Assembly: GCA_027310825.1 (NCBI GenBank) | Contig: DAIDAC010000001.1 | Coordinates: 44,695-108,694, forward strand | Length of the DNA stretch: 64,000 nt | Direction of reading: 5' to 3' | Origin: Candidatus Micrarchaeaceae archaeon | GTDB lineage: Archaea; Micrarchaeota; Micrarchaeia; Micrarchaeales; Micrarchaeaceae | Shown here: positions 1 to 64,000 of the stretch, in pieces | How positions within the stretch are numbered: position 1 is the first letter of the stretch | Layout of the letters: every line of letters starts with the position of its first letter | Translations under genes and position numbers: made by a program | The notes under the pieces: generated by a model | What the model saw: the letters and a program-made list of their open reading frames with translations, nothing else | The model's database searches: none | Told to the model about the DNA's origin: nothing

Positions 1-1
1 C

Positions 2-322
2 GGCGCAGAACACAATCCACTTAGCAAAAGGTGCAAGATCGGATTCTGGCTTGGCAAAGAGCATTGGGGAAAGGGATACGGGAAAGAGGCGGCGAAACTT
101 ATGCTGCATCTGTGCTTTACTGAGCTCGAAGCGAACAGGGTGGTCGGAGAAGTCCACACATTCAACGAAAGGTCTATGGTGCTGCTTTCGAAGCTTGGTT
201 TCAAGAAAGAAGGAATCCTGAGGCAGGAATCGTTCATCGATGGGGTGTATGTTGACGACGTGGTTCTGAGCATTTTGAAAGAAGAGTATAAAGACATTTC
301 TGGCGTGCAGCTTTCAAGATAA
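2..322 (+). CDS. GNAT-family N-acetyltransferase, C-terminal part (cut by window edge)
   Basis: The reading frame is open from base 2, so the start lies outside the window. About 106 residues are visible. They include the acetyl-CoA loop with the Gly-rich motif around GKGYGKEAA and the typical RimJ/RimL-like end: an N-E-R-S motif, then LLSKLGFKKEGILRQ and a hydrophobic C-terminal strand. The family transfers acetyl groups from acetyl-CoA to protein N-termini or small amines. The substrate cannot be read from this fragment. It ends 85 nt before the histone gene on the same strand, and a TATA-like TTTAAATA separates them, so the two are probably independent units. Confidence 0.85.
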   Translation, partial: GAEHNPLSKRCKIGFWLGKEHWGKGYGKEAAKLMLHLCFTELEANRVVGEVHTFNERSMVLLSKLGFKKEGILRQESFIDGVYVDDVVLSILKEEYKDISGVQLSR

Positions 323-407
323 GCAAACTTCCGCTTTTCGAATTTTGCAGTTCGTTTAAATACTTTATCTAGCGTTCATCTACTCTTGCAGTTTGCAGGG
401 TGACAAT

Positions 408-611
408 TTGTACATTAAAAGAAACACGATCAAGAAGATGTTGAAGGATGCCGGCGCAGAGCGCGTCAGCGATGAAGCTGTTGCCGTTCTTTACACGAAC
501 ATGAATAAGATGGTATTCTCCTTTGCAAGTAGAACGGCGAAGCTTGCGAAGCATGCAAAGCGAAAGACGATCATTGGATCCGACGTGAAGCTTGCTATGC
601 ATACTCAGTGA
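408..611 (+). CDS. archaeal histone (histone-fold DNA-binding protein)
   Basis: The product is a single histone fold of 67 residues, the usual size for archaeal histones. The diagnostic DAGAERVSDEAV loop joins helices 1 and 2, a long central helix follows, and the C-terminal part has the RKTIIGSDVKLA motif. It should dimerise and wrap DNA. The start is a TTG at 408 preceded by GGTGA at 399-403. An in-frame TTG at 393 would add five residues, but position 408 gives the family length. A TATA-like TTTAAATAC lies at about 354-362. Histone identity is clear; only the start is uncertain. Confidence 0.9.
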   Translation: MYIKRNTIKKMLKDAGAERVSDEAVAVLYTNMNKMVFSFASRTAKLAKHAKRKTIIGSDVKLAMHTQ

Positions 612-613
612 GT

Positions 614-656
614 CGGAAAGCTTTTTATTATCTGTTTCTGATTGAATCAGCATGGC
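614..656 (+). repeat. duplicated promoter/leader of LamG paralogue 1
   Basis: These 43 nt run from the promoter into the first codons of the 652 gene. They match 3765-3807 before the 3803 gene almost perfectly: within the 38 nt upstream of ATG I see one difference, TTTCTG versus TTTTTG. The block contains the TATA-like CTTTTTATTATC, about 25 nt before the ATG, so both genes probably share one expression programme and have short leaders. Confidence 0.8.
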
Positions 657-1542
657 GCAAAGAAGGAGCTCGGCACAGTCGGCGATGGAATACCTGATGA
701 CGTACGGATGGGCTATTCTGATTATTGCGGTTGTGCTTGCAGTCCTATTCCAGCTTGGTGTTTTCTCCGGCGGAAACTTTACTCCGAAAGCACAGGCCGG
801 AGCATGCCAAGTCCAAAAGACCGCAGTTGGTTCGTCTTTGGTAGGAGAATGCCAAGGGCAACTTCCGGAATTTGTCGCAAAATTCGAGGGCAATGGCGCT
901 ATAATCGTATCAAAACCGTCAGAGAATGACGGTTTTCCTAACGGGTACACAATGAGTGCTTGGGTTTCGTATGTAAGCCCGGTAAGCGTGTGCGGATATG
1001 CTGTCGGGATCGAAGACAGCAGCGCGCTGCCGCGTGGAGGAGCGGTGCTGTCATGCAATAGCCAACCCTCTCCATATGGCGAGACAATCAACCAGGCAAA
1101 CTATGCTGCCAGTGCGCCAGGGAGCCAGCCAACTCTCCCATTCGGCACATGGGAGTTCATAGCAGTTGCCTGGAATCCAACCGCACAGACGATAACATTT
1201 TACCTAAATGGCGCGCAGTACGGAGCGTCGGTTTCCGATACCGTGCTGCCTGTGAATATGATAATGACTACTCCGCACTATGTTGTGGGCGGACAGACAA
1301 ACGGCGGCTCCTGGAATGGCTACGAAGCAGACGCACAGATGTACAACACCTCGCTTTCATCTAACGAAATCCAATCCTTGTACCAGGAGGGCATTGGAGG
1401 TGCGCCAATTAGGCCACAGAATATAGTTGGATGGTGGCCCCTTAACGGAAATGCGAATGACTACTCCGGAAACAATAACAATGGCGCTGGGACAAATGTA
1501 GGTTACAGCAGTTCTTGGCAGAGCGGATACACCGCGCCCTAA
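652..1542 (+). CDS. pilin-like LamG-domain surface protein (paralogue 1)
   Basis: The 296-residue protein begins with a class III (type IV pilin-like) signal: a short basic stretch, then AQSAMEYLMTYGWAILII with Q at +1 and E at +5 and a hydrophobic helix. A prepilin peptidase would cut before Q9 and leave the helix for pilus-type assembly. Residues from about 75 to 245 form a LamG/concanavalin-like beta sandwich, ending in a conserved GGAP-RPQN linker and a GWWPLNGNANDYSGNNNNG motif. Residues 9-75 are identical to the protein at 3803-4675, while the lectin part differs. It probably displays a glycan- or surface-binding domain outside the cell. Confidence 0.8.
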   Translation: MAQRRSSAQSAMEYLMTYGWAILIIAVVLAVLFQLGVFSGGNFTPKAQAGACQVQKTAVGSSLVGECQGQLPEFVAKFEGNGAIIVSKPSENDGFPNGYTMSAWVSYVSPVSVCGYAVGIEDSSALPRGGAVLSCNSQPSPYGETINQANYAASAPGSQPTLPFGTWEFIAVAWNPTAQTITFYLNGAQYGASVSDTVLPVNMIMTTPHYVVGGQTNGGSWNGYEADAQMYNTSLSSNEIQSLYQEGIGGAPIRPQNIVGWWPLNGNANDYSGNNNNGAGTNVGYSSSWQSGYTAP

Positions 1543-1547
1543 ATCTA

Positions 1548-1820
1548 TTATAGTATTCCAAGCACGTGTAGGATTATTATAACGAAAACAGCCGGAAGGC
1601 CAAACAGTGCTATGACTATCCACATCCAAAGCGATATTACAATCCCCAATCCAAAAATGGCGTTGACAGCGAATATGGAGATCAGACCGAGCATGCTGTT
1701 CACCAGCAGCATCATGATGAGCTTGCCGAACCTGTAGATAAGATAGACGACTGCGAGTATCAACACAACCGTTACTATTTCGCTGACTATGGCGCCCAAC
1801 GCTGCAAGTTCCAGTAACAT
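1548..1820 (-). CDS. small hydrophobic membrane protein, BofA-like
   Basis: The product has 90 residues with three predicted membrane segments. The pattern LLVNSMLGLISIFAVNAIFGLGI followed by a Gly-Leu-Pro and a final hydrophobic helix resembles the BofA-like family (named for a Bacillus sigma-K processing inhibitor), which is found widely, including in archaea, with unknown role there. I start at ATG 1820, where a TATA-like TTATTTAAAG sits about 25 nt upstream. A TTG at 1835 would extend it by five residues. It converges on the LamG gene with 5 nt between the stops. Confidence 0.6.
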   Translation of the reverse strand: MLLELAALGAIVSEIVTVVLILAVVYLIYRFGKLIMMLLVNSMLGLISIFAVNAIFGLGIVISLWMWIVIALFGLPAVFVIIILHVLGIL

Positions 1821-1871
1821 GAATCTATATTCCAATCAGTCTTTAAATAACATTTGGAATCGTTCGCATTA

Positions 1872-2261
1872 TCAGCAGCCAAGAGCGGCAGCGTTGGCCA
1901 GAACCGCCTGGCCATGCGAACCTGCCAGCAACTGGAATATGTAGGGAGCCATGACTGCAATTATCACTCCGATTATTCCTCCAAGAATCATGCCCGTTGC
2001 ATATCCCTGAAGCGTTCCTTTGCTCTGCCCAGGCATGATGTGAGAAGCAGCAAATATCACTCCACCTAGAATCATCAGCAGAATCGCAATCACGTATATT
2101 GCTGTTTGTGTTGTAGCATAAATTGCATACAACTGGCATATCACAGTGTTTCCGGTCGACGATATGGTCGATGCTGCGCTTAAGTTAGCGAACATCACTG
2201 CAGATAGCAATGCCATTATGACGGTTGTTCTCTCCATAATGCAGTTTCTGAACCGCGACAT
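1872..2261 (-). CDS. small three-helix membrane protein with signal peptide, VirB2/TrbC-like topology
   Basis: The 129-residue product starts with a likely Sec signal (MERTTVIMALLSAVMFANLSAAS; ATG at 2237 is an alternative start). Two long hydrophobic segments follow, one containing ILLMILGGVIFAASH and one Gly-rich (GYATGMILGGIIGVIIAVMAP). Signal peptide plus two helices is the plan of VirB2/TrbC pilins of type IV secretion, but no sequence motif proves this and no VirB genes lie nearby. Its promoter region around 2300-2310 is shared, divergently, with the RNase P RNA. Confidence 0.55.
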   Translation of the reverse strand: MSRFRNCIMERTTVIMALLSAVMFANLSAASTISSTGNTVICQLYAIYATTQTAIYVIAILLMILGGVIFAASHIMPGQSKGTLQGYATGMILGGIIGVIIAVMAPYIFQLLAGSHGQAVLANAAALGC

Positions 2262-2332
2262 TTACTTCTTGCGGAACGCTTCGGTTTCACGAAGCGCAAT
2301 CCTTAATAATCTGAACATCTGCTATATTACAG

Positions 2333-2570
2333 ACGGTGGCAGGCGGACAGCCAACCGAAAGGAGGAAGCTCCTCTCATACAGAGCGCATTTGGCCTAAGG
2401 CCTTATTCGGAGCAGAAACGATACCAAAGCAGCATACAAGCGATGACGCGACGAGCTTGCTGTGATGGATGAAACGAGCCGATGAATGCACGATGAGTAT
2501 GCAAGTCGACTATCGACGCTCAGTCTAATGCTGTCTAAAACAGAAAGGGGGCTACGGCCTGCCACTGCCC
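2333..2570 (+). ncRNA. rnpB: RNase P RNA
   Basis: This RNA is the catalytic part of RNase P, which trims tRNA 5' ends. The P1 stem is visible as GGTGGCAGGC (2335-2344) pairing with GCCTGCCACT (2557-2566). The conserved core element GGAGGAAGCTCCTC (about 2360-2373) pairs through AGCTCCT with AGGGGGCT in ACAGAAAGGGGGCTACGG (about 2540-2557), forming P4. Both are the CR-I and CR-V signatures. The length of about 238 nt is short for archaea but suits a reduced genome. An A/T-rich CCTTAATAAT at 2301-2310 is a fitting TATA box. Ends are approximate. Confidence 0.88.
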
Positions 2571-2619
2571 TTGATTAGATTAGGATTAAATAGCTAATCA
2601 CAGAATATCTACAGGTGAG

Positions 2620-2964
2620 ATGATGTCTAAGGCTGGGAAGACAAAAGTTCATGTTGGCCAGGAAGGAGGAAGCGCAGGCATCGCCATTTCTATTATCGAG
2701 CTCAAGAGAAGAAGCGCAGAGTGGATACTTGACAAGATTTATGCTGCGGAGGAGGCACAGGACTATCGTTTGGGGGAAGACTGGAGACGTGCTGCAGCTG
2801 CCAAGAACGCTGAACTTGTCCCGCTCATATTCAGAGATGACTTCGAGCCGATAGAGGCTACTTTTACAACAAATAAGATGCGAAGGCAGGAACCCCGCTC
2901 GCTCTCTGAGCACGAAGAAGGGATAGGGCTTATAGAGTCCTCAGAGGACACGAACAACCATTGA
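2620..2964 (+). CDS. hypothetical charged soluble protein
   Basis: The product has 114 residues, no membrane segment and no domain that I recognise. It is rich in Arg, Glu and Ala, with a probable helix around residues 29-65 and an acidic, disordered-looking C-terminus (SSEDTNNH). Two adjacent ATGs (2620, 2623) follow a GGTGAG ribosome site at 2614-2619. A TATA-like ATTAAATAG lies at about 2585. An overlapping frame at 2651-2854 is open but has no comparable ribosome site. Confidence 0.6.
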   Translation: MMSKAGKTKVHVGQEGGSAGIAISIIELKRRSAEWILDKIYAAEEAQDYRLGEDWRRAAAAKNAELVPLIFRDDFEPIEATFTTNKMRRQEPRSLSEHEEGIGLIESSEDTNNH

Positions 2965-3033
2965 CGTGTTGCCGTCGCAGATGAAATCGCAAACCTTTTT
3001 AAAGGCACGCTTTGTATGAATTAGCGTGATTCA

Positions 3034-3714
3034 ATGGGAATCGTAGACGACCTTCAAGCAGGCTTTGGAGTAATGCTTAGGCCGACAGAGAACACGAAGA
3101 AGACTATGGACATAGGAAAGGCATTTGGATGGTACTTTAGGGTAACATTCATACCGCTGATAGCCTTGATCATAGTCTCATTGGCTTTGGTAGGCGCTCT
3201 CGCCGCATCGCCGGTCTTTGGGGTTTTCGGATCGACCTTTGCAACGATAGGGATTGTGGCAGCGATAATAGTGCCGCTTGTGTTCCTATGGGCATTGATA
3301 CCAGTGACCATATTCATAAGCGCAGGGCTGTACCATCTGGTAGGCACATGGACTAAGACATTCAAGGGAGACTTCAACAAAACATTCACAGCAACGATGT
3401 TCAGCAAGCTTCCGACGATGATCTTCCTTTGGGTGCTTTTGATACCGGCAACAAGCGCATTCTACGTGATATTCGTAGTCTGGGAATTGATAGTGCTTCT
3501 TTTGGCGCTCTCGAACCAGCAGAAGATCAAGTGGAACGTGGCTCTTGGAACTGTTATCATAACAGATGTGATAGTAACCGCAGTGCTCGCTCTGCTGTTG
3601 ACATTGTTCGGAATTGCAATAAACGGCGCGATCGCAGGCGCAGTGCTTCCGCACATACTTGGCAACAACGGATACAGCAACCCGATACTTCCATTCAGCG
3701 GCTCTGCACCATAA
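3034..3714 (+). CDS. Yip1-like multi-pass membrane protein
   Basis: The 226-residue product has an N-terminal cytoplasmic stretch (about 35 residues) and then five hydrophobic segments, with FYHLVGTW-like polar turns (here LYHLVGTW at about residue 100) between helices 2 and 3. That layout and the short polar motif are typical of the Yip1/DUF1282 family of small integral membrane proteins, whose archaeal role is unknown. The ATG follows GTGAT, and TTTTTAAAGG at about 2995 is a good TATA box. The family assignment is moderate; the membrane location is firm. Confidence 0.6.
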   Translation: MGIVDDLQAGFGVMLRPTENTKKTMDIGKAFGWYFRVTFIPLIALIIVSLALVGALAASPVFGVFGSTFATIGIVAAIIVPLVFLWALIPVTIFISAGLYHLVGTWTKTFKGDFNKTFTATMFSKLPTMIFLWVLLIPATSAFYVIFVVWELIVLLLALSNQQKIKWNVALGTVIITDVIVTAVLALLLTLFGIAINGAIAGAVLPHILGNNGYSNPILPFSGSAP

Positions 3715-3764
3715 GCAGACATTGTTTTTTTCTTTTCTATTTCTTTTTATTTTTTACTGCCGAG

Positions 3765-3807
3765 CGGAAAGCTTTTTATTATCTGTTTTTGATTGAATCA
3801 GCATGGC
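3765..3807 (+). repeat. duplicated promoter/leader of LamG paralogue 2
   Basis: This is the second copy of the 614-656 block: the 38 nt before the ATG match with one substitution, and the first codons (ATGGCG) are shared. It is preceded by a T-rich stretch (about 3724-3756) that could end transcription of the 3034-3714 gene. Confidence 0.8.
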
Positions 3808-4675
3808 GATGAGGCGGAGCAAACAGCAGTCAGCTATGGAGTATCTGATGACCTACGGATGGGCCATTCTGATTATTGCAGTTGTGCTTGCAGTCCTATT
3901 CCAGCTCGGAGTCTTTTCTGGAGGGAATTTCACCCCGAAGGCACAGGCAGGTGCATGCCAAGTGCAGAAGACTGCAGTTGGTTCTTCGTTGGTTGGTGAA
4001 TGCCAAGGACAACTTCCGGAATTTGTAGGACAGTTCAACGGGCAGAATGCCTATATATCGATTCCGGATTCCACAACCATAGATTCTGCAGCTTTCACTG
4101 TTTCGTTTTGGGTGAAATTTTCTCAGAATTTTCCAGGCGGGTGCTGCTACAGCCTTGTTAATAAAGGATGGGGTGTGAACGACCAGCGCCAGTGGTATTT
4201 CATAGCTGCGGATACTGGTGGCGGGAGCGTGCGGTACGGCACCGATACGACAATAGGTGCAAATTCAGAATACGATTACCAGTGGAATGACCTAAATTGG
4301 CACTTTGTGACAGGAACATTCTCGGGAGGCACGATGACACTCTATACTGACGCCAAACAGAGACAACAAGCGAGCGGCCTAGGCAACATTTTGATGAATA
4401 CACAATCGATTTATGTTGGCACTGCTGTTGGATACAGTTCCTATTTCCCTGGAGAAATAGCAGACATTCAAGTTTACAACACCTCGCTGTCGGCAAACGA
4501 AATCCAGGCACTTTACATAGAAGGCATCGGAGGTGCACCGGTAAGGCCGCAGAACCTTACCGGATGGTGGCCACTCAACGGTGATTCGAAGGACTACAGC
4601 GGAAACAACAACAACGGGAATACTAACAATGCAGTATTTTCCAGCTCACGGGGGAGCGGATATACTGCTCCTTGA
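3803..4675 (+). CDS. pilin-like LamG-domain surface protein (paralogue 2)
   Basis: The 290-residue paralogue of 652-1542 has the same class III signal (QSAMEYLMTYGWAILII, Q at +1, E at +5) and identical residues 9-75, then a LamG sandwich (about 76-245) that differs strongly, then the shared tail GGAPVRPQN and WWPLNGDSKDYSGNNNNG. The shared N-terminal codons differ at many synonymous positions between the copies, so protein-level selection, not a fresh copy event, keeps them identical. A GCCY pair in the middle (about residues 113-114) could form a disulfide. Probable role: displayed binding domain on a pilus-like fibre. Confidence 0.8.
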   Translation: MAMRRSKQQSAMEYLMTYGWAILIIAVVLAVLFQLGVFSGGNFTPKAQAGACQVQKTAVGSSLVGECQGQLPEFVGQFNGQNAYISIPDSTTIDSAAFTVSFWVKFSQNFPGGCCYSLVNKGWGVNDQRQWYFIAADTGGGSVRYGTDTTIGANSEYDYQWNDLNWHFVTGTFSGGTMTLYTDAKQRQQASGLGNILMNTQSIYVGTAVGYSSYFPGEIADIQVYNTSLSANEIQALYIEGIGGAPVRPQNLTGWWPLNGDSKDYSGNNNNGNTNNAVFSSSRGSGYTAP

Positions 4676-4724
4676 ACCTGCAGTTTCAATAGGCTTTTAA
4701 GCGTTCTTTTCGTTAGATAGCATT

Positions 4725-5219
4725 ATGATCGGCGCGCGAATCTCCGAATCAGTAAGAAGGATACCAATCAATCTCAGAGAGTTGTCACTCAGGCTCTCTG
4801 CTACAGACACTCCAAAGTCATGGTTCAGGGGAAGCTACAGCAGGATAAAGACATTGAGGCTTTCGCTGTGCCTTGCCGCTCTTCTGAGTTATTCCGCTTT
4901 CTCGCTTGGAACAGATTTCACCACCGCTTCATTCATCAACCTGTGGTTCGGGCTCGCTTCTTCCGGCTACATAATAATCGCATTCATATACCTTCTTGGA
5001 TTCAGGATGTGGTATGCACCCACTACGCTTTTCATGATAGTGAGCGCGCTGATCAACTTTGCGATCAATATAAATGGAGGTCCTCTCGGCGTTGGAACTG
5101 CAACTTCGGTGTTCACAACAGCCACGATGCTGCTGTGGCTCTACCTTTTGGTTGTGGGAGTCGTGGCGATGCGCTACGATCGTGGCTCGAAGATAAACGA
5201 GATGCTGAAGCAGAGCTGA
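4725..5219 (+). CDS. four-helix integral membrane protein, unknown function
   Basis: The 164-residue product has a basic cytoplasmic N-terminus of about 45 residues and four hydrophobic segments (about 46-64, 70-92, 98-116, 128-148), ending in a charged tail. I recognise no family. ATG 4725 lies about 25 nt after the TATA-like CTTTTAAG, which fits a leaderless mRNA. It converges on the thioredoxin gene with only 5 nt between the stops. Confidence 0.6.
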   Translation: MIGARISESVRRIPINLRELSLRLSATDTPKSWFRGSYSRIKTLRLSLCLAALLSYSAFSLGTDFTTASFINLWFGLASSGYIIIAFIYLLGFRMWYAPTTLFMIVSALINFAININGGPLGVGTATSVFTTATMLLWLYLLVVGVVAMRYDRGSKINEMLKQS

Positions 5220-5224
5220 TCATC

Positions 5225-5545
5225 TCATTGAATTTTTCCCAGGAACTCTTTTAGGTCAGCCTCGGTTAAGCCAATATAAAGCTGTGCTGTCTTCTTCGCA
5301 AGCTGCTTTCCGTTCTGGAATGCGATTATGGTTGGTACTGCCTCGATTGCGAACCTGTCCCACAGAGGATTCTCGTCTTCGTTGATTTTTGATTCTGCAA
5401 AACTCACCCCTTCCGGAGCGTTGTAGGAATCGAAAATTGGCTTGAACTTTCTGCAATATGGGCACCAGTCAGCCCAGAAAAGTATTACAGTCTTGTTCTT
5501 TGAGGAGATGGCCTTATCTATCGTTTTCCCATCATAGCTGTCCAC
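5225..5545 (-). CDS. thioredoxin-fold thiol-disulfide protein
   Basis: The 106-residue product is a complete thioredoxin fold. The active site is WADWCPYC (CPYC, the glutaredoxin-like dipeptide, instead of CGPC), and the cis-proline loop is AVPTIIAF. It would reduce protein disulfides in the cytoplasm, probably with a thioredoxin reductase encoded elsewhere. Translation starts at GTG 5545, with GGGTGG a few bases upstream. The DUF218 gene lies just upstream on the same strand (15 nt gap), so the two are probably co-transcribed. Confidence 0.88.
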   Translation of the reverse strand: MDSYDGKTIDKAISSKNKTVILFWADWCPYCRKFKPIFDSYNAPEGVSFAESKINEDENPLWDRFAIEAVPTIIAFQNGKQLAKKTAQLYIGLTEADLKEFLGKIQ

Positions 5546-5559
5546 AGTTCCACCCGTTT

Positions 5560-6228
5560 TTATTTGCTGCGCAGCCCTTCTGGATGCCTGGCTATATCAG
5601 ACTTTACGAACCTCTGCTCATTCGTCATTATCAGCTCATCGTAGAGCTGCTTGTTGTAAAGGGCGGAGACGTCAACTAGCGATATCAGCTGCTGCGCGAG
5701 CGCAGATTCGACAGTGGGAGTTACAGGCACTGCGTGCACCTCTACGTTTTCATAGAACAGGCCATCATGCAACATGCTCTTTCCCATGTCTTTTATGCCC
5801 TTTCGCTTTGAGAAGAAAAGCCCGATGTAATTGAGTGCATCGCGCTCTATCTCGGCCCTGTCGAGGCCGAACCAGTAGTGCATAATGAACCACATCACTT
5901 TTACGGATATAGAGAACTTGCAGAACACTGTTATGTCATCGCTCTTCTTCAGCGAAATAAGCGGCTTTGTGTTCTTTATCGATTGTAACGAGTTGATGGA
6001 TTTCGTTTCGACCAGTATTGCAGGAGGCTTCTTCAAAAGTGGAAGCAGAAGTTCCTTCATTGATTCCGCTTCATTGAATTTGCTGCCGGCTTTTCTTCCT
6101 CCAGATATGATAACGCTGTCTACGTTGTTCTTGTTTACAAAATCAGCGAACTCTCCGATGTATTTCTTATAGTCGTCTGCATCTGCATCGAAGACTCCGT
6201 GCCCCAACAGTACCGCAATTCTTGCCAT
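5560..6228 (-). CDS. DUF218/YdcF-like protein
   Basis: The 222-residue product resembles the DUF218 (SanA/YdcF/ElyC) family: an N-terminal VLLGHGVF strand-loop, VIISGGRKAG followed by NEAESMKELLL, then LVETKSINSLQSIKNT, the family's acid/serine-rich nucleotide-like pocket. Members act in envelope metabolism or bind AdoMet-like ligands; the substrate is unknown. There is no signal peptide, so it should be cytoplasmic. The start follows a strong GGGGTG site. It is first in a likely two-gene unit with the thioredoxin. Confidence 0.65.
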   Translation of the reverse strand: MARIAVLLGHGVFDADADDYKKYIGEFADFVNKNNVDSVIISGGRKAGSKFNEAESMKELLLPLLKKPPAILVETKSINSLQSIKNTKPLISLKKSDDITVFCKFSISVKVMWFIMHYWFGLDRAEIERDALNYIGLFFSKRKGIKDMGKSMLHDGLFYENVEVHAVPVTPTVESALAQQLISLVDVSALYNKQLYDELIMTNEQRFVKSDIARHPEGLRSK

Positions 6229-6295
6229 AAAAACACCCCAAACAGTATATGCTCAGGCTCGGTTTTTATAGCTTTGCAGAACTGCAATAAGCTTG

Positions 6296-7072
6296 TTATC
6301 GTTTTCCTTGTCTTCTGTATATAAGATAAAGGAAGTTTACAAGCAGTAGAGCAAGCAGTAACGGGTACGACACCCTGAAAAATGCAAACCCGAAGTATAG
6401 GAAAGCCGCGGCAGCGCCATATCCGATCTGTGCATACCTGTTATTCGGGGAGGTTTTTGGTTCTACAAGCATGACGAATGCAAAGTAATAGTTTACACTG
6501 AAAAGCAGGGTTACTACAGCATTAAAGGACATCAAGTTTGAAAGTCCGCCCAATACCAGATTAAACAACAGAACTATGCCGATAAAAGAGAATGCAGTTG
6601 TGAGCCTGCGGGTCTCGTATGCCAATATTATCAGTATAGGCGTTAGCGATATGGCTAGGCTATACATGTTGTAGTTGCTCGCAGCCCACCATTCATCGCC
6701 GACTCCGAATATTGCAAGTGCCACGACCAACCCAAGAGACGCAGGATTGAAGATGTTTGAGCTCTTGTATTGTATGAAGAACTTTGATAGTATCGCAATT
6801 GTTACTGCGGTTGTAATCAAAAGCAGGGAAGCATTTATCGGCGCAACAGAACCAATGATAAGGCCCGTGATTATCCCTGAGAACGGGATTTTCGATTTAT
6901 GTTTCAGATAAATCTTTCTTATTAACATCTCGATTAAAGCCGCTGCGATAACGGCAAAAATCAATGCCGCTGGGAAGGTATGTAAGGTATAACTCGAAGT
7001 TATAACCAATAAAGAGAGAAGCAAAACTGCCCATAAATACATGGGGCTGACTGGTTGGTTTAATATCTTCAT
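6296..7072 (-). CDS. RnfD/NqrB-family-like membrane protein
   Basis: The product has 258 residues and about nine membrane segments. Motifs match the NQR2/RnfD/RnfE family: SGIITGLIIGS in an early helix, SSNIFNPASLGLV in the middle (the flavinylation area of true RnfD has a conserved Thr or Ser nearby), and EPKTSPNN before the last helices. RnfD and NqrB carry covalent FMN in ion-pumping electron transport, but no other Rnf/Nqr subunit is visible. I start at ATG 7072 (MKILNQPVSP), since longer versions run into the upstream gene. The 7092-7541 gene lies 19 nt upstream and is probably co-transcribed. Confidence 0.7.
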   Translation of the reverse strand: MKILNQPVSPMYLWAVLLLSLLVITSSYTLHTFPAALIFAVIAAALIEMLIRKIYLKHKSKIPFSGIITGLIIGSVAPINASLLLITTAVTIAILSKFFIQYKSSNIFNPASLGLVVALAIFGVGDEWWAASNYNMYSLAISLTPILIILAYETRRLTTAFSFIGIVLLFNLVLGGLSNLMSFNAVVTLLFSVNYYFAFVMLVEPKTSPNNRYAQIGYGAAAAFLYFGFAFFRVSYPLLLALLLVNFLYLIYRRQGKR

Positions 7073-7091
7073 TGGCCAGCCACCATAGGTG

Positions 7092-7541
7092 CTATGCAAC
7101 ATAGCCATTCGGGTCGACGACAACGAACCCGTCATCGCCAAGCGAGGAATCGAAATGGAAGCCGTCATCACCGAAAGTCGTTTCTATTATGTAGAGCTTG
7201 TAGTTAGGCCTCAAGGCTATTGATTGGTTCTGATTGGTGCCTAAGAAGGTAAGCGTCACTTTTGCCGTGTTATTTGGAAGCACAAAAGAGGTAATGTTGA
7301 AGCCAGCCAGCGCTGATTGTGCCTGCTGCGACATTGGTCCGGGATAAACCTGATATGCATATTGGGAGTATTGGGTGCTGGAAAACAGGGTTTTTGAAGA
7401 GTTTATATTTTGGCCTCCAGTCGCAGTTGCGTTGATTTGTGCCCCTGGTGCTGCGCTGTGCCCGTTAAAAGCAATTAGCCCTGCTACAATGATGACTATG
7501 AATAAAACGATTATTGATGGAATTAGGGATTTAGCATTCAT
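7092..7541 (-). CDS. membrane-anchored extracytoplasmic protein, unknown
   Basis: The 149-residue product has an N-terminal anchor (IPSIIVLFIVIIVAGLIAF), an Asn/Thr/Gln-rich linker and a C-terminal beta-rich domain with two similar DDGF turns (FGDDGFHFDSSLGDDGF). The gene precedes the RnfD-like gene in the same direction, so it may be the outer partner of that membrane protein; this is context only. I use ATG 7541; a TTG at 7553 would lengthen it by four residues. A TATA-like TTATAAAG lies about 30 nt upstream. Confidence 0.55.
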   Translation of the reverse strand: MNAKSLIPSIIVLFIVIIVAGLIAFNGHSAAPGAQINATATGGQNINSSKTLFSSTQYSQYAYQVYPGPMSQQAQSALAGFNITSFVLPNNTAKVTLTFLGTNQNQSIALRPNYKLYIIETTFGDDGFHFDSSLGDDGFVVVDPNGYVA

Positions 7542-7629
7542 GAAATCGTTCAATACAGGGGAGTTGTAACTTTATAACTTTTGTGTTAGGCGCGTAGGCT
7601 TAAAAATCTAAGAAGTTGGTACAGATGGC

Positions 7630-7666
7630 AAGTACACCTGAAAGTCAACGCAATCGGTGTGGACTA
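7630..7666 (+). repeat. 37-nt dispersed accessory-region repeat, copy 1
   Basis: This is a diverged copy of an element built as two near-identical 12-mers (consensus AAGTCCACCTGG then AAGTCCAGCTGG) followed by ATCGATGTGGAC. The ends GTCCAC and GTGGAC are inverted. Here the left arm reads AAGTACACCTG and the right arm GGTGTGGACTA. It sits just downstream of the DHFR-like gene. Confidence 0.75.
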
Positions 7667-7685
7667 GGGCTGTTACGAAGGACTG

Positions 7686-8285
7686 TCAAAATGATCCAGT
7701 TTTAATGTCTCCGGCTCGCACATATGTGGCTGCTATGACGCCTTTAGTTGAAGTTTTGCAATCTTTTAGCTTGAATTCCGCAGGAATCGTCCCATCTCCG
7801 AAGAGGCGCTTTCCCGTACCGATTGTGATAGGGTATATCTTCAGCCAAAGTTCATCGACAAGATCATTTTTTAAGAGGGTCTGCACCAGATTCGCACTTC
7901 CGTGAACTTGTAGGTTGGGACCTTTCTGCTTTTTGAGCTTTTTTATTTGTTCCACAACATTGCTGCTGATGAGCTCAGATGGTTTCCAGTCGAGCTCTTT
8001 GAGAGTTGTGGAAACAACATATTTTTTGGCCTTGTTGAATGCGTCTGCCGGTTCGTGCTTCTGCTTCGACCAGTAAGGTGCGAATATTTCATACGTTTTG
8101 CGGCCGAGCAGCAGATCGTATGGAGGTTTTATTTGCTTACCCATAATTTTGCCAATAGCTTCATCCCAATAGCCGAAGGACCAACCACCATACTTGAAGC
8201 CTCCGCTCGTATCTTCCTTTGGACCGCCAGGAGCCTGGATGACACCGTCAAGGGTTACAAAGGACAACACAATTATCTTTCTCAT
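7686..8285 (-). CDS. dihydrofolate reductase-like RibD C-terminal domain protein
   Basis: The 199-residue product matches the RibD_C/DHFR-like reductases: IVLSFVTLDGVIQAPGGP at the N-terminus, LLLGRKTYEIFAPYW for the NADPH-side loop, and VHGSANLVQTLLKNDLVDELWLKIYPITIGTGKRLF near the C-terminus. These proteins reduce riboflavin precursors or act as NADPH reductases in accessory loci. I start at ATG 8285, since the 27 residues before it are not family-like. It is alone between two copies of the dispersed repeat (7630 and 8357), which suggests a mobile cassette. Confidence 0.82.
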   Translation of the reverse strand: MRKIIVLSFVTLDGVIQAPGGPKEDTSGGFKYGGWSFGYWDEAIGKIMGKQIKPPYDLLLGRKTYEIFAPYWSKQKHEPADAFNKAKKYVVSTTLKELDWKPSELISSNVVEQIKKLKKQKGPNLQVHGSANLVQTLLKNDLVDELWLKIYPITIGTGKRLFGDGTIPAEFKLKDCKTSTKGVIAATYVRAGDIKTGSF

Positions 8286-8356
8286 TTGCTCATCACTTAA
8301 AGTAATAATTGTAATCTTTATATGTTTATATTTTTTGTTGATGCGGTCAGCAAACC

Positions 8357-8384
8357 GGAAGTCCATCTCAACCGGTGTGTAGTA
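8357..8384 (+). repeat. dispersed accessory-region repeat, half copy 2
   Basis: This is a partial copy: GGAAGTCCATCTCAACCGG and GTGTGTAGTA correspond to the second 12-mer and the right arm of the element. The left arm is degenerate. Confidence 0.55.
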
Positions 8385-8399
8385 AGGCGATGATGGTTT

Positions 8400-8561
8400 T
8401 TATTGTTTGCTGTGGGAATAAACTTTCTTGGCTTGCTTCCAGACATTCCAAGCAATGGCGAATGTTGTTATTTCCACCTCCCTCCCGCTTGTTGCTTTTG
8501 CTAGAGTTATTTTATACTCCTTTTCCATGTAGTCCAAAAACTCTTTGTCGTAGTTTTCCAT
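8400..8561 (-). CDS. small hypothetical protein (53 aa)
   Basis: This short frame begins MENYDKEFLDYMEKEYKIT and ends KKVYSHSKQ. It is charged, with probable helices at both ends and no membrane segment. I recognise no family. An A/T-rich AATATATAAC about 25 nt before the ATG fits a leaderless archaeal transcript, which is the main support for it being a gene. It is flanked by half copies of the dispersed repeat (8357, 8618), like a one-gene cassette. Confidence 0.5.
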   Translation of the reverse strand: MENYDKEFLDYMEKEYKITLAKATSGREVEITTFAIAWNVWKQAKKVYSHSKQ

Positions 8562-8617
8562 ATTGGAGATTAAAGTTTCAAGTTATATATTCCTTCTGTG
8601 CGGGGCTATGAAAGATC

Positions 8618-8638
8618 ATTTGGACCGATGTGGACTAG
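8618..8638 (+). repeat. dispersed accessory-region repeat, half copy 3
   Basis: Only the right half is present: TTGGACCGATGTGGACTAG, identical to the right half of the copy at 15488. The stop codon of the 32-aa metal-binding peptide lies within it. Confidence 0.65.
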
Positions 8639-8733
8639 CCCTTGGATAACACTAGATCCATGCCGCATTCCGGACATTTGCCAGGCTTCTTGGAGCGCAC
8701 TTTTGGATGCATCGGACATACATATATTGCCAT
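8635..8733 (-). CDS. 32-aa heavy-metal-binding micropeptide (HMBD)
   Basis: The peptide reads MAIYVCPMHPKV, then RSKKPGKCPECGMDLVLSKG. This is the heavy-metal-binding domain normally found at the N-terminus of copper P-type ATPases or efflux proteins (consensus Y-x-C-P-M-H-P then C-P-x-C-G-M), with Cys, Met and His ligands complete. Here it is a free-standing gene 9 nt after a 25-aa membrane peptide and directly downstream of the copper ATPase, so it is probably a mini copper chaperone or sensor made from the same mRNA. Size is below usual gene-calling limits. Confidence 0.75.
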   Translation of the reverse strand: MAIYVCPMHPKVRSKKPGKCPECGMDLVLSKG

Positions 8734-8742
8734 TATTACACC

Positions 8743-8820
8743 TTATTTTAGCTTTAACGCCCAGTTGTAGACAACGCCTATGATTGCACCAGCAATCGCC
8801 CAAACAAACATATTAAACAT
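8743..8820 (-). CDS. 25-aa single-helix membrane micropeptide
   Basis: The ATG overlaps the ATPase stop (TAATG), so it should be translated by coupling. The peptide MFNMFVWAIAGAIIGVVYNW, ending ALKLK, is one membrane helix with small-residue packing (A-I-A-G-A-I-I-G) and a basic end. Position between the copper ATPase and the metal-binding peptide suggests an accessory subunit of the transporter. No family is known to me; expression is unproven. Confidence 0.55.
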   Translation of the reverse strand: MFNMFVWAIAGAIIGVVYNWALKLK

Positions 8821-10886
8821 TATACCTTGAACCTGTTCAGCAGCAAGGAATTTGTTACTACTGTGACAGAGCTGAACGCCATCGCAAACGCAGCAAGCAA
8901 CGGAAGGAAACTGTATATGCTCGTCGTGTAGATTGGAATCAGCACGCCAGCAGCGACAGGAATAAGCACTATGTTGTAACCGAATGCCCAAAAGAGGTTC
9001 TGCCTTATCTTGCCCATCGTCGCCTTCCCGAGCTCAAGCGCTATGAATGCATCATAAACCTTGTTCTGCACCAATATTATCCCGCCCGCCTGGATCGCCA
9101 CGTCTGTGCCGGCGCCTACGGCAATTCCAAGGTCCGCTTTTGTAAGCGCTGGCGCGTCGTTGACACCGTCTCCGACCATCGCAACAATGTGCCCTTCTTT
9201 CTGTAGAGCGGTTATCCTCTTCAATTTTTCTTGCGGCTTTGCCTCGGCGATTAGGTTTGTTATTCCGAGCTTTCTTGCTATCGCGGAAGCTACGCGCTGG
9301 TTATCGCCAGTAATCAGCCAGACGTCCCTGTTTGTGCGCTTGAATGCGTCAATCGCCCTTTTGCTGTCTTCCTTCAGAACATCTGCAAGCGCAATCAGCC
9401 CGATAGGTCTTCCATTCACGCCAACGATTAGCGTCGTCTTGCCGTCAAGTTCAAGAGCCTGGATCTTTTTCTCAAGAGGTGCGAGCTTCTCTTTTGTAAA
9501 TAAGTCCCTGCTCCCCACTGCAATCCTTTTGCCGCTATTGTCTGTGGCGATTATCCCGCTGCCTTGCTTATAAGAAAACTTTTTTGGAAATGCGACTCTT
9601 ATCCGGTTTCTTCTCGCCTTCTCCGCGACTGCCCTTCCAAGAACATGCTCAGAATTAATTTCTGCTGTCACGGCGAATCGCAAAACTTCGTTGTTGCTAT
9701 AGCCATGCACTGCAACAATTTCTGTGACCTCCGGTTTTCCTTTGGTGAGCGTTCCTGTCTTGTCAAGCACTACCGTATCTACTTTGCTAGCCATCTGCAG
9801 ACTTTCACCACTCTTGACAAGTATGCCGTTCTTTGCAGCCTTTCCAGACGATACGAGCAACGCTGCAGGGGTTGCAATTCCGAGCGCGCACGGACAGGCG
9901 ATTATGAGCACGCTTACAAATATCAACACCGCAAAGTTCGCGCCTACTCCCCAAAATGCATACCATGCAACAGACGAACCAATCCCTATCAGCACTACAA
10001 CCGGAACAAAATATGAGGATATTTTATCGGCAAGTTTCTGTATCGGCACCTTGCTGGAAGCCGCATCTTGAACTATCTTTATTATCTGCGCGAGAGCCGT
10101 GTCTTGGCCCACCTTTGTGGCCTTTATCTTTAGCGAGCCGCCCATGTTCATAGTTCCGCCTATAACTTTGTCAGCTATCTTCTTTTCGACAGGTATGCTT
10201 TCTCCTGTTATCGTAGACTCATCGACGGAGCTGCTACCTCCGATGACAACGGAATCCGTAGGTATTTTTTCGCCTGGCTTCACGAGCATTATGTCTCCGG
10301 TTTTTACCTGTTCGATAGGTACATCGATTACTCTTGCCCCTTTGACAACGTGTGCGATTTTCGGCTGTATGGCTATGAGTGCAGACACTGCTGTTGATGC
10401 TTTTGTCTCTGCAAGCCTTTGCATGTAAGTGCCTGTCAATATAAGCGAGATGATAATCGTGGAGGTATCGAAGTAGATTCCGCTTGCCGGAAAGGCGCTA
10501 GGGAAGAACACAATAACGGTGCTGTAAGCCCATGCCGCGGTAGTGCCTATTGCAATCAGCGTATCCATGTTGCTTGACCTGTTTTTGATTGCGTCGGCTA
10601 TCCCAGCATAGAACCTCTGGCCTGAATAGAACTGAACCACGCTAGCTAGGATGAACATGACATAATTTCCATATGGCAATGACACTGCATAGGTAAGCAC
10701 AGCAACTATGACGGTCAGTGGCCATGAAACAAGCAGTGCGTTCCTCAAACCACGCATTTCGCGCTCAGGTTTTTCAAATTGAATCTTGCAAGACGTGCTG
10801 CAGAAGTAGTATTTCTTTCCGGCCCTTGCTGCAGTGATGGAAGTATGTTCATCAACATTCATTCCGCAGACTGGATCCGTTGCCAT
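8820..10886 (-). CDS. copA: copper-transporting P1B-type ATPase with N-terminal YHS domain
   Basis: The 688-residue pump opens with a YHS metal-binding domain (DPVCGMNVDEH, YFCSTSC) in place of the usual HMA domain. It then has the P1B helices, TGES (ITGESIPVEKK), the intramembrane CPC site (ACPCALGIATPAA), the phosphorylated Asp in DKTGTLTKG, and the hinge GDGVNDAPAL. YN in the penultimate helix region (FGYNIVLIP) and MAFSSVTVVTN in the last fit Cu(I) transport. The conserved SEHP dipeptide reads SEHV, a mild oddity. Translation starts at ATG after GGAGCTC. It heads an operon with two micropeptides. Confidence 0.93.
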   Translation of the reverse strand: MATDPVCGMNVDEHTSITAARAGKKYYFCSTSCKIQFEKPEREMRGLRNALLVSWPLTVIVAVLTYAVSLPYGNYVMFILASVVQFYSGQRFYAGIADAIKNRSSNMDTLIAIGTTAAWAYSTVIVFFPSAFPASGIYFDTSTIIISLILTGTYMQRLAETKASTAVSALIAIQPKIAHVVKGARVIDVPIEQVKTGDIMLVKPGEKIPTDSVVIGGSSSVDESTITGESIPVEKKIADKVIGGTMNMGGSLKIKATKVGQDTALAQIIKIVQDAASSKVPIQKLADKISSYFVPVVVLIGIGSSVAWYAFWGVGANFAVLIFVSVLIIACPCALGIATPAALLVSSGKAAKNGILVKSGESLQMASKVDTVVLDKTGTLTKGKPEVTEIVAVHGYSNNEVLRFAVTAEINSEHVLGRAVAEKARRNRIRVAFPKKFSYKQGSGIIATDNSGKRIAVGSRDLFTKEKLAPLEKKIQALELDGKTTLIVGVNGRPIGLIALADVLKEDSKRAIDAFKRTNRDVWLITGDNQRVASAIARKLGITNLIAEAKPQEKLKRITALQKEGHIVAMVGDGVNDAPALTKADLGIAVGAGTDVAIQAGGIILVQNKVYDAFIALELGKATMGKIRQNLFWAFGYNIVLIPVAAGVLIPIYTTSIYSFLPLLAAFAMAFSSVTVVTNSLLLNRFKV

Positions 10887-10963
10887 AAGCGAGCTCCTTT
10901 GAGAAAATCCATATCACTATTCTTCGTTATGCATGGGCGGCATTGACGTCTGACGCCAGCATC

Positions 10964-12193
10964 TTAAATTCCCTTAAACAGATTGCTGAAGAACGCCGCT
11001 ATCGCATTGATTATTGCAGTTATTGGGTTGCTCTGAGTAGAATTTGGTATGGTGGTCGTTCCGTTCACTGTGGTTCCGCTTATTGTTGAAGTCACAGGTA
11101 TGGATGTCTGTGTTGTTCCGGTTGTCGTCTGCTGTGGAGTAGTTGTCGTTGCTGATGACGATGGAGGTGTACGGATTTTCGGCAGCTGTGATGTTGGCTT
11201 GATTCCGAATATCGACTGCCCCATAGGGCCGTTGACGTAGACCAACAGCGAGCCGTCCGGCGCTAGCATAGCTGCGGGGTCGCCGAGCGTCGAAGTATTT
11301 ATTGCAGAACCGTTCGATGAATTTGTAATGGCTACAGGATATATCTCATCGGACCAGTTAGTGCCATCGTTTGACACTGCCATGAGCAACACATCCTGAT
11401 TCATATTCTGATTGGGGACGAAGTTTGACGGAGCCATAAAGAACATGTAGTATGTGCCGTTCAGTTCTATGGTGCTGCTATCGTGGCCTACTCCAAACAC
11501 GGATCCAATTACCTGCCAGTTGACAAAGTTGGTGGACTGTGCCATGAAGATTCCAGATACAGTTTGGCAACATCCAGTGTAGTACATTACGTACTTGCCG
11601 CCTAGCTTCAGGATGTCTGCGCTGGAGGTGAACCCGCCAGTTTGGCTGGGATCAGAAAAGTTGTAATTGTCTTTTGTCCAGTTCAGGTCATCAGTCGATG
11701 ATGCAAATACTATCTTGTGGAAATATGCGCCAGGAGGTGCACCAGGTATCGCCTGCCTGCCAGTGTACGCCATGAGATACGTGCCATTGTATCCTTGGAT
11801 GACATCAGGCTCTCCTATCTGCCAATCAATAGAGGATTGTGAAGGGCCATGCTGCACCCTTATGCCAGAGTCGTAAGTCCAATGAACCCCATCTGTCGAG
11901 GTTGCACTCATAACATTGACATAACCGCTTTGGGCCCTAGACTGGAAATACATCCGGTAAGCTCCATTTGGAAGGCGTATTATGGTTGGACCAACTATGT
12001 TGGTCGCATTTGGCTGGTTAAGGCCGACCTGCGCACCTTGGACAGTTGTAAAGTTGACTGCGCCGCCAAAGCTGACATTTTGAGAGGTTACTGTAGATAG
12101 CGCGTTCGACTGGCCAATAAGCAAGAAAAGAATAAATAGTGACATCGATGCAGCAAGCAGTGGACTGCCAGATGCGGAATAGTTATGGCTCAT
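10964..12193 (-). CDS. secreted beta-propeller glycosidase-like protein with Thr-rich stalk
   Basis: The 409-residue product has a signal peptide (hydrophobic stretch about 10-30). It is followed by a five-bladed propeller of the GH43/GH32/GH130 kind: repeated motifs such as PTIIRLPNGAYRMYF, SATSTDGVHWT, FASSTDDLNWT, KYVMYYTG and AVSNDGTNWSDE. The C-terminus has a Thr/Ser stalk (about 340-385) and a final amphipathic helix (ITAIINAIAAFFSNLFKG) that may anchor it. Candidate catalytic acids cannot be fixed by eye, so it may be a binder and not an enzyme. It lies next to the copper operon in the same direction, 77 nt upstream. Confidence 0.75.
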   Translation of the reverse strand: MSHNYSASGSPLLAASMSLFILFLLIGQSNALSTVTSQNVSFGGAVNFTTVQGAQVGLNQPNATNIVGPTIIRLPNGAYRMYFQSRAQSGYVNVMSATSTDGVHWTYDSGIRVQHGPSQSSIDWQIGEPDVIQGYNGTYLMAYTGRQAIPGAPPGAYFHKIVFASSTDDLNWTKDNYNFSDPSQTGGFTSSADILKLGGKYVMYYTGCCQTVSGIFMAQSTNFVNWQVIGSVFGVGHDSSTIELNGTYYMFFMAPSNFVPNQNMNQDVLLMAVSNDGTNWSDEIYPVAITNSSNGSAINTSTLGDPAAMLAPDGSLLVYVNGPMGQSIFGIKPTSQLPKIRTPPSSSATTTTPQQTTTGTTQTSIPVTSTISGTTVNGTTTIPNSTQSNPITAIINAIAAFFSNLFKGI

Positions 12194-12262
12194 GAATTTG
12201 ATATGGAAAGTTGCATATTTAAATGCGTCCCTTTCAAAATTAGGAGCGTTATCGCCTTGCCT

Positions 12263-12300
12263 GGCCCACTTGGAAGTTCAGTTGGGACGATGTGGAGTCT
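12263..12300 (+). repeat. dispersed accessory-region repeat, copy 4
   Basis: This is a diverged full-length copy: GGCCCACTTGGAAGTTCAG, then TTGGGACGATGTGGAGTCT. Both arms and the internal 12-mer are recognisable. It lies upstream of the propeller gene. Confidence 0.65.
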
Positions 12301-12304
12301 ATGG

Positions 12305-12334
12305 GTGACTACATATTCTAGATTTTGTAGTCAC
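12305..12334. promoter_or_regulatory. perfect 9-bp inverted repeat
   Basis: GTGACTACA (12305-12313) and TGTAGTCAC (12326-12334) pair perfectly around a 12-nt loop. It follows repeat copy 4 and precedes the Fic 3' palindrome. A dimeric-regulator operator or a terminator stem are both possible; there is no T-run. Confidence 0.5.
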
Positions 12335-12357
12335 ATCAACTAACGATTCCGACGTGA

Positions 12358-12409
12358 TTACCCTTACAAATATGTGGATATCTATTTTTCCTTTAAAATG
12401 TAAGGGTAT
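12358..12409. repeat. 52-nt palindromic flank of the fic gene, 3' copy
   Basis: It starts TTACCCTTACAAATAT and ends with TGTAAGGGTAT, so CCCTTACA/TGTAAGGG form an inverted repeat. It matches 13313-13364 on the other side of the fic gene over nearly its whole length (differences mainly in two central A/T clusters). Confidence 0.8.
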
Positions 12410-12412
12410 GAA

Positions 12413-13303
12413 TTACATTTCTAGATATTCCTTATTCTCTTTCACGTACCGCTTGAAGAACCATTGAACAAACGCTGTTTCGTCTTCCTTGACGTTCGAC
12501 TTTTCGAGTGCTTTGTAGTAATCCCTCCTATTTGTATATTTTATATCCAACATCGGATAACCATTATGATGCAAAACGAAATTCATGATCATCCGCCCTA
12601 TTCTGCCGTTACCGTCCCCAAATGGATGTATTGTCTCAAATTTTAAGTGCAAGAGCGCAGCAAGCTCTACAGGGTTCATCTTACCAGATTCCTTTGAATA
12701 CCATTTGAAGAGCTCTGACATGCGCATTTCTACCTCTTCTGGCGGCGGCGGTTTATGCAAGCTTCCTGATATGTATACTCTGTAATAACGCAGTTTTCCT
12801 GCAAGATCTTTTTTTGTTTCATCAAACAATTCTCTATGCCATTTAAGCGTAATGCCTAGTGATAAGTCACCTTTAAAGCTGAGCATTTCATAGAATACTT
12901 TCTTGTGGGCCTCCGCCTCTTTGATATCCCACAGAGGTTTATCTTTTGGGCTTACGCCTCTCTCAAGAAGCTGGACGACATTTTTGTACGATAGGGAGGA
13001 TCCCTCGATTCTGTTTGTGTCGTATGTGAATTTTGATGCAAATCTTTCCAGTTCTTTTTCCTTTGCCGCTACTGGCATTATCCTTTGCTCTTTAGAGTAC
13101 CCTTTTTTTATCTTATCGAATACTGTAAACCATTTCTCTTTGTAGATATCCAGAAGGAATTTACTCTTTATTCCGATGATATCACTAGGTACTGTTGTAC
13201 CTAAATAAACCTCTTTGTATTTTACCTTGTCTTTCTCCCTGTAAGTGTGGCTAAGATAGTAGTAGGTTTTATCACCGACCTTCTTCGTCTTTAATGATAC
13301 CAT
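12413..13303 (-). CDS. fic: Fic-domain AMPylase-like protein (Fic/DUF4172-type architecture)
   Basis: The 296-residue product has a basic beta-rich N-terminal region (about 1-90) and a Fic domain with the complete motif HPFGDGNGRIGR (about residues 217-228). Fic enzymes transfer AMP from ATP to a target hydroxyl. The inhibitory helix motif S/T-xxx-E-G/N is present as TNRIEG before the domain, so this is a self-inhibited (class II) Fic that needs no separate antitoxin. It is bracketed by two copies of a 52-nt palindrome; the upstream one carries an A/T-rich TATA region. A mobile or autoregulated toxin-like cassette is likely. Confidence 0.9.
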   Translation of the reverse strand: MVSLKTKKVGDKTYYYLSHTYREKDKVKYKEVYLGTTVPSDIIGIKSKFLLDIYKEKWFTVFDKIKKGYSKEQRIMPVAAKEKELERFASKFTYDTNRIEGSSLSYKNVVQLLERGVSPKDKPLWDIKEAEAHKKVFYEMLSFKGDLSLGITLKWHRELFDETKKDLAGKLRYYRVYISGSLHKPPPPEEVEMRMSELFKWYSKESGKMNPVELAALLHLKFETIHPFGDGNGRIGRMIMNFVLHHNGYPMLDIKYTNRRDYYKALEKSNVKEDETAFVQWFFKRYVKENKEYLEM

Positions 13304-13312
13304 ACTATTTCT

Positions 13313-13364
13313 TTACCCTTACAAATATATAAATATTTCGTTTTTCCTTTAAATGTAAGGGTAT
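13313..13364. repeat. 52-nt palindromic flank of the fic gene, promoter copy
   Basis: TTACCCTTACAAATATATAA at the left and TGTAAGGGTAT at the right form the same inverted repeat as 12358-12409. Read on the minus strand it contains ATATTTATATATTTG directly before the fic start, so it holds the fic promoter and may be the binding site of an autoregulator. Confidence 0.75.
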
Positions 13365-13378
13365 ACCTCCTATTCTAT

Positions 13379-13464
13379 CGTCGATTTGTCGTCAGGGATG
13401 GCGGGGGCGTTAGCCGGGAAGAAATACTGACGTAGATACTGTATTGATTAGTATACTTCGATAT
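13379..13464 (+). repeat. attachment-like site 1 (flank A - core - flank B)
   Basis: The 11-nt core TGGCGGGGGCG at 13399-13409 equals the 3' end of the tRNA at 28059 in the same orientation. The 20 nt to its left match 17823-17842 with one difference; the 55 nt to its right match 19507-19561 with about five differences. It therefore looks like the joined or empty form of the two sites at 17843 and 19496. Confidence 0.7.
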
Positions 13465-13492
13465 TGATGCGTACCCCGCATGTTATACTGTT

Positions 13493-14050
13493 CTATATTT
13501 CATTCAGATGCGATAATACCAATCTTACCCTTTCTGGTATGGATAAAGGAGGAATGCGAATCACCCTATATCCTAAATCCGTATAGGTCTCATACAACAA
13601 GCGGCTTAGTTTGGTACGAACATCATCAGTTTCTGTTCTCGCGTAATCCTTCTCGTACGGTAATAGCTCCAAATAGAAGACTGTTTTGTATCTATTTCTT
13701 GCGTATGTTTTTATCGAATCCGAATTGAGGCCAGCAATAATGAAGTAGGGAATGCTGTCAGGAACACCGCGCTCAAAGATAGTAAGGCGTCCGCTTTCCG
13801 TTTGTGTTTCTATTTGCAACTTCATCTGTAAAACTTTCTTTTGGAATTCACTTTCATCCCTTCTTAGTTCCGTAGCAGGAATTCCTCTTCCTCTTGCCTC
13901 GTCTATTAATGTTCTTGCGGCTTCCGGAACTGTTTTGTCAACATGAGGGCGCAGGGCATTCACAAGTGTTGTAATCCCCGATGATGGTGCACCAGTAACT
14001 ACATACCAATTGGGCGTCTCTCGCAAAATAGCCTTGTTTGCACTCGACAT
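13493..14050 (-). CDS. AAA_28-like NTPase/kinase with altered P-loop
   Basis: The 185-residue product resembles the AAA_28/thymidylate-kinase-like family: a P-loop after WYVVTGAPSSG, a VPEAARTLIDEARGRG helix, FERGVPDSIPYF after the Walker B strand, and VFYLELLPYEKDYAR with a C-terminal RIPPLSIPERV. The P-loop reads GAPSSGITT: the invariant Lys of GxxxxGK(S/T) is Ile (ATT codon). Catalysis is therefore doubtful; it may bind nucleotide poorly or be decaying. I start at ATG 14050, after AGGAAGGGG; a longer start at 14077 is possible. It is the first gene after attachment-like site 1. Confidence 0.7.
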   Translation of the reverse strand: MSSANKAILRETPNWYVVTGAPSSGITTLVNALRPHVDKTVPEAARTLIDEARGRGIPATELRRDESEFQKKVLQMKLQIETQTESGRLTIFERGVPDSIPYFIIAGLNSDSIKTYARNRYKTVFYLELLPYEKDYARTETDDVRTKLSRLLYETYTDLGYRVIRIPPLSIPERVRLVLSHLNEI

Positions 14051-14174
14051 GGCATATCCCCTTCCTGTTGTTATCATCTTTTAAGTTCTTAAGCCTTTTC
14101 TCCGAAAACAGATCACTTTCACAAATCACGAAGCCGGTAGTTAAGTCTAAATAATATGGAAGAAAAGGTCTATT

Positions 14175-14582
14175 GTGGAAACAAGATTGATGAGATTTTC
14201 AGAGCTTAGTCCATCAAGTCGCATCAAGGCGCTGGAGGCACTGAAAATAGAAAAGCGGATTGAACGCCAATACGAAATAGAGAGTGCGTTTAGCACCGCT
14301 GTTTATGGGATATCTGAAAGGCTGGCAGACAAAAGGTACATTAGAAGGTTGATTACCGCGCTTTTGGAAGATAAGCAAGGGTTGATGCATGAGTTCGAAA
14401 AAAGGTCTATCGAGAAGGGCTGGCACGCTGACTTTAAAAGACTCAAGAACAGCATGAGAAGATATGCATCCGTACACCGTAGAGAGTATACGGAGTCTAC
14501 TATTGAGAATTGTTTGAACACCAAGGATAGAAATGTCAAAGAGGTACTAGCGCGAGACATTGCACTTATTCTTCGATCTTAG
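14175..14582 (+). CDS. helical protein X1, partner of the first HicA/HicB-like cassette
   Basis: The 135-residue, all-helical basic product has no family that I recognise. It is a clear paralogue of 21826-22272: shared blocks are RIKALEALKIEKRIE versus RAQVLDALRTKREVE, then the pair of DKRYIRRLITALLEDK and DKRYVCDLIDALLHNK, and EFEKRSIEKGWHADFKRLKN versus EFEKRAEEKRWRGELKKLEN. Start is GTG 14175, aligned with the paralogue's ATG. The 45-nt promoters also match, with TCTAAATAATA about 25 nt before the start (leaderless). It converges on the HicB-like gene (1 nt between stops). Confidence 0.65.
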   Translation: METRLMRFSELSPSSRIKALEALKIEKRIERQYEIESAFSTAVYGISERLADKRYIRRLITALLEDKQGLMHEFEKRSIEKGWHADFKRLKNSMRRYASVHRREYTESTIENCLNTKDRNVKEVLARDIALILRS

Positions 14583-14583
14583 G

Positions 14584-14877
14584 CTAATGTCTTAGTGATG
14601 GTGTTTTCTTCTTGGCGTTGACCTCGGCGTTGTATTCGAGGGAAAGCTCCAACGCCTCCACCACATTCTTTTCTAATTCCTTCATGGTACCACCTGTGGT
14701 TGTAACGTGAACCTTTAGATCCCCTTTTTCGTAATTAATTATACCACCGAAACTATCTTTTCCATCTATGGTTTCATGTAAAACCTTAACTGGGAATATG
14801 ACGTGCCCTACCTGCACAAAGTAACGTTTTGTACCCTTGTATTCTACTGTAGCTAATCTCATTATCTCACGCGTCAA
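14584..14877 (-). CDS. HicB-like antitoxin candidate (copy 1)
   Basis: The 97-residue product starts with a beta-rich partial-RNase-H-like part and ends in TTGGTMKELEKNVVEALELSLE, the helix that in HicB family proteins follows the 'T-x-EEA' turn. A DNA-binding tail is not obvious. Its ATG overlaps the stop of the HicA-like gene (ATGA), so the pair is translationally coupled in hicA-hicB order. It should neutralise the HicA-like RNase. Copy 2 lies at 22238-22534. Confidence 0.65.
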   Translation of the reverse strand: MTREIMRLATVEYKGTKRYFVQVGHVIFPVKVLHETIDGKDSFGGIINYEKGDLKVHVTTTGGTMKELEKNVVEALELSLEYNAEVNAKKKTPSLRH

Positions 14878-15224
14878 AGATATTTCTTAACATCATTGTT
14901 GAAGTCCAATTTAAGTTGCTTCATTATGCTTCTTAGAAGTTTCGCTGATAGCGGTTCATCGTGCATCGGAATCACACCAGTACGAATAATGCCATTTTCA
15001 TCCCTTCTCTTTAAAATCACATGACTGCCCTTTTGTCTTACCTGTTCACAACCAAGGTCATTAGTCAATACATTTTTGAGTGCTCTCGGAGTGACAACCG
15101 TTTCTGTAGGCTTTGCGCCCTCCCTGTCCTGCCTAAGCAACTGCTTCTCTCTCTGCGTTACGACGTGCCCCGTTATAGGCACTGTTTTCGACACTGGACC
15201 CCACCCAGTAATAATATACGTCAT
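14874..15224 (-). CDS. HicA-like mRNA interferase with N-terminal extension (copy 1)
   Basis: Residues about 48-110 match HicA (YcfA): LTNDLGCEQVRQKGSHVILKR has the catalytic His in GSH, followed by VIPMHDEPLSAKLLRSIMKQL. HicA cuts mRNA. The first ~35 residues (GWGPVSKTVP, GHVVTQREKQLLRQ) are extra, and they are the part best conserved with copy 2. A TATA-like TATAAATAT lies only about 15 nt before the ATG, so a downstream GTG (codon 11 or 15) could be the true start of a leaderless mRNA. Start uncertain, family firm. Confidence 0.75.
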   Translation of the reverse strand: MTYIITGWGPVSKTVPITGHVVTQREKQLLRQDREGAKPTETVVTPRALKNVLTNDLGCEQVRQKGSHVILKRRDENGIIRTGVIPMHDEPLSAKLLRSIMKQLKLDFNNDVKKYL

Positions 15225-15311
15225 AGGAAATATTTATAGATGTCTTTTGCGTACGTTTATAGAAGGAAATCGGAGTTCTGAATAGCAGGATGGATGCTAT
15301 TCCATAAAAGT

Positions 15312-15420
15312 AAAAATGGCAGGATTTGAACCCGCGACTTTTTTCGACGACAAGACTTTTCTTGCTGAAAGGCCTCTCGACGACAAATTCTGGTGATGGC
15401 GGGGGCGCTATTCAGCCCAC
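15312..15420 (-). repeat. tRNA 3'-end relic beside attachment-like site 2
   Basis: On the minus strand GTCGCGGGTTCAAATCCTGC is a complete T-arm (5-bp stem, TTCAAAT loop), but no acceptor, D or anticodon arm can be folded around it. At 15397-15407 lies the core TGGCGGGGGCG. Both are reminiscent of the tRNA at 28059, which has a similar T-arm and the core as its 3' end. This is best read as the debris of integration events at tRNA genes and not as a functional tRNA. The whole gap 15225-15557 holds no gene that I can support. Confidence 0.55.
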
Positions 15421-15487
15421 TTTGCCCGTGTAAAACCGATAGCAATTAATATACATTGATATTCTTCGATATCAGTCCAATCGAGCT

Positions 15488-15524
15488 AGTCCACCTTAAA
15501 GTCCACTTGGACCGATGTGGACTA
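15488..15524 (+). repeat. dispersed accessory-region repeat, copy 5
   Basis: This is a full copy: AGTCCACCTTAAAGTCCACT, then TGGACCGATGTGGACTA. It precedes the doc gene; copy 6 at 16090 follows the doc unit, so the two bracket it. Confidence 0.8.
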
Positions 15525-15557
15525 AAACAATAAATATGCCATCTGTCCTATTCTCTT

Positions 15558-15920
15558 ATGTCAGATTTAGTTTACCCTACCACAGACGAGATAATCAAGA
15601 TTAACAAGCGGTTGGGAGAAAATGGCACTTTGGTCAATGAGAGTAACCTAAAGTCAGTATGTGAAAAGGCAGAATATTCAAAGTCAATAGAAGAGGCAGC
15701 AACGACTTATTTGTATGACTTCATTCATGCGCACCCATTTCTCAACGGGAATAAAAGAACGGCATTCCATACAATGCTGTATTTTCTCGAGTTGAATAAG
15801 AGAAAGTTTAAATATAAGACCGGCTATGAATATAATGTAGAAGAGCTTGTGTACGGAATTGCTATAGATGCGATTAAACGGCCACAAGTTAAGAAATTCA
15901 TTGAAGATGGTTTGATATGA
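15558..15920 (+). CDS. doc: Doc-like toxin (Fic/Doc family, death-on-curing)
   Basis: The 120-residue product is a compact Fic/Doc domain with HPFLNGNKRTAF at about residues 69-80. The Lys in place of the second Gly of the Fic motif is the mark of Doc, which phosphorylates EF-Tu-like targets instead of adding AMP. The TTYLYDFIHAHPF lead-in is typical. Its stop overlaps the ATG of a 51-aa gene (ATGA). In classic systems the antitoxin Phd precedes doc; here the small partner follows it. Copies of the dispersed repeat flank the unit. Confidence 0.88.
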   Translation: MSDLVYPTTDEIIKINKRLGENGTLVNESNLKSVCEKAEYSKSIEEAATTYLYDFIHAHPFLNGNKRTAFHTMLYFLELNKRKFKYKTGYEYNVEELVYGIAIDAIKRPQVKKFIEDGLI

Positions 15921-16072
15921 TCCACAAGGAGTTCAATGCGATAGTGAGCAGGAACCTCAAAATCTGGAGGAAGCTTACTGAGAGGTTGGCAAACGAGAGG
16001 CTGGCCAAGAAGCTCAGGAATGGCGAGCTTACTGTAAGCAAGCTGAAGCATGATGTAATAGCAGCACACTAA
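15917..16072 (+). CDS. 51-aa basic helical protein coupled to doc (possible antitoxin)
   Basis: The frame starts inside the doc stop (ATGA) and encodes MIHKEFNAIVSRNLKIWRKL, then TERLANERLAKKLRNGEL and TVSKLKHDVIAAH. It is highly basic and helical and does not look like Phd. Tight coupling to a toxin gene suggests an antitoxin or regulator, but that rests on position alone. Confidence 0.6.
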   Translation: MIHKEFNAIVSRNLKIWRKLTERLANERLAKKLRNGELTVSKLKHDVIAAH

Positions 16073-16089
16073 TCCTTCTTAGCTTAAGC

Positions 16090-16125
16090 AAGTCCACCTG
16101 GAAGTCCAGCTCAATCGATGTTGAC
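16090..16125 (+). repeat. dispersed accessory-region repeat, copy 6
   Basis: AAGTCCACCTGGAAGTCCAG, then CTCAATCGATGTTGAC. The left three quarters equal copy 7 at 17933. It lies between the doc unit and the 16152 gene. Confidence 0.8.
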
Positions 16126-16151
16126 ATCAAACATTCTCAGCCTAAATGCAT

Positions 16152-16931
16152 TCAGTATCCATTTCGGAGTTGAAGCCCGGGAAGAAAGTCCTCTCTAAGA
16201 AATCTACCGACTTGAGTGCTGGAAGGTTCTGTTACAACAAGAACTAATCTGGCACAAAAATCTGGTGGATAATATCCCAAAGTAACCGCCTGTTTATCTG
16301 CATCCCCATAAACCACCACTGGACCTACGCTTGCCACTTCGCTAATCCAGGCCATGGCTGCTCTTTCCGGGTAGTTCTTCCTCAACCCGTCCATTACTGC
16401 TCTGTCCACTTCTTCAAATGTTCCATCTTCATTAAGCTCGCACCACTTTGATCGTTCTGGTGCTTTTGTGCTAATCCTCAGGGTTTCCATGTCTGGCATT
16501 ATAATCACTTCTTCAGGTCCTTCCACTATCGCCTTCGGGACAAAGGTTAGCAATGTACAATTGGTTCCATCTGGGAGCTCATTGAGATCTAGTTTTATCC
16601 TCCTTCCTCTGCTGTCACATTCGTCCGAGGCAAATATACCCCTGCTAAAAACTTTACCAAGTCCTGAGGTAGCTGCCCACTCCCTAGCAAAGTACTGCTT
16701 TTTACCGAAGTTCTGGTCATTTTCAACTATCATTGCGTGCCTGATCTCAAGTAGAGAAGCTTGTCTGAGCGCAGCCGCAACTGAAGATCTAAGTCCAAAA
16801 GGACCAGGACCGCCATGCTGACCATCCTGCTGCCATGCAGTTATCGCATTGGTTCTCATGGCCACTATCAAACCGCGTGACTCATTCAAAACTGTTGCGT
16901 CCTCTTTTGCACGTATGGAATTTGTTGCCAT
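16152..16931 (-). CDS. hypothetical protein divergent from a TrmB regulator
   Basis: The 259-residue soluble product has no family that I recognise. Visible features are a Gly-rich GQHGGPGPFG segment near residue 40, an acidic C-terminal half, and several Cys (for example DECDSRG, NCTLL, KWCEL, DFCARL). I start at ATG 16931 because GGTGAG lies 5 nt upstream; the 14 extra residues of the longer frame are not needed. The gene is divergent from the TrmB-type gene at 17006 across 74 nt of very A/T-rich DNA, so TrmB probably controls it. Repeats 6 and 7 bracket both genes. Confidence 0.6.
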   Translation of the reverse strand: MATNSIRAKEDATVLNESRGLIVAMRTNAITAWQQDGQHGGPGPFGLRSSVAAALRQASLLEIRHAMIVENDQNFGKKQYFAREWAATSGLGKVFSRGIFASDECDSRGRRIKLDLNELPDGTNCTLLTFVPKAIVEGPEEVIIMPDMETLRISTKAPERSKWCELNEDGTFEEVDRAVMDGLRKNYPERAAMAWISEVASVGPVVVYGDADKQAVTLGYYPPDFCARLVLVVTEPSSTQVGRFLREDFLPGLQLRNGY

Positions 16932-17005
16932 TTTCTCACCTTTTACTTCAATATATATTATGAAGTTCTTCATATTAATAAGTTATTATTCACTATAAGT
17001 GATTA

Positions 17006-17761
17006 ATGACATTAATAGACGACCTTAAAACTGCCGGTTTGAGTGAATATGAGGCGAAGGTGTACCAGTCTCTGCTTCAGGGCGGAGAACAGACAGGTAG
17101 ACAGGCTTCCGAAAAATCAGGCGTGCCCAAAACACGGGTTTTTGACACATTGGAGAGGCTCAAGGAAAAGGGTCTAGTTCAACTGGTCTCGCAAAGGCCA
17201 TTGCTCTGGAGCCCATTAAAGCCTGAAGTCGGTATAAAACTGTTCATTGAACGGAGGATAGAGAGTTACAACCAGATAGAAAGGCAATTATTGGAAACTA
17301 CAAAGAAGATTCAACGACTGCCAGAAGAGCGTATTGAAGAGAAGTTGATAACAGTTAGCGGTTTTGAAGCTGTATTCTCTTTGATAACAGACGCTTACAA
17401 GAAGGCTATGAAGAGCATCGTTGTCTACTCCGTAGGTGAAAAGATACCATATAGCGCTGAGGTGGAGGCAGCACGGGCCATAAAACGTGGCGTAGATTAT
17501 AGAATGATTGCCACAAAGTACGATGAGGAAAACAAAGAGATATTAGAGCGTTGGATTAAGGATGGCTGGAAGATAAAGCACTTTAAGGGATCGATGGAAT
17601 ATACTTTTGTCGCGGTCGACAGCAAGCATCTCATAATAGTAGTAAAGAATCCAGTAGTGAAAAATGAACGTATGGCGATATTGTTTGAGAATCCTGATCT
17701 TACTCATGCTCTGACGGAGTATTTTGGTTTGGTGTGGAAGAAAGCGAAGTCTGTCAGATGA
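17006..17761 (+). CDS. TrmB-family transcriptional regulator
   Basis: The 251-residue product has the TrmB winged helix at residues 1-75 (GLSEYEAKVYQSLLQGG, RQASEKSGVPKTRVFDTLERL, KGLVQLV), a coiled linker (about 85-115) and a PLD-like effector domain with SVGEKIPYS, RGVDYRMIATK and a C-terminal hydrophobic end. TrmB proteins sense sugars or other small molecules and repress or activate neighbouring promoters. The intergenic stretch 16932-17005 contains TATTAATAAG and CACTATAAGTG, an imperfect palindrome that could be the operator. Target: probably itself and the divergent gene. Confidence 0.85.
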   Translation: MTLIDDLKTAGLSEYEAKVYQSLLQGGEQTGRQASEKSGVPKTRVFDTLERLKEKGLVQLVSQRPLLWSPLKPEVGIKLFIERRIESYNQIERQLLETTKKIQRLPEERIEEKLITVSGFEAVFSLITDAYKKAMKSIVVYSVGEKIPYSAEVEAARAIKRGVDYRMIATKYDEENKEILERWIKDGWKIKHFKGSMEYTFVAVDSKHLIIVVKNPVVKNERMAILFENPDLTHALTEYFGLVWKKAKSVR

Positions 17762-17822
17762 TATCCTTTCCTATTAATTAATATCATACCGCCACAGGAT
17801 GTGGCGTTCACTTTAGGTTTGT

Positions 17823-17853
17823 CGTCGATTTGTCGTCGGGGATGGCGGGGGCG
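17823..17853 (+). repeat. attachment-like site 3 (flank A - core)
   Basis: The core TGGCGGGGGCG is at 17843-17853. The left flank CGTCGATTTGTCGTCGGGGA equals flank A of site 1 (19 of 20). The right flank (TTCATTGATGGTG...) is different from site 1. A TTCGATATT stands about 65 nt after the core here, as it does at sites 1 and 2, suggesting one ancestral unit. Confidence 0.7.
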
Positions 17854-17932
17854 TTCATTGATGGTGATGCTCGATGTACCAACGCTATGCTTTAATATCT
17901 AAGAATAGTGTTCGATATTGGTCCAGAAGGGC

Positions 17933-17968
17933 AAGTCCACCTGGAAGTCCAGCTGGATCGATGTGGAC
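17933..17968 (+). repeat. dispersed accessory-region repeat, copy 7 (best match to consensus)
   Basis: AAGTCCACCTGG, AAGTCCAGCTGG, ATCGATGTGGAC read in line. Outer arms GTCCAC/GTGGAC can pair, and inside the left arm CTGGA-AG-TCCAG can pair, giving a possible branched structure. Confidence 0.8.
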
Positions 17969-17970
17969 AA

Positions 17971-18174
17971 TCACGGTCTAAGTAGATACTCTCTATACTG
18001 GGGAGTGTTCCTAATTAGTTCACGGGCTCTTTCCCGTCTTTCCGCCTTCCCTCGTTCTAGGTCGGCCTCGACTTTGTTGAACCATTCCCTTCGTTCTGGA
18101 GGAACCGCGAACAGACTAGCCGGGTCGATTACGTGTCTTACTACCTTAACATCCTTCTTCGTCCAATCCCTCAT
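17971..18174 (-). CDS. small hypothetical protein (67 aa)
   Basis: I take MRDWTKKDVKVVRHVIDPAS as the start (ATG 18174); the longer open frame upstream runs into the preceding gene and is not protein-like. The product is charged, with a long basic helix (VEADLERGKAERRERARELI). It lies just inside the segment between attachment-like sites 3 and 4, downstream of the ATPase gene. No family recognised. Confidence 0.5.
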   Translation of the reverse strand: MRDWTKKDVKVVRHVIDPASLFAVPPERREWFNKVEADLERGKAERRERARELIRNTPQYREYLLRP

Positions 18175-18229
18175 GCTATGATGTTTCACATAAGATAATT
18201 TAAACTTTCCGTGCCCGAGCGGAGCAGGG

Positions 18230-19408
18230 CTAATACAGGAATCCAAACAGAAACAATGGTATTTTGTTTTCGCTGGCTGCCAGGCCGTCGAGTGCCAGAT
18301 AGTCTGCCTTTGCAAATTTCTTATTCGCGCCACCTACCTCTATTATTTTCCCTTCAACATTGAAATCAGGGGTCTTCTCGCCGCGCGCGGTTTTGAAATA
18401 GCATATAGAATCTGTGTGATTCACTAGAAATTCTTCCCTAACCACTCCAATATTTAATGGGATCTTTCTCATCTGATTAAGCACATACCTAAATGGTGGT
18501 CTGATGTATATTTTGGGTTCTTTCTGCTGTTTCCCACCGCATGGTAAAAGTGTTCTGAGAAGACCAACTTTCACTAAATCTTCAATCAACTTTATTACGG
18601 TTGATTTATTTAGCCCCAAACTGTTTGCTAAGTTGGAGTAGTTTGTCTCATACGGTCCTGATGCTGCTATCTCAAACAATATTTTGTAAATATCATTTTC
18701 GATCTTCACGTCTATGCTTCTCAGATATGCCAGATCAACAGTGACTATCTTATCGATGCTGTTTTCAGCGGCTTTTAGAAGGTCTTCACTTTTACCATCG
18801 TACAGCACCCCACCATATTGCATGTATTCTTCCAGGTAAATCTTCCACTTAGAATTTGTAAATGCCAGCTCTTTCCTGCTTTTTTCATTGAAGAGGTCTT
18901 TTATTTTAACTGGTTCAATATTTGCGCCTCTCTTGATGTTCAGATACTCTCTGAATGAAGCAGGTTTTAACTCATAAATTAACGCTCTTCTGCTGAGATC
19001 GGCACCTTTCCTAAGCTCAAAAGATGATGAACCTGTGAAAAAGATGTTCAACCCACCCTCATCGTACAGCGTCTTTAGGTCAACCGTCCAGTCAGGGCGG
19101 GTATGTATTTCATCTATGAAAAGATTAGTATAACCTTTATCTCTCGCATATGAGGCAATCTCATAAATGCTATATTTTACGAGCTCCTTCGCGTCAGCTG
19201 GTATATAGAGCGCGTTTTGCTTCTCTGCAGCGAGCTGTAAGAGCATGATAGTTTTGCCAACACCCCGTAGGCCATGTATTCCCCTATAGAAATTGCCATC
19301 TGCATCTTTTAATTTTGCAAATAGATATCGATACGTCTTCACAGACCTGGTTTCGGAGATCTTCCTCTTGCTGAAGTCCAGGATATTGGAAAAAGTATTT
19401 TCGTCCAT
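18230..19408 (-). CDS. AAA ATPase (AAA_14) with C-terminal DUF4143 domain
   Basis: The 392-residue product has Walker A GLRGVGKT at about residue 48, Walker B LFIDEIH at about 98, sensor 1 FFTGSSS, then a winged-helix-like region (YSNLANSLGLNKSTVIKLIEDL) and a DUF4143 C-terminus with KTARGEKTPDFNVEGKIIEVGG, a PD-(D/E)xK-like pattern. Such ATPases are frequent in archaea and in mobile regions; their partners are unknown. ATG 19408 lies about 25 nt after TTTAAATATAT (leaderless). It is the main cargo between attachment-like sites 3 and 4. Confidence 0.85.
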   Translation of the reverse strand: MDENTFSNILDFSKRKISETRSVKTYRYLFAKLKDADGNFYRGIHGLRGVGKTIMLLQLAAEKQNALYIPADAKELVKYSIYEIASYARDKGYTNLFIDEIHTRPDWTVDLKTLYDEGGLNIFFTGSSSFELRKGADLSRRALIYELKPASFREYLNIKRGANIEPVKIKDLFNEKSRKELAFTNSKWKIYLEEYMQYGGVLYDGKSEDLLKAAENSIDKIVTVDLAYLRSIDVKIENDIYKILFEIAASGPYETNYSNLANSLGLNKSTVIKLIEDLVKVGLLRTLLPCGGKQQKEPKIYIRPPFRYVLNQMRKIPLNIGVVREEFLVNHTDSICYFKTARGEKTPDFNVEGKIIEVGGANKKFAKADYLALDGLAASENKIPLFLFGFLY

Positions 19409-19445
19409 ACTAGTATTATAAACATACATATATTTAAAGCTTTCT

Positions 19446-19489
19446 ACATCTTGTCTGTAATAATATACAAGATGTATGCATCTTGTCTG
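19446..19489. promoter_or_regulatory. triple operator-like repeat upstream of the ATPase gene
   Basis: CATCTTGTCTG occurs twice as a direct repeat (19447-19457 and 19479-19489), and ACAAGATG (19467-19474) is inverted against CATCTTGT (19479-19486) around TATG. It lies upstream of the ATPase TATA box, so it could bind a dimeric repressor. It touches attachment-like site 4. Confidence 0.55.
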
Positions 19490-19495
19490 CAAAGG

Positions 19496-19561
19496 TGGCG
19501 GGGGCGTTAGTCGGGAAGAAATACCGACGTAGATACTGTATTGATTGGTATATTTTGATAT
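19496..19561 (+). repeat. attachment-like site 4 (core - flank B)
   Basis: Core TGGCGGGGGCG is at 19496-19506. The 55 nt to the right (TTAGTCGGGAAGAAATACCG and onward) match flank B of site 1 with about five substitutions. The left flank is unrelated to flank A. Confidence 0.7.
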
Positions 19562-19562
19562 G

Positions 19563-20643
19563 TTATGCTATTTGATTGAATTCTGTAACGACTCTCCGTC
19601 TTAAATTATACGTATTGGCAAAACTGGCATACGCCACCCAGCCCGCAAGGCTCCTTACTGCATCTTCTTCAGTCATTTCGCCTCTATCGCATTTTTGCCT
19701 GAACCTGTCTAGACGTTTCCATATTCGTTTTGCATTGCTTCTCTTGAGCAGCCTGTATTTATAGAATACTCTGTAACCCAGCATCGTTATGCCTTGGTTT
19801 ATGGGGAAGATTCCAGATTTTTCTGGGTGAAGCCCGATCTTCAGACTCGTCTTCAAGAATATATCTATTTCCCTCTTCCAGTTTTCGAGAACCATTCTGT
19901 CTCTGTGTAATATTACAAAATCATCAACGTATCTTATGTAGTACTTTGCTTGTAATTTATGCTTTACAAACCAGTCCAACTCGTTCAGATAGACGTTTGC
20001 GAAGAACTGCGAGGTGAGATTGCCAAGCGGCATCCCCTTGCCGATGGTTTCGGCGTTATGGTTTTTTAGAATGATTTTTATTAGCCACAATAAGTTTTGA
20101 TCTTTTATCTTGCGGTTTATTATTTCCAATAAAATGTCATGATCGATGCTGTCAAAATAATGGCGTATATCTGCCTTCAATACATAACCGGCAACTGTCC
20201 TTTGGTCAAACAATTTGCGTTGCCCCCCCCCCCGACTGGTGCGGCACCTCCGCGAAACACTCCTTTCCTAGAAACGTCTCCAATCTCTTTATTGCGGAAT
20301 GGACCCCTTTCCCCTTCTGGTTTGCAAAAGAATCATGGATAAAATCCTTTTCGAATATCGGTCCAGCTATGTTACATACTGCATGATGCACCACCCTGTC
20401 CCTGAAGTGTGATGCGCTTATCTTTCTGGTTTTTGGATCTCTGACTATGAAGGTTTTCATTGGGTTTGGACAGTAAGTGAGTGTTTCCAGTTCATATTTC
20501 AGATCTTTTAAGTTATTCTCCAAATCAGCCTCAAAATGGATGACATATTCCTTTAGGGTCTTCCTCTTCCTGGCCTTCTTATATGCAGATTCCAGGTTCT
20601 CCAGTGAACACAGCCTGGTGTATAGGTTTCTGTAGGTCTTCAT
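19563..20643 (-). CDS. diversity-generating retroelement reverse transcriptase, frameshifted in a G11 tract
   Basis: Two frames form one RT of about 359 residues. The N-terminal frame (20643-20206) has KTYRNLYTRLCSLENLESAY and RDRVVHHAVCNIAGPIFEKD. The C-terminal frame (to 19563) has VLKADIRHYFDSIDHDILL, GMPLGNLTSQFFANVYLNE (the DGR signature in place of the QG-SP motif of group II introns), catalytic RYVDDFVIL and GITMLGYRVF. The frames meet at 11 consecutive G (C on the plus strand, 20223-20233). Removing one G gives SGGGQRKLFDQRTVAGYVLK and restores the protein. No Avd-like accessory gene is visible. The start lies 33 nt after the template repeat. Confidence 0.9.
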
Positions 20644-20676
20644 GTGATTACCATAAGACCTAGGACGTAAGCAGAA

Positions 20677-20773
20677 GCCATTTGAGCATCGTTGCCCTGC
20701 CTGATGTCCGTGTTGACGTTGAGACTGTTCCTGTTGTTGTAGTTGTTGTAGTTGACGTTGACGGCCAGAAGCC
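20677..20773 (-). repeat. DGR template repeat (TR)
   Basis: The 97-nt repeat, read on the minus strand, is rich in AAC codons: GGCTTCTGGCCGTC, then AACGTCAACTACAACAAC and a second TACAACAAC, ending GATGCTCAAATGGC. It is the unmutated donor for the variable repeat at 21195-21282. All 22 mismatches in the alignment are at adenines of this copy, 18 of them A to G and 4 A to T. It contains a tandem 9-mer TACAACAAC twice, where the variable copy has one unit. Standard DGR order (TR, then RT) is kept. Confidence 0.93.
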
Positions 20774-20946
20774 GCAAAGATAACCCATCTACTAAAACGC
20801 CACTTTCGTGGTTCACCACAGCTTCACGGTTTCGGTTTCCTTACTCAGTGTCGCTGTTGAATTTCATGTCTGGCATATCCCTGCTGGATTACCAGCACTA
20901 TAGATGAGTGTGTGGCTCCTAGGCTTACATCCGCGGCTTTGCCGCG
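20774..20946 (-). other. structured spacer between DGR target gene and template repeat
   Basis: This gap between the target gene (ends 21005) and the TR has no open frame worth calling. It holds two good hairpins: CCACGAAAGTGG on the minus strand (about 20799-20812), with a GNRA-type loop, and CGCGGC-TTT-GCCGCG at 20932-20946. It may be part of the TR-containing RNA that primes cDNA synthesis, or a target-gene terminator. Both are inferences. Confidence 0.45.
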
Positions 20947-21004
20947 TTTTGCAGAGTTTTCACCCTTGCAAACCTAGGTGAAAGTAATAAGAAATTGCAG
21001 GTAT

Positions 21005-21688
21005 TTATTCGTTTGTTGCCCTTACCAACTCCTGCAATTTTTCAAATTTCTTTTGCAAGGCACTCATGTCGGTTGCGTGTTTCTCCTGCATTGCTTGCAT
21101 GTCGGTCTGAATCTCGCTCAGCAATGCACTCGCTTCCTTGTTGCCCCTAAGCAGCTGCGGCGCGCTTGCGCTTGTTGCTTCTTGGCTTAACAGCGCCACC
21201 CGAGCAACGCCGCCCCGCCCGAAGCCCGTGCCGACGTCGAGACCGTCCCAGTCGTAGTAGCCGACGCCGACGGCCAGAAGCCTTGCTTCTTTAGCCTCTT
21301 GCGCTTCCTTAATAACATTTAGAGCAGGTTCATTGAAATATGCTCTCTGAGACCATGGAACCTTATCCACTTCTCCTGAAGTGCTCTTTACATAAACTCC
21401 GTCCTTGAATATACACCAGCCCTCTTCCATGTCTTTTATTTTTATCTCTCTGCCTTTCTTGTCTGCAAACTTGATATCGGCAGTGCTGACTACGATAATT
21501 TCGTTTCTAGCCGCCTCTACGAACTTCTGATTGGCTTGCATTTTAGATAGGCCGGCTACTTTGTCGACACCGTATTTCTGACCGGCTTCTGCGACACTGT
21601 GCACTACGCCTTTTGACTTTGTCAAACCCGCTGCTGGTGCTTCTGACTGCGCCTGCATTCTTTGTGCATCTGCCGTTGTTACTGCCAT
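21005..21688 (-). CDS. DGR target protein with internal variable segment and C-terminal coiled coil
   Basis: The 227-residue soluble product has a Gln/Ala-rich N-terminus, a middle region with IIVVSTADIKFADKKG and WCIFKDGVYVKSTSG (beta-rich), the variable segment at residues about 136-165 (RLLAVGVGYYDWDGLDVG, TGFGRGGVARVALL), and a C-terminal coiled coil (about 184-225, SEIQTDMQAMQEKHATDMSA). The first part of the variable segment resembles the end of a C-type-lectin or formylglycine-enzyme-like fold, but it is not C-terminal as in known DGR targets. No signal peptide is present. ATG 21688 follows GTGAG, with a TATA-like TTTATATATTT about 30-40 nt upstream. Confidence 0.88.
   Translation of the reverse strand: MAVTTADAQRMQAQSEAPAAGLTKSKGVVHSVAEAGQKYGVDKVAGLSKMQANQKFVEAARNEIIVVSTADIKFADKKGREIKIKDMEEGWCIFKDGVYVKSTSGEVDKVPWSQRAYFNEPALNVIKEAQEAKEARLLAVGVGYYDWDGLDVGTGFGRGGVARVALLSQEATSASAPQLLRGNKEASALLSEIQTDMQAMQEKHATDMSALQKKFEKLQELVRATNE
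21195..21282 (-). repeat. DGR variable repeat (VR) inside the target gene
   Basis: These 88 nt align to the TR at 20677-20773 with one 9-nt gap. Fixed ends are GGCTTCTGGCCGTC and GGC. Within the aligned part, every C, G and T of the template is kept, and only adenines vary, mostly in first and second codon positions of AAC, so amino acids change while stop codons are avoided. Confidence 0.93.
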
Positions 21689-21825
21689 AATCTCACTGTA
21701 ATAAGTAGCGTAATTTCAAATATATAAATGTAGTGGAAAATGAAATTTTCCGAGCAAAACCTTGTGATTTTGTAATATGCGAAGCTCGCAGTTAAGTCTA
21801 AATAATACGGCAGAAAATGCTTATT

Positions 21826-22272
21826 ATGGCAGAGATAAAACTGCTTAAGCCATCTGATCTTACGCCTAAAGAGAGGGCACAAGTGCTCGATGCTTTAAGG
21901 ACGAAAAGAGAAGTCGAACCAGCGCCATTCACGGAAGGCAGATTGGAGTCTTCCGTATTTAACATCAGCAATATACTCTGCGACAAGCGGTACGTCTGTG
22001 ATTTGATTGATGCGCTTCTCCACAACAAAAAGGAACAAGTCGCGGAATTTGAAAAGAGAGCGGAAGAAAAGAGATGGCGCGGAGAGCTAAAGAAACTTGA
22101 AAATGCGATACAGGAAGCCCTATCTCTTTATACTGAAGAGGGGGTGCGACTCATCATAGAGCGCGGCCTAAGGTCGCAAGATTTAACTTCAAGATCGAAA
22201 AGAGAATGGGATATGGAAGCTCTCCTCCATACTGAAACTAACGTCTTGCCGGAACGGGATGTCTTTGTCTAG
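21826..22272 (+). CDS. helical protein X2, partner of the second HicA/HicB-like cassette
   Basis: The 148-residue paralogue of 14175-14582 shares its helical blocks and promoter (AGTTAAGTCTAAATAATA about 25 nt before the start). I start at ATG 21826, which aligns with the GTG of copy 1. The C-terminal ~25 residues (SKREWDMEALLHTETN...) are an extension that overlaps the convergent HicB-like gene by 35 nt. Function unknown; its constant pairing with the HicA/HicB-like genes suggests a third component of that system. Confidence 0.65.
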   Translation: MAEIKLLKPSDLTPKERAQVLDALRTKREVEPAPFTEGRLESSVFNISNILCDKRYVCDLIDALLHNKKEQVAEFEKRAEEKRWRGELKKLENAIQEALSLYTEEGVRLIIERGLRSQDLTSRSKREWDMEALLHTETNVLPERDVFV

Positions 22273-22534
22273 CAATCACTAGCCTCTCAGCGTTTTCCTC
22301 AAGGCAGAGCTTCAAAGCGTCATCGATCATCTCTCTGAGCTCCTTCATGGTGCTTCCTTGAGTTGCCAAGCGAATTTGTAGTCTTTCGGTGCTATAATCT
22401 ATTTCTGCGCTGTAAATGATCTTCCCGTCCACTTTGTCTTTGGAAACTTTCACCGGCACTAAAGCGTTCTCTACTCTTATCGCGTAGGTTCTTTCTCCCT
22501 TGCTCTCTACTGTTACAAATCTCATCATATTCAT
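22238..22534 (-). CDS. HicB-like antitoxin candidate (copy 2)
   Basis: Starting at ATG 22534, which overlaps the HicA-like stop (ATGA), the product has 98 residues. It parallels copy 1: MMRFVTVESKGERTYAIRV, ALVPVKVSKDKVDGK, and TQGSTMKELREMIDDALKL, ending in a basic tail (RQRHPVPARR). The longer open frame upstream lies inside the HicA-like gene and is not used. Confidence 0.65.
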   Translation of the reverse strand: MNMMRFVTVESKGERTYAIRVENALVPVKVSKDKVDGKIIYSAEIDYSTERLQIRLATQGSTMKELREMIDDALKLCLEENAERLVIARQRHPVPARR

Positions 22535-22881
22535 CCTTTTTCCAAGTACGGCCTTACTTCCTCGTTGAACCTGAATTCTAATTGCTTCATTATAATATCT
22601 AAGGTTTTCGGTGCGATTTCCTTGCAGTGAATAGGTATCGCCGAACTCTTCCCCTTTTCTGGTCTTTCCACAATCATGTGGCTCCCTGTTTGTCTCTTTA
22701 TCCTGCAACCGAGCTGATTAACCAGAACTTTGACCAGGTCTTCAGGCATCACCGTAATGTGCTTGGGTTTTGTCTCGGGGCTCTCCTGCCTAAGCAGCTG
22801 CTTCTCCTTCTGCGTTACGACGTGCCCCACTAAAGGCACTGTTTTCGACACTGGACCCCACCCAATAATAATATACGTCAT
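22531..22881 (-). CDS. HicA-like mRNA interferase with N-terminal extension (copy 2)
   Basis: The 116-residue paralogue of 14874-15224 has the HicA core LVNQLGCRIKRQTGSHMIVER with catalytic His, and IPIHCKEIAPKTLDIIMKQL. Its N-terminal extension (GWGPVSKTVP, GHVVTQKEKQLLRQ) is almost identical to that of copy 1, although the toxin cores have diverged. Upstream CGTCATACGAAATATTTAAA also matches copy 1. The extension may be a targeting or antitoxin-contact segment, or partly untranslated leader DNA if a later GTG is used. Confidence 0.75.
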   Translation of the reverse strand: MTYIIIGWGPVSKTVPLVGHVVTQKEKQLLRQESPETKPKHITVMPEDLVKVLVNQLGCRIKRQTGSHMIVERPEKGKSSAIPIHCKEIAPKTLDIIMKQLEFRFNEEVRPYLEKG

Positions 22882-22896
22882 ACGAAATATTTAAAC

Positions 22897-22986
22897 ATGT
22901 TCCAAGCAGAACACGCTAAGATATGGTATAAATATTATACCAAGAGCGCAAAAAAGCACCGCGAGTTTATTAAGAAGAATTTATAA
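22897..22986 (+). CDS. possible 29-aa basic peptide
   Basis: A short open frame MFQAEHAKIWYKYYTKSAKK, ending HREFIKKNL, stands between the divergent HicA-like gene and a membrane protein. It is basic and helical, but the TATA-like ATTTAAAC is only a few bases from the ATG and is better placed for the opposite gene. I list it as possible only. Confidence 0.25.
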   Translation: MFQAEHAKIWYKYYTKSAKKHREFIKKNL

Positions 22987-23017
22987 TGATTAACAGGGAG
23001 CACGTAAAGTGATTTGT

Positions 23018-23341
23018 ATGGGTAAAGTAACTAAAGAGTTCATTAATGACGCAACACGGCAAATTGAATTTAACCAAAATCTAATACTACAACGAGCATC
23101 CATGAGATACCAGATATTACTCTCCTGTCTTCTAACCTTATTCGCCTTCTCACTTGGCTTGTATGTGCAGAGTAATCTAAATAACATCGATGCGCTTTAT
23201 TCCGCAATAGGGCTAGTAGCAATTATACTATTTGTATACCTAAAATTTGAAGGAGAGTTCAGAAACAGAGAAGCGGATATTAACACCACTTACAGGAGCG
23301 TAAACGCAATCAAGAAACTTTTGAATAAACGTAAAAGTTAA
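23018..23341 (+). CDS. two-helix membrane protein, unknown
   Basis: The 107-residue product has a cytoplasmic helix, two membrane segments (about 31-51 and 59-77) and a charged C-terminal helix (FEGEFRNREADINTTYRSVN). I start at ATG 23018, after GTGAT; GTG 23009 would add three residues. A TATA-like TATAAATATTATA lies at about 22927. It converges on the next membrane gene with 3 nt between the stops. Confidence 0.5.
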   Translation: MGKVTKEFINDATRQIEFNQNLILQRASMRYQILLSCLLTLFAFSLGLYVQSNLNNIDALYSAIGLVAIILFVYLKFEGEFRNREADINTTYRSVNAIKKLLNKRKS

Positions 23342-23344
23342 ACG

Positions 23345-23764
23345 TTAAGGCAAAATCGGTACTCTAAAGAACTTAAAGAAGTAGCCTAGAGCCCATGCCC
23401 CTGTTATGCCACCGAGAATTTCGTATAATGCAGAGGTAGATGCGAAGTATATCGTAATGAAAAAGAGGACTGTGATTATAGGAACAACTGACAGTAATAC
23501 GTTAACTACTTTAGCAAGGAGTATCCTAATGCCCCTAGTTCGAGATGTGATTCTGAGGCATCTGGAAACCCATTTTTGTATCGGGTTAACCATCGTGATC
23601 ATAAGCAGCTCGTAGAGAAAGATTGCATACGTAACAAAGATACCTACGATAGTTTCATAGCTCGCTAGCGCATTCGCAAGTTTTACTGTCGCTGCTGCCC
23701 AAAGTATAAGGATTAAGAACAGAGTTATTACGCTACCAACAATCAGTATTTTGAGATTTGACAT
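23345..23764 (-). CDS. four-helix membrane protein, unknown
   Basis: From ATG 23764 (MSNLKILIVGS) the product has 139 residues and four hydrophobic segments, with a basic loop (KWVSRCLRITSRTRGIRILL) between helices 2 and 3. No family recognised. It sits in a set of three small membrane proteins of the element between site 4 and the tRNA. Confidence 0.5.
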   Translation of the reverse strand: MSNLKILIVGSVITLFLILILWAAATVKLANALASYETIVGIFVTYAIFLYELLMITMVNPIQKWVSRCLRITSRTRGIRILLAKVVNVLLSVVPIITVLFFITIYFASTSALYEILGGITGAWALGYFFKFFRVPILP

Positions 23765-23884
23765 ATGATCCAATCTACGCGACTTGATATTTAACACTTG
23801 TGGAATCACGGCGGATTCATTACGATATTTGCTTTAGAGCTTCTAAGCGCAGAATTCAAATCCTTTAAATATTTGGAAAAATAG

Positions 23885-24268
23885 ATGCGTAATCGTGTTT
23901 TAATGGCATTTGAAAAAGAAGCAGGGTTGTTCGTTGATGGTGTATTCGAAATTGTCATCGTGGCAGTATTTGGAGCTATGCTTACTGCTTTCGTTACCGC
24001 ATTTAACAGCTTACCGGCAGGAAGCCAGTCTGTCACTGTGTTAGTAGAAGCTGGAGCAATAATGTTCCTTGTGTCGCTGGTTTACAACTTTATTAAGGGT
24101 ATGCTTGCAACGATTGATGCCTTAATTAGCGTGGCAGGTATGATTGTTGGTATCATCATATTTGGTGCAGCCATAGCGCCCATATCTTCAGCAGCTTTAC
24201 CTGAAGTGATAGCTTACATAATTGCAGCAATCGTAGGTATTCTTGTTGCAGCATACGCCAATAAGTAG
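23885..24268 (+). CDS. four-helix membrane protein, unknown
   Basis: The 127-residue product is almost entirely hydrophobic after a short amphipathic start (FEKEAGLFVDGVFEIV). Gly-rich helices (GMIVGIIIFGAAIAP, IIAAIVGILVAAYANK) could pack as an oligomer. ATG 23885 or 23903 may be used; a TATA-like CTTTAAATATT precedes. No family recognised. Confidence 0.5.
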   Translation: MRNRVLMAFEKEAGLFVDGVFEIVIVAVFGAMLTAFVTAFNSLPAGSQSVTVLVEAGAIMFLVSLVYNFIKGMLATIDALISVAGMIVGIIIFGAAIAPISSAALPEVIAYIIAAIVGILVAAYANK

Positions 24269-24316
24269 TAACTCAAAAGCCTTTTTAAATGGAAAGTGCA
24301 AAGTAATCTGACCATT

Positions 24317-25111
24317 ATGGACCTTCCTGCGCTGCTTGACTGCTATGTCAGCTTTTGTAAGTACAGAGACTTACACAAGGAAAATGGTATTTTGGACCTT
24401 GGTAAGGCGTCCTGGTTCTGCCCAACTACTCTATTGCCTCTCGGGGACTTCCTTGGTAGACTTGACAAATCGAAATATGTTTTGCCGGATGACGCTCACG
24501 TAAGGAACTACATAACAACAATCCTAGAAAGCGAAGCAAAACCTCACACCAAAAGTGGTTCCTATATACCCATAATGAAGGCCAGCAAGTTTGATCAGAC
24601 CCATAGCGAGATCATCTGCGACATGATATCTAAGAACATGACAATAAATGAGAAAACTGCAATCAAAACAGCCATAGGCGAGCTTCTAGATAACATAGAC
24701 CAACATTCGCATTGTAAATCTGCCTCATTTATGGCGCAGCGCTACGAAAAGCTGCATGTTGTAGAAGTCGCCATCTTTGATAATGGCATAACAATACCAG
24801 GAAGCTTCGGGAAAAGCGATAAATACGGTAAAATGGAGGATACTGAAGCCTTAAGAAAGGCTGTCGGTGGCTTTTCTACAAAGCCGGAAGATACAAGAGG
24901 GCATGGCCTGCCCACATTTCTGAGCATATTGACCGATGCCCTGAAAGGGACCGCCCTCATAGTATCAGGCGGTTCAGCGTATCTAAAAGAAAAGAATAAT
25001 AATGAGAAGCTCTATAATCTAGATAAGAAGGACAGCCTGGACGGAACATTAATAGGAATGCGCATACCATTGCCTATGCCGAAGACCGATGTTTATGAGT
25101 ATATCAAGTAA
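24317..25111 (+). CDS. GHKL-type ATPase (histidine-kinase-like/anti-sigma-like)
   Basis: The 264-residue product has an N-terminal helical region and, from about residue 115, a GHKL ATP-binding fold: N-box TAIGELLDNIDQHSH, G1-like VAIFDNGITIPGSF, and G2-like RGHGLPTFLSI. There is no receiver-linked His, so it is unlikely to be a classic sensor kinase. It overlaps by 23 nt with a STAS-like DUF4325 gene. Such pairs recall bacterial SpoIIAB/SpoIIAA-type partner switching. ATG 24317 is preceded by TTTTTAAAT about 30 nt upstream. The target of the switch is unknown. Confidence 0.75.
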   Translation: MDLPALLDCYVSFCKYRDLHKENGILDLGKASWFCPTTLLPLGDFLGRLDKSKYVLPDDAHVRNYITTILESEAKPHTKSGSYIPIMKASKFDQTHSEIICDMISKNMTINEKTAIKTAIGELLDNIDQHSHCKSASFMAQRYEKLHVVEVAIFDNGITIPGSFGKSDKYGKMEDTEALRKAVGGFSTKPEDTRGHGLPTFLSILTDALKGTALIVSGGSAYLKEKNNNEKLYNLDKKDSLDGTLIGMRIPLPMPKTDVYEYIK

Positions 25112-25412
25112 GAAGATAATTGTTAAGAACGCGATAGCGAAGGACTTAGTTACTAGGAACGCTGCTAGAGATTTGTTTATTTATTTGAAAAAGATTGATA
25201 AAAAGATGATCGTACTTGACTTCAGCGGTGTTATTTTTATGAGCAGGTCATTTGCTGATGAGTATATCACTCAAAGAAGCAACGTCAAGGCTCGACGGGT
25301 TGAAGAGATAAACATGCCAGATGCTGTAACTAGAATGTTGGATATAGTTTCTGAGGCCAGAACCACTAGTATAGATACCCCGAAAATAAGAGCGCATGCT
25401 CTTTCGATTTAA
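25089..25412 (+). CDS. STAS-like DUF4325 protein
   Basis: The 107-residue product carries the DUF4325 core: KMIVLDFSGVIFMSRSFADEYI at about residues 39-60, which resembles the phosphorylated-Ser loop of anti-anti-sigma STAS domains (the S-x-S-F-A part). It starts inside the GHKL ATPase gene, so the two proteins are made together and probably bind each other. The C-terminus (SEARTTSIDTPKIRAHALSI) is polar. Confidence 0.75.
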   Translation: MFMSISSKKIIVKNAIAKDLVTRNAARDLFIYLKKIDKKMIVLDFSGVIFMSRSFADEYITQRSNVKARRVEEINMPDAVTRMLDIVSEARTTSIDTPKIRAHALSI

Positions 25413-25448
25413 TAATAGTTAATAATACTTAAAGATTATTTAATAATA

Positions 25449-25563
25449 TTCGACTCCTCTGATTCATCTGCACACCATATACCCCCACCTGCCACCCCTT
25501 CGAATATCCTTCTCTCTCAGCAAAAAGGGAGGTTTTTCGGAAACCTTCGAACAGGGGGTTTGG
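25449..25563. repeat. structured TTCGAA/C-G tract element, copy 1
   Basis: This gene-free gap (25413-25776) holds two related elements. Copy 1 starts TTCGACTCCTC, then ATACCCCCACC, and ends CCTTCGAACAGGGGGTTT. The C5 and G5 tracts can pair across about 70 nt, and TTCGAA palindromes lie at both sides. It may be a structured RNA or a small mobile repeat. Confidence 0.6.
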
Positions 25564-25652
25564 AGATAGTTCCCAGAGATTCTCAGTTTATCATGGGCTT
25601 TTTGGTTATAGTAATCGCTTCAAAACGCTTATCAACGTAATTTCGAGAGCAA

Positions 25653-25751
25653 TCTTCACACTCTATATACATACTCCCCACCCGTGCGAATACCATTTCC
25701 TCTCTGTAAAAGTGACGTAGTGCCCGGAATATTCGAATGGGGGGTTCGAAT
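25653..25751. repeat. structured TTCGAA/C-G tract element, copy 2
   Basis: It starts TTCACACTCTATATACATAC, then TCCCCACCCG, and ends ATATTCGAATGGGGGGTTCG. Same order of parts and similar length as copies 1 and 3. It lies directly downstream of the racemase gene. Confidence 0.6.
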
Positions 25752-25776
25752 ACTATTCTTGGACGATCTTAGAAGT

Positions 25777-26484
25777 TCAGTCAGGATATGCTTCCTTTAG
25801 AGCGGTTTCTGTGAGTATATCAAGAGTGTCATAGACTTTTACTGGCGAGTCTCCAGCCTTTAGAACCAGTGGGAGCTCAGTGCATCCTAGAATTACGGCC
25901 TCTGCTCCGGCAGCTTCCATTTTTCGTATTATCGAGATTAGTGCTTCCTTATCTTTTTTGTCTATTCTGCCTCCCATGACATGTAATATTATCTGCGTTA
26001 TTCTTTCTTTATCGGTTGCTGATGGTTCTACAAGACGCACGCCGACCTTTTTCAGTGCCTTAGCGTATACTTCCTCATGATAAGAGTCTTCAGACGCCAA
26101 AAGCCCGACTGTTTTTACCCCCCCCGTTCTTGCCACTGCCTCAACTGTCTTATCCGTCATGCTGATAACTGGAATTTTTATGTGCTTTCGAAGCTCCTGC
26201 AGAAACGTATGTGCAGTGTTGCATGGTAAGACCACAAAATCACATCCGGAAACAGTAAGTCGTATTATCCCGTCAATAAATTCTGTAAGAAGAAGTTTTC
26301 TGTTGGCGATGCCAGATTCGTCTGAACCTTTTGGAGCCATTGAGTATATTACGATTTGCGGATAGTCTTTGTCCTGTACCGCATTGTGTTCAACCTGACA
26401 CTGTTTTAGTATTCTCTTGTAGAATTCAGCAGTTGCTTCTGGGCCCATTCCGCCTAATATGCCGATAGTCTTTATCTGCTCCAT
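25777..26484 (-). CDS. aspartate/glutamate racemase family protein
   Basis: The 235-residue product has both catalytic cysteines in their motifs: VVLPCNTAHTF at about residue 84 and VILGCTELPLV at about 196. The GILGGMGPEATAEFY start is typical of aspartate racemase-like (YgeA/RacX) proteins. It interconverts L- and D-amino acids without cofactor. D-amino acids in an archaeon without peptidoglycan are unusual, so the substrate is open. Structured repeats flank the gene on both sides (25449, 25653 and 26531), which suggests that it moved as a unit. Confidence 0.88.
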   Translation of the reverse strand: MEQIKTIGILGGMGPEATAEFYKRILKQCQVEHNAVQDKDYPQIVIYSMAPKGSDESGIANRKLLLTEFIDGIIRLTVSGCDFVVLPCNTAHTFLQELRKHIKIPVISMTDKTVEAVARTGGVKTVGLLASEDSYHEEVYAKALKKVGVRLVEPSATDKERITQIILHVMGGRIDKKDKEALISIIRKMEAAGAEAVILGCTELPLVLKAGDSPVKVYDTLDILTETALKEAYPD

Positions 26485-26530
26485 AGAAATATGTGGTCAT
26501 GGAAAAGCTTTAAACGTATGCCCAGCTGAA

Positions 26531-26629
26531 TCTTCGAACTATATCCCCCTCCTATGCCGCATCTTCGTACTCCCTCACCGTCGTTAAAAGAAGGGGCGCG
26601 CCGCAAACCTTCGAAGGAGGGGTTCGAAG
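26531..26629. repeat. structured TTCGAA/C-G tract element, copy 3
   Basis: This copy has the clearest stem: CTTCGAAC...CCCCCTCC at the left pairs with GGAGGGG-TTCGAAG at the right, enclosing about 60 nt that include AAGGGGCGCGCCGC. It lies upstream of the racemase gene. The remaining gap to the integrase (26630-26777) shows nothing else. Confidence 0.65.
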
Positions 26630-26777
26630 CGAATTTCATGGTATCTGACCAGGTGCAGCCGCCTGTTCTTTTCTGGCTATGGACTTTTTAATATCATTGT
26701 ATATGCTTTGATATGTTTGATTTATTCTGTCGTGAGGATTAGTTTATTACTTCCTTATCTTTTTGTTATTGTTTGAC

Positions 26778-27983
26778 TTACGTTTTTCTTCCCTTCTTCG
26801 TTTGCATTAGTAAGTATGCATGTACTATGTCCTCCACTATCTTTGGATCCTTCATCATCTCTGCTTGCATGTTCTTTATCCTGTCTTCCGCTTCCTGTGC
26901 ATTCATCGCCGTACTTATGTCAAGAGGTGCTCCGCACCTGTTACAATAAGTAGAATCGAGTGTATTGTCAAATCGACACTTGCTGCATACCTTGGTCTTG
27001 AGCTTCGGTTCGGTCATGTTATCTACCGGCTTCTGGCCGTTCGCCTGGAGTATGGCATTGTCTATGTCCCTGCCGCTCAGGTGCACGTATGTGCTGGCCA
27101 TCCTGCTATCCCCAGACCATCCGAAGAACGCCTTTAGCTGCTGTTCTGTGAGCCTGTTAGCGTAATAGGAAGCCCTGCTGTGCCTGAATAGGTGAGGATA
27201 TATCCTCTTTGTTATTCCTGCCTTCTTTCCGGTGTTTTTCAGCATTAGTCTTATTCCTGAGTAATCCGACCTTATGTCATGGGCCGCCCAGCTGCCTTCT
27301 GCCATCCATAAGTAAGAGGTTGGTTTCTTGTCCGTTTTTGAATTTAGGAGCTGCGCCAGATAAGGAACACTGAACATTATCGGTATTTTCCTCATTCCGG
27401 TCTTTCCGTCAACCACTACATGCGCCGGTTGGTTGACAAGGTCCACGTCCTTTATCTTCATCTGCATCAGCTCTCCCATTCTCATGCCGGAATCGAAAAG
27501 CAGCGCGATTATGGCCTTGTTTCTGATGCTGGCAGTTGCATTCAGCATCCTGATTATCTCGTCTTCGCTAAGTATGTCCTCCGGCAGTATCTTCTTTGTC
27601 CTGCCCACCATTCCGGACTTGATCCACGCTATCTGCTTTGGATAATAAAGGTCTTCTCCCAGAAAATGCTTGTAGACTGACTTGATTGATATCTTTATGT
27701 GCTGCTTTGTGAATGCTGAGTATTTTGTGTGTTCAATTTGCGCCATTGCCTTTTCTATGTCCTCTCTGCTTGCTGTCAAAACGTCAACGTTGCCTATCGC
27801 TCTGAGATAAACAGCAATGCAATAGAGATTTTTGTTAACCGTTCTAGGGTTCAGGCCTCGCGCTTCCATGAATGCAACGTATTTCCTTACTAGTTCCTTG
27901 TTAGAAGCAGGGATTTTCTTATTCGTCTCTATCGCGCCTATTATCTGCGTTACCCTCTTTTGTGCTTCGTCCAAATAAGTCAT
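26778..27983 (-). CDS. tyrosine recombinase/integrase with C-terminal zinc ribbon
   Basis: The 401-residue enzyme has an N-terminal SAM-like core-binding domain (about 25-115) and a catalytic domain with Arg in LFDSGMRMGEL, HLFRHSRASYY (H-x-x-R), GWSGDSRMASTYVH (His/Trp position and nucleophile Tyr). A zinc ribbon follows (CSKCRFDNTLDSTYCNRCG) and a C-terminal helix. Recombinases of this type move archaeal plasmids and viruses into tRNA genes. It ends the accessory region 75 nt from a tRNA 3' end, in the place expected of an integrase. A leaderless start at ATG 27983 is likely. Confidence 0.92.
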   Translation of the reverse strand: MTYLDEAQKRVTQIIGAIETNKKIPASNKELVRKYVAFMEARGLNPRTVNKNLYCIAVYLRAIGNVDVLTASREDIEKAMAQIEHTKYSAFTKQHIKISIKSVYKHFLGEDLYYPKQIAWIKSGMVGRTKKILPEDILSEDEIIRMLNATASIRNKAIIALLFDSGMRMGELMQMKIKDVDLVNQPAHVVVDGKTGMRKIPIMFSVPYLAQLLNSKTDKKPTSYLWMAEGSWAAHDIRSDYSGIRLMLKNTGKKAGITKRIYPHLFRHSRASYYANRLTEQQLKAFFGWSGDSRMASTYVHLSGRDIDNAILQANGQKPVDNMTEPKLKTKVCSKCRFDNTLDSTYCNRCGAPLDISTAMNAQEAEDRIKNMQAEMMKDPKIVEDIVHAYLLMQTKKGRKT

Positions 27984-28058
27984 GGATATAGTATAAACCT
28001 ATAACTATATAAAGCTTAGTGTGCTAGATTTGAACTACCCTCTCTCGAAGGGCTTTAA

Positions 28059-28175
28059 TGGCGGGGGCGGGATTTGGACCCGCGACCTCTAGATTTCTCG
28101 TCATAGCCGTAAGGCTCATCACTCATAATGCTATGCATATGAGTCTAGCGCTCCACCAGGCTGAGCTACCCCGCC
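28059..28175 (-). tRNA. tRNA with CAU anticodon (Met or Ile2) containing an intron
   Basis: The 117-nt gene has acceptor GGCGGGG/CCCCGCC, D-arm GCTCAGCCTGGTGGAGC, anticodon stem CTAGA/TCTAG with loop CT-CAT-AA, and T-arm GCGGGTCCAAATCCCGC. An intron of about 42 nt splits the loop at position 37/38, the usual archaeal place for the splicing endonuclease. No CCA is encoded. CAU could be elongator Met or Ile read with a modified C; the body does not decide. Its last 11 nt are the core of four more attachment-like sites. Confidence 0.9.
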
Positions 28176-28280
28176 AATCAGGTGGATGCATCTATTGAAT
28201 GTGCAGAATATTTAAACATACACTGCACGAAAGGCTAAGCACACAGCATGTTATAAATACCCTTTTTGCGACTCTATTTC

Positions 28281-29771
28281 ATGGCAGAGAGCACGAAGAA
28301 AAGCTATGGGGCCTACATAGCAGCAGCGATAATAGTTGTGATTCTTGCAACTGTTCTTGCGATCGCTACTCTCAATCCTTCTATAATAACAGGAATAGGA
28401 GGAGGCTCCAGCTCTCCAACTACAATAATTACAGGAAAATCTTCTTTCACCACCACATCGATTGCCACGACATCAGGCACAACAACATCCGGCACAACTA
28501 CAAGCGGCAGCACCACCACGGGCGGCAGCACAACTGCAGGAAGCTCGACCAGCACCAGCAGCAGCTCCTCGACAAGCACAACGTCGACAACAACCGGAGC
28601 CACCACGACATCTGCAAGCACGACGACAATAATTCCTTACATATACTGCGTTGGCGGAAGCAGCGGCGCATCTGGAAGCAAAGAGAACCTCACCTATTAC
28701 GCGACCATAAACAGCATAGGCATAGGAACATGGAAAGCTACCACGCCATATCCTTATTCTTTCTCGAACCCAGACGGCCATAGCTGCTCGATCTACAATA
28801 ATTACATATACTGCGTCGGCAACGGCAACGTCACTGCGTTCAACTACAGCTATTATGCACCAATCAGCAGCAGCGGAATAGGTTCATGGACAAACACTAC
28901 AAAGTATCCGATCAACTTGTCAAGAGGTTACTACTGGGAGTTTGACTGCTCCGACTATGGTGGAAAGATTTACTGCCCGCTTGACTATCTTGGCGGCGGA
29001 ATCCAATTCAACTTCAGCAACTATGCACCTGTTAGCAGCTCCGGCATAGGGACATGGGCGCCCACTTCGGGAAATGTCAACGTTGTCGGCGGCGGGACAA
29101 GCCTGGCTTATAACGGTTACCTATACCAGGTAGGCACAGCAACAGCGCCGTTCTCGCAGGTGTGGTATGCGCCTATAGTCGGCGCAGGCATTGGCCAGTG
29201 GGTCAGCGGCACAACATACCCGAATGAGTTCGCTTATGGAAGCTGCGTTGCATACAACAGCACAATGTACTGCGTTGGCGATTACAATGTAAATTATGGA
29301 TCAACAAAGTATGAAAATTACACCTACTACGCCCCGATAATGCCGAATGGAGCACTTGGCGCATGGACAAGATCAACAGACTATCCTACTCCGTTCTTTG
29401 ATGGAAGCTGCGATGCGTACGGCGGAAGCATATTCTGCATCGGAGGAAGTGGAACAACCCAGCAAAACAGAGTTTATAGCGCGCAGCTGTCAGGCTCAGG
29501 AATAGGAGCATGGACTGCACAGCCGTCTTTGCCTGCGCTGTTCGTATCTGGCTCTTGCCAGACGCCTGCGAGCGGTGGAGGATTCGGCACTGGCGGAGGT
29601 TACTACAATACAGGAACAACAAGCTCAACAACTACAGTATCTGGAACATATTACAACTGCAACCAGTGCTACTACGTGCCAATCGCTGGATATTCCTGCC
29701 CGTCGCAGTGCTCGTACAGCACGACGACAGGATGCGGCTACAGCGGATTCCAGTGCGTGACTCCTCCATAG
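28281..29771 (+). CDS. secreted Kelch-like beta-propeller protein on a Thr/Ser stalk
   Basis: The 496-residue product has a membrane anchor or signal (AYIAAAIIVVILATVLAIAT), a Thr/Ser/Gly-rich low-complexity stalk (about 40-115), and at least six repeats with C-V-G and YYAPI-SSGIGSW-TT-YP patterns (for example IYCVGNGN, YYAPISSSGIGSWTNTTKYP), typical of Kelch propellers. The C-terminus has a Cys-rich knot (YNCNQCYYVPIAGYSCPSQC). It should be an adhesin or receptor-like surface protein. ATG 28281 lies about 25 nt after TTATAAATACC (leaderless). Confidence 0.78.
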   Translation: MAESTKKSYGAYIAAAIIVVILATVLAIATLNPSIITGIGGGSSSPTTIITGKSSFTTTSIATTSGTTTSGTTTSGSTTTGGSTTAGSSTSTSSSSSTSTTSTTTGATTTSASTTTIIPYIYCVGGSSGASGSKENLTYYATINSIGIGTWKATTPYPYSFSNPDGHSCSIYNNYIYCVGNGNVTAFNYSYYAPISSSGIGSWTNTTKYPINLSRGYYWEFDCSDYGGKIYCPLDYLGGGIQFNFSNYAPVSSSGIGTWAPTSGNVNVVGGGTSLAYNGYLYQVGTATAPFSQVWYAPIVGAGIGQWVSGTTYPNEFAYGSCVAYNSTMYCVGDYNVNYGSTKYENYTYYAPIMPNGALGAWTRSTDYPTPFFDGSCDAYGGSIFCIGGSGTTQQNRVYSAQLSGSGIGAWTAQPSLPALFVSGSCQTPASGGGFGTGGGYYNTGTTSSTTTVSGTYYNCNQCYYVPIAGYSCPSQCSYSTTTGCGYSGFQCVTPP

Positions 29772-29947
29772 CCATAGCAAGTAGTTTTGCAGTTGCCATA
29801 TCCATACCCTATTCTCATTCTGATCATATGAGATGCTGTGCTAGCGGATTTGAACCTGAAGCGCTGAACGCCAATTGGCAAAAATTAGAGCCTTTTGCGA
29901 TATTTAAGTATAAAGCAAGGAATCGTTGTTTGGCCCGACTGCAAAAA

Positions 29948-30700
29948 TCATCGCTCGCGCCAGCGTGTCTTCTTCGCCGCAACAATCAGAAGCACAGCAG
30001 ATGCGCCGATCAGCACAATCCAGTCTATCGTAAGGTTCAGCGGTGAAATGCTTATAGCCCCGATTGCGGCTTGCGCAATCTGCGCAGCATATGTCGTCGG
30101 AGATATGTAGGCGATGTACTGATAGGGAAGCGGGATGTAGCTTATCGGATAATAAACCGGTGGGATTGTAGACAAAAGCGTCGATACAAGGCCGGTGAAC
30201 GCCCAGCTCTGGACTATGTCTGTGGAAAGAGTAGAGAGCATGAACGAAAGCGATATCGCGAAGACGAACATTATCAGCATCACAATGATTATTGTAAGTA
30301 TTATCGGCGCGCTGAGCGGCACAAACAGAAACATCATTATCGAAAGCAGAACCATGTTCGGAAGGAAGTATATGATTTCCGATATCCCCATTCCAACTAT
30401 GTAGGTTAGCGCCGATGTCGGAGAAGAGACAACCATGTCCTGGAAGCGCATGTCGTTCTTTAGGTGAGAAAGGTCTCCCTGAAGCGCCATGCCTGCGCTG
30501 ACCATTGTGCTTATGAAAGCGCCGATTATTGCAACGCTCAACAGCGCTCCGTGGCTTATGAAGTCGATGACAATAAGGAACGAGAATGGGCCAAGCATGG
30601 AATTGAGAAGCATGATAGGGAAGTTCTGCATGGCATAGATCGTATTCATCAATATCGATGCCAGCAACTGGCTGCCCAGGCTTCTGTGCTTAATATCCAT
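29948..30700 (-). CDS. ABC-2 type transporter permease
   Basis: The 250-residue product has six membrane helices in ABC-2 style, with PVYYPISYIPLPYQYIAYISPTTY before the last helix. It partners the ATPase encoded just upstream, with which it overlaps by 11 nt. I start at ATG 30700, with GGTGA just before. The substrate is unknown; ABC-2 exporters move drugs, lipids or polysaccharides. Confidence 0.85.
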   Translation of the reverse strand: MDIKHRSLGSQLLASILMNTIYAMQNFPIMLLNSMLGPFSFLIVIDFISHGALLSVAIIGAFISTMVSAGMALQGDLSHLKNDMRFQDMVVSSPTSALTYIVGMGISEIIYFLPNMVLLSIMMFLFVPLSAPIILTIIIVMLIMFVFAISLSFMLSTLSTDIVQSWAFTGLVSTLLSTIPPVYYPISYIPLPYQYIAYISPTTYAAQIAQAAIGAISISPLNLTIDWIVLIGASAVLLIVAAKKTRWRER

Positions 30701-31634
30701 ATTCACCGCCGCTTCCGTCTTCTTCGTCTTCGTTGATCGATCTCTTGACTATGTAATAGAATATTTCCTCCAAAGAAACAGGGCTTGTTGAAAAACGAAC
30801 TCCCTTCTGTATCAGCTTCTTCGATATCGCGTTCGCCTCCTTTTGCGACGTGAGTATCTGCTTGCTGCCGTCAAGGCCTATTACGACTTTGCTGTGTTTT
30901 GGCGCTCTGAGCTTTTCGTTTTTGTCGAGAAGTTTTACAGAATATTCGTATTTTATCTTCTTTCTCAACTCGTCGAGAGTCCCCATTGCAAGAAGCTTTC
31001 CGTTTTCGATGATGCCGATGTGGTCTGCAAGCCGCTCTGCCTCTTCGAGGTAGTGCGTAGTCAGGAATATGAAGTGGTCTTTCTTTAGGTCATTGAGAAC
31101 GCTCCACAGTTCTGCTCTCGAAATTGGATCGAGGCCTGTTGTCGGTTCGTCGAGGAAGAGCACGTTTGCCTCAGACGCGATTACAGACGCAACAAGGGCC
31201 TTCCTTTTTGTGCCCCCGGACAGCTTGTCGCTCTTCCTGTCGGCATATTTCTCTATCTTAACCCTCTTTACTGCGGCTTCTGCGCGCTTCTTCGCGTCTT
31301 TGTAGGTGAAACCTCGGTACATGAGATATGAAAGTATCATCTGCTTCGGGGTAACCCAGGTGACGAGACGCGCCTCCTGCGGAACAATTGACACGAATTC
31401 GCGGACTTTGGCTGCTTCCTTGACTACATCTATTCCGTTTATTGTTGCGTTGCCTGTGCTAGGCATAAGATCGGTTGCAAGTATCCTAACAATCGTTGTT
31501 TTCCCTGCGCCGTTCCTGCCGATCAGGGCGAATACGCCCTTTGTCGGGATTCTGAAGCTCACTTTGTCGAGAGCAATGGCTCCGGTCTTGTAAGTCTTTG
31601 AAACCTTGTCGCAAATCAGCTCGCCCATAGTCAT
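30690..31634 (-). CDS. ABC-2 type transporter ATP-binding protein
   Basis: The 314-residue product has Walker A GRNGAGKTT, Q-loop IVPQEAR, signature LSGGTKRKALVAS, Walker B NVLFLDEPTTGLD and switch His in LTTHYLEEAE, so it is active in form. A C-terminal extension ends in acidic DEEDGSGGEYG. Its ATG overlaps the stop of the upstream channel-like gene (ATGA), making a three-gene operon: channel-like protein, ATPase, permease. Confidence 0.92.
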   Translation of the reverse strand: MTMGELICDKVSKTYKTGAIALDKVSFRIPTKGVFALIGRNGAGKTTIVRILATDLMPSTGNATINGIDVVKEAAKVREFVSIVPQEARLVTWVTPKQMILSYLMYRGFTYKDAKKRAEAAVKRVKIEKYADRKSDKLSGGTKRKALVASVIASEANVLFLDEPTTGLDPISRAELWSVLNDLKKDHFIFLTTHYLEEAERLADHIGIIENGKLLAMGTLDELRKKIKYEYSVKLLDKNEKLRAPKHSKVVIGLDGSKQILTSQKEANAISKKLIQKGVRFSTSPVSLEEIFYYIVKRSINEDEEDGSGGEYGY

Positions 31635-32023
31635 CGTCTTCTGCGTCTTGCTGAGAACGAATTTTTAATTTTTGCTTCTTCGTTCCTGAAATCACTTTCT
31701 CCGATTCTTATAAATTTATTCATCGTAGGACCGAAGATGTAAGCGAGAGCGAATATCACTGAACCGACAGATACAAACGCCATTATCGAGACGAAGATTT
31801 TGCCGATGAACGTCTGTGGCATAATGTTTGGCCCTTCTGCTGTGGCTAGCATGCTCATGAAGTAGAAGGCGTTTGTGTATGAGTAACCTTCAACATAATG
31901 CAGAACGACTGTGCCGAACGCCAGCACAAATATTATCAGAAGTGCGGCATGGACCGTTCTTTTGTGAATTGATTGGTTGTGGTGCCCCATGCGCTCTCCG
32001 TATACAGCATCTGCTCTTGCCAT
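31631..32023 (-). CDS. two-helix ion-channel-like membrane protein
   Basis: From ATG 32023 (GGTGAT five bases upstream) the product has 130 residues, a first helix (ALLIIFVLAFGTVVLHYVEG), a pore-like segment YTNAFYFMSMLATAEG and a second helix, the plan of K+-channel pore modules. The selectivity filter T-V-G-Y-G is replaced by TAEGPN, so it is not a normal K+ channel. A basic tail (ARRRRR) follows. Coupling to an ABC exporter is odd. Leader GGTGAT gives good support for the start. Confidence 0.6.
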   Translation of the reverse strand: MARADAVYGERMGHHNQSIHKRTVHAALLIIFVLAFGTVVLHYVEGYSYTNAFYFMSMLATAEGPNIMPQTFIGKIFVSIMAFVSVGSVIFALAYIFGPTMNKFIRIGESDFRNEEAKIKNSFSARRRRR

Positions 32024-32088
32024 GTTAATCACCAGTATATCGAAAGAAAGCAATATAAGCACTGAAGTTTGTGAAATTTTTTTGATGA

Positions 32089-32120
32089 ACAGTAATTATA
32101 AATAACAGTAATTATAAATA
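32089..32120 (+). promoter_or_regulatory. perfect tandem 16-nt repeat with two TATA boxes
   Basis: ACAGTAATTATAAATA occurs twice head to tail (32089-32104 and 32105-32120). Each unit contains a TATA box (TTATAAATA). The second is about 25 nt before the expected transcript start of the 32152 gene. The first may act for an alternative start or bind a second TFB. Confidence 0.65.
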
Positions 32121-32151
32121 CCAGTATAATGTGATGTCTGTTGGTGTTACA

Positions 32152-33363
32152 ATGGCAGAAGAAGCAACAGTGGATCCGAGAACTCTTGCTCTGCGGGAAA
32201 AGCTCCATTCATTGAATGCGATATATCCAGATGAATACGTAATAGTGGCCACAGCCGCAACAATGGAAGAACTTGATGAAATACCGCGTGTGATAATATT
32301 CAAAGATGCACCACCTGCAGAAACCGCAAAAAGGCTGCTGAATCTTCTTTCCACACCCACCGGCGACACTGAGAACAGCTGGCGACTCATGGATGGCTAT
32401 GTAAAAGAACTGAGAAAGTTCATGAAAGCAGAATACGAGAAAAGGCCAAACGATTATAGACCATACAGAGCACTCGGAGACCTGTTTAGTTTGACAGTAA
32501 ACAGAAAACGATGCAAAATCATTTTTGACAGAACACGTGTACGCTTAGGTGGAGCTACGGATATGATTGGATTCATGAATATGCTATTTGAAGAAAAGAT
32601 TCCGCAGGAGTTGCAGAAGGTGACAGAGGTTCTTTCAAAGCTGAATGAAACTGCAGGTGCAGTGTGCCGTCAACATCCAGATGGCTATGCTGAAGAAAAG
32701 GTGCGCGAGGCCACTACAGAGGTATTTGTGAAAAAGCGCACAGTATATTTTGAAGGGTTCAGCAGAAAGCTGAGACAAGAGTTTGCCGCCCTTGCACTTT
32801 GGGAACATGAACAGAATAAGTACAGACTTGAGGGTAGAGCTGACTTTAAACCTGTGACGCAACTTAAGTTCTCTGCGTTTGATACGATTGGCGGTGGCAT
32901 GCTGACAGAGTGTGCCGAGGAAGGAGTACAGGAATCAGTTATGTGCGTGATACTTGTGGGCGACGGCTTCGGGGATGCATCAAAAATGATGGCAGAAGCC
33001 GCTTACAAGGAAGCGACAGAGAGCGGGAAGCCATTGCTTGTTCTGGTCAAGCCGAAAAGAAATGCTGATCACCCGCAATATGCAGAGCAGTTCATAAAAA
33101 GCGTCGATCCGAAATATGTTCAACACTACAGAACGGCAAAAGAGCTTGTCGAGAAAGTAGCTTATTACCATAGCAGGCTTGTAGATGGCCGTCTAGATTT
33201 AAATGAAATAGAAAGCAGATGGCAAACTGCAAGGAGGAAAGCGTTGCAAGACTTCGGCATAGCGGAGCGAGCTCCGACAGATCCAAGCTTGAAGATGCTT
33301 CGCGGAGTTACTATGACAAAGACTGCGCTTGCGGAAAGAAAGCCGGAAAAATTGAAGACGTAA
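32152..33363 (+). CDS. hypothetical 403-aa soluble protein
   Basis: I use ATG 32152 (MAEEATVDPRTL), with GGTGTT upstream; ATG 32131 or 32134 are alternatives. The N-terminal and middle parts are helical and charged (TPR-like NDYRPYRALGDLF, FDRTRVRLGGATDM). The C-terminal third has a Rossmann-like run, VMCVILVGDGFGDASKMMAE followed by GKPLLVLVKPK, that resembles NAD- or nucleotide-binding folds such as TIR or deoxyribosyltransferase domains, but catalytic residues cannot be matched. No neighbour explains it; function is unknown. Confidence 0.6.
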   Translation: MAEEATVDPRTLALREKLHSLNAIYPDEYVIVATAATMEELDEIPRVIIFKDAPPAETAKRLLNLLSTPTGDTENSWRLMDGYVKELRKFMKAEYEKRPNDYRPYRALGDLFSLTVNRKRCKIIFDRTRVRLGGATDMIGFMNMLFEEKIPQELQKVTEVLSKLNETAGAVCRQHPDGYAEEKVREATTEVFVKKRTVYFEGFSRKLRQEFAALALWEHEQNKYRLEGRADFKPVTQLKFSAFDTIGGGMLTECAEEGVQESVMCVILVGDGFGDASKMMAEAAYKEATESGKPLLVLVKPKRNADHPQYAEQFIKSVDPKYVQHYRTAKELVEKVAYYHSRLVDGRLDLNEIESRWQTARRKALQDFGIAERAPTDPSLKMLRGVTMTKTALAERKPEKLKT

Positions 33364-33446
33364 AACACGGCAATTCTGGTTTTTTACACTGCAAAAACCG
33401 AAGCATTGCTAAGAGTATTTAAGCAGGAAACCCTATTATTATCACC

Positions 33447-33704
33447 GTGTCTCATTTTGAAATGGAAGTATACGGCTTCACCGCCAAAGTATTCATAGGC
33501 AAAGGCACTTTTTCTGGCGAGGTTGAGGATCTTCGCGTCATTGCAAGGGCGAAAAGCCTGAAAAGGCTTAAGGAGAAGATGGAGATTGCGGCAGAGGCTG
33601 CGATAAAGACCATATTGGAGAATCCGTCAAACCCGAACAACCATTATCCCATAACAGCGCTCCTGAAGCTGGGCTTGGTAAAGTACGATACTGTAGGCGT
33701 TTGA
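33447..33704 (+). CDS. 85-aa alpha/beta protein, HicB-like fold possible
   Basis: GTG 33447 opens a frame with three beta strands (FEMEVYGFTAKVFIGKGTF, DLRVIARA) and a helix (SLKRLKEKMEIAAEAAIKTI), the order of the HicB/partial RNase H fold. There is no HicA gene beside it. GTATTTAAG at about 33413 is a TATA box about 25-30 nt before the start. Real but of unknown function. Confidence 0.5.
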   Translation: MSHFEMEVYGFTAKVFIGKGTFSGEVEDLRVIARAKSLKRLKEKMEIAAEAAIKTILENPSNPNNHYPITALLKLGLVKYDTVGV

Positions 33705-33715
33705 TTAGGAAGAAA

Positions 33716-33788
33716 TGCGACCGCCGGGATTTGAACCCGGGTTTATGGCTTGGAAGGCCATAGTCCTACCAGGCTAGACTACAGTCGC
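33716..33788 (-). tRNA. tRNA-Gly (UCC)
   Basis: The 73-nt gene has acceptor GCGACTG/CGGTCGC (one mismatch-like G-U pair), D-arm with GCCTGGTAGGAC, anticodon stem ATGGC/GCCAT around CT-TCC-AA, and T-arm CCCGGGTTCAAATCCCGGC. Discriminator is A. No intron, no CCA. Confidence 0.93.
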
Positions 33789-33820
33789 AATTCATGCAGT
33801 TCTATTTGCGACTGGTTAAT

Positions 33821-33967
33821 TTATAGCTTGCGCTTGATCGGCTTTAGCCTCAAGCTTAGAATCCATATGGCCTGGCTTAGCCTGTCCCATAGCCCTTTCG
33901 GCCTCTCTAACCCAAGAAGGTATCGTACGTGTTTTGATGTTGTTATGGCTTGCTCATGCTCATCCAT
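33821..33967 (-). CDS. 48-aa hypothetical protein
   Basis: MDEHEQAITTSKHVRYLLGL, ERPKGLWDRLSQAI and then WILSLRLKPIKRKL: amphipathic, basic and possibly membrane-associated at the C-terminus. A strong AAGGTGAC site 5 nt before the ATG supports translation. It sits between tRNA-Gly and the 34020 gene on the same strand. Confidence 0.55.
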   Translation of the reverse strand: MDEHEQAITTSKHVRYLLGLERPKGLWDRLSQAIWILSLRLKPIKRKL

Positions 33968-33992
33968 CTAGGTCACCTTGAAATGTTAAGGG

Positions 33993-34008
33993 GCTGCCAC
34001 TAGGCAGC
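33993..34008 (-). terminator. GCTGCC/GGCAGC hairpin
   Basis: A perfect 6-bp stem (GCTGCC, ACTA loop, GGCAGC) follows the stop of the 34020-34295 gene by about 12 nt. It may end that transcript, but there is no clear U-run. Confidence 0.4.
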
Positions 34009-34019
34009 AAATATACCCC

Positions 34020-34295
34020 TTATTCCTGTGCGGCAATGATTATCGCAGCAGCGTCCAGCTTCATGCCCTTTTTCTTGGCGACTCTCATCGCCTTGATAGT
34101 GCATTCGGCAAGCTTCTCAGCAAGCACCGCCCTCATGGCAGAGCCGGCTGTCGCAGGGTTCACATCCATTCCTGCTAGCTCGAACACTTCTGTAAGGTCG
34201 CTGTTCTGCAATGCTCGCACTGCCTTGTTTCTAATCGCGGCGGCGCCATCGACGCCGTCGTTGCCCAACCCCTTAATGGTCCCCACCACACCCAT
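34020..34295 (-). CDS. 91-aa hypothetical protein, Gly/Ala-rich helical
   Basis: The product MGVVGTIKGLGNDGVDGAAA, then ALQNSDLTEVFELAGMDV and a long Ala-rich helical end (AMRVAKKKGMKLDAAAIII). No family recognised. ATG 34295 follows GGTG; a GTG at 34298 is the other option. Composition resembles small DNA- or RNA-associated archaeal proteins, but nothing specific can be claimed. Confidence 0.5.
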   Translation of the reverse strand: MGVVGTIKGLGNDGVDGAAAIRNKAVRALQNSDLTEVFELAGMDVNPATAGSAMRAVLAEKLAECTIKAMRVAKKKGMKLDAAAIIIAAQE

Positions 34296-34408
34296 CACCT
34301 ACAATATGATATTTTGGTTTTCAGATATTTAAAGGTGGCGATTTTGGTGCGCAATTTTGTCGTCGATATTAAAAAATCCGAAAAACGCTTTGCGGAATCT
34401 TAGAAAAT

Positions 34409-34990
34409 TTAGTTGGCCTTCCACAGCTGCTCGAAGTGGTTCGACAGCTCGTTTATTTTGTTCTTGTCCTTTATCACGTCGATGTGCTCTATGTTTTTGT
34501 GCATTCCGGAATACGTGAGATTCGCGCTGCCCACTATCGCCTCTTCTTCTGCTATGTACAGTTTCTCGTGAATGAATCTACCTGTCGCAACTTTCACGCT
34601 TATGTTTTTTAGATTCCTAGTCGACATTCCGAAAAGTATGACGAACAGAAGCGTAAGGAAAGCGATTGCAGCAATGGTGTACAGGTTAAGATAGCCGAAT
34701 AGCACAACACCAACAATCGAATAGAGTGCGAACCTTAGGTTGACGCCTCTCTTTCCACCCATAAACATACGAATGGCTTCTTCCTGCCTGCTGTCGCCGC
34801 TTTTCGACACAATGATCCGGATTCTCTTCTTTCTCGATGCTGCTATCAACATTCTCGAGTAGTAGCTCCCCAAATATGGAGTCACTATGCACAATGTGCT
34901 TGTGCTTCCGTTGATCAGTCTGTCTACGTACCTATAGCTCTCGCTTCCGCTGTAGCCCTTGCTTGAGTCTGTTCTTGGAAGGCCGAACAT
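34409..34990 (-). CDS. phospholipase D-like protein with an inserted membrane hairpin
   Basis: The 193-residue product has an N-terminal PLD-like strand (TLCIVTPYLGSYYSRML, RIRIIVSKSG), then two adjacent membrane helices (FALYSIVGVVLFGYLNLYTIAA, IAFLTLLFVILFGM), then the single HKD-type motif FIHEKLYIAEEEAIVGSANLT, where the Asp of HxKxxxxD is Glu. With one motif it would act as a dimer, like Nuc. The helices lodged inside the domain are unusual. ATG 34990 lies about 25 nt after TATAAATTATAT (leaderless). Confidence 0.72.
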   Translation of the reverse strand: MFGLPRTDSSKGYSGSESYRYVDRLINGSTSTLCIVTPYLGSYYSRMLIAASRKKRIRIIVSKSGDSRQEEAIRMFMGGKRGVNLRFALYSIVGVVLFGYLNLYTIAAIAFLTLLFVILFGMSTRNLKNISVKVATGRFIHEKLYIAEEEAIVGSANLTYSGMHKNIEHIDVIKDKNKINELSNHFEQLWKAN

Positions 34991-35078
34991 GCTCACACGA
35001 AACCTATATAATTTATATGCGTAAAACTACTTAATACGTCTGGTTTCTATTGCAGGGATCAATCTTTCAAGTGGGATA

Positions 35079-38000
35079 ATGATAAATCTAAGGGAGCGAG
35101 AGGAGAATGTGCTCAAGTACTGGGAAGCCGATGAAGTCGAAAGAAAGTTCAGAGAGAAGAACAAAGACGGCAAAAGATTCTATTTCCTTGATGGGCCTCC
35201 CTACGTGACAAGCACGCTCGCAAGCCACCACGTCTGGGTAGTGACGATCAAGGATATAGTCCTCCGTTACAAGCGATACAGAGGCTTCAACCTCCATGAC
35301 AGAGCAGGCTTCGACGTCCACGGGCTTCCGATCGAGAACAAAGTGGAGAGAAAGCTCAATTTGAAGTCGAAGATGGACATAGAGAAAGTAATAGGAGTTG
35401 AAAGGTTTGTCCACGAATGCAGAAGGTATGCAGAAGAGCAGATGGAAACCGCAACAAAGATATTCAAACGATATGGTTACTCTGCGGATTTTACAACAAC
35501 ATACGTACCATTCAAGAACGAATACATAAGCAAGGGATGGGGCATCTTCAAGGGCATGGATGAAAAGGGGCTTCTTTACAAAGACCTCCAGCCACTGGCG
35601 TATTGCCCTCATTGTGAAACTGCGCTGTCGCAGCAAGGCCCGGAAATAGAATACAGCGACGAGACCGACCAGTCAATATTCGTAAAGTTCAAGATTGGCA
35701 AGAGCGCAAAGCTCAATCTCCCTAAGGACAAGAAGAACTATCTCGTAATTTGGACGACCACGCCATGGACCCTGCCGGCAAACATGGTAATCGCTGCGAA
35801 TCCGACAGCTACCTACGTGCTGGCCGACGTGGAAGGCGAGAATTACATAGTCGCAAAGGACCTATTAGACAAATTTACAAAGGCGCTTGACAAGAGCTCG
35901 ACAGTGTTAAGCGAGTTCTTCGGAACAGAACTAGAGGGAACAACATACTCAAACCCTCTCGAAGAAAAGATTCCAAAACAGAAAGAATTTGCAAAGTACC
36001 ACAAAGTGATAATGAGCGAGAGCCTTGTCTCGACAACAGAGGGAACAGGCCTCGTGCACACTGCATCTGGCTTCGGGCCTGAGGACTACAAGGTCTGCAA
36101 GGCAAACCGGGTGCCGGTATTCTCGCCTGTTGACGCGCACGCCAATTACACTGATGAAGTAGGCAGCTACAAAGGTCTGAAGGTTCCGGAAGAAGCGAAC
36201 CGGGCAGTAATGCACGACCTGAAGGAGAACGGCCACCTTCTTTACATGACATCAATAACGCACACTTACCCTCATTGCTGGAGATGCGCAAGCAAACTCA
36301 TATTCAGGGCAGATACCCAATGGTTCATCAACGTCCAGAAGCTCAAGAAGAAGATGATAAAGGAGAACAGCAAGATAAAGTGGCATCCGGAATACGCACA
36401 GAAGTGGCAAGAATCTGCGATCGAAAGCTCGCCTGACTGGTGCATATCACGACAAAGGTACTGGGGTGCTCCAATCCCAATCTGGATCTGTGATCAATGC
36501 AAGGAATACGAAACCATCGGGTCAGTGGACGAACTTGTAAAGAGGGCCGGGCTTGGCGAGCAGCCAAAGGACCTGCACAAGCCATACATCGACCAGATAA
36601 CATTCAAGTGCAAGTGTGGAGGAACAATGCACAGAGTCAAGGACATTTTCGACGTCTGGTACGACTCAGGAGTGGCGCACACTGCAAGCCTGTCTGATGA
36701 AGAATTCAAGGAGCTCTTCCCTGTGGACTGGATAACCGAAAGCCTTGACCAGATAAGGGGATGGTTCACAATGCTGTTGAGGACTAGCGTTGCAGTTTAT
36801 GGAAAGAGATCATTCAACGAAGTCAACATAGGGGGCATGATAGTGGATGAACTTGGAAACGAGATGCACAGACACCTTGGCAACGCCGCCCTCGCGACCG
36901 AGATTCTACAAGTCTCTTCTGCGGATGGATACAGGCTATGGTGCTCAAGCCACCCGCGCTGGCAACAGCTTAGGCTAAAGAAACACGAGCTCACAGAAGC
37001 GGATGGTGACATAATAATGCTATACAACGTGGCTGAGCTTGTCAAGGAGTTTTCCGCACTTTCCGGATTCGACCTCAAGGAAACGAAGAAGCCCGGCCTT
37101 TCAAAGCTGGAGCTGGAAGACAGATGGATGCTGTCGAAGATGAACTCGCTGATATGGTCGGTAACAAATGAAATGGACAACTATGCCATAGATGTAGCTG
37201 TCAACATGGTGAAAAACTTCATAGTCGAAGATCTAAGCAGGTTCTACCTCAAGTTCGCAAAGCAGAGGGCTGCGACTGCAAGCAAGAGCCAATTGAAAAG
37301 GATAGCAAACCTTACAGGTTATCTTCTCAGGAACACGCTCGTCCTCGCGTCGATAATAACGCCGTTTGCGTGCGAAAGCATATACCAGGAGATGTTCGCA
37401 AAGGAGAAGCAGAGCATATTCATGAATGGCTGGCCGAAGGCTCAGAAGAAAGCGATAGACACGCAGATAGAAGATGACTTCTCCGTGCTGAAGGACATTT
37501 CAACAGCGGTGCTCGCGCTGAGGGAAAAGAATGGAATAAAGCTTAGGTGGCCTGTGCTCAGCGTAACAGTGGAGACAAACGACGACAGAGTGATAGCCTC
37601 GATCGAAAGAGTATCGGGCATCATAGAATCATACACCAACGTAAAGTCCGTCAAGTTCAGAAAAGGCCAATCAAACAAGAAGGAGATAAGGCCTGTGTTC
37701 GCTAAGCTCGGTCCTGCGTTTAAGGGAGATGCGCAGGCGATTGCACTGGAGCTTCCAAAACAAGACGCAGAGAAAGTCGAAAAGGAAGTTCTTGCAAAGG
37801 GATCTTTCCAGCTCCACACGAACAAGGGAACATTCAATGTTCTTGCAGAGCACTTTACCGTATTGGAGAAGCCGGTGTCTGGAGAGGCATTCCAGTTCAA
37901 GCATGGGCTTCTGACAATGGACACAACGCAGACAGACGAGCTAAAGGCAGAGCTGATGGTCAGGGAAGTCGTGCGGCGCATTCAGATGATGAGAAAAGAC

Positions 38001-38216
38001 CAGAAGATGACAAAGATCAACATGATAGAGGTAGGGGTTGTCGCCGACAAGGAATCAAATGAGCTTCTGAAGAAGAACGAGAAGTCAATAAAGGAGGTAG
38101 TGAAAGCGGCGAAGCTCCACGTCATGGACGAGCTAAAGCCAGAGCATGGATTCTACGAGAAAACTTGGGAGATATCCGGCATTACCGTAAGAATAGGAAT
38201 TAAAAAAGCAGATTAG
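35079..38216 (+). CDS. ileS: isoleucyl-tRNA synthetase with degenerate HIGH and KMSKS signatures
   Basis: The 1045-residue product has the IleRS plan: N-terminal catalytic half, editing domain with TTTPWTLPANMVIA and GTGLVHTASGFGPEDY, WCISRQRYWGAPIPIW, FDVWYDSG, an anticodon-binding domain and a C-terminal region. The first signature expected at residues 48-51 (HxGH after GPPYVTS) reads ASHH, and the second at about 595-599 reads EMHRH before LGN; archaeal IleRS often have M-x-K-S variants. ATG 35079 follows GTGGGAT. It charges tRNA-Ile if active. Enzyme identity is firm, activity is a question. Confidence 0.9.
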   Translation: MINLREREENVLKYWEADEVERKFREKNKDGKRFYFLDGPPYVTSTLASHHVWVVTIKDIVLRYKRYRGFNLHDRAGFDVHGLPIENKVERKLNLKSKMDIEKVIGVERFVHECRRYAEEQMETATKIFKRYGYSADFTTTYVPFKNEYISKGWGIFKGMDEKGLLYKDLQPLAYCPHCETALSQQGPEIEYSDETDQSIFVKFKIGKSAKLNLPKDKKNYLVIWTTTPWTLPANMVIAANPTATYVLADVEGENYIVAKDLLDKFTKALDKSSTVLSEFFGTELEGTTYSNPLEEKIPKQKEFAKYHKVIMSESLVSTTEGTGLVHTASGFGPEDYKVCKANRVPVFSPVDAHANYTDEVGSYKGLKVPEEANRAVMHDLKENGHLLYMTSITHTYPHCWRCASKLIFRADTQWFINVQKLKKKMIKENSKIKWHPEYAQKWQESAIESSPDWCISRQRYWGAPIPIWICDQCKEYETIGSVDELVKRAGLGEQPKDLHKPYIDQITFKCKCGGTMHRVKDIFDVWYDSGVAHTASLSDEEFKELFPVDWITESLDQIRGWFTMLLRTSVAVYGKRSFNEVNIGGMIVDELGNEMHRHLGNAALATEILQVSSADGYRLWCSSHPRWQQLRLKKHELTEADGDIIMLYNVAELVKEFSALSGFDLKETKKPGLSKLELEDRWMLSKMNSLIWSVTNEMDNYAIDVAVNMVKNFIVEDLSRFYLKFAKQRAATASKSQLKRIANLTGYLLRNTLVLASIITPFACESIYQEMFAKEKQSIFMNGWPKAQKKAIDTQIEDDFSVLKDISTAVLALREKNGIKLRWPVLSVTVETNDDRVIASIERVSGIIESYTNVKSVKFRKGQSNKKEIRPVFAKLGPAFKGDAQAIALELPKQDAEKVEKEVLAKGSFQLHTNKGTFNVLAEHFTVLEKPVSGEAFQFKHGLLTMDTTQTDELKAELMVREVVRRIQMMRKDQKMTKINMIEVGVVADKESNELLKKNEKSIKEVVKAAKLHVMDELKPEHGFYEKTWEISGITVRIGIKKAD

Positions 38217-38449
38217 AATTCGGACTTCGTCTGGGCTGCGACAACGGCCTGTGCAGGGTTCATCTTGTTCTTGTAGGCGCCTCTTTTCTTCATGCTGCCC
38301 CAGCAAGTCCTGCAGATGACAAGCCTTTGTACTTTCTTTACTCGCTGTGATGCCCTTTCGCACTGTGCGCATATCTTCTTCCCGCAGTAGTCGCAGGCTT
38401 CGCTCCTGAAGATTTCGCGCTTGCATCTTTCGCAATTTGTTATTGGCAT
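38213..38449 (-). CDS. small zinc-binding protein (78 aa)
   Basis: Four Cys pairs bind zinc: CERCKREIFRSEACDYCGKK, ICAQCERA, and ICRTCW, so one or two zinc sites are present. The basic tail (MKKRGAYKNKMNPAQAVVAA) could contact RNA. It overlaps ileS by 4 nt at the convergent stop. Function unknown; ribosome- or RNA-associated is a guess. Confidence 0.7.
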   Translation of the reverse strand: MPITNCERCKREIFRSEACDYCGKKICAQCERASQRVKKVQRLVICRTCWGSMKKRGAYKNKMNPAQAVVAAQTKSEF

Positions 38450-38619
38450 TTGACCGTTCCTTGCAGTAATATATAATTTGTGTTGCCTATTTAAGGAATA
38501 AGCTGACGGTAGAAATATTATGCAACTGTATATAAAAACCTATTGTTACGCATCGAACCAGCGCGGGAACGATAGGTATATAGGCAATAACTTTGAGAAT
38601 TCCGCTACAGGGTAATGCC

Positions 38620-39951
38620 ATGTACTCCGACAAACTAGCAAAGCTGCTCTCTTCTCTGAAGATCGAGACAGGAGATGTGGTCGAGGTGGAATCAGGTGGC
38701 GCAAAGCTCGAAGGAGAGCTTATGCCCAAGACAGAGATTGGCGATCCTAATACCGTCATATTAAAGATGAAAAGCGGCTACAACGCAGGCGTTTTGGTCG
38801 ATTCCGACACAAAGATAAAGAAAATCTCCGCAGGAAAACGGCAGGAGTTCCCGCTTGCGAAGCCAAAGCTCAACAGCAAGCTCCCGAAAGTCGCAATAAT
38901 ATGGACAGGAGGAACGATAGGCAGCAAAATCGACTACAAAACCGGAGGAGTCAGCATGACTGTAAAGCCTGAAGAGCTTTTCTATTATATCCCAGAGCTT
39001 CCTGAAATCGCAAACATTATGTTCAAAGACGTGTCTGGAGTCGCGAGCGAAGACATGACTTACATAGAATGGCAGAAAATCGCTGAAGAAGTGGCAAAAG
39101 CCATCAACGACGGAGCACGCGGAGTGGTTATAACGCATGGAACAGATACTATGCATTTCACAGCTGCTGCGCTCACCTTCATGCTCAAGGACCTCAATGC
39201 TCCAGTTGTGCTCACAGGATCGCAACGAAGCGGAGACAGAGGCTCCAGCGATGCATTCCTCAATCTGATTAGCGCTGTCAGGCTTGCTGCCAACTCTAAC
39301 ATTGCAGAAGTCGGCATCTGCATGCATGCGACTAGCTCTGACGACAAAATGCATTTCATAAGGGGAACGAAGGCCAGGAAGATGCACACGTCTAGAAGGG
39401 ATGCATTCAGGCCGATAAACGACAGAGCAATCGCTTACATAACGAAAGACGGAGAGATAAGTTACCATGGAGACTACAAAAAAGTAACAGATGCACAGAA
39501 AAAGGTGAAGGCGCAGACAGACTTCGAGGCAAAGGTCGCGATTCTGAAGGCCTACCCGAACTCTGATCCGGAAATAATTGATTACTACATCGGAAAAGGC
39601 TACAAGGGAATAATCATAGAGGCGACAGGGCTGGGGCACACACCGACTTCTGTCGAGCATAAGGGAAAATCGTGGCTTCCGTTCGTCGAGAGAGCGGTGA
39701 AGAAGAATGTCGTCGTAGGAGTCACATCGCAATGCCTTTATGGAAGAGTCAACGACAACGTCTACAAGAACCTCAGGCTTCTCAGCCATGCAGGTGCAGT
39801 GCACTGCGAAGACATGCTGACAGAAACGGCTTACGTGAAGCTCGGTTGGCTGCTTGCAAATCACAAACAAGAAGAGGCGAAGGATCTTCTGGCGAAGAAC
39901 ATAGCTGGAGAGATAAAGGAGCGCACGACATTCGATGAATTTTTGGCTTGA
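38620..39951 (+). CDS. gatD: glutamyl-tRNA(Gln) amidotransferase subunit D
   Basis: The 443-residue product is the archaeal-specific asparaginase-like subunit that frees ammonia from glutamine. Asparaginase motifs are present: IIWTGGTIGSKIDYKTGG (catalytic Thr) and VVITHGTDTMHFTAAALT, with GSQRSGDRGSSDAFLNL and HATSSDDKM. The N-terminal beta-barrel of GatD precedes. I start at ATG 38620, with GGTAAT upstream; an earlier frame start at 38593 lacks support. Its stop lies 5 nt before the gatE start, so the two are an operon. Confidence 0.93.
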   Translation: MYSDKLAKLLSSLKIETGDVVEVESGGAKLEGELMPKTEIGDPNTVILKMKSGYNAGVLVDSDTKIKKISAGKRQEFPLAKPKLNSKLPKVAIIWTGGTIGSKIDYKTGGVSMTVKPEELFYYIPELPEIANIMFKDVSGVASEDMTYIEWQKIAEEVAKAINDGARGVVITHGTDTMHFTAAALTFMLKDLNAPVVLTGSQRSGDRGSSDAFLNLISAVRLAANSNIAEVGICMHATSSDDKMHFIRGTKARKMHTSRRDAFRPINDRAIAYITKDGEISYHGDYKKVTDAQKKVKAQTDFEAKVAILKAYPNSDPEIIDYYIGKGYKGIIIEATGLGHTPTSVEHKGKSWLPFVERAVKKNVVVGVTSQCLYGRVNDNVYKNLRLLSHAGAVHCEDMLTETAYVKLGWLLANHKQEEAKDLLAKNIAGEIKERTTFDEFLA

Positions 39952-39956
39952 TACTT

Positions 39957-41843
39957 ATGGCTAACCCAGAAAAGGTAGAACGAGACAGCAATTTCTATAA
40001 GAGCGTAGGCTTCATGTGCGGTCTTGAGATACACCAAAGGCTTGCGACTGCACACAAGCTTTTCTGCAGCTGTCCTGCCACACTTGCAAACGAGAGCGAT
40101 AAATTACTCGCAGAAGTTTCGCGCTATCAAAGGGCAGTAGCCGGAGAGTTGGGCTCTGTTGACAGAAGTGCAGAATTCGAAGAAGCGAAGAACCGCCGCT
40201 TCAACTACAAGGTTAGAGACAAGCACACGTGCCTTGTCGAAATCGACGAAGAGCCGCCACACAACATCAACTCTGAGGCGCTTAAGATTGCGCTTGCGAT
40301 GGGCACTGCAATGAAGATGAAGTTTGTCGATGAACTGCAGCCGATGAGAAAGGAAGTGGTCGACGGCAGCGATCCGAGCGCATTCCAAAGGACAACGCTT
40401 GTCGGAATAGACGGAACAATCGAAGTAGACGGGCACAAAATAAATATGCCCACGCTTTTCCTTGAAGAAGAATCGTCTGGAATAGTTTCTGCGAGCGAAG
40501 ACGGGATAATTTACGATACAGACAGACTCGGAATACCGCTTCTGGAAATAGACACCGATGCTTACATACCAAATGCAGCCGCAGCTAAGTCTATTGCATT
40601 GTATATCGGCACACTTCTCAGAGTTTCTGGAGCAGTGCAGAGAGGAATAGGCTCAATAAGACAAGACGTAAACGTTTCTATAAAAGGCGGAGCCCGCGTA
40701 GAGATAAAGGGCCTTCAAGAAGTGGACAAGCTTGACAAATTCGTCGACAACGAGATAACAAGGCAACTGAAACTGCTCGAGATCAAGGACGAACTTGTGA
40801 AGGCAGGAGCAAGCGTCGATGCGCCGATCGACCTTACTGAAATGCTGAAGAAGAGCACAGTAAGGATAGTAATAAACCAGCTTGAGCGTGGCGGTGTTGC
40901 AGTTGGATTCAGACTTAAGAACTTCAAAGGATTCCTCGGCAAAGAGGTGAACCCTGACAGAAGACTTGGCAGCGAGATAAGCGACTACGCCAAGATGGCG
41001 AAGGTCAATGGATTGATACACAGCGACGAAAACCTTGCAGTGTACGGATTCACTGAAAAGGAGCATGAAGAACTGAAAAAGAAGTTCAGCCTTGGGCCAC
41101 ATGACGCATTCGTAATTATAGCAGGCAAGAAAACAGACGTAGAAAAGGCGGTCGCTCTTGCAATGGAGAGGGCGAAGTATGCGCTTGTCGGGATTCCGTT
41201 AGAGACACGCGCAGTCGCGAACACAGAACTTTGCACGACAAGATTCATGAGGCCGCTTCCTGGTGGATCAAGAATGTATCCGGAAACAGACGCGAGACCT
41301 ATACTAATCACAAAGGAAATGGTGGAATTGGCAAAGAAGAGCGCTCCGGACATAGAGAAAGAGAAGAAGCATCTTCTTTCAAAGGTGGACAACAGGTCGA
41401 TAGCAGAACAGCTGCTTCTGTCGCCGAGACTAAACCTTTTCAAGACAATAATCAGCTCTACAAAAGCAGACTCTGGATTCGTCGCGAACATACTTGTGCA
41501 GAAGTTCACAGAGCTCAAGAGAAGCGGCTTCGAGATCGACTCCATAGACGAGCAGAGGATACTGCACCTGTTCGAGGCTTACGGAAAAGGCGAGATAACG
41601 AAGCAGGCAGTCGATGAGCTCCTAAAAGAAATGTCGCTGAAGAAGGACAGCGTTGCAAACCTGATAAAGGTAAAAAGACTGCAGAGAATAACAGGGAAAG
41701 ATCTCGAACACCTTGTTTCCCAAGTGAAGAAAGAGCAGAAAGATTCTTCAGACAAAAACGAACTAAGGAACCTGGTCATGGCAAAGTATAGGCTCACAGT
41801 AGATGGTGCAGAGCTCAATTCAGTCATCTCCTCAGAGAAGTAG
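39957..41843 (+). CDS. gatE: glutamyl-tRNA(Gln) amidotransferase subunit E
   Basis: The 628-residue product is the kinase/transamidase subunit that converts Glu-tRNA(Gln) to Gln-tRNA(Gln). GatB/E motifs are complete: GFMCGLEIHQRLATAHKLFC, PPHNINSEALKIAL, GIPLLEIDTDAY, RGIGSIRQDVNVSI and GGSRMYPETDARP, with a YqeY-like C-terminal tail (RLQRITGKDLEHL, SVISSEK). ATG 39957 is chosen over TTG 39948. It is coupled to gatD and fits the tRNA-Gln(CUG) gene at 62882. Confidence 0.95.
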   Translation: MANPEKVERDSNFYKSVGFMCGLEIHQRLATAHKLFCSCPATLANESDKLLAEVSRYQRAVAGELGSVDRSAEFEEAKNRRFNYKVRDKHTCLVEIDEEPPHNINSEALKIALAMGTAMKMKFVDELQPMRKEVVDGSDPSAFQRTTLVGIDGTIEVDGHKINMPTLFLEEESSGIVSASEDGIIYDTDRLGIPLLEIDTDAYIPNAAAAKSIALYIGTLLRVSGAVQRGIGSIRQDVNVSIKGGARVEIKGLQEVDKLDKFVDNEITRQLKLLEIKDELVKAGASVDAPIDLTEMLKKSTVRIVINQLERGGVAVGFRLKNFKGFLGKEVNPDRRLGSEISDYAKMAKVNGLIHSDENLAVYGFTEKEHEELKKKFSLGPHDAFVIIAGKKTDVEKAVALAMERAKYALVGIPLETRAVANTELCTTRFMRPLPGGSRMYPETDARPILITKEMVELAKKSAPDIEKEKKHLLSKVDNRSIAEQLLLSPRLNLFKTIISSTKADSGFVANILVQKFTELKRSGFEIDSIDEQRILHLFEAYGKGEITKQAVDELLKEMSLKKDSVANLIKVKRLQRITGKDLEHLVSQVKKEQKDSSDKNELRNLVMAKYRLTVDGAELNSVISSEK

Positions 41844-42501
41844 CTTTTGGAAGCCGCGTCTCCTTGATTATCATGACCTTCTTAGGGTCGAATATCGCCA
41901 CTTCTATTTCTTCATTAAAAATAGTGCCTTCGTGCATTTTTCCATCAAATCCTAATGCAATCAAGTACTCAGTATACAGCCCCCGCAGCACATAGGTTGA
42001 ATCCAATACCCTGCTTCGCAGTATTCGATTCATGAATTTTATAAAGCCCTTTCTGGAGTTTAATTCATCGGTAACATCGTCGTTCTCATCGAGCCAGACC
42101 TTTCCTAGCCTTTTTAGCGCAGAGGATGATGCAGAGGGATTTAGCATCAGATTCCTTACAAACATTCTGTAGCCCTTTTCCACAGCGCTTACCATCTTAT
42201 CTTCATCGTGAAGCAGAGTCACACCAGTAACTGCGCATTCGTAAACAGAAGTTCTGTGCCTAGAGCTGTATCTCTCTACGCCTTCCAGCAGATTGCCCAG
42301 GTAGACGGCATCGGTAGCTGCTATTTTTGATGTGCTGAAAGCTGTGAGCCCAGGTCTGTCGCATCTGTATAGCGTTAGCGACTTGGCGAATGCACTGTGT
42401 TTAAGCGACAGGCGCTCGTCCATAGTGCCCAATGCGGCATCGCGCAGAAAAACTCTCGAATCTGGGTATTTCTCAGACAGCCTAATTCGTGCTTTTTCCA
42501 T
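41824..42501 (-). CDS. hypothetical 225-aa protein
   Basis: The soluble, charged product begins MEKARIRLSEKYPDSRVFLR. A helical middle (FVRNLMLNPSASSSALKRLG) and a C-terminal beta part (EEIEVAIFDPKKVMIIKETR) are visible. No family recognised. It overlaps gatE by 20 nt at the convergent end. Its ATG is the natural start; an A/T-rich ATAAATATC lies upstream. Confidence 0.55.
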   Translation of the reverse strand: MEKARIRLSEKYPDSRVFLRDAALGTMDERLSLKHSAFAKSLTLYRCDRPGLTAFSTSKIAATDAVYLGNLLEGVERYSSRHRTSVYECAVTGVTLLHDEDKMVSAVEKGYRMFVRNLMLNPSASSSALKRLGKVWLDENDDVTDELNSRKGFIKFMNRILRSRVLDSTYVLRGLYTEYLIALGFDGKMHEGTIFNEEIEVAIFDPKKVMIIKETRLPKATSLRR

Positions 42502-42537
42502 GATTAAAGGCGTGTCTTTATGATATTTATTGCTATC

Positions 42538-43638
42538 TTAGAGGACCTTCGCTCCCTTTTTCGTGACAAGAACTCCGTCTTCTATGCGCACTCCTCCGAA
42601 GCCTGGAATGTATATGCCGGGCTCTACGCTAACCACCATGTTTTCCTGAAGTTTTCGATCTTCGATCTGGTTTAGGCCGACTCCGACATCATGAACTTCG
42701 ATGCCAATCGGATGGCCGAGCGAATGGATGAACTTTCCTTTGTACTTTCCGCTCTTTGCTGTGTCAATGAAACGCGAAACTTTGTTGTGGACGGTCTTTC
42801 CAGTAACTCCTGCCTTTACAGACGAGATTCCAATGTGCTGCGCCTCTTTCACGGTGTTGTAAATCTCGACCATCTTTTTGTACTTCCCGCTTCTTTTTTC
42901 GGGCTTGAAGATGAATGTCCTTGTAACGTCTGCACAGTAATTGTCGTATCTCGCGCCGCAGTCTATCAGCACAAAACTGTTCTTCCTCAGCTTTGCATTC
43001 TCTGGCATGTGATGTGGAAGAGCGGAGTTGGCGGCAAAGCAGACGATAGTTGGAAATGACGGACCTTGCGCCCCGAGCCTTCTCATAATATATTCTACAT
43101 TTGCTGCGAGTTCCTTTTCCGTCATTCCTTCCTTGAAGAACTTCGGCATCTGTTTCAGCATCTTCTTCGTTATCATGTTGGCTTTTTTCATCTTCTGCAG
43201 CTCGCTTTCGTCCTTTACGCCTCTTGCCGACGCTAGACCCTCAGAAGCGTCGAGGATTCTTTTTGGCTTTGCATGCTTTTTTATCGCCCTGTAGTGGGAG
43301 TACGGCAGAAACTTTTCGTTTATCCCTACCTCTTTGCCGTAAAGATACCTCTTGAACTCTCGGGTTAGATCTGAAAACGCCTTCACCTTGACAACAGTCA
43401 TCTCTTTCGGACGTTCTCTCTGTGCAATCCCGTATTCGAGCTTGTTCGACAGCAGAATCAGCTTTTTCCTTGTGGCGATCATGAATGTATTCTCGAATAT
43501 GCCGCTTGTGAACCCCGTAAGATAGGTGAAGTTGCTGTCCTGTGTCTTGGAATTGTACAAGAGCAAAGCATCTGCCTTTGTGTGCTTGAAGATTTTCTGC
43601 AGTTTGCTTGAAACACTTCGCAACGAATCACAGACCAT
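42538..43638 (-). CDS. M24 Xaa-Pro aminopeptidase/dipeptidase
   Basis: The 366-residue product has a creatinase-like N-terminal domain and a pita-bread catalytic domain. Metal ligands are in place: [17 protein letters not shown] (two Asp), [13 protein letters not shown] (His), [10 protein letters not shown] (Glu) and VRIEDGVLV (Glu). It removes Xaa-Pro N-termini from peptides. A TATA-like GTATTTAAT is only about 8 nt before the ATG, so a leaderless start at TTG 43623 is possible. Cytoplasmic; no neighbour in operon. Confidence 0.93.
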
Positions 43639-43689
43639 ATTAAATACGCTTACATTTAAGCTTTGCCTTGAAAATAAAGATGTGATAAT

Positions 43690-44697
43690 GTGGTTCTGAA
43701 GTTCATACTCAACATCGTATTCCTTGTAGTCATCATATTCCTGCTATACCAGATAGTGCTCAACCTGCCGCCGAACACAATACCAGGAATCGGCAACCTT
43801 AGCACCATAAACCTATCGTATCCGACTACATCGATACCGAACAACTACGTTCCGCAGAACCAGACCATAAACGAGACTCTTTCGTTCATCAACCAGAACA
43901 GGTCGCAGTTCGGCATAGGTCCTGTCTCTTACTCTAATGAAAGCTCTGGGCAGCAGCACGCGGAGAGCATGCTACAGAACGGATACTTCAGCCACTGGGA
44001 TTTCTACGGGCTTAAGCCTTACATGCGCTACACAATTCTTGGGGGGCGCGGCTCTGTCGACGAGAACGTGGCATTCGAATACGACAGCGCCGGCATAAAC
44101 GTGCTGCAGGCCATATCTAAAATGGAATGGGGAATGATGTACAACGATTCAGTTTGCTGCAACAACGGCCACAGGAACAACATACTTGATCCAAACCATA
44201 ACCAAGTCAGCATAGGAGTGGCATACAACTCGACTACGGTCTATCTTGTAGAGGACTTCATAGACAATTACATAAGCTGGGTGTACGGAACACCGTCATA
44301 CAGCAACGACGGAAGCACAGCGCTGAAGGGCACGATTGCATCGCAGTATTCGATTTCCGCAATCGACATATCGTATGATCCTGTTCCGCAGAATCTGACA
44401 AAGGCCACGATCCCAAAGACTCCTTATGGATTTGGAAGCACGGTTGCATGCATAGGCCACACGTCAGGCTTGACGAGATACTACTGCACAAACACCGAGA
44501 CAGTGAACGCAAGCGTATACACAATACAGGGACAAAATTTCGACATAGAGTTCAACATGAAGAACATTACAAAACAGTATGGAGCTGGCGTTTACACTAT
44601 TATGATCTACTTCAACAACTCTGACACCGAGCCGATGTCAACGTACAGCATATTCATAAACCAGAGCGGCGGTTCCTACACTCCGAGCAACGTATGA
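43690..44697 (+). CDS. membrane-anchored CAP (SCP/PR1-like) domain protein
   Basis: The 335-residue product has an N-terminal anchor (FILNIVFLVVIIFLLYQIVL), a linker and a CAP domain at about 55-185. Motifs are SSGQQHAESMLQNGYFSHWD, ENVAFEYDS and GHRNNILDPNHNQVSIGVAY, with His and Glu of the CAP cavity. A beta-rich C-terminal region (about 210-325) is extra. CAP proteins bind sterols, peptides or lipids outside the cell; the archaeal role is unknown. Start GTG 43690 follows GTGATAAT. Confidence 0.82.
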   Translation: MVLKFILNIVFLVVIIFLLYQIVLNLPPNTIPGIGNLSTINLSYPTTSIPNNYVPQNQTINETLSFINQNRSQFGIGPVSYSNESSGQQHAESMLQNGYFSHWDFYGLKPYMRYTILGGRGSVDENVAFEYDSAGINVLQAISKMEWGMMYNDSVCCNNGHRNNILDPNHNQVSIGVAYNSTTVYLVEDFIDNYISWVYGTPSYSNDGSTALKGTIASQYSISAIDISYDPVPQNLTKATIPKTPYGFGSTVACIGHTSGLTRYYCTNTETVNASVYTIQGQNFDIEFNMKNITKQYGAGVYTIMIYFNNSDTEPMSTYSIFINQSGGSYTPSNV

Positions 44698-44747
44698 CAG
44701 TGTGATATGCAGATACAGAAATATTCAGCAACTACATAAAATACTTG

Positions 44748-46004
44748 ATGCCTAATTATTATTGTGGTGGCATGCCTGCTGACGAAAAGGAGAAGAGCTT
44801 CAGCATAAAGCGTTCAGACATAGTCTACAAGCACATGCGCGACCCTGCCATGCTCCGATATTATTACAAGGCGCAGACAGTTTCTGCAATGAACAACCTC
44901 CAGATAGAAGGTTCGTCTCCTACCGACATATTCATAGGAAGGTTCGGGTACCCCTATGTCCACATTGGCCCACTGGTTCCTCCAGAACACGGCGACACAA
45001 GCCTGCTCAGCACTCCTGAGATGTGGTGGAAGCTTTCAATGGAAGACATAGTCAGCATGCGAACAAGGCTTGTCCGTGGAATGTATCTGACCAAGGTAAA
45101 AGATGTGGAGAAAGGGCGAATGCAGGAGCGAGTCCGCGACCTCGCTCTCGCCGAGAGGCCAGCAGATGCAGAGGTATCGTTCGCGAAAAAGCCGTTCGTG
45201 AAACTTGAGATGCGCGACGAAGTGCAGCCGTTCGGGCCGAGCGCAGAGATGAAGAGCTTTGACGTCTACAACATCAAAGCAGACAAGAAGATAGAGAGCA
45301 GGTACACAGACACCGACGCCAAGGCTGTGACATCGATAGTAGAGCTTTACCATAGAGGGGTTCATGTCTCCAAAATTCAACGTTCACTTTCTGCCGGCCT
45401 TTTCGGCCTTGGCCAGAACAGAAAGTTCGTGCCTACTAGATGGAGCATAACCGCTGTCGACGACACACTATCGAAGTTCAACCGCGAGCAGGTAAAGTCC
45501 TACGACAGCATCGACTCGATCTATGCATATTATAATGTTGCACTCGACAACAGGTGGCTCATCGTTTTTATTCCAGGTAACTGGGAATACGAATCTATCG
45601 AGGCGTTCTTCCCTGGCACGGTTTGGAACGAAGACGGAAAGCACATCTCCATCTTCGGCTCCCACGAAGGCTACCACGGAAGGAGCACATATGCAGAGAT
45701 GGGAGGATGTTACTACTCTGGAAGGCTTGCCACAACTGAAAAACTTCTGCAGCTCAGGAAGCAGGGCAGGGCCCTCATACTCAGAGAGGCCCACGCCGGA
45801 TACACAATGCCTGTCGGAGTGTGGAATGTCAGAGAGCATGTGAGAGAGACCCTAGCCACTGAGCCTGTTGTGCTGCACAATGTCGGGGAACTTCTCCAGC
45901 ACATGGCGCAGAAATTCGAGATACATCCAAGAGAATGGATAAAGAACAGCCACATGCTCACAAACCTCCTGACGCAGAAGCGCATAAACGACTATATCGC
46001 GTGA
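44748..46004 (+). CDS. nreA: archaeal DNA repair protein Nre
   Basis: The 418-residue product matches Nre (NreA/NreB): FIGRFGYPYVHIGPLVPPEH, a middle region RSLSAGLFGLGQNRKFVPTR, WSITAVDDTLSKF and a C-terminal REAHAGYTMPVGVWNVREHV. Nre is a PCNA-linked helper in DNA repair in archaea. The Cys-rich zinc finger usual at the N-terminus is reduced to YYCGGMP, so one known feature is lost, and a C-terminal PIP box is not obvious. ATG 44748 is used; an upstream TTG at 44745 is in frame. Confidence 0.82.
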   Translation: MPNYYCGGMPADEKEKSFSIKRSDIVYKHMRDPAMLRYYYKAQTVSAMNNLQIEGSSPTDIFIGRFGYPYVHIGPLVPPEHGDTSLLSTPEMWWKLSMEDIVSMRTRLVRGMYLTKVKDVEKGRMQERVRDLALAERPADAEVSFAKKPFVKLEMRDEVQPFGPSAEMKSFDVYNIKADKKIESRYTDTDAKAVTSIVELYHRGVHVSKIQRSLSAGLFGLGQNRKFVPTRWSITAVDDTLSKFNREQVKSYDSIDSIYAYYNVALDNRWLIVFIPGNWEYESIEAFFPGTVWNEDGKHISIFGSHEGYHGRSTYAEMGGCYYSGRLATTEKLLQLRKQGRALILREAHAGYTMPVGVWNVREHVRETLATEPVVLHNVGELLQHMAQKFEIHPREWIKNSHMLTNLLTQKRINDYIA

Positions 46005-46048
46005 AAAAACAGCTTTTTAGTAGTTGCTTTTCTTATATACACGATAGG

Positions 46049-48988
46049 ATGAACTCGGGGAGTGGTAGGCGACATGCTAGGGCTCAGATAGCTTTCGAAT
46101 TCCTGATAGTGTACTCGTTCGTGCTTCTTGTATTCCTTACGATCTTTGTGGTCATAGCAGGGCAGCGCTCCCTTACGCTCAACCAGCAGCAGTATGCATC
46201 TCTTCAATTGATAGCGCAGAATGTTGCCGACTACATAAACCAGGCGCTTTACACAGGCAGCGGATACAACGCGACCATACCTCTGTCTGGAAGCGTAGGA
46301 ATAGTTCCGTACAACCTTACGATAGCAAGCACCGGAGTGGTCATAGCGCAGGAGCGCATCGGCTCCCAAATAATAACGGCGTACGCATTCAGCAGCGCAA
46401 GGAACCTGTTCGTCAACGGAACTCCATCTAGCAAAAGCACAAACTCCATACTTCTCACCGTGCTCCCTAACTACACAGGCTCATTCAGGATCCAAAACAT
46501 AAACGGGCAGATCATCATAGGCGCACAGCCGGTCAATTTCGCCAATAAGACGGTTTTTGTAAAACCTGTGCAGGTCTCAACCTTCAGAGTTGCAAAGTTC
46601 AATGGACAGGCATACATGCTAGCGCAAAACTCGAACCTTAATGGACAGAACGCCATCACACTGTCAATGTGGTTGTTGCCAGACAACTCGATGACAGAAA
46701 CCTTCTATCAAGAAGCATTATCTTCTGGCTGCGCCACTTCTTACATAACTTCAAATCCTGCAATAACCGTCGGTACATGGAACGAGTATGCCGGTGGCAA
46801 TTGGAACGCTTGGTCAACCGGAGCGTCACTTACGCCAGATACATGGCAGAATGTTGTACTCACAATTTCCGGTAATTTAGGTGCACCGTCAGGCACAGGA
46901 ACATTATACATCAACGGTGTGCAAGCAGCCACAGGCACCATATTGCCGCAGTATTACCCTCCGGACAGCGATATGGTAGTGATTGGGGGTGCCGATACAG
47001 GATGCCCAGGCCAATTTATAGGCTCTTTTGTCGGCGATATCGCCGATGTCGTAGCTTATAACGGCACATTATCGGCTGGGCAGATACAATATCTCTACAG
47101 AAAAGGAATGACAGCATCGCCCATTACTGCGCCACCAACGCCAGTTACACCTGTATCACCAAGTGTTACAGTAAACACTCCGATAGGATGGTGGCCGCTT
47201 GCTGGCGATGCTCTTGACTACTCTGGAAACGGAAACCCTGGCTGGGGAAACAACATCATATACGACACAGTAGCGTCGTTGTTCGTCACTCCGGTCACAG
47301 GAGGCGGAGCAGTGATACCGTCAGAGCCTTACGCAAACGCAAATGAGCCGATAGGGTATTTTAGCTCCACGCCAAACACTCTGTTCGGCTCTTACGGACA
47401 GTACATTTCCAACCTTACAAACGCCACTGGGACAAGCCACCAGTACTTCACTGCTAACGGAATCACAGGAACCAGCAATATAATAATTACAGTATTCAAT
47501 GGCAACCAGACAGTAGCTGCAAACAGCCTGCAAGTCTGGTTCCCGCTGACAGAGGGGGGAGGGAACGTTGCCCACGACTTTAGCGGGCACTACAATTCAA
47601 TAGAGTTCAATTCGCTCCCATTAGACGGCATTGGCGGTGCATATCCTACATGGGCTCAAGCTTACACAAACGTGACAAACTTCCAGGCAGGCAACTTCCC
47701 AGGAAATTGGCATCACCTTGATACTTCCGTATCTGAAGGATGGGTGCAGATAAGCCAGTCCACAGCCTACAACCAGATAGTGACAAACGGCTCGGTCACT
47801 GCTGTAGCGTGGGTAGACTACAAGGGTTCGGACTGTACATCGGTAGGCTGTGGCACTGCCCAGATGCAAGGAGTATTCGGAAACGGCGGAACAATCGGGC
47901 CAGGATTCCAACTGGAAGCGCAGCCGGGCTGGAACTATGTTGCGCCTGTAGGATACAACGGCTGCGCATGGTTCATCGACACCAATGGAGTAGACTGCCC
48001 TGCTAGCAGCTCTATAGCATATGTGCCGAAGAACGCCTGGGCAATGGAAGTCGGCGAGTACAACAGCAAGACTGGAGTATCAAACTTCTATGTCAATACA
48101 ACGCTCGAAGGAACAGCCAACTTAGGAGCAGGGCAGAATATTATGCAGGGTACGCCAACCTATATAGGGATCGACGCCAACACGCCTTTGGGTGTCGACA
48201 ATTTCAACGGATCGATAACAAATGTGCAGCTCTACAGCAACTTCCTCAACACAAGCCAAATAAACTACCTCTACGTGCAGGGGCCTACAGGAACACCGCT
48301 TCAGAGCAGCGGACTTCTAGGATGGTGGCCTCTCAACGGAAATACTGTAGACTTCAGCTACCTGCACAACAACGGCACTGTATACAATTCGATGGTGATG
48401 CAGAATGCCCAGTACAACTATACGCCTAGCAAAACAGTCTATGCGCTTAGAACAGGGCCGGGACCAAACTACAACTCCGTCTTTTCAACGTCGAGCGGCA
48501 CAGGCCTAATGCCTAAAGGAGCCACAACAGAAACAGTGACGGTGTGGCTAAAGCCCACTCCGTACCAAACCTATTCACAGTATAACGATTATTTCTACAA
48601 TGGCGGGACTTCAGGAAACAATGCAATTGATTTTGGAGTGAATGCAGGGAACTTCATACCCAACGCTTGTTTACTCACAGGGTGCTTTGCGCCTACAGTA
48701 GGGCCAAGCGTGACTCCGAACATCTGGGATTTTGTCGGAACAGAAGTTAACGGCAACAAAGTGTCGTTCTATGTCAACGGCAAATGGCTTAACGGAACAT
48801 TCAGCAGCGGAACGTTCTCTTACATGCCTGGTGGTTATCTTGTAATAGGGGGAGCCGGGAGCGCAGAACAGTACAACGGACTGATTTCTGATGTGCAGGT
48901 TTACAACACTCTTCTGACTCCTGCACAGCTCCAGCAGATGTACATAAACGGATTGCCGCCTGTGGTGCACGTGAACGTGACGTCGTGA
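46049..48988 (+). CDS. giant pilin-like protein with three LamG domains
   Basis: The 979-residue product starts with a class III signal (RAQIAFEFLIVYSFVLLVFL, Q at +1, E at +5), then a beta domain, and at least three LamG/concanavalin modules (about 180-350, 480-740, 770-970). The modules are joined by GWWPLAGDALDYSGNGNPG and GWWPLNGNTVDF-type motifs, which also occur in the 652 and 3803 proteins. It is secreted and probably displayed on the surface. I start at ATG 46049; the longer frame upstream overlaps Nre. It leads a run of five same-strand genes. Confidence 0.85.
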   Translation: MNSGSGRRHARAQIAFEFLIVYSFVLLVFLTIFVVIAGQRSLTLNQQQYASLQLIAQNVADYINQALYTGSGYNATIPLSGSVGIVPYNLTIASTGVVIAQERIGSQIITAYAFSSARNLFVNGTPSSKSTNSILLTVLPNYTGSFRIQNINGQIIIGAQPVNFANKTVFVKPVQVSTFRVAKFNGQAYMLAQNSNLNGQNAITLSMWLLPDNSMTETFYQEALSSGCATSYITSNPAITVGTWNEYAGGNWNAWSTGASLTPDTWQNVVLTISGNLGAPSGTGTLYINGVQAATGTILPQYYPPDSDMVVIGGADTGCPGQFIGSFVGDIADVVAYNGTLSAGQIQYLYRKGMTASPITAPPTPVTPVSPSVTVNTPIGWWPLAGDALDYSGNGNPGWGNNIIYDTVASLFVTPVTGGGAVIPSEPYANANEPIGYFSSTPNTLFGSYGQYISNLTNATGTSHQYFTANGITGTSNIIITVFNGNQTVAANSLQVWFPLTEGGGNVAHDFSGHYNSIEFNSLPLDGIGGAYPTWAQAYTNVTNFQAGNFPGNWHHLDTSVSEGWVQISQSTAYNQIVTNGSVTAVAWVDYKGSDCTSVGCGTAQMQGVFGNGGTIGPGFQLEAQPGWNYVAPVGYNGCAWFIDTNGVDCPASSSIAYVPKNAWAMEVGEYNSKTGVSNFYVNTTLEGTANLGAGQNIMQGTPTYIGIDANTPLGVDNFNGSITNVQLYSNFLNTSQINYLYVQGPTGTPLQSSGLLGWWPLNGNTVDFSYLHNNGTVYNSMVMQNAQYNYTPSKTVYALRTGPGPNYNSVFSTSSGTGLMPKGATTETVTVWLKPTPYQTYSQYNDYFYNGGTSGNNAIDFGVNAGNFIPNACLLTGCFAPTVGPSVTPNIWDFVGTEVNGNKVSFYVNGKWLNGTFSSGTFSYMPGGYLVIGGAGSAEQYNGLISDVQVYNTLLTPAQLQQMYINGLPPVVHVNVTS

Positions 48989-48992
48989 TTCG

Positions 48993-49544
48993 ATGATAGG
49001 AACAAACAACGTGAAGGCACAGTTCTGGAGCTTCGACGTAATTTTCGCGATGGTGATATTCGTTCTTGCACTGACATTGCTGGGCTACACATGGTACAAC
49101 ATCAACAACCAGCTTTCCCTGTCTTACGGCGGCGGAGCAGTGATTGCACAGTTGCAGGTGCATTCGCTTGCGCAGGAACTGCTTTCGCAAGGCTACCCGA
49201 CAGGCTGGACAAGCATAGTCAACACTACAAACACGCTGACGTGGAACAACATGAGCATCGGGTTGACAACATCGTCGTCTAGCACAACCCTTTCGCCGCA
49301 AAAGCTCTACGCGTTCATGTCGATGGCAAATGCTAACTACCAGGCCACGAAACAGGTTCTCGGAGTAGGATACGATTACTATATAATAATCAGCAGCGGA
49401 GGAGTCAACATGACTATAGGCAGCAATCCGAACGCAAACGGCGCGCTTTCGGTTTATGTTGAAAAGAGAAATATATTCTTTGGGGGAAGCCCTGCAACCA
49501 TGACTGTTGAGCTGTGGACGAATACTGCGCTGGCAGTAACATAA
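48993..49544 (+). CDS. pilin-like minor protein, single N-terminal helix
   Basis: The 183-residue product has VKAQFWSFDVIFAMVIFVLA, an N-terminal hydrophobic helix like archaeal pseudopilins (charged Asp in place of the usual Glu), then a beta-rich, Thr/Ser-rich exterior. It starts 4 nt after the previous stop, so it is in the same operon. Likely a minor pilin or a structural partner of the LamG proteins. Confidence 0.7.
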   Translation: MIGTNNVKAQFWSFDVIFAMVIFVLALTLLGYTWYNINNQLSLSYGGGAVIAQLQVHSLAQELLSQGYPTGWTSIVNTTNTLTWNNMSIGLTTSSSSTTLSPQKLYAFMSMANANYQATKQVLGVGYDYYIIISSGGVNMTIGSNPNANGALSVYVEKRNIFFGGSPATMTVELWTNTALAVT

Positions 49545-49564
49545 AATAATTGGTGTGATGCTGC

Positions 49565-51832
49565 ATGAATGGATTAAAAGAAAGAAAAATGAAGGGCTTC
49601 ATATTTACTGTTGATGCCATCTTCGCACTCATTGTTTCCTCGGCAGCAATATCGATATTGCTTTTCTCTGCGTACATACCTAGTTTTTCATCGCAGTCGA
49701 CGACATCCGAAGCTTCGAGCGTAATGCTGAATCTGCTGAACACCAATCTTTCGCAGGCAGCAGCAACAATACCGCTGGCCAAGGCGATAACGCTGGGCTG
49801 GGCAAATAGCCAGTACACATGGCCGCAATACGGGTACAATGCTTCGCTTTCATCTTTCACGCCAGGAGCAGGACCGCTGCAGCCCACGATACTTTGGTCG
49901 TACCAGACGTACAATTTGATACTCGCATCGCCGGTAGTGGCAGACGGGCTTGTCGTGTTTTCTACTTCTGGAACCAATTCGATACTTTTTGGCCTCAATG
50001 CAACAAACGGAAAGGTGGTGTTCACGACTAGAGTTGGAAACGGCGGCTGGGTATCGGGTTTCTGGGCTACGACTCCGTTGATAACCCCGCAGCACCTGAT
50101 ATGGGCGGCGAATTCGTTTGGAAGACCGAACATATATTCTGAAAATGGGATGTGGCTGTTTGCAGGGGCTGGCGGGGCGACAGCGAACGCAGTAGGCCTT
50201 TTCTATCAAGATGGTTTAGTCGAGAACAAGATGATACTTTGGAGCCCTGTAAACGGCACCAGATTGGCGTCTTCAATATATGCCCCGGCAGCGTATGCAA
50301 ATGGAGAGTTCATAGCATATGGACCTGCAACTGCAACAACTGAAAATTCCCAGGTATTCTCTTTTGCCGGAGGCACAAGCCTTATTGCACTCTACCAAAA
50401 GAGGTTCATCACCAATGCGGTAAAGATACCAAACCCTATCGCTGCCAGCAATGGATTCTACGTCGTGACTGGCGGGACTAATCTTTATGTGCAGGTTTTC
50501 AACAGCATGGCGCCTTCGGTCAACACGATACTTACATCGAACGCACAGGGTGGAGCGGTGGTGAATGGAAGCTCGATATATGTCGAGACCGAGAATTCGC
50601 TGCAGGGATTCAGCTTTAGCAGAGGCACGCTGACGTCGCTCTTCAAAACAAGCATGATTCAAAACAATTACAACACCACTCCGTCCGGCACGCCGTCTGG
50701 CGTTTATGCAGCTGCAACGTTGGGGCCAGGCACAAGCCAACAAACAAATCTAATGGACTTCAACCCAAGCACAGGCGCACAGATCTGGAACATATCCCTT
50801 TTTTCCCCAGGCGGATATGAAGACAAAGTCTTTACGCACGACATTCCTGTTGCTTACGGCAATGTATATACGATTGTTGGAAACACGATATATGATATAG
50901 GCATGTGCACTGCTGACCCGAGCGCAAACCTGCTGGCAGATCTTGCAACCCTGTACATGAACGGGCACGGGAGCTGCGCAACGGCTCTGTTGAACAAGCT
51001 CTATCCGAGCAGCAAAGTCGGCATATACATAAATGGAACATACGCTCCTCTCCTTAGCACGTTAAGCTTCAGCCAGAACATGTTTTTCAGGTCGGTAACT
51101 CCGGAGGTGCCTGTCGGCAACACTATGACTGCTACTGCTTGGATATATCCGTATCCTGTGCAAGGAGATGCGCAACGCAACGGTGTGGTTGGCTGGGGGA
51201 CACACGCTACAACTGCCAACAGCTTCATACTCGGAATGCAGTCCAACGGTCTTCTGTCGCTGAGCACATGGAACAATGATTTGGCGCCTACAACAGGCAC
51301 GCCTGCATCTTTCGACAAATGGAACTTCATAGCTGCGACACTCTCAGGAAATACTGCAATGCTATACGTAAACGGCAATGTGCTTGGGCCGTCCGGTCTT
51401 TCTGTGCCTACAGATCCTGTGTATGTCACAAATGGCAACCTGATAATAGGGGGCACAAATATTGGAGCCTCCACCGGAAGGCTTTTCAATGGAATAATCG
51501 CCGACGTGCAGATATACAACAAAACGCTGACAACTGCACAAGTGCAACAAATATACCAGGAGGGGCTCGCAGGTGCCCCGTTGGCAAACCAGAGTGCGAT
51601 GGCATGGTTCCCCATGGAAGGAGATGTTAACGACTACTTGGGCTTCAACGGATTCTACAATGATCTGAGCACCATGGGAGCCCCGATATCAAACAACATA
51701 GTGCGAAGACTCAACTATACGCCGCCGTCGCTGCAGAATTCATACCAGGTAAGCAGGTCGAGCGTGCCGATGAGCATAGATGTCAACGGAACATATGGAT
51801 CGTACAACGTAAGCGTTGTAGTTTGGAGATGA
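49565..51832 (+). CDS. pilin-like protein with PQQ-like propeller and C-terminal LamG domain
   Basis: The 755-residue product begins with MKGFIFTVDAIFALIVSSAA (pilin-like, FxxD type). Then comes a WD/PQQ-like beta propeller (about 75-470, with WSYQTYNLILASPVVADGLVVF, LNATNGKVVFTTRVGNG), a LamG domain (about 490-680) and a final WFPMEGDVNDYLGFNGFYN tail. The stop overlaps the next start (ATGA). Surface location inferred. Confidence 0.8.
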   Translation: MNGLKERKMKGFIFTVDAIFALIVSSAAISILLFSAYIPSFSSQSTTSEASSVMLNLLNTNLSQAAATIPLAKAITLGWANSQYTWPQYGYNASLSSFTPGAGPLQPTILWSYQTYNLILASPVVADGLVVFSTSGTNSILFGLNATNGKVVFTTRVGNGGWVSGFWATTPLITPQHLIWAANSFGRPNIYSENGMWLFAGAGGATANAVGLFYQDGLVENKMILWSPVNGTRLASSIYAPAAYANGEFIAYGPATATTENSQVFSFAGGTSLIALYQKRFITNAVKIPNPIAASNGFYVVTGGTNLYVQVFNSMAPSVNTILTSNAQGGAVVNGSSIYVETENSLQGFSFSRGTLTSLFKTSMIQNNYNTTPSGTPSGVYAAATLGPGTSQQTNLMDFNPSTGAQIWNISLFSPGGYEDKVFTHDIPVAYGNVYTIVGNTIYDIGMCTADPSANLLADLATLYMNGHGSCATALLNKLYPSSKVGIYINGTYAPLLSTLSFSQNMFFRSVTPEVPVGNTMTATAWIYPYPVQGDAQRNGVVGWGTHATTANSFILGMQSNGLLSLSTWNNDLAPTTGTPASFDKWNFIAATLSGNTAMLYVNGNVLGPSGLSVPTDPVYVTNGNLIIGGTNIGASTGRLFNGIIADVQIYNKTLTTAQVQQIYQEGLAGAPLANQSAMAWFPMEGDVNDYLGFNGFYNDLSTMGAPISNNIVRRLNYTPPSLQNSYQVSRSSVPMSIDVNGTYGSYNVSVVVWR

Positions 51833-54681
51833 CAATGACACCGCTTTCAAAAACAGGGATTAAAATGCCAAGAAGCAGGAAGGGCATACTGCTAACTTTG
51901 CTGATCATAGTTCTGTTCATCCTTATGCTGACAGAGGTAGTCACCTACATAGTAGTGAGTATAAACTACAACACGCTTGCGCAGCTGTCGTCGCAAAGCT
52001 CCACACAGGGATTCGGAGCGCTGCAGTTGAACTCCATGGCAGGATCGGAGCTGCACCAAAGCCTTAGCGCTGCGCTGTCCACTCTCACATACATAGAATC
52101 CAATCCAGGCCAGACAAGAAACACCACATTTGTAAACAACACGTCATACATGCTCGTGTCACTAATGACAAACGGCACGATCTACGGTAGAAGCTTTGTG
52201 CATTATGGAAACGCGATCGCACAAACGACCTATGGGTCGATGGCAGGCGCAATAATGGGAAACTTCAGCAACACAATCGCTCCAGTGCTGGCAATACAGG
52301 GCGTAAACCTGACGATAAACAATGCCAACATATCGGTTTACCAGACGCTGCCGGGATACATCAATGCGTCTTACACCGCGTTCGCTACAGCCACGTCTGC
52401 AGCAGGAACGTTCAGCTATCCGATATTCGTAACTACAAGCGTGCCGCTCAACGGAACGCTAGACCTTCTTCAGCTTGAACAGGGCAACCCGACATATATG
52501 TCGATAATAAACCAGACTCCAGCAATGTCGAAGATAGCCGGAGGGGCGTACACAGCAGTTGCTGGGACAAACAGCCCGTTCATGTTCGCTGCCGGGACTT
52601 TGGTTGTTCTGCCTTCACCAAGCAGCTGCTCCTCGATTCCGTCTGCAGTCCAGACCAGCAACTTCATACTAGTCACTCCGAGCGCAGCAAGCCTGCCTGC
52701 AGGAGGATGCGGAATGGGCGGCATCATAACAAATGCGATCAGCGCAACTAACCCATTGATCCCGTATTTGGTTTATCCATTGGCAACAAGCCCGAACATA
52801 TTCGCATATCTACAGAACGGGACGCAGGTGCTGATGGGCGGTCCAGGAAAAACGATATACAACTTCACATCGCTGCAGTCTGCGATAAACAAGGGCAACA
52901 ACTATTATCCGACCCCTTATGCGCCGAGCTATTTCAATTACGTGCAGAACCAGCCGTATGCCGGAACATCAGGGGCAGGACTGTTCAACTTCAATTTGTA
53001 CAACACCGCTGTTGGTTACTTCAACGGCAATGCGATTGCAAATGTTTACTACACAAGTGTACCGCCGATCGTTGATCCCACAGGATCTCCGCCATTCCAC
53101 AATTTTACAATAAACGTATGGTTTAACGGGGCAAGGCTTGTAGAGGATTCAGGACAACACGATGATGGGCTAATAACAGTAGGTTGTGCTACCATCGGCG
53201 GGGCTTGTCAGTACAGCGGTCCGTTTTCTGGTCTTCAGATCGCAGTTAAAAATGATCAGCCCTATGCAGCTTTGACTGGCGGGGGTGCGGGTTCGACAAC
53301 AGATCCTTGCACAGCAAACAGTATAATCACGCTGCAAGACAACCAATGGTATTTCCTGACATACGAATACAACCAGTCGCAAACGGGTGGAACTTATAAC
53401 AACCAATGGCTCTACCTTAATGGCCTGCCATTGAACACCTGCCACGAAACGTTTGGTGGTGGATACGTATTTGCTGGCGCAAATATCATTCGTGTTGGCT
53501 CAGACTATCCGTGGCCGTCTGGGGGCGGTTTCAACGGAATGATAGCAGATGTGCAGGTATACAATGGGCTTCTGAATACGGTCCAGTTAACGCAGCTGTA
53601 CAAAGGAGGAATCAATTCGCCGCCTATAGTGTCGTCCCATAATCTCACGGCATGGTACACATTCCAAAAAACCACTACGGATTCCGGACCATTCGGCCTT
53701 AATGCGACTACACCAGTAAATGGAATCAACTACACACTAGTCAAAGGGTTTTACTATGACCCTATAGTAGCAGGTTCGCTCAGCGCTTTCAACATCAGTG
53801 GAGTTGTAGAAGGAGTGAACGGCTGCACAAACCCGAGCCAGTGCACCAACACATGGCAGCAACGCATGTACATTACAAACAGCCCGCTGCTCAACGTCAA
53901 AGGAATAGTGGAGAACGAAAGCGCTGCGTTCGGAGCAGTCAACGCCATATTCCCGAGAGCTATGCGGTTCACAGGTAGGGGCTACGTCGCCACCACCAAA
54001 GACCTGTCGTGCACAGGCTGCACATTGTGGTCCAGCCAAGGAAGCACACCTCCGCTTTTCCTGGGGAACATATGGGTTTATCCGTATAGCGGAAACGGAG
54101 TCATATTAGATGCGCGCAGCTCTTCGACACCGAACACTGGATCGCACAACAGCATAATAGAGCTTGTCAACGGAGTGGGCTATGTCAGGTGGCCGAATGA
54201 TGGTTCGTGTCAAAGCCTAGGAGCAATACCGATAGGAAATTGGACAGACATAGGATTCGGAATGTACGGCAGTGGCGGAAGCTACACATTCTACGGCTAT
54301 GTAAACGGAGTGCAAAAAACAGGAGCAGCCCAGCCAGGCAACGGAGGAATGAGCCCACTATACTTTGCGCTTGGGCCAAGCGATTCTGTGAACTGCGGCT
54401 CTGGAATTGCTTTCAATGGCTTGCTGGCCGATTTCCAGTTGGTTAACGGCGACACAAACACTGCTCCATATTACGACCAGGTATACCTGAATAATACGTA
54501 TAGCGGAACCCCGACCAATGTGCTGTTCCCTCTATACACGGGATACGAGGGCTTCATGAACATAACGCAAGACGTAGGCTCAACTCCAGACAGCGCGATA
54601 CTCTATAACACGCAAACAGGAACGCAGTGCTACTCAGGAAATGTACTCGCAGGCGCATGCGCAGAAAGCTACGTGCCATAG
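51829..54681 (+). CDS. membrane-anchored protein with two LamG domains
   Basis: The 950-residue product has a basic start and one anchor (GILLTLLIIVLFILMLTEVV), a helical stalk (NTLAQLSSQSSTQGFG), beta domains, and two LamG modules (about 390-620 and 690-900, with WFNGARLVEDSGQHDDG and IADVQVYNGLLNT). Many Asn-x-Ser/Thr sites suggest glycosylation. It lacks the class III site, unlike its neighbours. Translation is coupled to the upstream gene by ATGA. Confidence 0.8.
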   Translation: MTMTPLSKTGIKMPRSRKGILLTLLIIVLFILMLTEVVTYIVVSINYNTLAQLSSQSSTQGFGALQLNSMAGSELHQSLSAALSTLTYIESNPGQTRNTTFVNNTSYMLVSLMTNGTIYGRSFVHYGNAIAQTTYGSMAGAIMGNFSNTIAPVLAIQGVNLTINNANISVYQTLPGYINASYTAFATATSAAGTFSYPIFVTTSVPLNGTLDLLQLEQGNPTYMSIINQTPAMSKIAGGAYTAVAGTNSPFMFAAGTLVVLPSPSSCSSIPSAVQTSNFILVTPSAASLPAGGCGMGGIITNAISATNPLIPYLVYPLATSPNIFAYLQNGTQVLMGGPGKTIYNFTSLQSAINKGNNYYPTPYAPSYFNYVQNQPYAGTSGAGLFNFNLYNTAVGYFNGNAIANVYYTSVPPIVDPTGSPPFHNFTINVWFNGARLVEDSGQHDDGLITVGCATIGGACQYSGPFSGLQIAVKNDQPYAALTGGGAGSTTDPCTANSIITLQDNQWYFLTYEYNQSQTGGTYNNQWLYLNGLPLNTCHETFGGGYVFAGANIIRVGSDYPWPSGGGFNGMIADVQVYNGLLNTVQLTQLYKGGINSPPIVSSHNLTAWYTFQKTTTDSGPFGLNATTPVNGINYTLVKGFYYDPIVAGSLSAFNISGVVEGVNGCTNPSQCTNTWQQRMYITNSPLLNVKGIVENESAAFGAVNAIFPRAMRFTGRGYVATTKDLSCTGCTLWSSQGSTPPLFLGNIWVYPYSGNGVILDARSSSTPNTGSHNSIIELVNGVGYVRWPNDGSCQSLGAIPIGNWTDIGFGMYGSGGSYTFYGYVNGVQKTGAAQPGNGGMSPLYFALGPSDSVNCGSGIAFNGLLADFQLVNGDTNTAPYYDQVYLNNTYSGTPTNVLFPLYTGYEGFMNITQDVGSTPDSAILYNTQTGTQCYSGNVLAGACAESYVP

Positions 54682-54729
54682 CGCATCAGATATTTATAAA
54701 AGGATTGCATTTGTATTGTTGTCGATACA

Positions 54730-56286
54730 ATGAGGCTTAATGCACAGAGCGCGATCGAGTTCCTTACCACGTATTCGTGGGCTCTTCTTATAGTAACAGT
54801 GTTCGTAGCAGTTGTATTCACCATATCTTTTGGCGGCGGAGCGCAGCAGTATTATCCGTCGTCATGCAACATACAGCCGCTTCTTCCATGCCTGGACTCT
54901 GAGCTGCTGCTGCCGACGCCTGTCACATATTATGTCGCATTCATAAACAACTTGCAGAGCTCTATTTACATGCCGGCAGGCGCATTCAATGCCATAACTA
55001 CAGGCATAGGAGTGTCCGGAACGAAATACACCCTCGGAAACTGTTACCCGCAATTAGCAGTACCTGGCGACAGAGTGGTATGCGTTGCTTCGATACCTGG
55101 CACCACGGTCCCATATTACGGCACAAAGGTCAACACAAACTTTGCGATAACCTATAAGATATGCAACAGCAACCTGCAATCGAGCTGCGGCTCTTCGCTC
55201 TATCAAACATCCGGAACAGGAACCCAGACGCTCGCTACAGCAAATGTGCCGTTTTACGGTGTCAACGCGTTGGCGCAGATACGCAGCAGCGTGAATTCGG
55301 TTCAGCTGAGCTGCTCTGCGGCCAACCCGGGAAATGCATGTGCAGGCGGTGGTGGTTTCGGCTCTTCAAAAAGCAGCGGAATATCCAATGTACTGGCAAA
55401 TGCGATCATAGTGATAAATGGGGCGCCGTATTCTACAGGGCAACAGCTTCTGCTCAGCCCAGGCAACTACATAGTAGGTGCACGCGTGCCGGCGATATTT
55501 TATTTGTTCCAGCAATGGAGTTCGAATGTGCCGACTTCGAGCACAACGGTAACCCCTGCAAACACCTTATCGGCCAACCTTGTTCTTACAGCCCCTGCAA
55601 ATATACTGATGAATTTCTCGCAGTCGATATCTTATGAAACAAGCCTGCAGGCCTGGAGCACTTCTGGTGTTGATGGCAGCTTTTCAACCTGTGCTGAGCC
55701 GCCAGTAGGCAACTTCGGATTCGGCTCGACTCCGACAAATACCATCACATTATCAAATGGCATATACAACACAGTCTTATGTGCATTGTCGACAGGAGGG
55801 ATTTATGATCCAACTGGAAGCGTCAGCATACTGAGCACATCTTGGACGCCAGACGCAGTATCAAACGGTAACGCCATAGCCGCCTCGTCTTTGGGGCACC
55901 AGTCAAACCTCAACTCTTGCATAGCCGTGCAGAGCAATGTCTGCCAGTTTACGTATGGCGCAGTTGGAGTCAACAGAAATACTTATTCTCTGCTAGCGTC
56001 AGGCTCTATGACAAGCAGCCCGCAGAAGATTTTTTATAACGTGACACAGCCGGGAACTTTCAGCGTTATAATGGCAACAGGATTCGGGAGCAGCAGTACG
56101 CCGACATTCGTGTTGCCGAGCGGTTGCGCCCAGGTTTCCGGAAGCCCGGCGTTATCGCAAAACGCAGTGACGGCGATTGCGGTTTGCACATCGCAAGGAG
56201 TTGGAGTATACAATGTAATTATCACAAACAAGCTCCAATATCTTGCGAATACCCCGATGTTATATGGAATTTACGGTTTCCCATAA
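54730..56286 (+). CDS. pilin-like secreted protein with beta-rich body
   Basis: The 518-residue product starts MRLNAQSAIEFLTTYSWALL, a class III signal with Q at +1 and E at +5. It continues with a Cys-containing, Gly/Ser/Thr-rich beta body; a central GGGGFGSSKSSG linker (about 205) divides it. No LamG motif is visible. It has its own TATA box (ATATTTATAAAAGG) about 25-30 nt before the ATG, so it is likely a separate transcript from the four genes before it. Confidence 0.75.
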   Translation: MRLNAQSAIEFLTTYSWALLIVTVFVAVVFTISFGGGAQQYYPSSCNIQPLLPCLDSELLLPTPVTYYVAFINNLQSSIYMPAGAFNAITTGIGVSGTKYTLGNCYPQLAVPGDRVVCVASIPGTTVPYYGTKVNTNFAITYKICNSNLQSSCGSSLYQTSGTGTQTLATANVPFYGVNALAQIRSSVNSVQLSCSAANPGNACAGGGGFGSSKSSGISNVLANAIIVINGAPYSTGQQLLLSPGNYIVGARVPAIFYLFQQWSSNVPTSSTTVTPANTLSANLVLTAPANILMNFSQSISYETSLQAWSTSGVDGSFSTCAEPPVGNFGFGSTPTNTITLSNGIYNTVLCALSTGGIYDPTGSVSILSTSWTPDAVSNGNAIAASSLGHQSNLNSCIAVQSNVCQFTYGAVGVNRNTYSLLASGSMTSSPQKIFYNVTQPGTFSVIMATGFGSSSTPTFVLPSGCAQVSGSPALSQNAVTAIAVCTSQGVGVYNVIITNKLQYLANTPMLYGIYGFP

Positions 56287-56319
56287 AACTATGTTTACTT
56301 CTCATTGATTTTTCATTGA

Positions 56320-57339
56320 TTATACGCTGCCGAGGTTTGAGAACAGTCCGCCTATCACGCTCTGCACTATTATGTATATGACCAGGCCTACGGCTATGAA
56401 CACAGGCATTGTGCGCACTCCCTTTAGCGGCGATCCGGTGGATATTGCAGACATTATCAGGCTTGAGAATCCCGTGATTATTATAATGGCTGCGTAGGAG
56501 AAGTCGTGGTATGTTGTCGGCGTTATCTTCGGCGGGCTTGGCCTCAGGAAAGATACTCCGGTAGTCGGAAGCCCGTTTGGATTCGATTGGAGGATGCCGT
56601 TCCAGACGCTGTCAGTTACGACTATCATCTGGCTTGTCAGCCCGTACAGTACAGGAGCTGCGATAAGCCCTGCGAAAGCGACGAATATCGTGTATAGAAG
56701 GAGCTGGCCTGCGACCTCCTTTTGCACAAGCTGCTGGTTCCTTATGTCCTTTGCGATTTGCGAAATCAGGTCTGACATTGCACCTCCGTATCTGAGCGCC
56801 TCGTTAATCATTCGCACGGCATGGCGGAGCTCCACAGATTTATATCTGTTGCCGAGCTCTGTAAGCGAGATTTCAAGAGTCTGCCCTCCGAATACTCTTC
56901 TGTTCATCTCCTTGACGTCTTCGCTGAGTATTCCGAATTCTGGCCTTGCAGCAAGCAGCATCGCCCGCTCGAGAGAGATTCCAGAACGCAGGTTAGCTGC
57001 TACTATTTGCAGGAAGTCGGGAAGCGCTTTCTCTACGACGGTTTTCCTCAGGTCTATTTTGTACTCTATGAAAACGTAAACCGCAACAGCATACAATATT
57101 GCAGAGACGATCGCGAGTCCCCAAGATAGTAGCGCACCTAGGCCGAAGAAATAAAAGACAAATGAAAGTACAACGAATATTGCGAAGCCTGGGAGCAGTA
57201 TGATTGAAAGCAGAGTATTGACGTCGGTGGCCATGCCTGCGAGGTCAAGCTCTTTGGAGAGTCCCTTTGCCACGTCTCTGGAAACAAGTCGCTCGAAGTT
57301 TATTTCCTTGATTTTGTCCAGGACGTCAATCTTTGCCAT
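56320..57339 (-). CDS. type II/IV secretion membrane protein, TadC/FlaJ-like (copy B)
   Basis: The 339-residue product has the T2SF domain: cytoplasmic helices with LPDFLQIVAANLRSGISLERAM and YGGAMSDLISQIAKDIRNQQLV, and membrane helices before and after. It is the inner-membrane platform for pilus or archaellum-like assembly. It follows a second such gene in the same direction (5 nt gap), as in Tad systems with TadB and TadC. Confidence 0.88.
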   Translation of the reverse strand: MAKIDVLDKIKEINFERLVSRDVAKGLSKELDLAGMATDVNTLLSIILLPGFAIFVVLSFVFYFFGLGALLSWGLAIVSAILYAVAVYVFIEYKIDLRKTVVEKALPDFLQIVAANLRSGISLERAMLLAARPEFGILSEDVKEMNRRVFGGQTLEISLTELGNRYKSVELRHAVRMINEALRYGGAMSDLISQIAKDIRNQQLVQKEVAGQLLLYTIFVAFAGLIAAPVLYGLTSQMIVVTDSVWNGILQSNPNGLPTTGVSFLRPSPPKITPTTYHDFSYAAIIIITGFSSLIMSAISTGSPLKGVRTMPVFIAVGLVIYIIVQSVIGGLFSNLGSV

Positions 57340-57343
57340 AACA

Positions 57344-58531
57344 TCACATTGCGAATACCGGCCTCGAAGCGGTTATCAGCTTGAGGAATATTACCTGCAT
57401 GAATATAATACCTATCAGCACTGAAATGAGCACAGTGTTGTCCACAGAAAACAGGGCTATGAACGTAGTCAGGATTGTGACTACTGCTATTCCCATGCTC
57501 GGCATGATTACTCCAAAAAGCATGTAGAACATAGCGAGAGCGTTGAGACGTTGCCCGTATCGCCGCAGTTCTATGACTCGCTCCTGCGAAAGCTGGTCTA
57601 TGACGCTCTGGAGTGCGCCGACGACGTCTGCTCCCGCTTTTATGCTGACAGATGCTTGAAGCATTATCCTTCTGAAAGATTGGCTCTTCGACTCTGCCAC
57701 AGTTTCGTCGATCGCTTCCTCTAGCGGAAGGCCGCCCGGCTCTACTCTGGCGACCACCTTCTTGAACTCCTTGCTTGCGTCGCCATAGCCAGTGCTGATG
57801 AGTGTTAGAGCATTGAAGAGAGGCATTCCAGACCTCAGCGATATGATGAGGTCACGGGCTGCGAACAGGATGTCTCGCTCTATGTTCTTTGCAGTCCCTT
57901 GCGTTTTTGATTTTGGATAGGTTAGGAATACCCTGAAACTTCCTTGGAAGATCGATATTCCGAGGACAAGCGCAATCAACAGGTTCTCGATCAGTGTAAG
58001 GCCGATTGTTGAAAGCAGCAGATAAACGGTTATTGCAATGATTATGGATAGCATGGCAGCCGCAAGGAACATCCTCTGCGCGAAAGCCTCGACAGAGGTT
58101 TCTATGCCGGCTTCTCTGAGCGCTACTTCGAGGCCCTTCTGCTTTGCTATCGTCTTTTGCAGATAGTTGCCAAGCGGTGATTTCTTTCCAACGACACCTG
58201 CTGACCCTACCTCCCGCCTTGCGGCTTCTGCAGTGCCTACTTTCGGAAGCTCTATCTGTGTTATGTGCTGTTGTGGTATCTTGGTCTCTACCTTGATTAT
58301 CGGCTCTTCTTCCCTCTTTTTCTTGAACAGCCCTCCGAACGGGTTAGGCTTCTTTGCGCCCTGTGCCTTTGACTGTATCGTGATTTTCGTAGGTTGAGGC
58401 TGCTGCGGTGCGCCTGGCTTTTGGGCTGCAGGTTTTTTCTGGAAAAGCCCGCCCACGCTTGGCTTTGGCTCAAGCTCTATCTTCTGTCCGCCGACTTCGA
58501 TTACCCTTTTTTTCTTTTTGAATAGATCCAT
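57344..58531 (-). CDS. type II/IV secretion membrane protein, TadB/FlaJ-like (copy A)
   Basis: The 395-residue product has a Pro/Gln/Lys-rich N-terminal tail (about 1-120), then the T2SF domain: LIISLRSGMPLFNALTLIST, EAIDETVAESKSQSFRRIM and a paired-helix set at each side. The ATG overlaps the previous stop (TGATG). It pairs with the 56320 gene. The basic tail may dock the ATPase. Confidence 0.88.
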   Translation of the reverse strand: MDLFKKKKRVIEVGGQKIELEPKPSVGGLFQKKPAAQKPGAPQQPQPTKITIQSKAQGAKKPNPFGGLFKKKREEEPIIKVETKIPQQHITQIELPKVGTAEAARREVGSAGVVGKKSPLGNYLQKTIAKQKGLEVALREAGIETSVEAFAQRMFLAAAMLSIIIAITVYLLLSTIGLTLIENLLIALVLGISIFQGSFRVFLTYPKSKTQGTAKNIERDILFAARDLIISLRSGMPLFNALTLISTGYGDASKEFKKVVARVEPGGLPLEEAIDETVAESKSQSFRRIMLQASVSIKAGADVVGALQSVIDQLSQERVIELRRYGQRLNALAMFYMLFGVIMPSMGIAVVTILTTFIALFSVDNTVLISVLIGIIFMQVIFLKLITASRPVFAM

Positions 58532-59244
58532 CAGTTAACACCATATCCATGCAACAGCTCCACAGCTTCGTTGAGCCTCTGGTCCCTAAGGCTTAACAGC
58601 GATTGCTCGAGAGACGTGTACTGCTGTGCCGTCTTGCCCTTCTGCTCGCTCTGTAGGTATTGGCGGAGGCCGAAGACCTCCTGTTCTACAATATCAATGT
58701 GATCGACGTCGAATATGTGCTCGCGGAGCCCCTCGATTATCCTCTCCAGCTCTGAGGTCTGGTCTGCTACAGACAGATTTGGAAGAACGAGATCCTTTAT
58801 GTTGATGCGCTTTTTCGACAGGGATCCGAACGACTGCTTTGCTCCGCCGAGCTTTTTCGCTATGTTGCCTAGTTCCTTTGACACGGCCTCTCTGTGCGTC
58901 TGCACCTCTTGCGGCTGCGCTTTGGCTTTGGCCATCGGCTTTTGCTCCTGCTGCATTGGAGTGGTCACAGGCACCTGGGCATACTTCGACTGCGCAACTC
59001 CCGTCGTCATGAGGTGTGGCTGCACCTGCGGCGCTGCCCTTTCTCCTTCCCTCTGAACGGACGGTCGCCTTCCGGTCTCCATCGTTTCTATCATCTCGAT
59101 AATTTCTCTGTAGGTTTTGTGCACGGGCTCCTCTTTTGTAACAGATTCCGGAACGGCCACGAATGTTGTCTCGCCAGCTGGAGTGCTGGCCTCGATGTCC
59201 TCTATCAGCGCGACGATATGTTCGTAATCGTTTTGGTCCGGCAT
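58531..59244 (-). CDS. helical accessory protein of the pilus cluster
   Basis: The 237-residue product has a low-complexity Gln/Pro middle (about 70-120) and a C-terminal helical part (FGSLSKKRINIKDLVLPN, LRQYLQSEQKGKTAQQYTS, LSLRDQRLNEAVELLHGYG). No enzyme motif. It lies between the ATPase gene and the platform gene, coupled to the latter, so it is probably a regulator or linker of the machine. Confidence 0.6.
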   Translation of the reverse strand: MPDQNDYEHIVALIEDIEASTPAGETTFVAVPESVTKEEPVHKTYREIIEMIETMETGRRPSVQREGERAAPQVQPHLMTTGVAQSKYAQVPVTTPMQQEQKPMAKAKAQPQEVQTHREAVSKELGNIAKKLGGAKQSFGSLSKKRINIKDLVLPNLSVADQTSELERIIEGLREHIFDVDHIDIVEQEVFGLRQYLQSEQKGKTAQQYTSLEQSLLSLRDQRLNEAVELLHGYGVN

Positions 59245-59248
59245 TTTT

Positions 59249-60760
59249 TCACTTGAAAAGTTTGTCAGTGTATGGGACGTCGTTCTTTACTATGTCGAGA
59301 ACTTTCTCCCTGTTCTTGTAATAGTTCGAAACTACGAATCCTGCATTGTCGACATCAATTACATTGTACTTTGTCATCCAGTTCAGTATCGTCGCCTTCT
59401 CCGCCACTTCGTCGTCTATCTCTTTCCTTGTCAAGCCTCCGTAAAGCGCGATGGTTTCGGAAAGTCGCGTCATGTCGCTTAACTGGGCAAAGGTGTCGTT
59501 CCTCATGTTCCATCTGTAGAGGACGTTTGCGTCTCCAGTCTTGAGTATTTCACCGAATTCTAGCACCCTTCTTATTCCGCGGGTGCGGTGCCTGAACGCG
59601 ACTATCATTCCTCCGATTGCGTTCATCATAATCTTAGGAACCTCGATAGGAGGGTTTGTCATTCTGATGACAGTGTCTTGCGCATTATCTGCGTGGATTG
59701 TTCCATACACTGCGTGACCTGTGTGTATTGCTTCGAAAAGCGTCTCTGCGTCCTTTGCAGTACGCACTTCTCCTACAAGCATTATGTCTGGACGCTGACG
59801 GAGAGCGTTGATCATGAGGTCGTAAAGCGTGACTTGGCCTTTTCCTTCTGGGTTTGGCTGCCTTGTCAGCATAGATATCCATTGGTAGAGCTTTGGCAGT
59901 GTGAGTTCCTTAGTTTCTTCGACAGAGATTATTCTTCTTGTCGGCGGGAAGAATATGCTCGATGCGTTTAGAAAGCTTGTCTTTCCAGAAGCTGTTCCTC
60001 CGGAAATCAGAAGGCTTATTTCGTTCTGTATGCACAGCCAGATCAGCCCTGCTATCTGTGGGCTCACTGTTCCGTTCTTGACCAGGGCAGGCATGGTCCA
60101 AGGATTTCTCTCGAACTTTCTGATCGTGATTGTGTTACCGACTTGCGAGATCGGGAATAGAGTAGCGTTGACTCGTGAACCGTCGGCGAGCTCTGCGTCC
60201 ATAAGCGGAGCGAGGTTGTTTATCTCACGGCCCACTCTTCTTCCGATGGATTCTGCTTGGTCGTAAATGGATTCCTCGTTTGGTGGCTTTATGTTGCTCT
60301 TGCACCAGCCTATCCTCTTATGAAATACCCAGATCGGCTCACGCGATCCGTTGACTGCGATTTCTTCTAGGTGCTCGTCTGCAATCGGAGCTTCGAGGTC
60401 GCCGAAACCTATCATCATGTTTACCATGTATGCGCTCAGCACGTCCTTTGTATCGCCGGTGGTTCCGGGAAGATATTTGTCGATAAGTATTTTGCTTGCA
60501 GACTGAACCCTCTTTGTAAGATCGTCCAGGTATTCCTTGATCTGTATTCTAGACGGATCGATCGGAGTCATTGTTACCATTTCGCTTCTGAGCGACAGCA
60601 GAAGGAGTTTTGTAGCGATGCCTATTCCAGGAAATGTTACTTCATAGTTTGGAACGAATTCTGCTCCGGTCTGCTTTATGTCAACTTCTACGTGCAGTCC
60701 GTTGGCATTGAGCGAGTAATGGTCAAGGATTTTTACGTCATCGGATTTTACATCAGCCAT
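59249..60760 (-). CDS. GspE/FlaI/TadA-type secretion ATPase
   Basis: The 503-residue product has Walker A SGGTASGKTSFLNA at about residue 250, the Asp box, Walker B DIMLVGEVRTAKDAETLFEA and the His box AIHTGHAVYGTIHADN. The hexameric ATPase drives pilus assembly or secretion. The N-terminal part carries EEIAVNGSREPIWVFH (n-domain). It fits with the two platform proteins; no prepilin peptidase is in this window, so that must be encoded elsewhere. Confidence 0.92.
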   Translation of the reverse strand: MADVKSDDVKILDHYSLNANGLHVEVDIKQTGAEFVPNYEVTFPGIGIATKLLLLSLRSEMVTMTPIDPSRIQIKEYLDDLTKRVQSASKILIDKYLPGTTGDTKDVLSAYMVNMMIGFGDLEAPIADEHLEEIAVNGSREPIWVFHKRIGWCKSNIKPPNEESIYDQAESIGRRVGREINNLAPLMDAELADGSRVNATLFPISQVGNTITIRKFERNPWTMPALVKNGTVSPQIAGLIWLCIQNEISLLISGGTASGKTSFLNASSIFFPPTRRIISVEETKELTLPKLYQWISMLTRQPNPEGKGQVTLYDLMINALRQRPDIMLVGEVRTAKDAETLFEAIHTGHAVYGTIHADNAQDTVIRMTNPPIEVPKIMMNAIGGMIVAFRHRTRGIRRVLEFGEILKTGDANVLYRWNMRNDTFAQLSDMTRLSETIALYGGLTRKEIDDEVAEKATILNWMTKYNVIDVDNAGFVVSNYYKNREKVLDIVKNDVPYTDKLFK

Positions 60761-60768
60761 CGTTGCAC

Positions 60769-62070
60769 CTATTGTTGCTTGTTCTCTTCATCTTTATCAA
60801 CCTTCTCTCCTTTCGCGGCTCTGGCCATGTCCTCCGCAGCGCTCTTGGTGTCCTCTTCCAGCTTCTTTCTTGAGTCTCCCATTGACGCGACACGGTTTTT
60901 TATCTCGGCGGCCTTCGCTGCTTTTGCCTCTGCAGAAGCCTTCATAGCTTCTATTTCAGTGACTTCTGAAAGAAGCTTGTCGGTCTCTTCGTGGAGAGCT
61001 GCAACCGCTTTTTGTGCAGTTGCGACTTCGATCTTTGCCTTTTGCACAGCGTCGTAAACCTTTGAAGCCTGGCCGAAGCCTTCCTTGACTGTGTTGAGCT
61101 GGCTAAGTATTGATTTTGTCTCGCGGGAAAGTATGCTGCTCCTGTTCTCCATGTCGGTGAACGTCTTTATGAACTGGTCGTTGAAGCTTGTTCGCGCCTC
61201 TTCTAGAGATTTTTTCGCGGATTCTCGCTCGCGCCTGAAGCTGGAAACCTGCGACGACAGGTCGCGGACGTTTCGCTCCTGTTCGCGAACCTCTTTGAGC
61301 GCCTGCTCTATCTGCTTGCTGTAAATCTGAAGTTGCAGGTTGATGTTCTTCCTCGATCGGTCTATCTCTTTTTCGAGATTTCTCAGCTGGTCTTCTACGC
61401 TTTTCTTGATCGCCTCTAGGGCGCGGTCCTTGCTCCTCGAAAGAAGGTTGAGCTGGTTCTCAAGCTCCTGGGCTTTCTTGAGCTCTTCTCTAATAGAGGC
61501 GAGCTTGTTGAGTGTGAGTTGGGTAGTGTTTGCGTCGACGCCTTCTATTTTGCTGTAGAGTGCGGTTATCTTCCTGTTGAGGTCGTCGTATGTGCCCTGC
61601 GCTCCCTTCTTTATACTCTCGACTTTTGTGTTCTCTGTCTCGAGAGCCTTGTATATTGAGTTGATCTCGTCTAGCTCCTTTTCGATTATTGGGAAACGCT
61701 CCTGGAACACTTTCTCTGCAGATTTGACAGTTAGGTCTATGTCGCCGAGTTCAAGGGTGAGCTGTTCGAGCGATGCGCGCTCCTGGGCTACTGTGCTTGC
61801 GATTGTTGAACGCTCTGCCTCGACGGTTGCTTCGATGGCGCGTTCCTGTTCCTTTGACACAGAAACCGGCTCTATGTACATCTTTCCGACTTCGTAAGTG
61901 ATTCTGACCATGTTCCCTTTTTCGAGGACTTTCGCCCAGTTTTCGACGATAGTCGGATTTATCCCCAGAGTAGCAGCAGCTTTTCCGAGTTCGATTCTTC
62001 CCTTTTCCTTGAGCAGTTCCGTGAGGGAGTCTATCGTCGTTTTAGCATCAGGTTTAGGGTTAGCCGCCAT
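60769..62070 (-). CDS. coiled-coil protein with N-terminal winged-helix domain
   Basis: From ATG 62070 the 433-residue product has an N-terminal winged-helix-like domain (DSLTELLKEKGRIELGKAAA, TLGINPTIVENWAKVLEKG), then a coiled coil of over 300 residues with heptads (LNLLSRSKDRALEAIKKSVE, DLSSQVSSFRRERES). It ends acidic (VDKDEENKQQ). The gene is just upstream of the ATPase gene (8 nt gap). It could be a scaffold or a stator in the pilus machine. DNA binding by the winged helix is possible but unproven. Confidence 0.65.
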   Translation of the reverse strand: MAANPKPDAKTTIDSLTELLKEKGRIELGKAAATLGINPTIVENWAKVLEKGNMVRITYEVGKMYIEPVSVSKEQERAIEATVEAERSTIASTVAQERASLEQLTLELGDIDLTVKSAEKVFQERFPIIEKELDEINSIYKALETENTKVESIKKGAQGTYDDLNRKITALYSKIEGVDANTTQLTLNKLASIREELKKAQELENQLNLLSRSKDRALEAIKKSVEDQLRNLEKEIDRSRKNINLQLQIYSKQIEQALKEVREQERNVRDLSSQVSSFRRERESAKKSLEEARTSFNDQFIKTFTDMENRSSILSRETKSILSQLNTVKEGFGQASKVYDAVQKAKIEVATAQKAVAALHEETDKLLSEVTEIEAMKASAEAKAAKAAEIKNRVASMGDSRKKLEEDTKSAAEDMARAAKGEKVDKDEENKQQ

Positions 62071-62121
62071 GGTCAGTCGACTAATTATCAAAAAGAAGGC
62101 TTAAAAAGGGTGGCTTTCTGG

Positions 62122-62823
62122 CTAGAACATTCCACGATAGAAAACCGAGAAGGCGAGGGCGATAATAACAAGGAAAATCAGGTTGTAGATCGGAAGTATG
62201 CCGAAGAAGTAGATTATTGCGAAGATGGCGCCCATAGTCACAAGGTAAACTGCAGGGCTCCAGGCGAGGACCTTGCTCCCGTCTAGAGGCATGATCGGAA
62301 GCATGTTGAAGAAGGCGAGTATCATGCTGATTGCCATGCCGATTCCAAGAAGGTTGGCCAGATACGAGTAAGCAGGAGGATTTGTAAGGAATGCAATCAC
62401 AAAGAATGCGCCGAACACTACAAAGTTGGTCAGAGGGCCAGCAATAGACACGATTCCATTCTCTTTTTTGGTGAAGTTGTGCGCGAATATCATGGTTGCG
62501 CCTGGTATCGCCATCAGAAAGCCGAACAGGCTTGTTGCAACAGTTATCAAAAGTCCAGGAATAGAAGTCCGGAAGCCGGCGATTGCGCCGAACCTTTGGG
62601 CGACGAGCTTGTGCATGAGCTCGTGCAGTATAAAGCTGACGGTTACGATGACAGCCATCATCGGAGCGAAGTAAGCGAGTGCGCCGACAAACGAGTTAGG
62701 CACTCCGACTGCGCCGACAGAACCGCGCGCAAACACAAGCGTGAATGCAAAGATCAGCACAGCATCGGCAAGAAGGAAATGCTTCAGCTCTTCCGTAAAG
62801 GGCACATCCGCTCTCATTGCCAT
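62122..62823 (-). CDS. site-2 protease-like M50 metallopeptidase
   Basis: The 233-residue product has six membrane helices with the zinc motif FILHELMHKLV (HELMH) and the third-ligand motif FNMLPIMPLDGSKVL. It should cleave membrane-bound substrates inside the bilayer. It lies 52 nt upstream of the coiled-coil gene in the same direction. ATG 62823 follows a TATA-like stretch (TTATATGTTATCG). Confidence 0.85.
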   Translation of the reverse strand: MAMRADVPFTEELKHFLLADAVLIFAFTLVFARGSVGAVGVPNSFVGALAYFAPMMAVIVTVSFILHELMHKLVAQRFGAIAGFRTSIPGLLITVATSLFGFLMAIPGATMIFAHNFTKKENGIVSIAGPLTNFVVFGAFFVIAFLTNPPAYSYLANLLGIGMAISMILAFFNMLPIMPLDGSKVLAWSPAVYLVTMGAIFAIIYFFGILPIYNLIFLVIIALAFSVFYRGMF

Positions 62824-62881
62824 GGAATAGATTTAGCGATAACATATAAAAGCAGTATGCTGAAATAGTAGAATACTTCAT

Positions 62882-62954
62882 AGCTCCATCGTCTAGTGGC
62901 CAAGGATACGAGGCTCTGAACCTTGTGACGCCAGTTCGAATCTGGCTGGAGCTA
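62882..62954 (+). tRNA. tRNA-Gln (CUG)
   Basis: The 73-nt gene has acceptor AGCTCCA/TGGAGCT, anticodon stem CGAGG/CCTTG around CT-CTG-AA, T-arm GCCAGTTCGAATCTGGC, and discriminator A. No intron and no encoded CCA. GatDE (38620-41843) supplies the Gln by transamidation, as no GlnRS is seen. Confidence 0.93.
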
Positions 62955-63045
62955 TCTTAAATGATTGGGTATGGAGACTGAAAAGCGGGTTGCTGGCAGA
63001 TAAACCTTAAATACCTTCAATCCTGTATCCTTCTCATTGGTCAAC

Positions 63046-64000
63046 ATGGATATTGAGACGAAGATTGATATTATCAAGAGCTTCGCGCAAGAGGTAGTCA
63101 CAGAAGAGGAACTGCGCAAGATATTCGAGACAAATCAGCATCCAATAGCGTACGACGGCTTTGAGCCATCAGGCATAGCGCCAATACATTTTGGCCTACT
63201 TAGAGCCAAGAACCTCAAGAAGATGCTCAGCACTGGGATAAAGTTCAAGCTTTACCTTGCAGACTACTTCGGTATGATAAATAATAAGCTTGGGGGCGAT
63301 CTGGAACACATACAAACTGCAGGCAAGTATTTTGTAGAAGTGTGGAAAGGCTGTGGCATAGATACCTCAAAAGTAGAAATAATCTGGGCCAGCGAACTGA
63401 TGGACACGATAAAATACTGGGATCAGTTCATGAGAGTTGGAATGGCAACAACACTCGACAGAGTTAAGAGGGCGATAACAGTCATGGGAAGAAAGGAAGG
63501 TGAATCAGTAACTGCTGCACAACTATATTACCCGGCAATGCAGGTCACAGACATATTCCAAATGGACGTCGATATTTGCCAACTTGGAATGGATCAGAGA
63601 CGCGCAAACATACTCGCAAGAGAAATTGCGGACAAATATAAATGGAAAAAGCCTGCGGCTGTGCACCATCCCCTAGTATTGGGATTGAAGGGGGTTCCCC
63701 AGGGATTTAAAGCAGCAGAGAAAGACGCACTTTTTGAATTTAAGATGTCAAAGTCTGACCCAACAAGCGCAATATACATGCATGACACCGCCGAAGAGAT
63801 AAAAAAGAAGATAAACAGCGCATACTGCCCGGAAAAAATCGTGGAAGGCAACCCGCTTTTCAATTACCTTGATGTTATACTGCTTGACGACAAGAACGAA
63901 GGCATAACCATAGAAAGACCACAGAAGTTCGGCGGTCCAATAGAAGCAGAGAATTACGGCGAACTGGTTTCGTTGTTCAGCGCAGGAAAAATACACCCTA
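63046..64000 (+). CDS. tyrS: tyrosyl-tRNA synthetase, archaeal type (cut by window end)
   Basis: About 318 residues are visible from ATG 63046 (MDIETKIDIIKSFAQEVVTE); the frame stays open to the last base. Archaeal TyrRS landmarks are AYDGFEPSGIAPIHFGLLRA (HIGH region as HFGL), YYPAMQVTDIFQMDVDICQL for the tyrosine pocket and FKMSKSDPTSAIYM for KMSKS. EGNPLF and IERPQKFGGPIEAEN are typical of the archaeal family. TTAAATACC lies about 30 nt upstream. Confidence 0.92.
   Translation, partial: MDIETKIDIIKSFAQEVVTEEELRKIFETNQHPIAYDGFEPSGIAPIHFGLLRAKNLKKMLSTGIKFKLYLADYFGMINNKLGGDLEHIQTAGKYFVEVWKGCGIDTSKVEIIWASELMDTIKYWDQFMRVGMATTLDRVKRAITVMGRKEGESVTAAQLYYPAMQVTDIFQMDVDICQLGMDQRRANILAREIADKYKWKKPAAVHHPLVLGLKGVPQGFKAAEKDALFEFKMSKSDPTSAIYMHDTAEEIKKKINSAYCPEKIVEGNPLFNYLDVILLDDKNEGITIERPQKFGGPIEAENYGELVSLFSAGKIHP

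What the first reader, a model, noticed from the sequence alone, without database searches (positions are those of the whole stretch)
19563..21688. Diversity-generating retroelement in an archaeal integrated region
Seen: a DGR-type RT (LGNLTSQ, RYVDD), a 97-nt repeat next to it, and an 88-nt match inside the neighbouring gene. On the coding (minus) strand all 22 substitutions between them are at adenines of the template copy and none at C, G or T (18 A to G, 4 A to T). Known: adenine-specific mutagenesis is unique to DGRs. The RT, template, target and nearby recombinase form an almost complete mobile diversification unit. No Avd-like gene is visible, so the helper is missing, unrecognised or not needed.
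Basis: partly seen in the sequence, partly recalled or inferred. Interest (0 to 1): 0.95.

Follow-up and report, generated by a model that had tools for sequence, protein, structure and literature searches.

The report
Repeat switch in archaeal gene-diversifying element
An archaeon carries a gene-diversifying element (a DGR) whose reverse transcriptase gene is cut into two reading frames at a run of eleven Gs; many relatives carry simple repeats of different kinds at the same spot, mostly out of frame and sometimes in frame, so the repeat likely acts as a random on/off switch for targeted mutation.

Summary
This is a DGR. The RT at 19563-20643 is not one ORF: it is split into two frames at a G11 tract (20223-20233), the only G/C run of 9 or more in the 975-kb assembly. 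In the Micrarchaeota, 25 of 33 scorable RT loci (of 39 examined) carry a simple repeat at this same site: 18 poly-G, 2 poly-C, 5 (AG)n. Leaving out two decayed-looking loci, 20 of 23 are out of frame, in both directions, and 3 in frame; both halves stay open up to the repeat in 23 of 25. Repeat-free relatives are in frame (8 of 8), as are 53 of 53 scorable RTs of other, mostly DPANN, loci. Where measurable, both halves are under purifying selection. One database allele occurs full-length and split. Best reading: slipped-strand phase variation of the DGR's own RT, a switch on the mutator. Switching itself is inferred; no reads could be examined. My open-access searches found no earlier report.

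The parts
21005..21688 (-). Target gene, 227 aa; VR in its middle, predicted helical C-terminal tail
   Evidence: no Pfam or NCBIfam family; one other homologue listed, P0122, 62%; model unreliable, pLDDT 41
21195..21282 (-). Variable repeat (VR), 88 nt
20775..20978 (-). RT-16 structured RNA (RF03019), directly 5' of the TR
20677..20773 (-). Template repeat (TR), 97 nt; tandem TACAACAAC inside
   Evidence: in the genome only the TR itself and the VR match at E below 1e-3
20206..20643 (-). RT N-terminal half (frame runs on to just past the G tract)
   Evidence: phrog_1423 E 4.8e-44, profile 96-222
20223..20233 (-). G11 tract at which the RT frame changes; proposed phase switch
19563..20213 (-). 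RT C-terminal half, motif A to end, YVDD; its frame is open upstream through the tract (234 aa)
   Evidence: (phrog_1423 E 1.9e-75, profile 228-439)

Best explanation
The element is a diversity-generating retroelement whose reverse transcriptase gene is split into two frames at a G11 repeat, and that repeat likely works as a phase-variation switch that turns targeted mutagenesis on or off. Shown: the DGR parts; the split; repeats of three kinds at the same linker site in relatives, in frame or out of frame by either step; both halves conserved where this could be measured. Inferred: slipped-strand pairing during replication changes the tract length, left unrepaired because the genome seems to lack MutS and NucS; tract length modulo 3 decides whether the ribosome passes from the N half into the catalytic half. 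In the likely OFF state (this assembly) no complete RT would be made and the target keeps its current sequence; in the ON state the RT would copy the TR RNA with errors at adenines and rewrite the VR. The tract codes for a linker that seems to tolerate many sequences. The result would be a two-tier contingency system: a random switch on top of a random mutator.
For: (1) Of 39 Micrarchaeota RT loci examined, 33 have both anchors on one contig; 25 of 33 carry a repeat in the linker (18 poly-G of 8-11, 2 poly-C of 8-9, 5 (AG)n), 8 do not; all 8 without are in frame; of the 25, 3 are in frame, 20 out of frame (11 by +1, 9 by -1), and 2 (L232/L258) look decayed. (2) Both half-frames are open up to the repeat in 23 of 25. 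(3) In 72 other loci (69 genome contigs, mostly titled DPANN archaea, and 3 viral contigs) 53 are scorable, all 53 in frame with no repeat in that linker; Fisher 4.5e-15. (4) The window tract is the only G/C run of 9+ in the assembly; in it and 15 relatives picked because they bear a tract, 17 of 27 such runs lie in this linker; five repeat-free relatives have 0, 0, 0, 1 and 1 runs, none in the RT. (5) On the RT tree repeat kind changes at least 11 times, presence 7, frame 8. (6) dN/dS 0.03-0.14 in all 8 measurable of 18 half-gene comparisons from 9 non-decayed pairs, each with at least one out-of-frame locus. (7) P0088 full length; P0123 identical to it over 137 of 137 N residues, then out of frame; P0102 identical over 208 of 208 C residues. 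(8) Tract length differs with the same flanks: G8/G10 in L232/L258; G9/G11 on the two sides of a scaffold gap in L256. (9) 16 of 20 out-of-frame loci have TR/VR pairs. (10) Of 114 N-only RT fragments (of 120 listed, 589 found) 102 end in Gly-, Pro- or Glu-Arg-type runs. (11) No MutS in 60 of 60 genomes; no NucS in this one. (12) In the model of P0034 the repeat-coded residues fall in one of two stretches with pLDDT under 50.
Against: No reads: switching within one population is not seen. In-frame alleles are fewer than one third (3 of 23, P = 0.026), so either OFF is favoured, or sampling is uneven, or the out-of-frame form is itself used. Assemblies can miscount homopolymers. P0102 and P0123 were seen as proteins only and may come from other strains than P0088. 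dS is saturated in 10 of 18 comparisons and high in the rest. 21 of 46 inner branches of the tree are unresolved. Roux et al. 2021 read DGR activity in general as widespread and seemingly constant rather than triggered (PMC8144416, passages), which argues against switching as a general rule for DGRs.
Confidence: 0.78

Rival explanations
1. Programmed slippage: RNA polymerase or the ribosome slips at the tract, so a fixed low fraction of full-length RT is made whatever the tract length; the repeat would be a dosage device rather than a genetic switch.
For: Most sampled alleles are out of frame (20 of 23 non-decayed), yet 16 of 20 of them have A-specific TR/VR pairs and the halves stay conserved where measurable.
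Against: Both +1 and -1 offsets and in-frame alleles occur, while a programmed signal would be expected to keep one direction; (AG)n and poly-C stand in for poly-G at the same site; repeat-free in-frame relatives exist (8 of 33).
Confidence: 0.11
2. Decay or assembly error: the RT is a pseudogene, or the tract was miscounted in assembly.
For: DGR RTs with frameshifts have been read as inactivated (PMC3521204, passages). Two of 25 repeat loci (L232/L258) do look decayed. Homopolymers are error-prone.
Against: In 23 of 25 repeat loci both frames are open to the repeat, so the frame change falls there; dN/dS well below 1 where measurable; (AG)n is not a typical miscount; the same site is hit in many genera. 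A miscount in this one assembly is possible and would not touch the family-wide pattern.
Confidence: 0.07
3. Split enzyme: N and C halves are translated separately and assemble into one RT.
For: The C frame has start codons near motif A (window TTG at 20213; P0102 is annotated from there).
Against: Single-chain in-frame forms exist in 8 of 8 repeat-free loci, 53 of 53 scorable other loci and 3 repeat loci; a split gene needs no repeat.
Confidence: 0.04

Closest known systems
Bordetella phage BPP-1 DGR (bRT, Avd, TR, VR in mtd)
   Same: Adenine-specific TR to VR transfer (recalled for BPP-1); RT of the same class (8ub7, 205 bits)
   Different: BPP-1 RT is one 328-aa chain without most of the linker that holds the tract (alignment); it works with Avd (recalled); its structured RNA (RF03022) lies 3' of the TR, here RT-16 lies 5' of it
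Nanoarchaeal and ANMV-1 archaeal DGRs (Paul et al. 2015, PMC4372165, passages)
   Same: Archaeal cassettes; nanoarchaeal targets are orphan genes
   Different: The text has 0 occurrences of frameshift, phase variation or homopolymer
Phase-variable genes with poly-G/C of seven or more in Campylobacter (PMC4965091) and the (AG)12 methyltransferase of Mycoplasma mycoides (PMC3498834), both from the search listing
   Same: Mono- or dinucleotide repeats inside an ORF whose length sets the frame
   Different: There the switched genes are not mutation engines; here it is the RT of a targeted hypermutator, in an archaeon
DiGReF frameshifted DGR RTs (PMC3521204, passages)
   Same: RT ORFs broken by frameshift with intact TR/VR
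   Different: Read there as inactivation or sequencing error; no homopolymer or phase mentioned (0 occurrences)

Membership tests
Diversity-generating retroelement | TR/VR pair differing only at template adenines | tested here: met
   21-22 substitutions, all at A, plus one 9-nt gap
Diversity-generating retroelement | RT of the DGR class, not group II or retron | tested here: met
   205 vs 110 vs 20-24 bits; fold 8ub7; tree: group II apart at 100/98 (retrons not in the tree)
Diversity-generating retroelement | RT open as one chain (usual, not strictly defining) | tested here: not met
   Two frames meeting at G11
Diversity-generating retroelement | Accessory protein Avd (not in all DGRs, recalled) | tested here: not met
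   PF22296: 0 hits here, 3 of 3 positive controls hit
Diversity-generating retroelement | IMH element at the VR 3' end | not tested
   No reference for an archaeal IMH at hand
Phase-variable (contingency) locus | Simple repeat inside the ORF, unit not a multiple of 3 | tested here: met
Phase-variable (contingency) locus | In-frame and out-of-frame alleles both occur among close relatives | tested here: met
   L248 out/L250 in; L239 out/L240 in, one genome; P0088/P0123/P0102
Phase-variable (contingency) locus | Tract length varies within one population | tested here: inconclusive
   G9/G11 at a scaffold gap of one MAG; no reads held
Phase-variable (contingency) locus | Reversible switching changes a phenotype | not testable with these tools
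   needs cells

The most novel reading that the evidence does not exclude
Archaea of the DPANN group repeatedly evolved simple-sequence-repeat switches on their hypermutation engines: in the RT linker (Micrarchaeota, three repeat kinds), at the Avd-RT junction (Aenigmatarchaeota and kin), between an ATG and the RT frame, and in RT loops. Targeted mutagenesis is thus itself a phase-variable trait, giving a minority of cells a licence to mutate while most keep a proven target: a two-tier, stochastic diversification system not described before.
Probability: 0.7. Interest if true: 0.93.

Novelty: new variant of a known kind. Interest (0 to 1): 0.86.

Why it matters
[quoted passage not shown] A repeat switch in the RT would be a simple, testable answer, would explain how a DGR can look broken yet stay conserved, and would be, as far as my searches show, the first phase-variable targeted hypermutator. 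Homopolymer-based gene inactivation has been proposed for prokaryotes including 18 archaeal genomes from sequence statistics (PMC2831843, passages), not for DGRs. It also warns annotators: split RTs in these genomes are often probably not pseudogenes.

Tried and rejected
Accessory ORF switched by a repeat in L072: rejected, that stretch scores as RT-16 RNA. Target fold: model unreliable (pLDDT 41), not searched further. Other targets of this TR in the genome: none at E below 1e-3 besides the VR. Chance origin of this one tract: 0.17 runs of 11+ and 3.1 runs of 9+ G/C are expected in the genome for independent bases, so the case rests on relatives, not on this tract alone. Second control, IMG/VR loci of more distant RTs (77 loci, 635 kb, 8 without an anchor): 16 repeats, 2 of them in the RT region, so single short runs in RTs do occur elsewhere. 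TR/VR detection in relatives allowed at most one non-A mismatch by design, so it does not measure non-A change; 27 of 41 stretches given had a pair. Repeat definitions differ between scripts: at least 6 bases or 4 units (all hits were 8+ bases or 5+ units), at least 8 or 5. The tail classes use a loose pattern (GG counts). Rows dropped: of the matches, short fragments and most distant hits were not among the 39 loci, and 6 of the 39 lacked an anchor; 19 of 72 other loci were not scorable; L243 fell out of the tree.

Full report
OBSERVATION. On the minus strand the order is target gene (21688 to 21005), RT-16 RNA (20978 to 20775), TR (20773 to 20677), RT (20643 to 19563). TR and VR align with one 9-nt gap; all 21 substitutions at the best gap placement (22 at the next best) are at template adenines, 18 A>G and the rest A>T; 27 of 88 compared positions are A, so chance is about 3e-15. 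The gap equals one unit of a tandem 9-mer in the TR. A homologue of the target in another genome (G058; P0122, 62% identical) has a VR that aligns to this TR without a gap (25 of 35 differences at A), and no TR/VR pair or RT was found in the 13 kb fetched around it. In the window's genome no second target reaches E 1e-3.

RT CLASS. A profile of this RT and 21 relatives matches the solved BPP-1 DGR RT best (8ub7, 205 bits), then group II intron RTs (110 and less), with retrons at 20-24. The model of a full-length relative (P0034, pLDDT 84) matches 8ub7 first (TMq 0.81). In a tree of the C part (49 rows; L243 gave no usable piece) group II references stand apart at 100/98; Micrarchaeota rows form one side of a branch at only 73/77. 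Retrons were not in the tree. No Avd homologue was found in the genome, with 3 of 3 positive controls.

THE SPLIT. The listed ORF 19563-20213 is only the catalytic half. The N half is ORF 20206-20643 in another frame; the two hit consecutive parts of one PHROG RT profile (96-222 and 228-439). They meet at G11, 20223-20233, the only run of nine or more G or C in the 975-kb assembly.

RELATIVES. RT matches were found in 46 of 301 genomes of the phylum sample. I examined 39 loci from these; short fragments and most distant hits were left out. Six of the 39 lack one anchor (in L255 the contig ends inside a G8 tract, in L259 in the linker). Of the 33 left, 25 carry a repeat between the N half and motif A: 18 poly-G, 2 poly-C, 5 (AG)n. 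All 8 without a repeat are in frame. Of the 25, L240, L241 and L250 are in frame; 20 are out of frame, 11 by +1 and 9 by -1; L232 and L258, a related pair, have stops outside the tract and look decayed. In 23 of 25 each half-frame is open right up to the tract. Control: 72 other loci (69 genome contigs, mostly titled DPANN archaea, 3 viral contigs), 53 scorable, all 53 in frame, none with a repeat in that linker (Fisher 4.5e-15). The window's genus is tied to Micrarchaeota because L220, from a same-genus genome, is identical to L031, whose record is titled Candidatus Micrarchaeota.

HOW SPECIAL IS THE TRACT. In the window's genome and 15 relatives picked because they bear a poly-G or poly-C tract, 17 of 27 runs of nine or more lie in this linker; five repeat-free relatives searched alongside have 0, 0, 0, 1 and 1 such runs, none in the RT. 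Outside the linkers the Micrarchaeota stretches hold few repeats: the window's C8 at 26118, L238, and three in L242, whose RT is a distant one.

EVOLUTION OF THE TRACT. On the tree the kind of repeat changes at least 11 times, its presence 7 times and the frame 8 times (21 of 46 inner branches are unresolved). Close pairs differ in state: L248 (G8, out) and L250 (G10, in); L239 ((AG)n, out) and L240 ((AG)n, in), two DGRs of one genome; L227 without and L229 with G9; L221 without and L222 with G11. L232 and L258 have identical flanks and G8 against G10; in L256 the same short sequence stands on both sides of a scaffold gap with G9 and G11, as if two length variants had failed to merge. In the protein database P0088 is a full-length RT, P0123 is identical to it over the whole 137-residue N part but then leaves the frame, and P0102 is identical over the 208-residue C part but is annotated only from there; their DNA was not seen, and they may come from different strains. 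Of 115 database RTs with motif A (of 120 listed, 7023 found), 33 have the N anchor and 82 do not; 14 of the 33 have Gly, Pro or Glu-Arg runs in the linker, which look like in-frame repeats. Of 114 N-only fragments (of 120 listed, 589 found) 102 end in such runs, 12 do not.

SELECTION. For nine non-decayed pairs, 8 of 18 half-gene comparisons had measurable dS (3 N, 5 C); all gave dN/dS of 0.03-0.14, each with at least one out-of-frame locus; the other 10 were saturated at synonymous sites. The decayed pair gave 0.42 for its N part. 16 of 20 out-of-frame loci have a TR/VR pair with 10 or more adenine changes; L228, L247, L252 and L256 do not (detection allowed at most one non-A mismatch). So these genes seem to work, at least in some cells or generations.

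MECHANISM. Repeats of this length are known to slip in replication (established for bacterial phase-variable genes). The genome has no MutS (control 11 of 14) or NucS (control 7 of 14) by these searches, and MutS was found in 0 of 60 genomes of the window's relatives. This lack would raise slippage everywhere and does not by itself explain the site. The site is suitable: BPP-1 RT lacks most of the linker (alignment), and in the model of P0034 the repeat-coded residues (GGGGG at 138-142) touch one of two stretches with pLDDT under 50 (68-72 and 139-146). I therefore infer phase variation: tract length decides whether the catalytic half is translated with the N half. Because +1, -1 and in-frame alleles occur, and three repeat kinds serve, a fixed programmed frameshift is less likely, though not excluded. 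In-frame alleles are rarer than one third (3 of 23, P = 0.026), which fits a costly ON state but also the slippage rival. Against switching as a general rule for DGRs, Roux et al. 2021 read DGR activity as widespread and seemingly constant (PMC8144416, passages).

BEYOND THE PHYLUM. In the 72 other loci (588 kb) 15 repeats were found, 9 of them within the RT region (2 loci without an anchor): at the junction of a bAvd-like gene and the RT in L039, L041, L047 and L067 (Pfam bAvd over cut-off in all four; L047 is an in-frame Avd-RT fusion of 472 aa); between an ATG and the RT frame in L062; in a loop before GMPLGNLTSQ in L066 and L100, both in frame; near the RT C-terminus in L052 and L058 (L058 in frame, L052 with a stop just after). 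In L072, L105 and L106 a G8-G9 run lies just 5' of RT-16. These were not followed in depth, but they suggest that repeat switches arose more than once. In 77 viral loci of more distant RTs 2 of 16 repeats lie in the RT region.

RNA. RT-16 was found in 12 of 12 Micrarchaeota loci and 12 of 12 other archaeal loci given, in the window abutting the TR on its 5' side; BPP-1 has RF03022 on the 3' side.

LITERATURE. Searches for DGR with phase variation, homopolymer, slipped-strand, phase variable or frameshift and for phase variation with DPANN or archaeal listed no report of this; only open-access papers are held, listings were capped, and Paul et al. 2017 is not held. Passages of PMC8144416, PMC8867640, PMC10053308, PMC4372165, PMC10907252 and PMC12875486 show no mention of a phase-variable DGR RT. 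DiGReF (PMC3521204, passages) took frameshifted RTs as inactivated or misread.

Noticed in passing
window 26778-27983: Tyrosine recombinase with zinc ribbon; homologues occur in 7 of 46 fetched stretches, all seven with this RT (L228, L230, L239, L240, L244, L250, L253), hinting that the cassettes travel with it.
   Followed up: partly
L047 4257-5675; L039, L041, L067 near 4570: Poly-G of 9-11 at the Avd-RT junction; in L047 it yields an in-frame Avd-RT fusion, in the others the two reading frames differ.
   Followed up: partly
L062 2934: C10 between an ATG and the RT frame, a layout like a start-codon phase switch.
   Followed up: no
L234 6190-6861: Homologue of the window's target (P0122) with a changed VR but no RT or TR/VR pair found in the fetched stretch: an orphaned or remotely served target.
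   Followed up: partly
window 14175-15224 and 21817-22881: Two modules of similar-looking small genes; the one beside the DGR includes a HicA-family gene (22531-22881, PF07927).
   Followed up: no
window 20775-20978; L270 383-515: The DGR-linked structured RNA sits 5' of the TR here (RT-16) but 3' of it in BPP-1 (RF03022), so RT priming may be organised differently.
   Followed up: partly
L072 4235, L105 4327, L106 4312: G8-G9 runs just upstream of the RT-16 RNA: repeats may also tune the template RNA.
   Followed up: no
window 26118: C8 run inside an open racemase-like ORF (25777-26484), the only other such run in the window.
   Followed up: no
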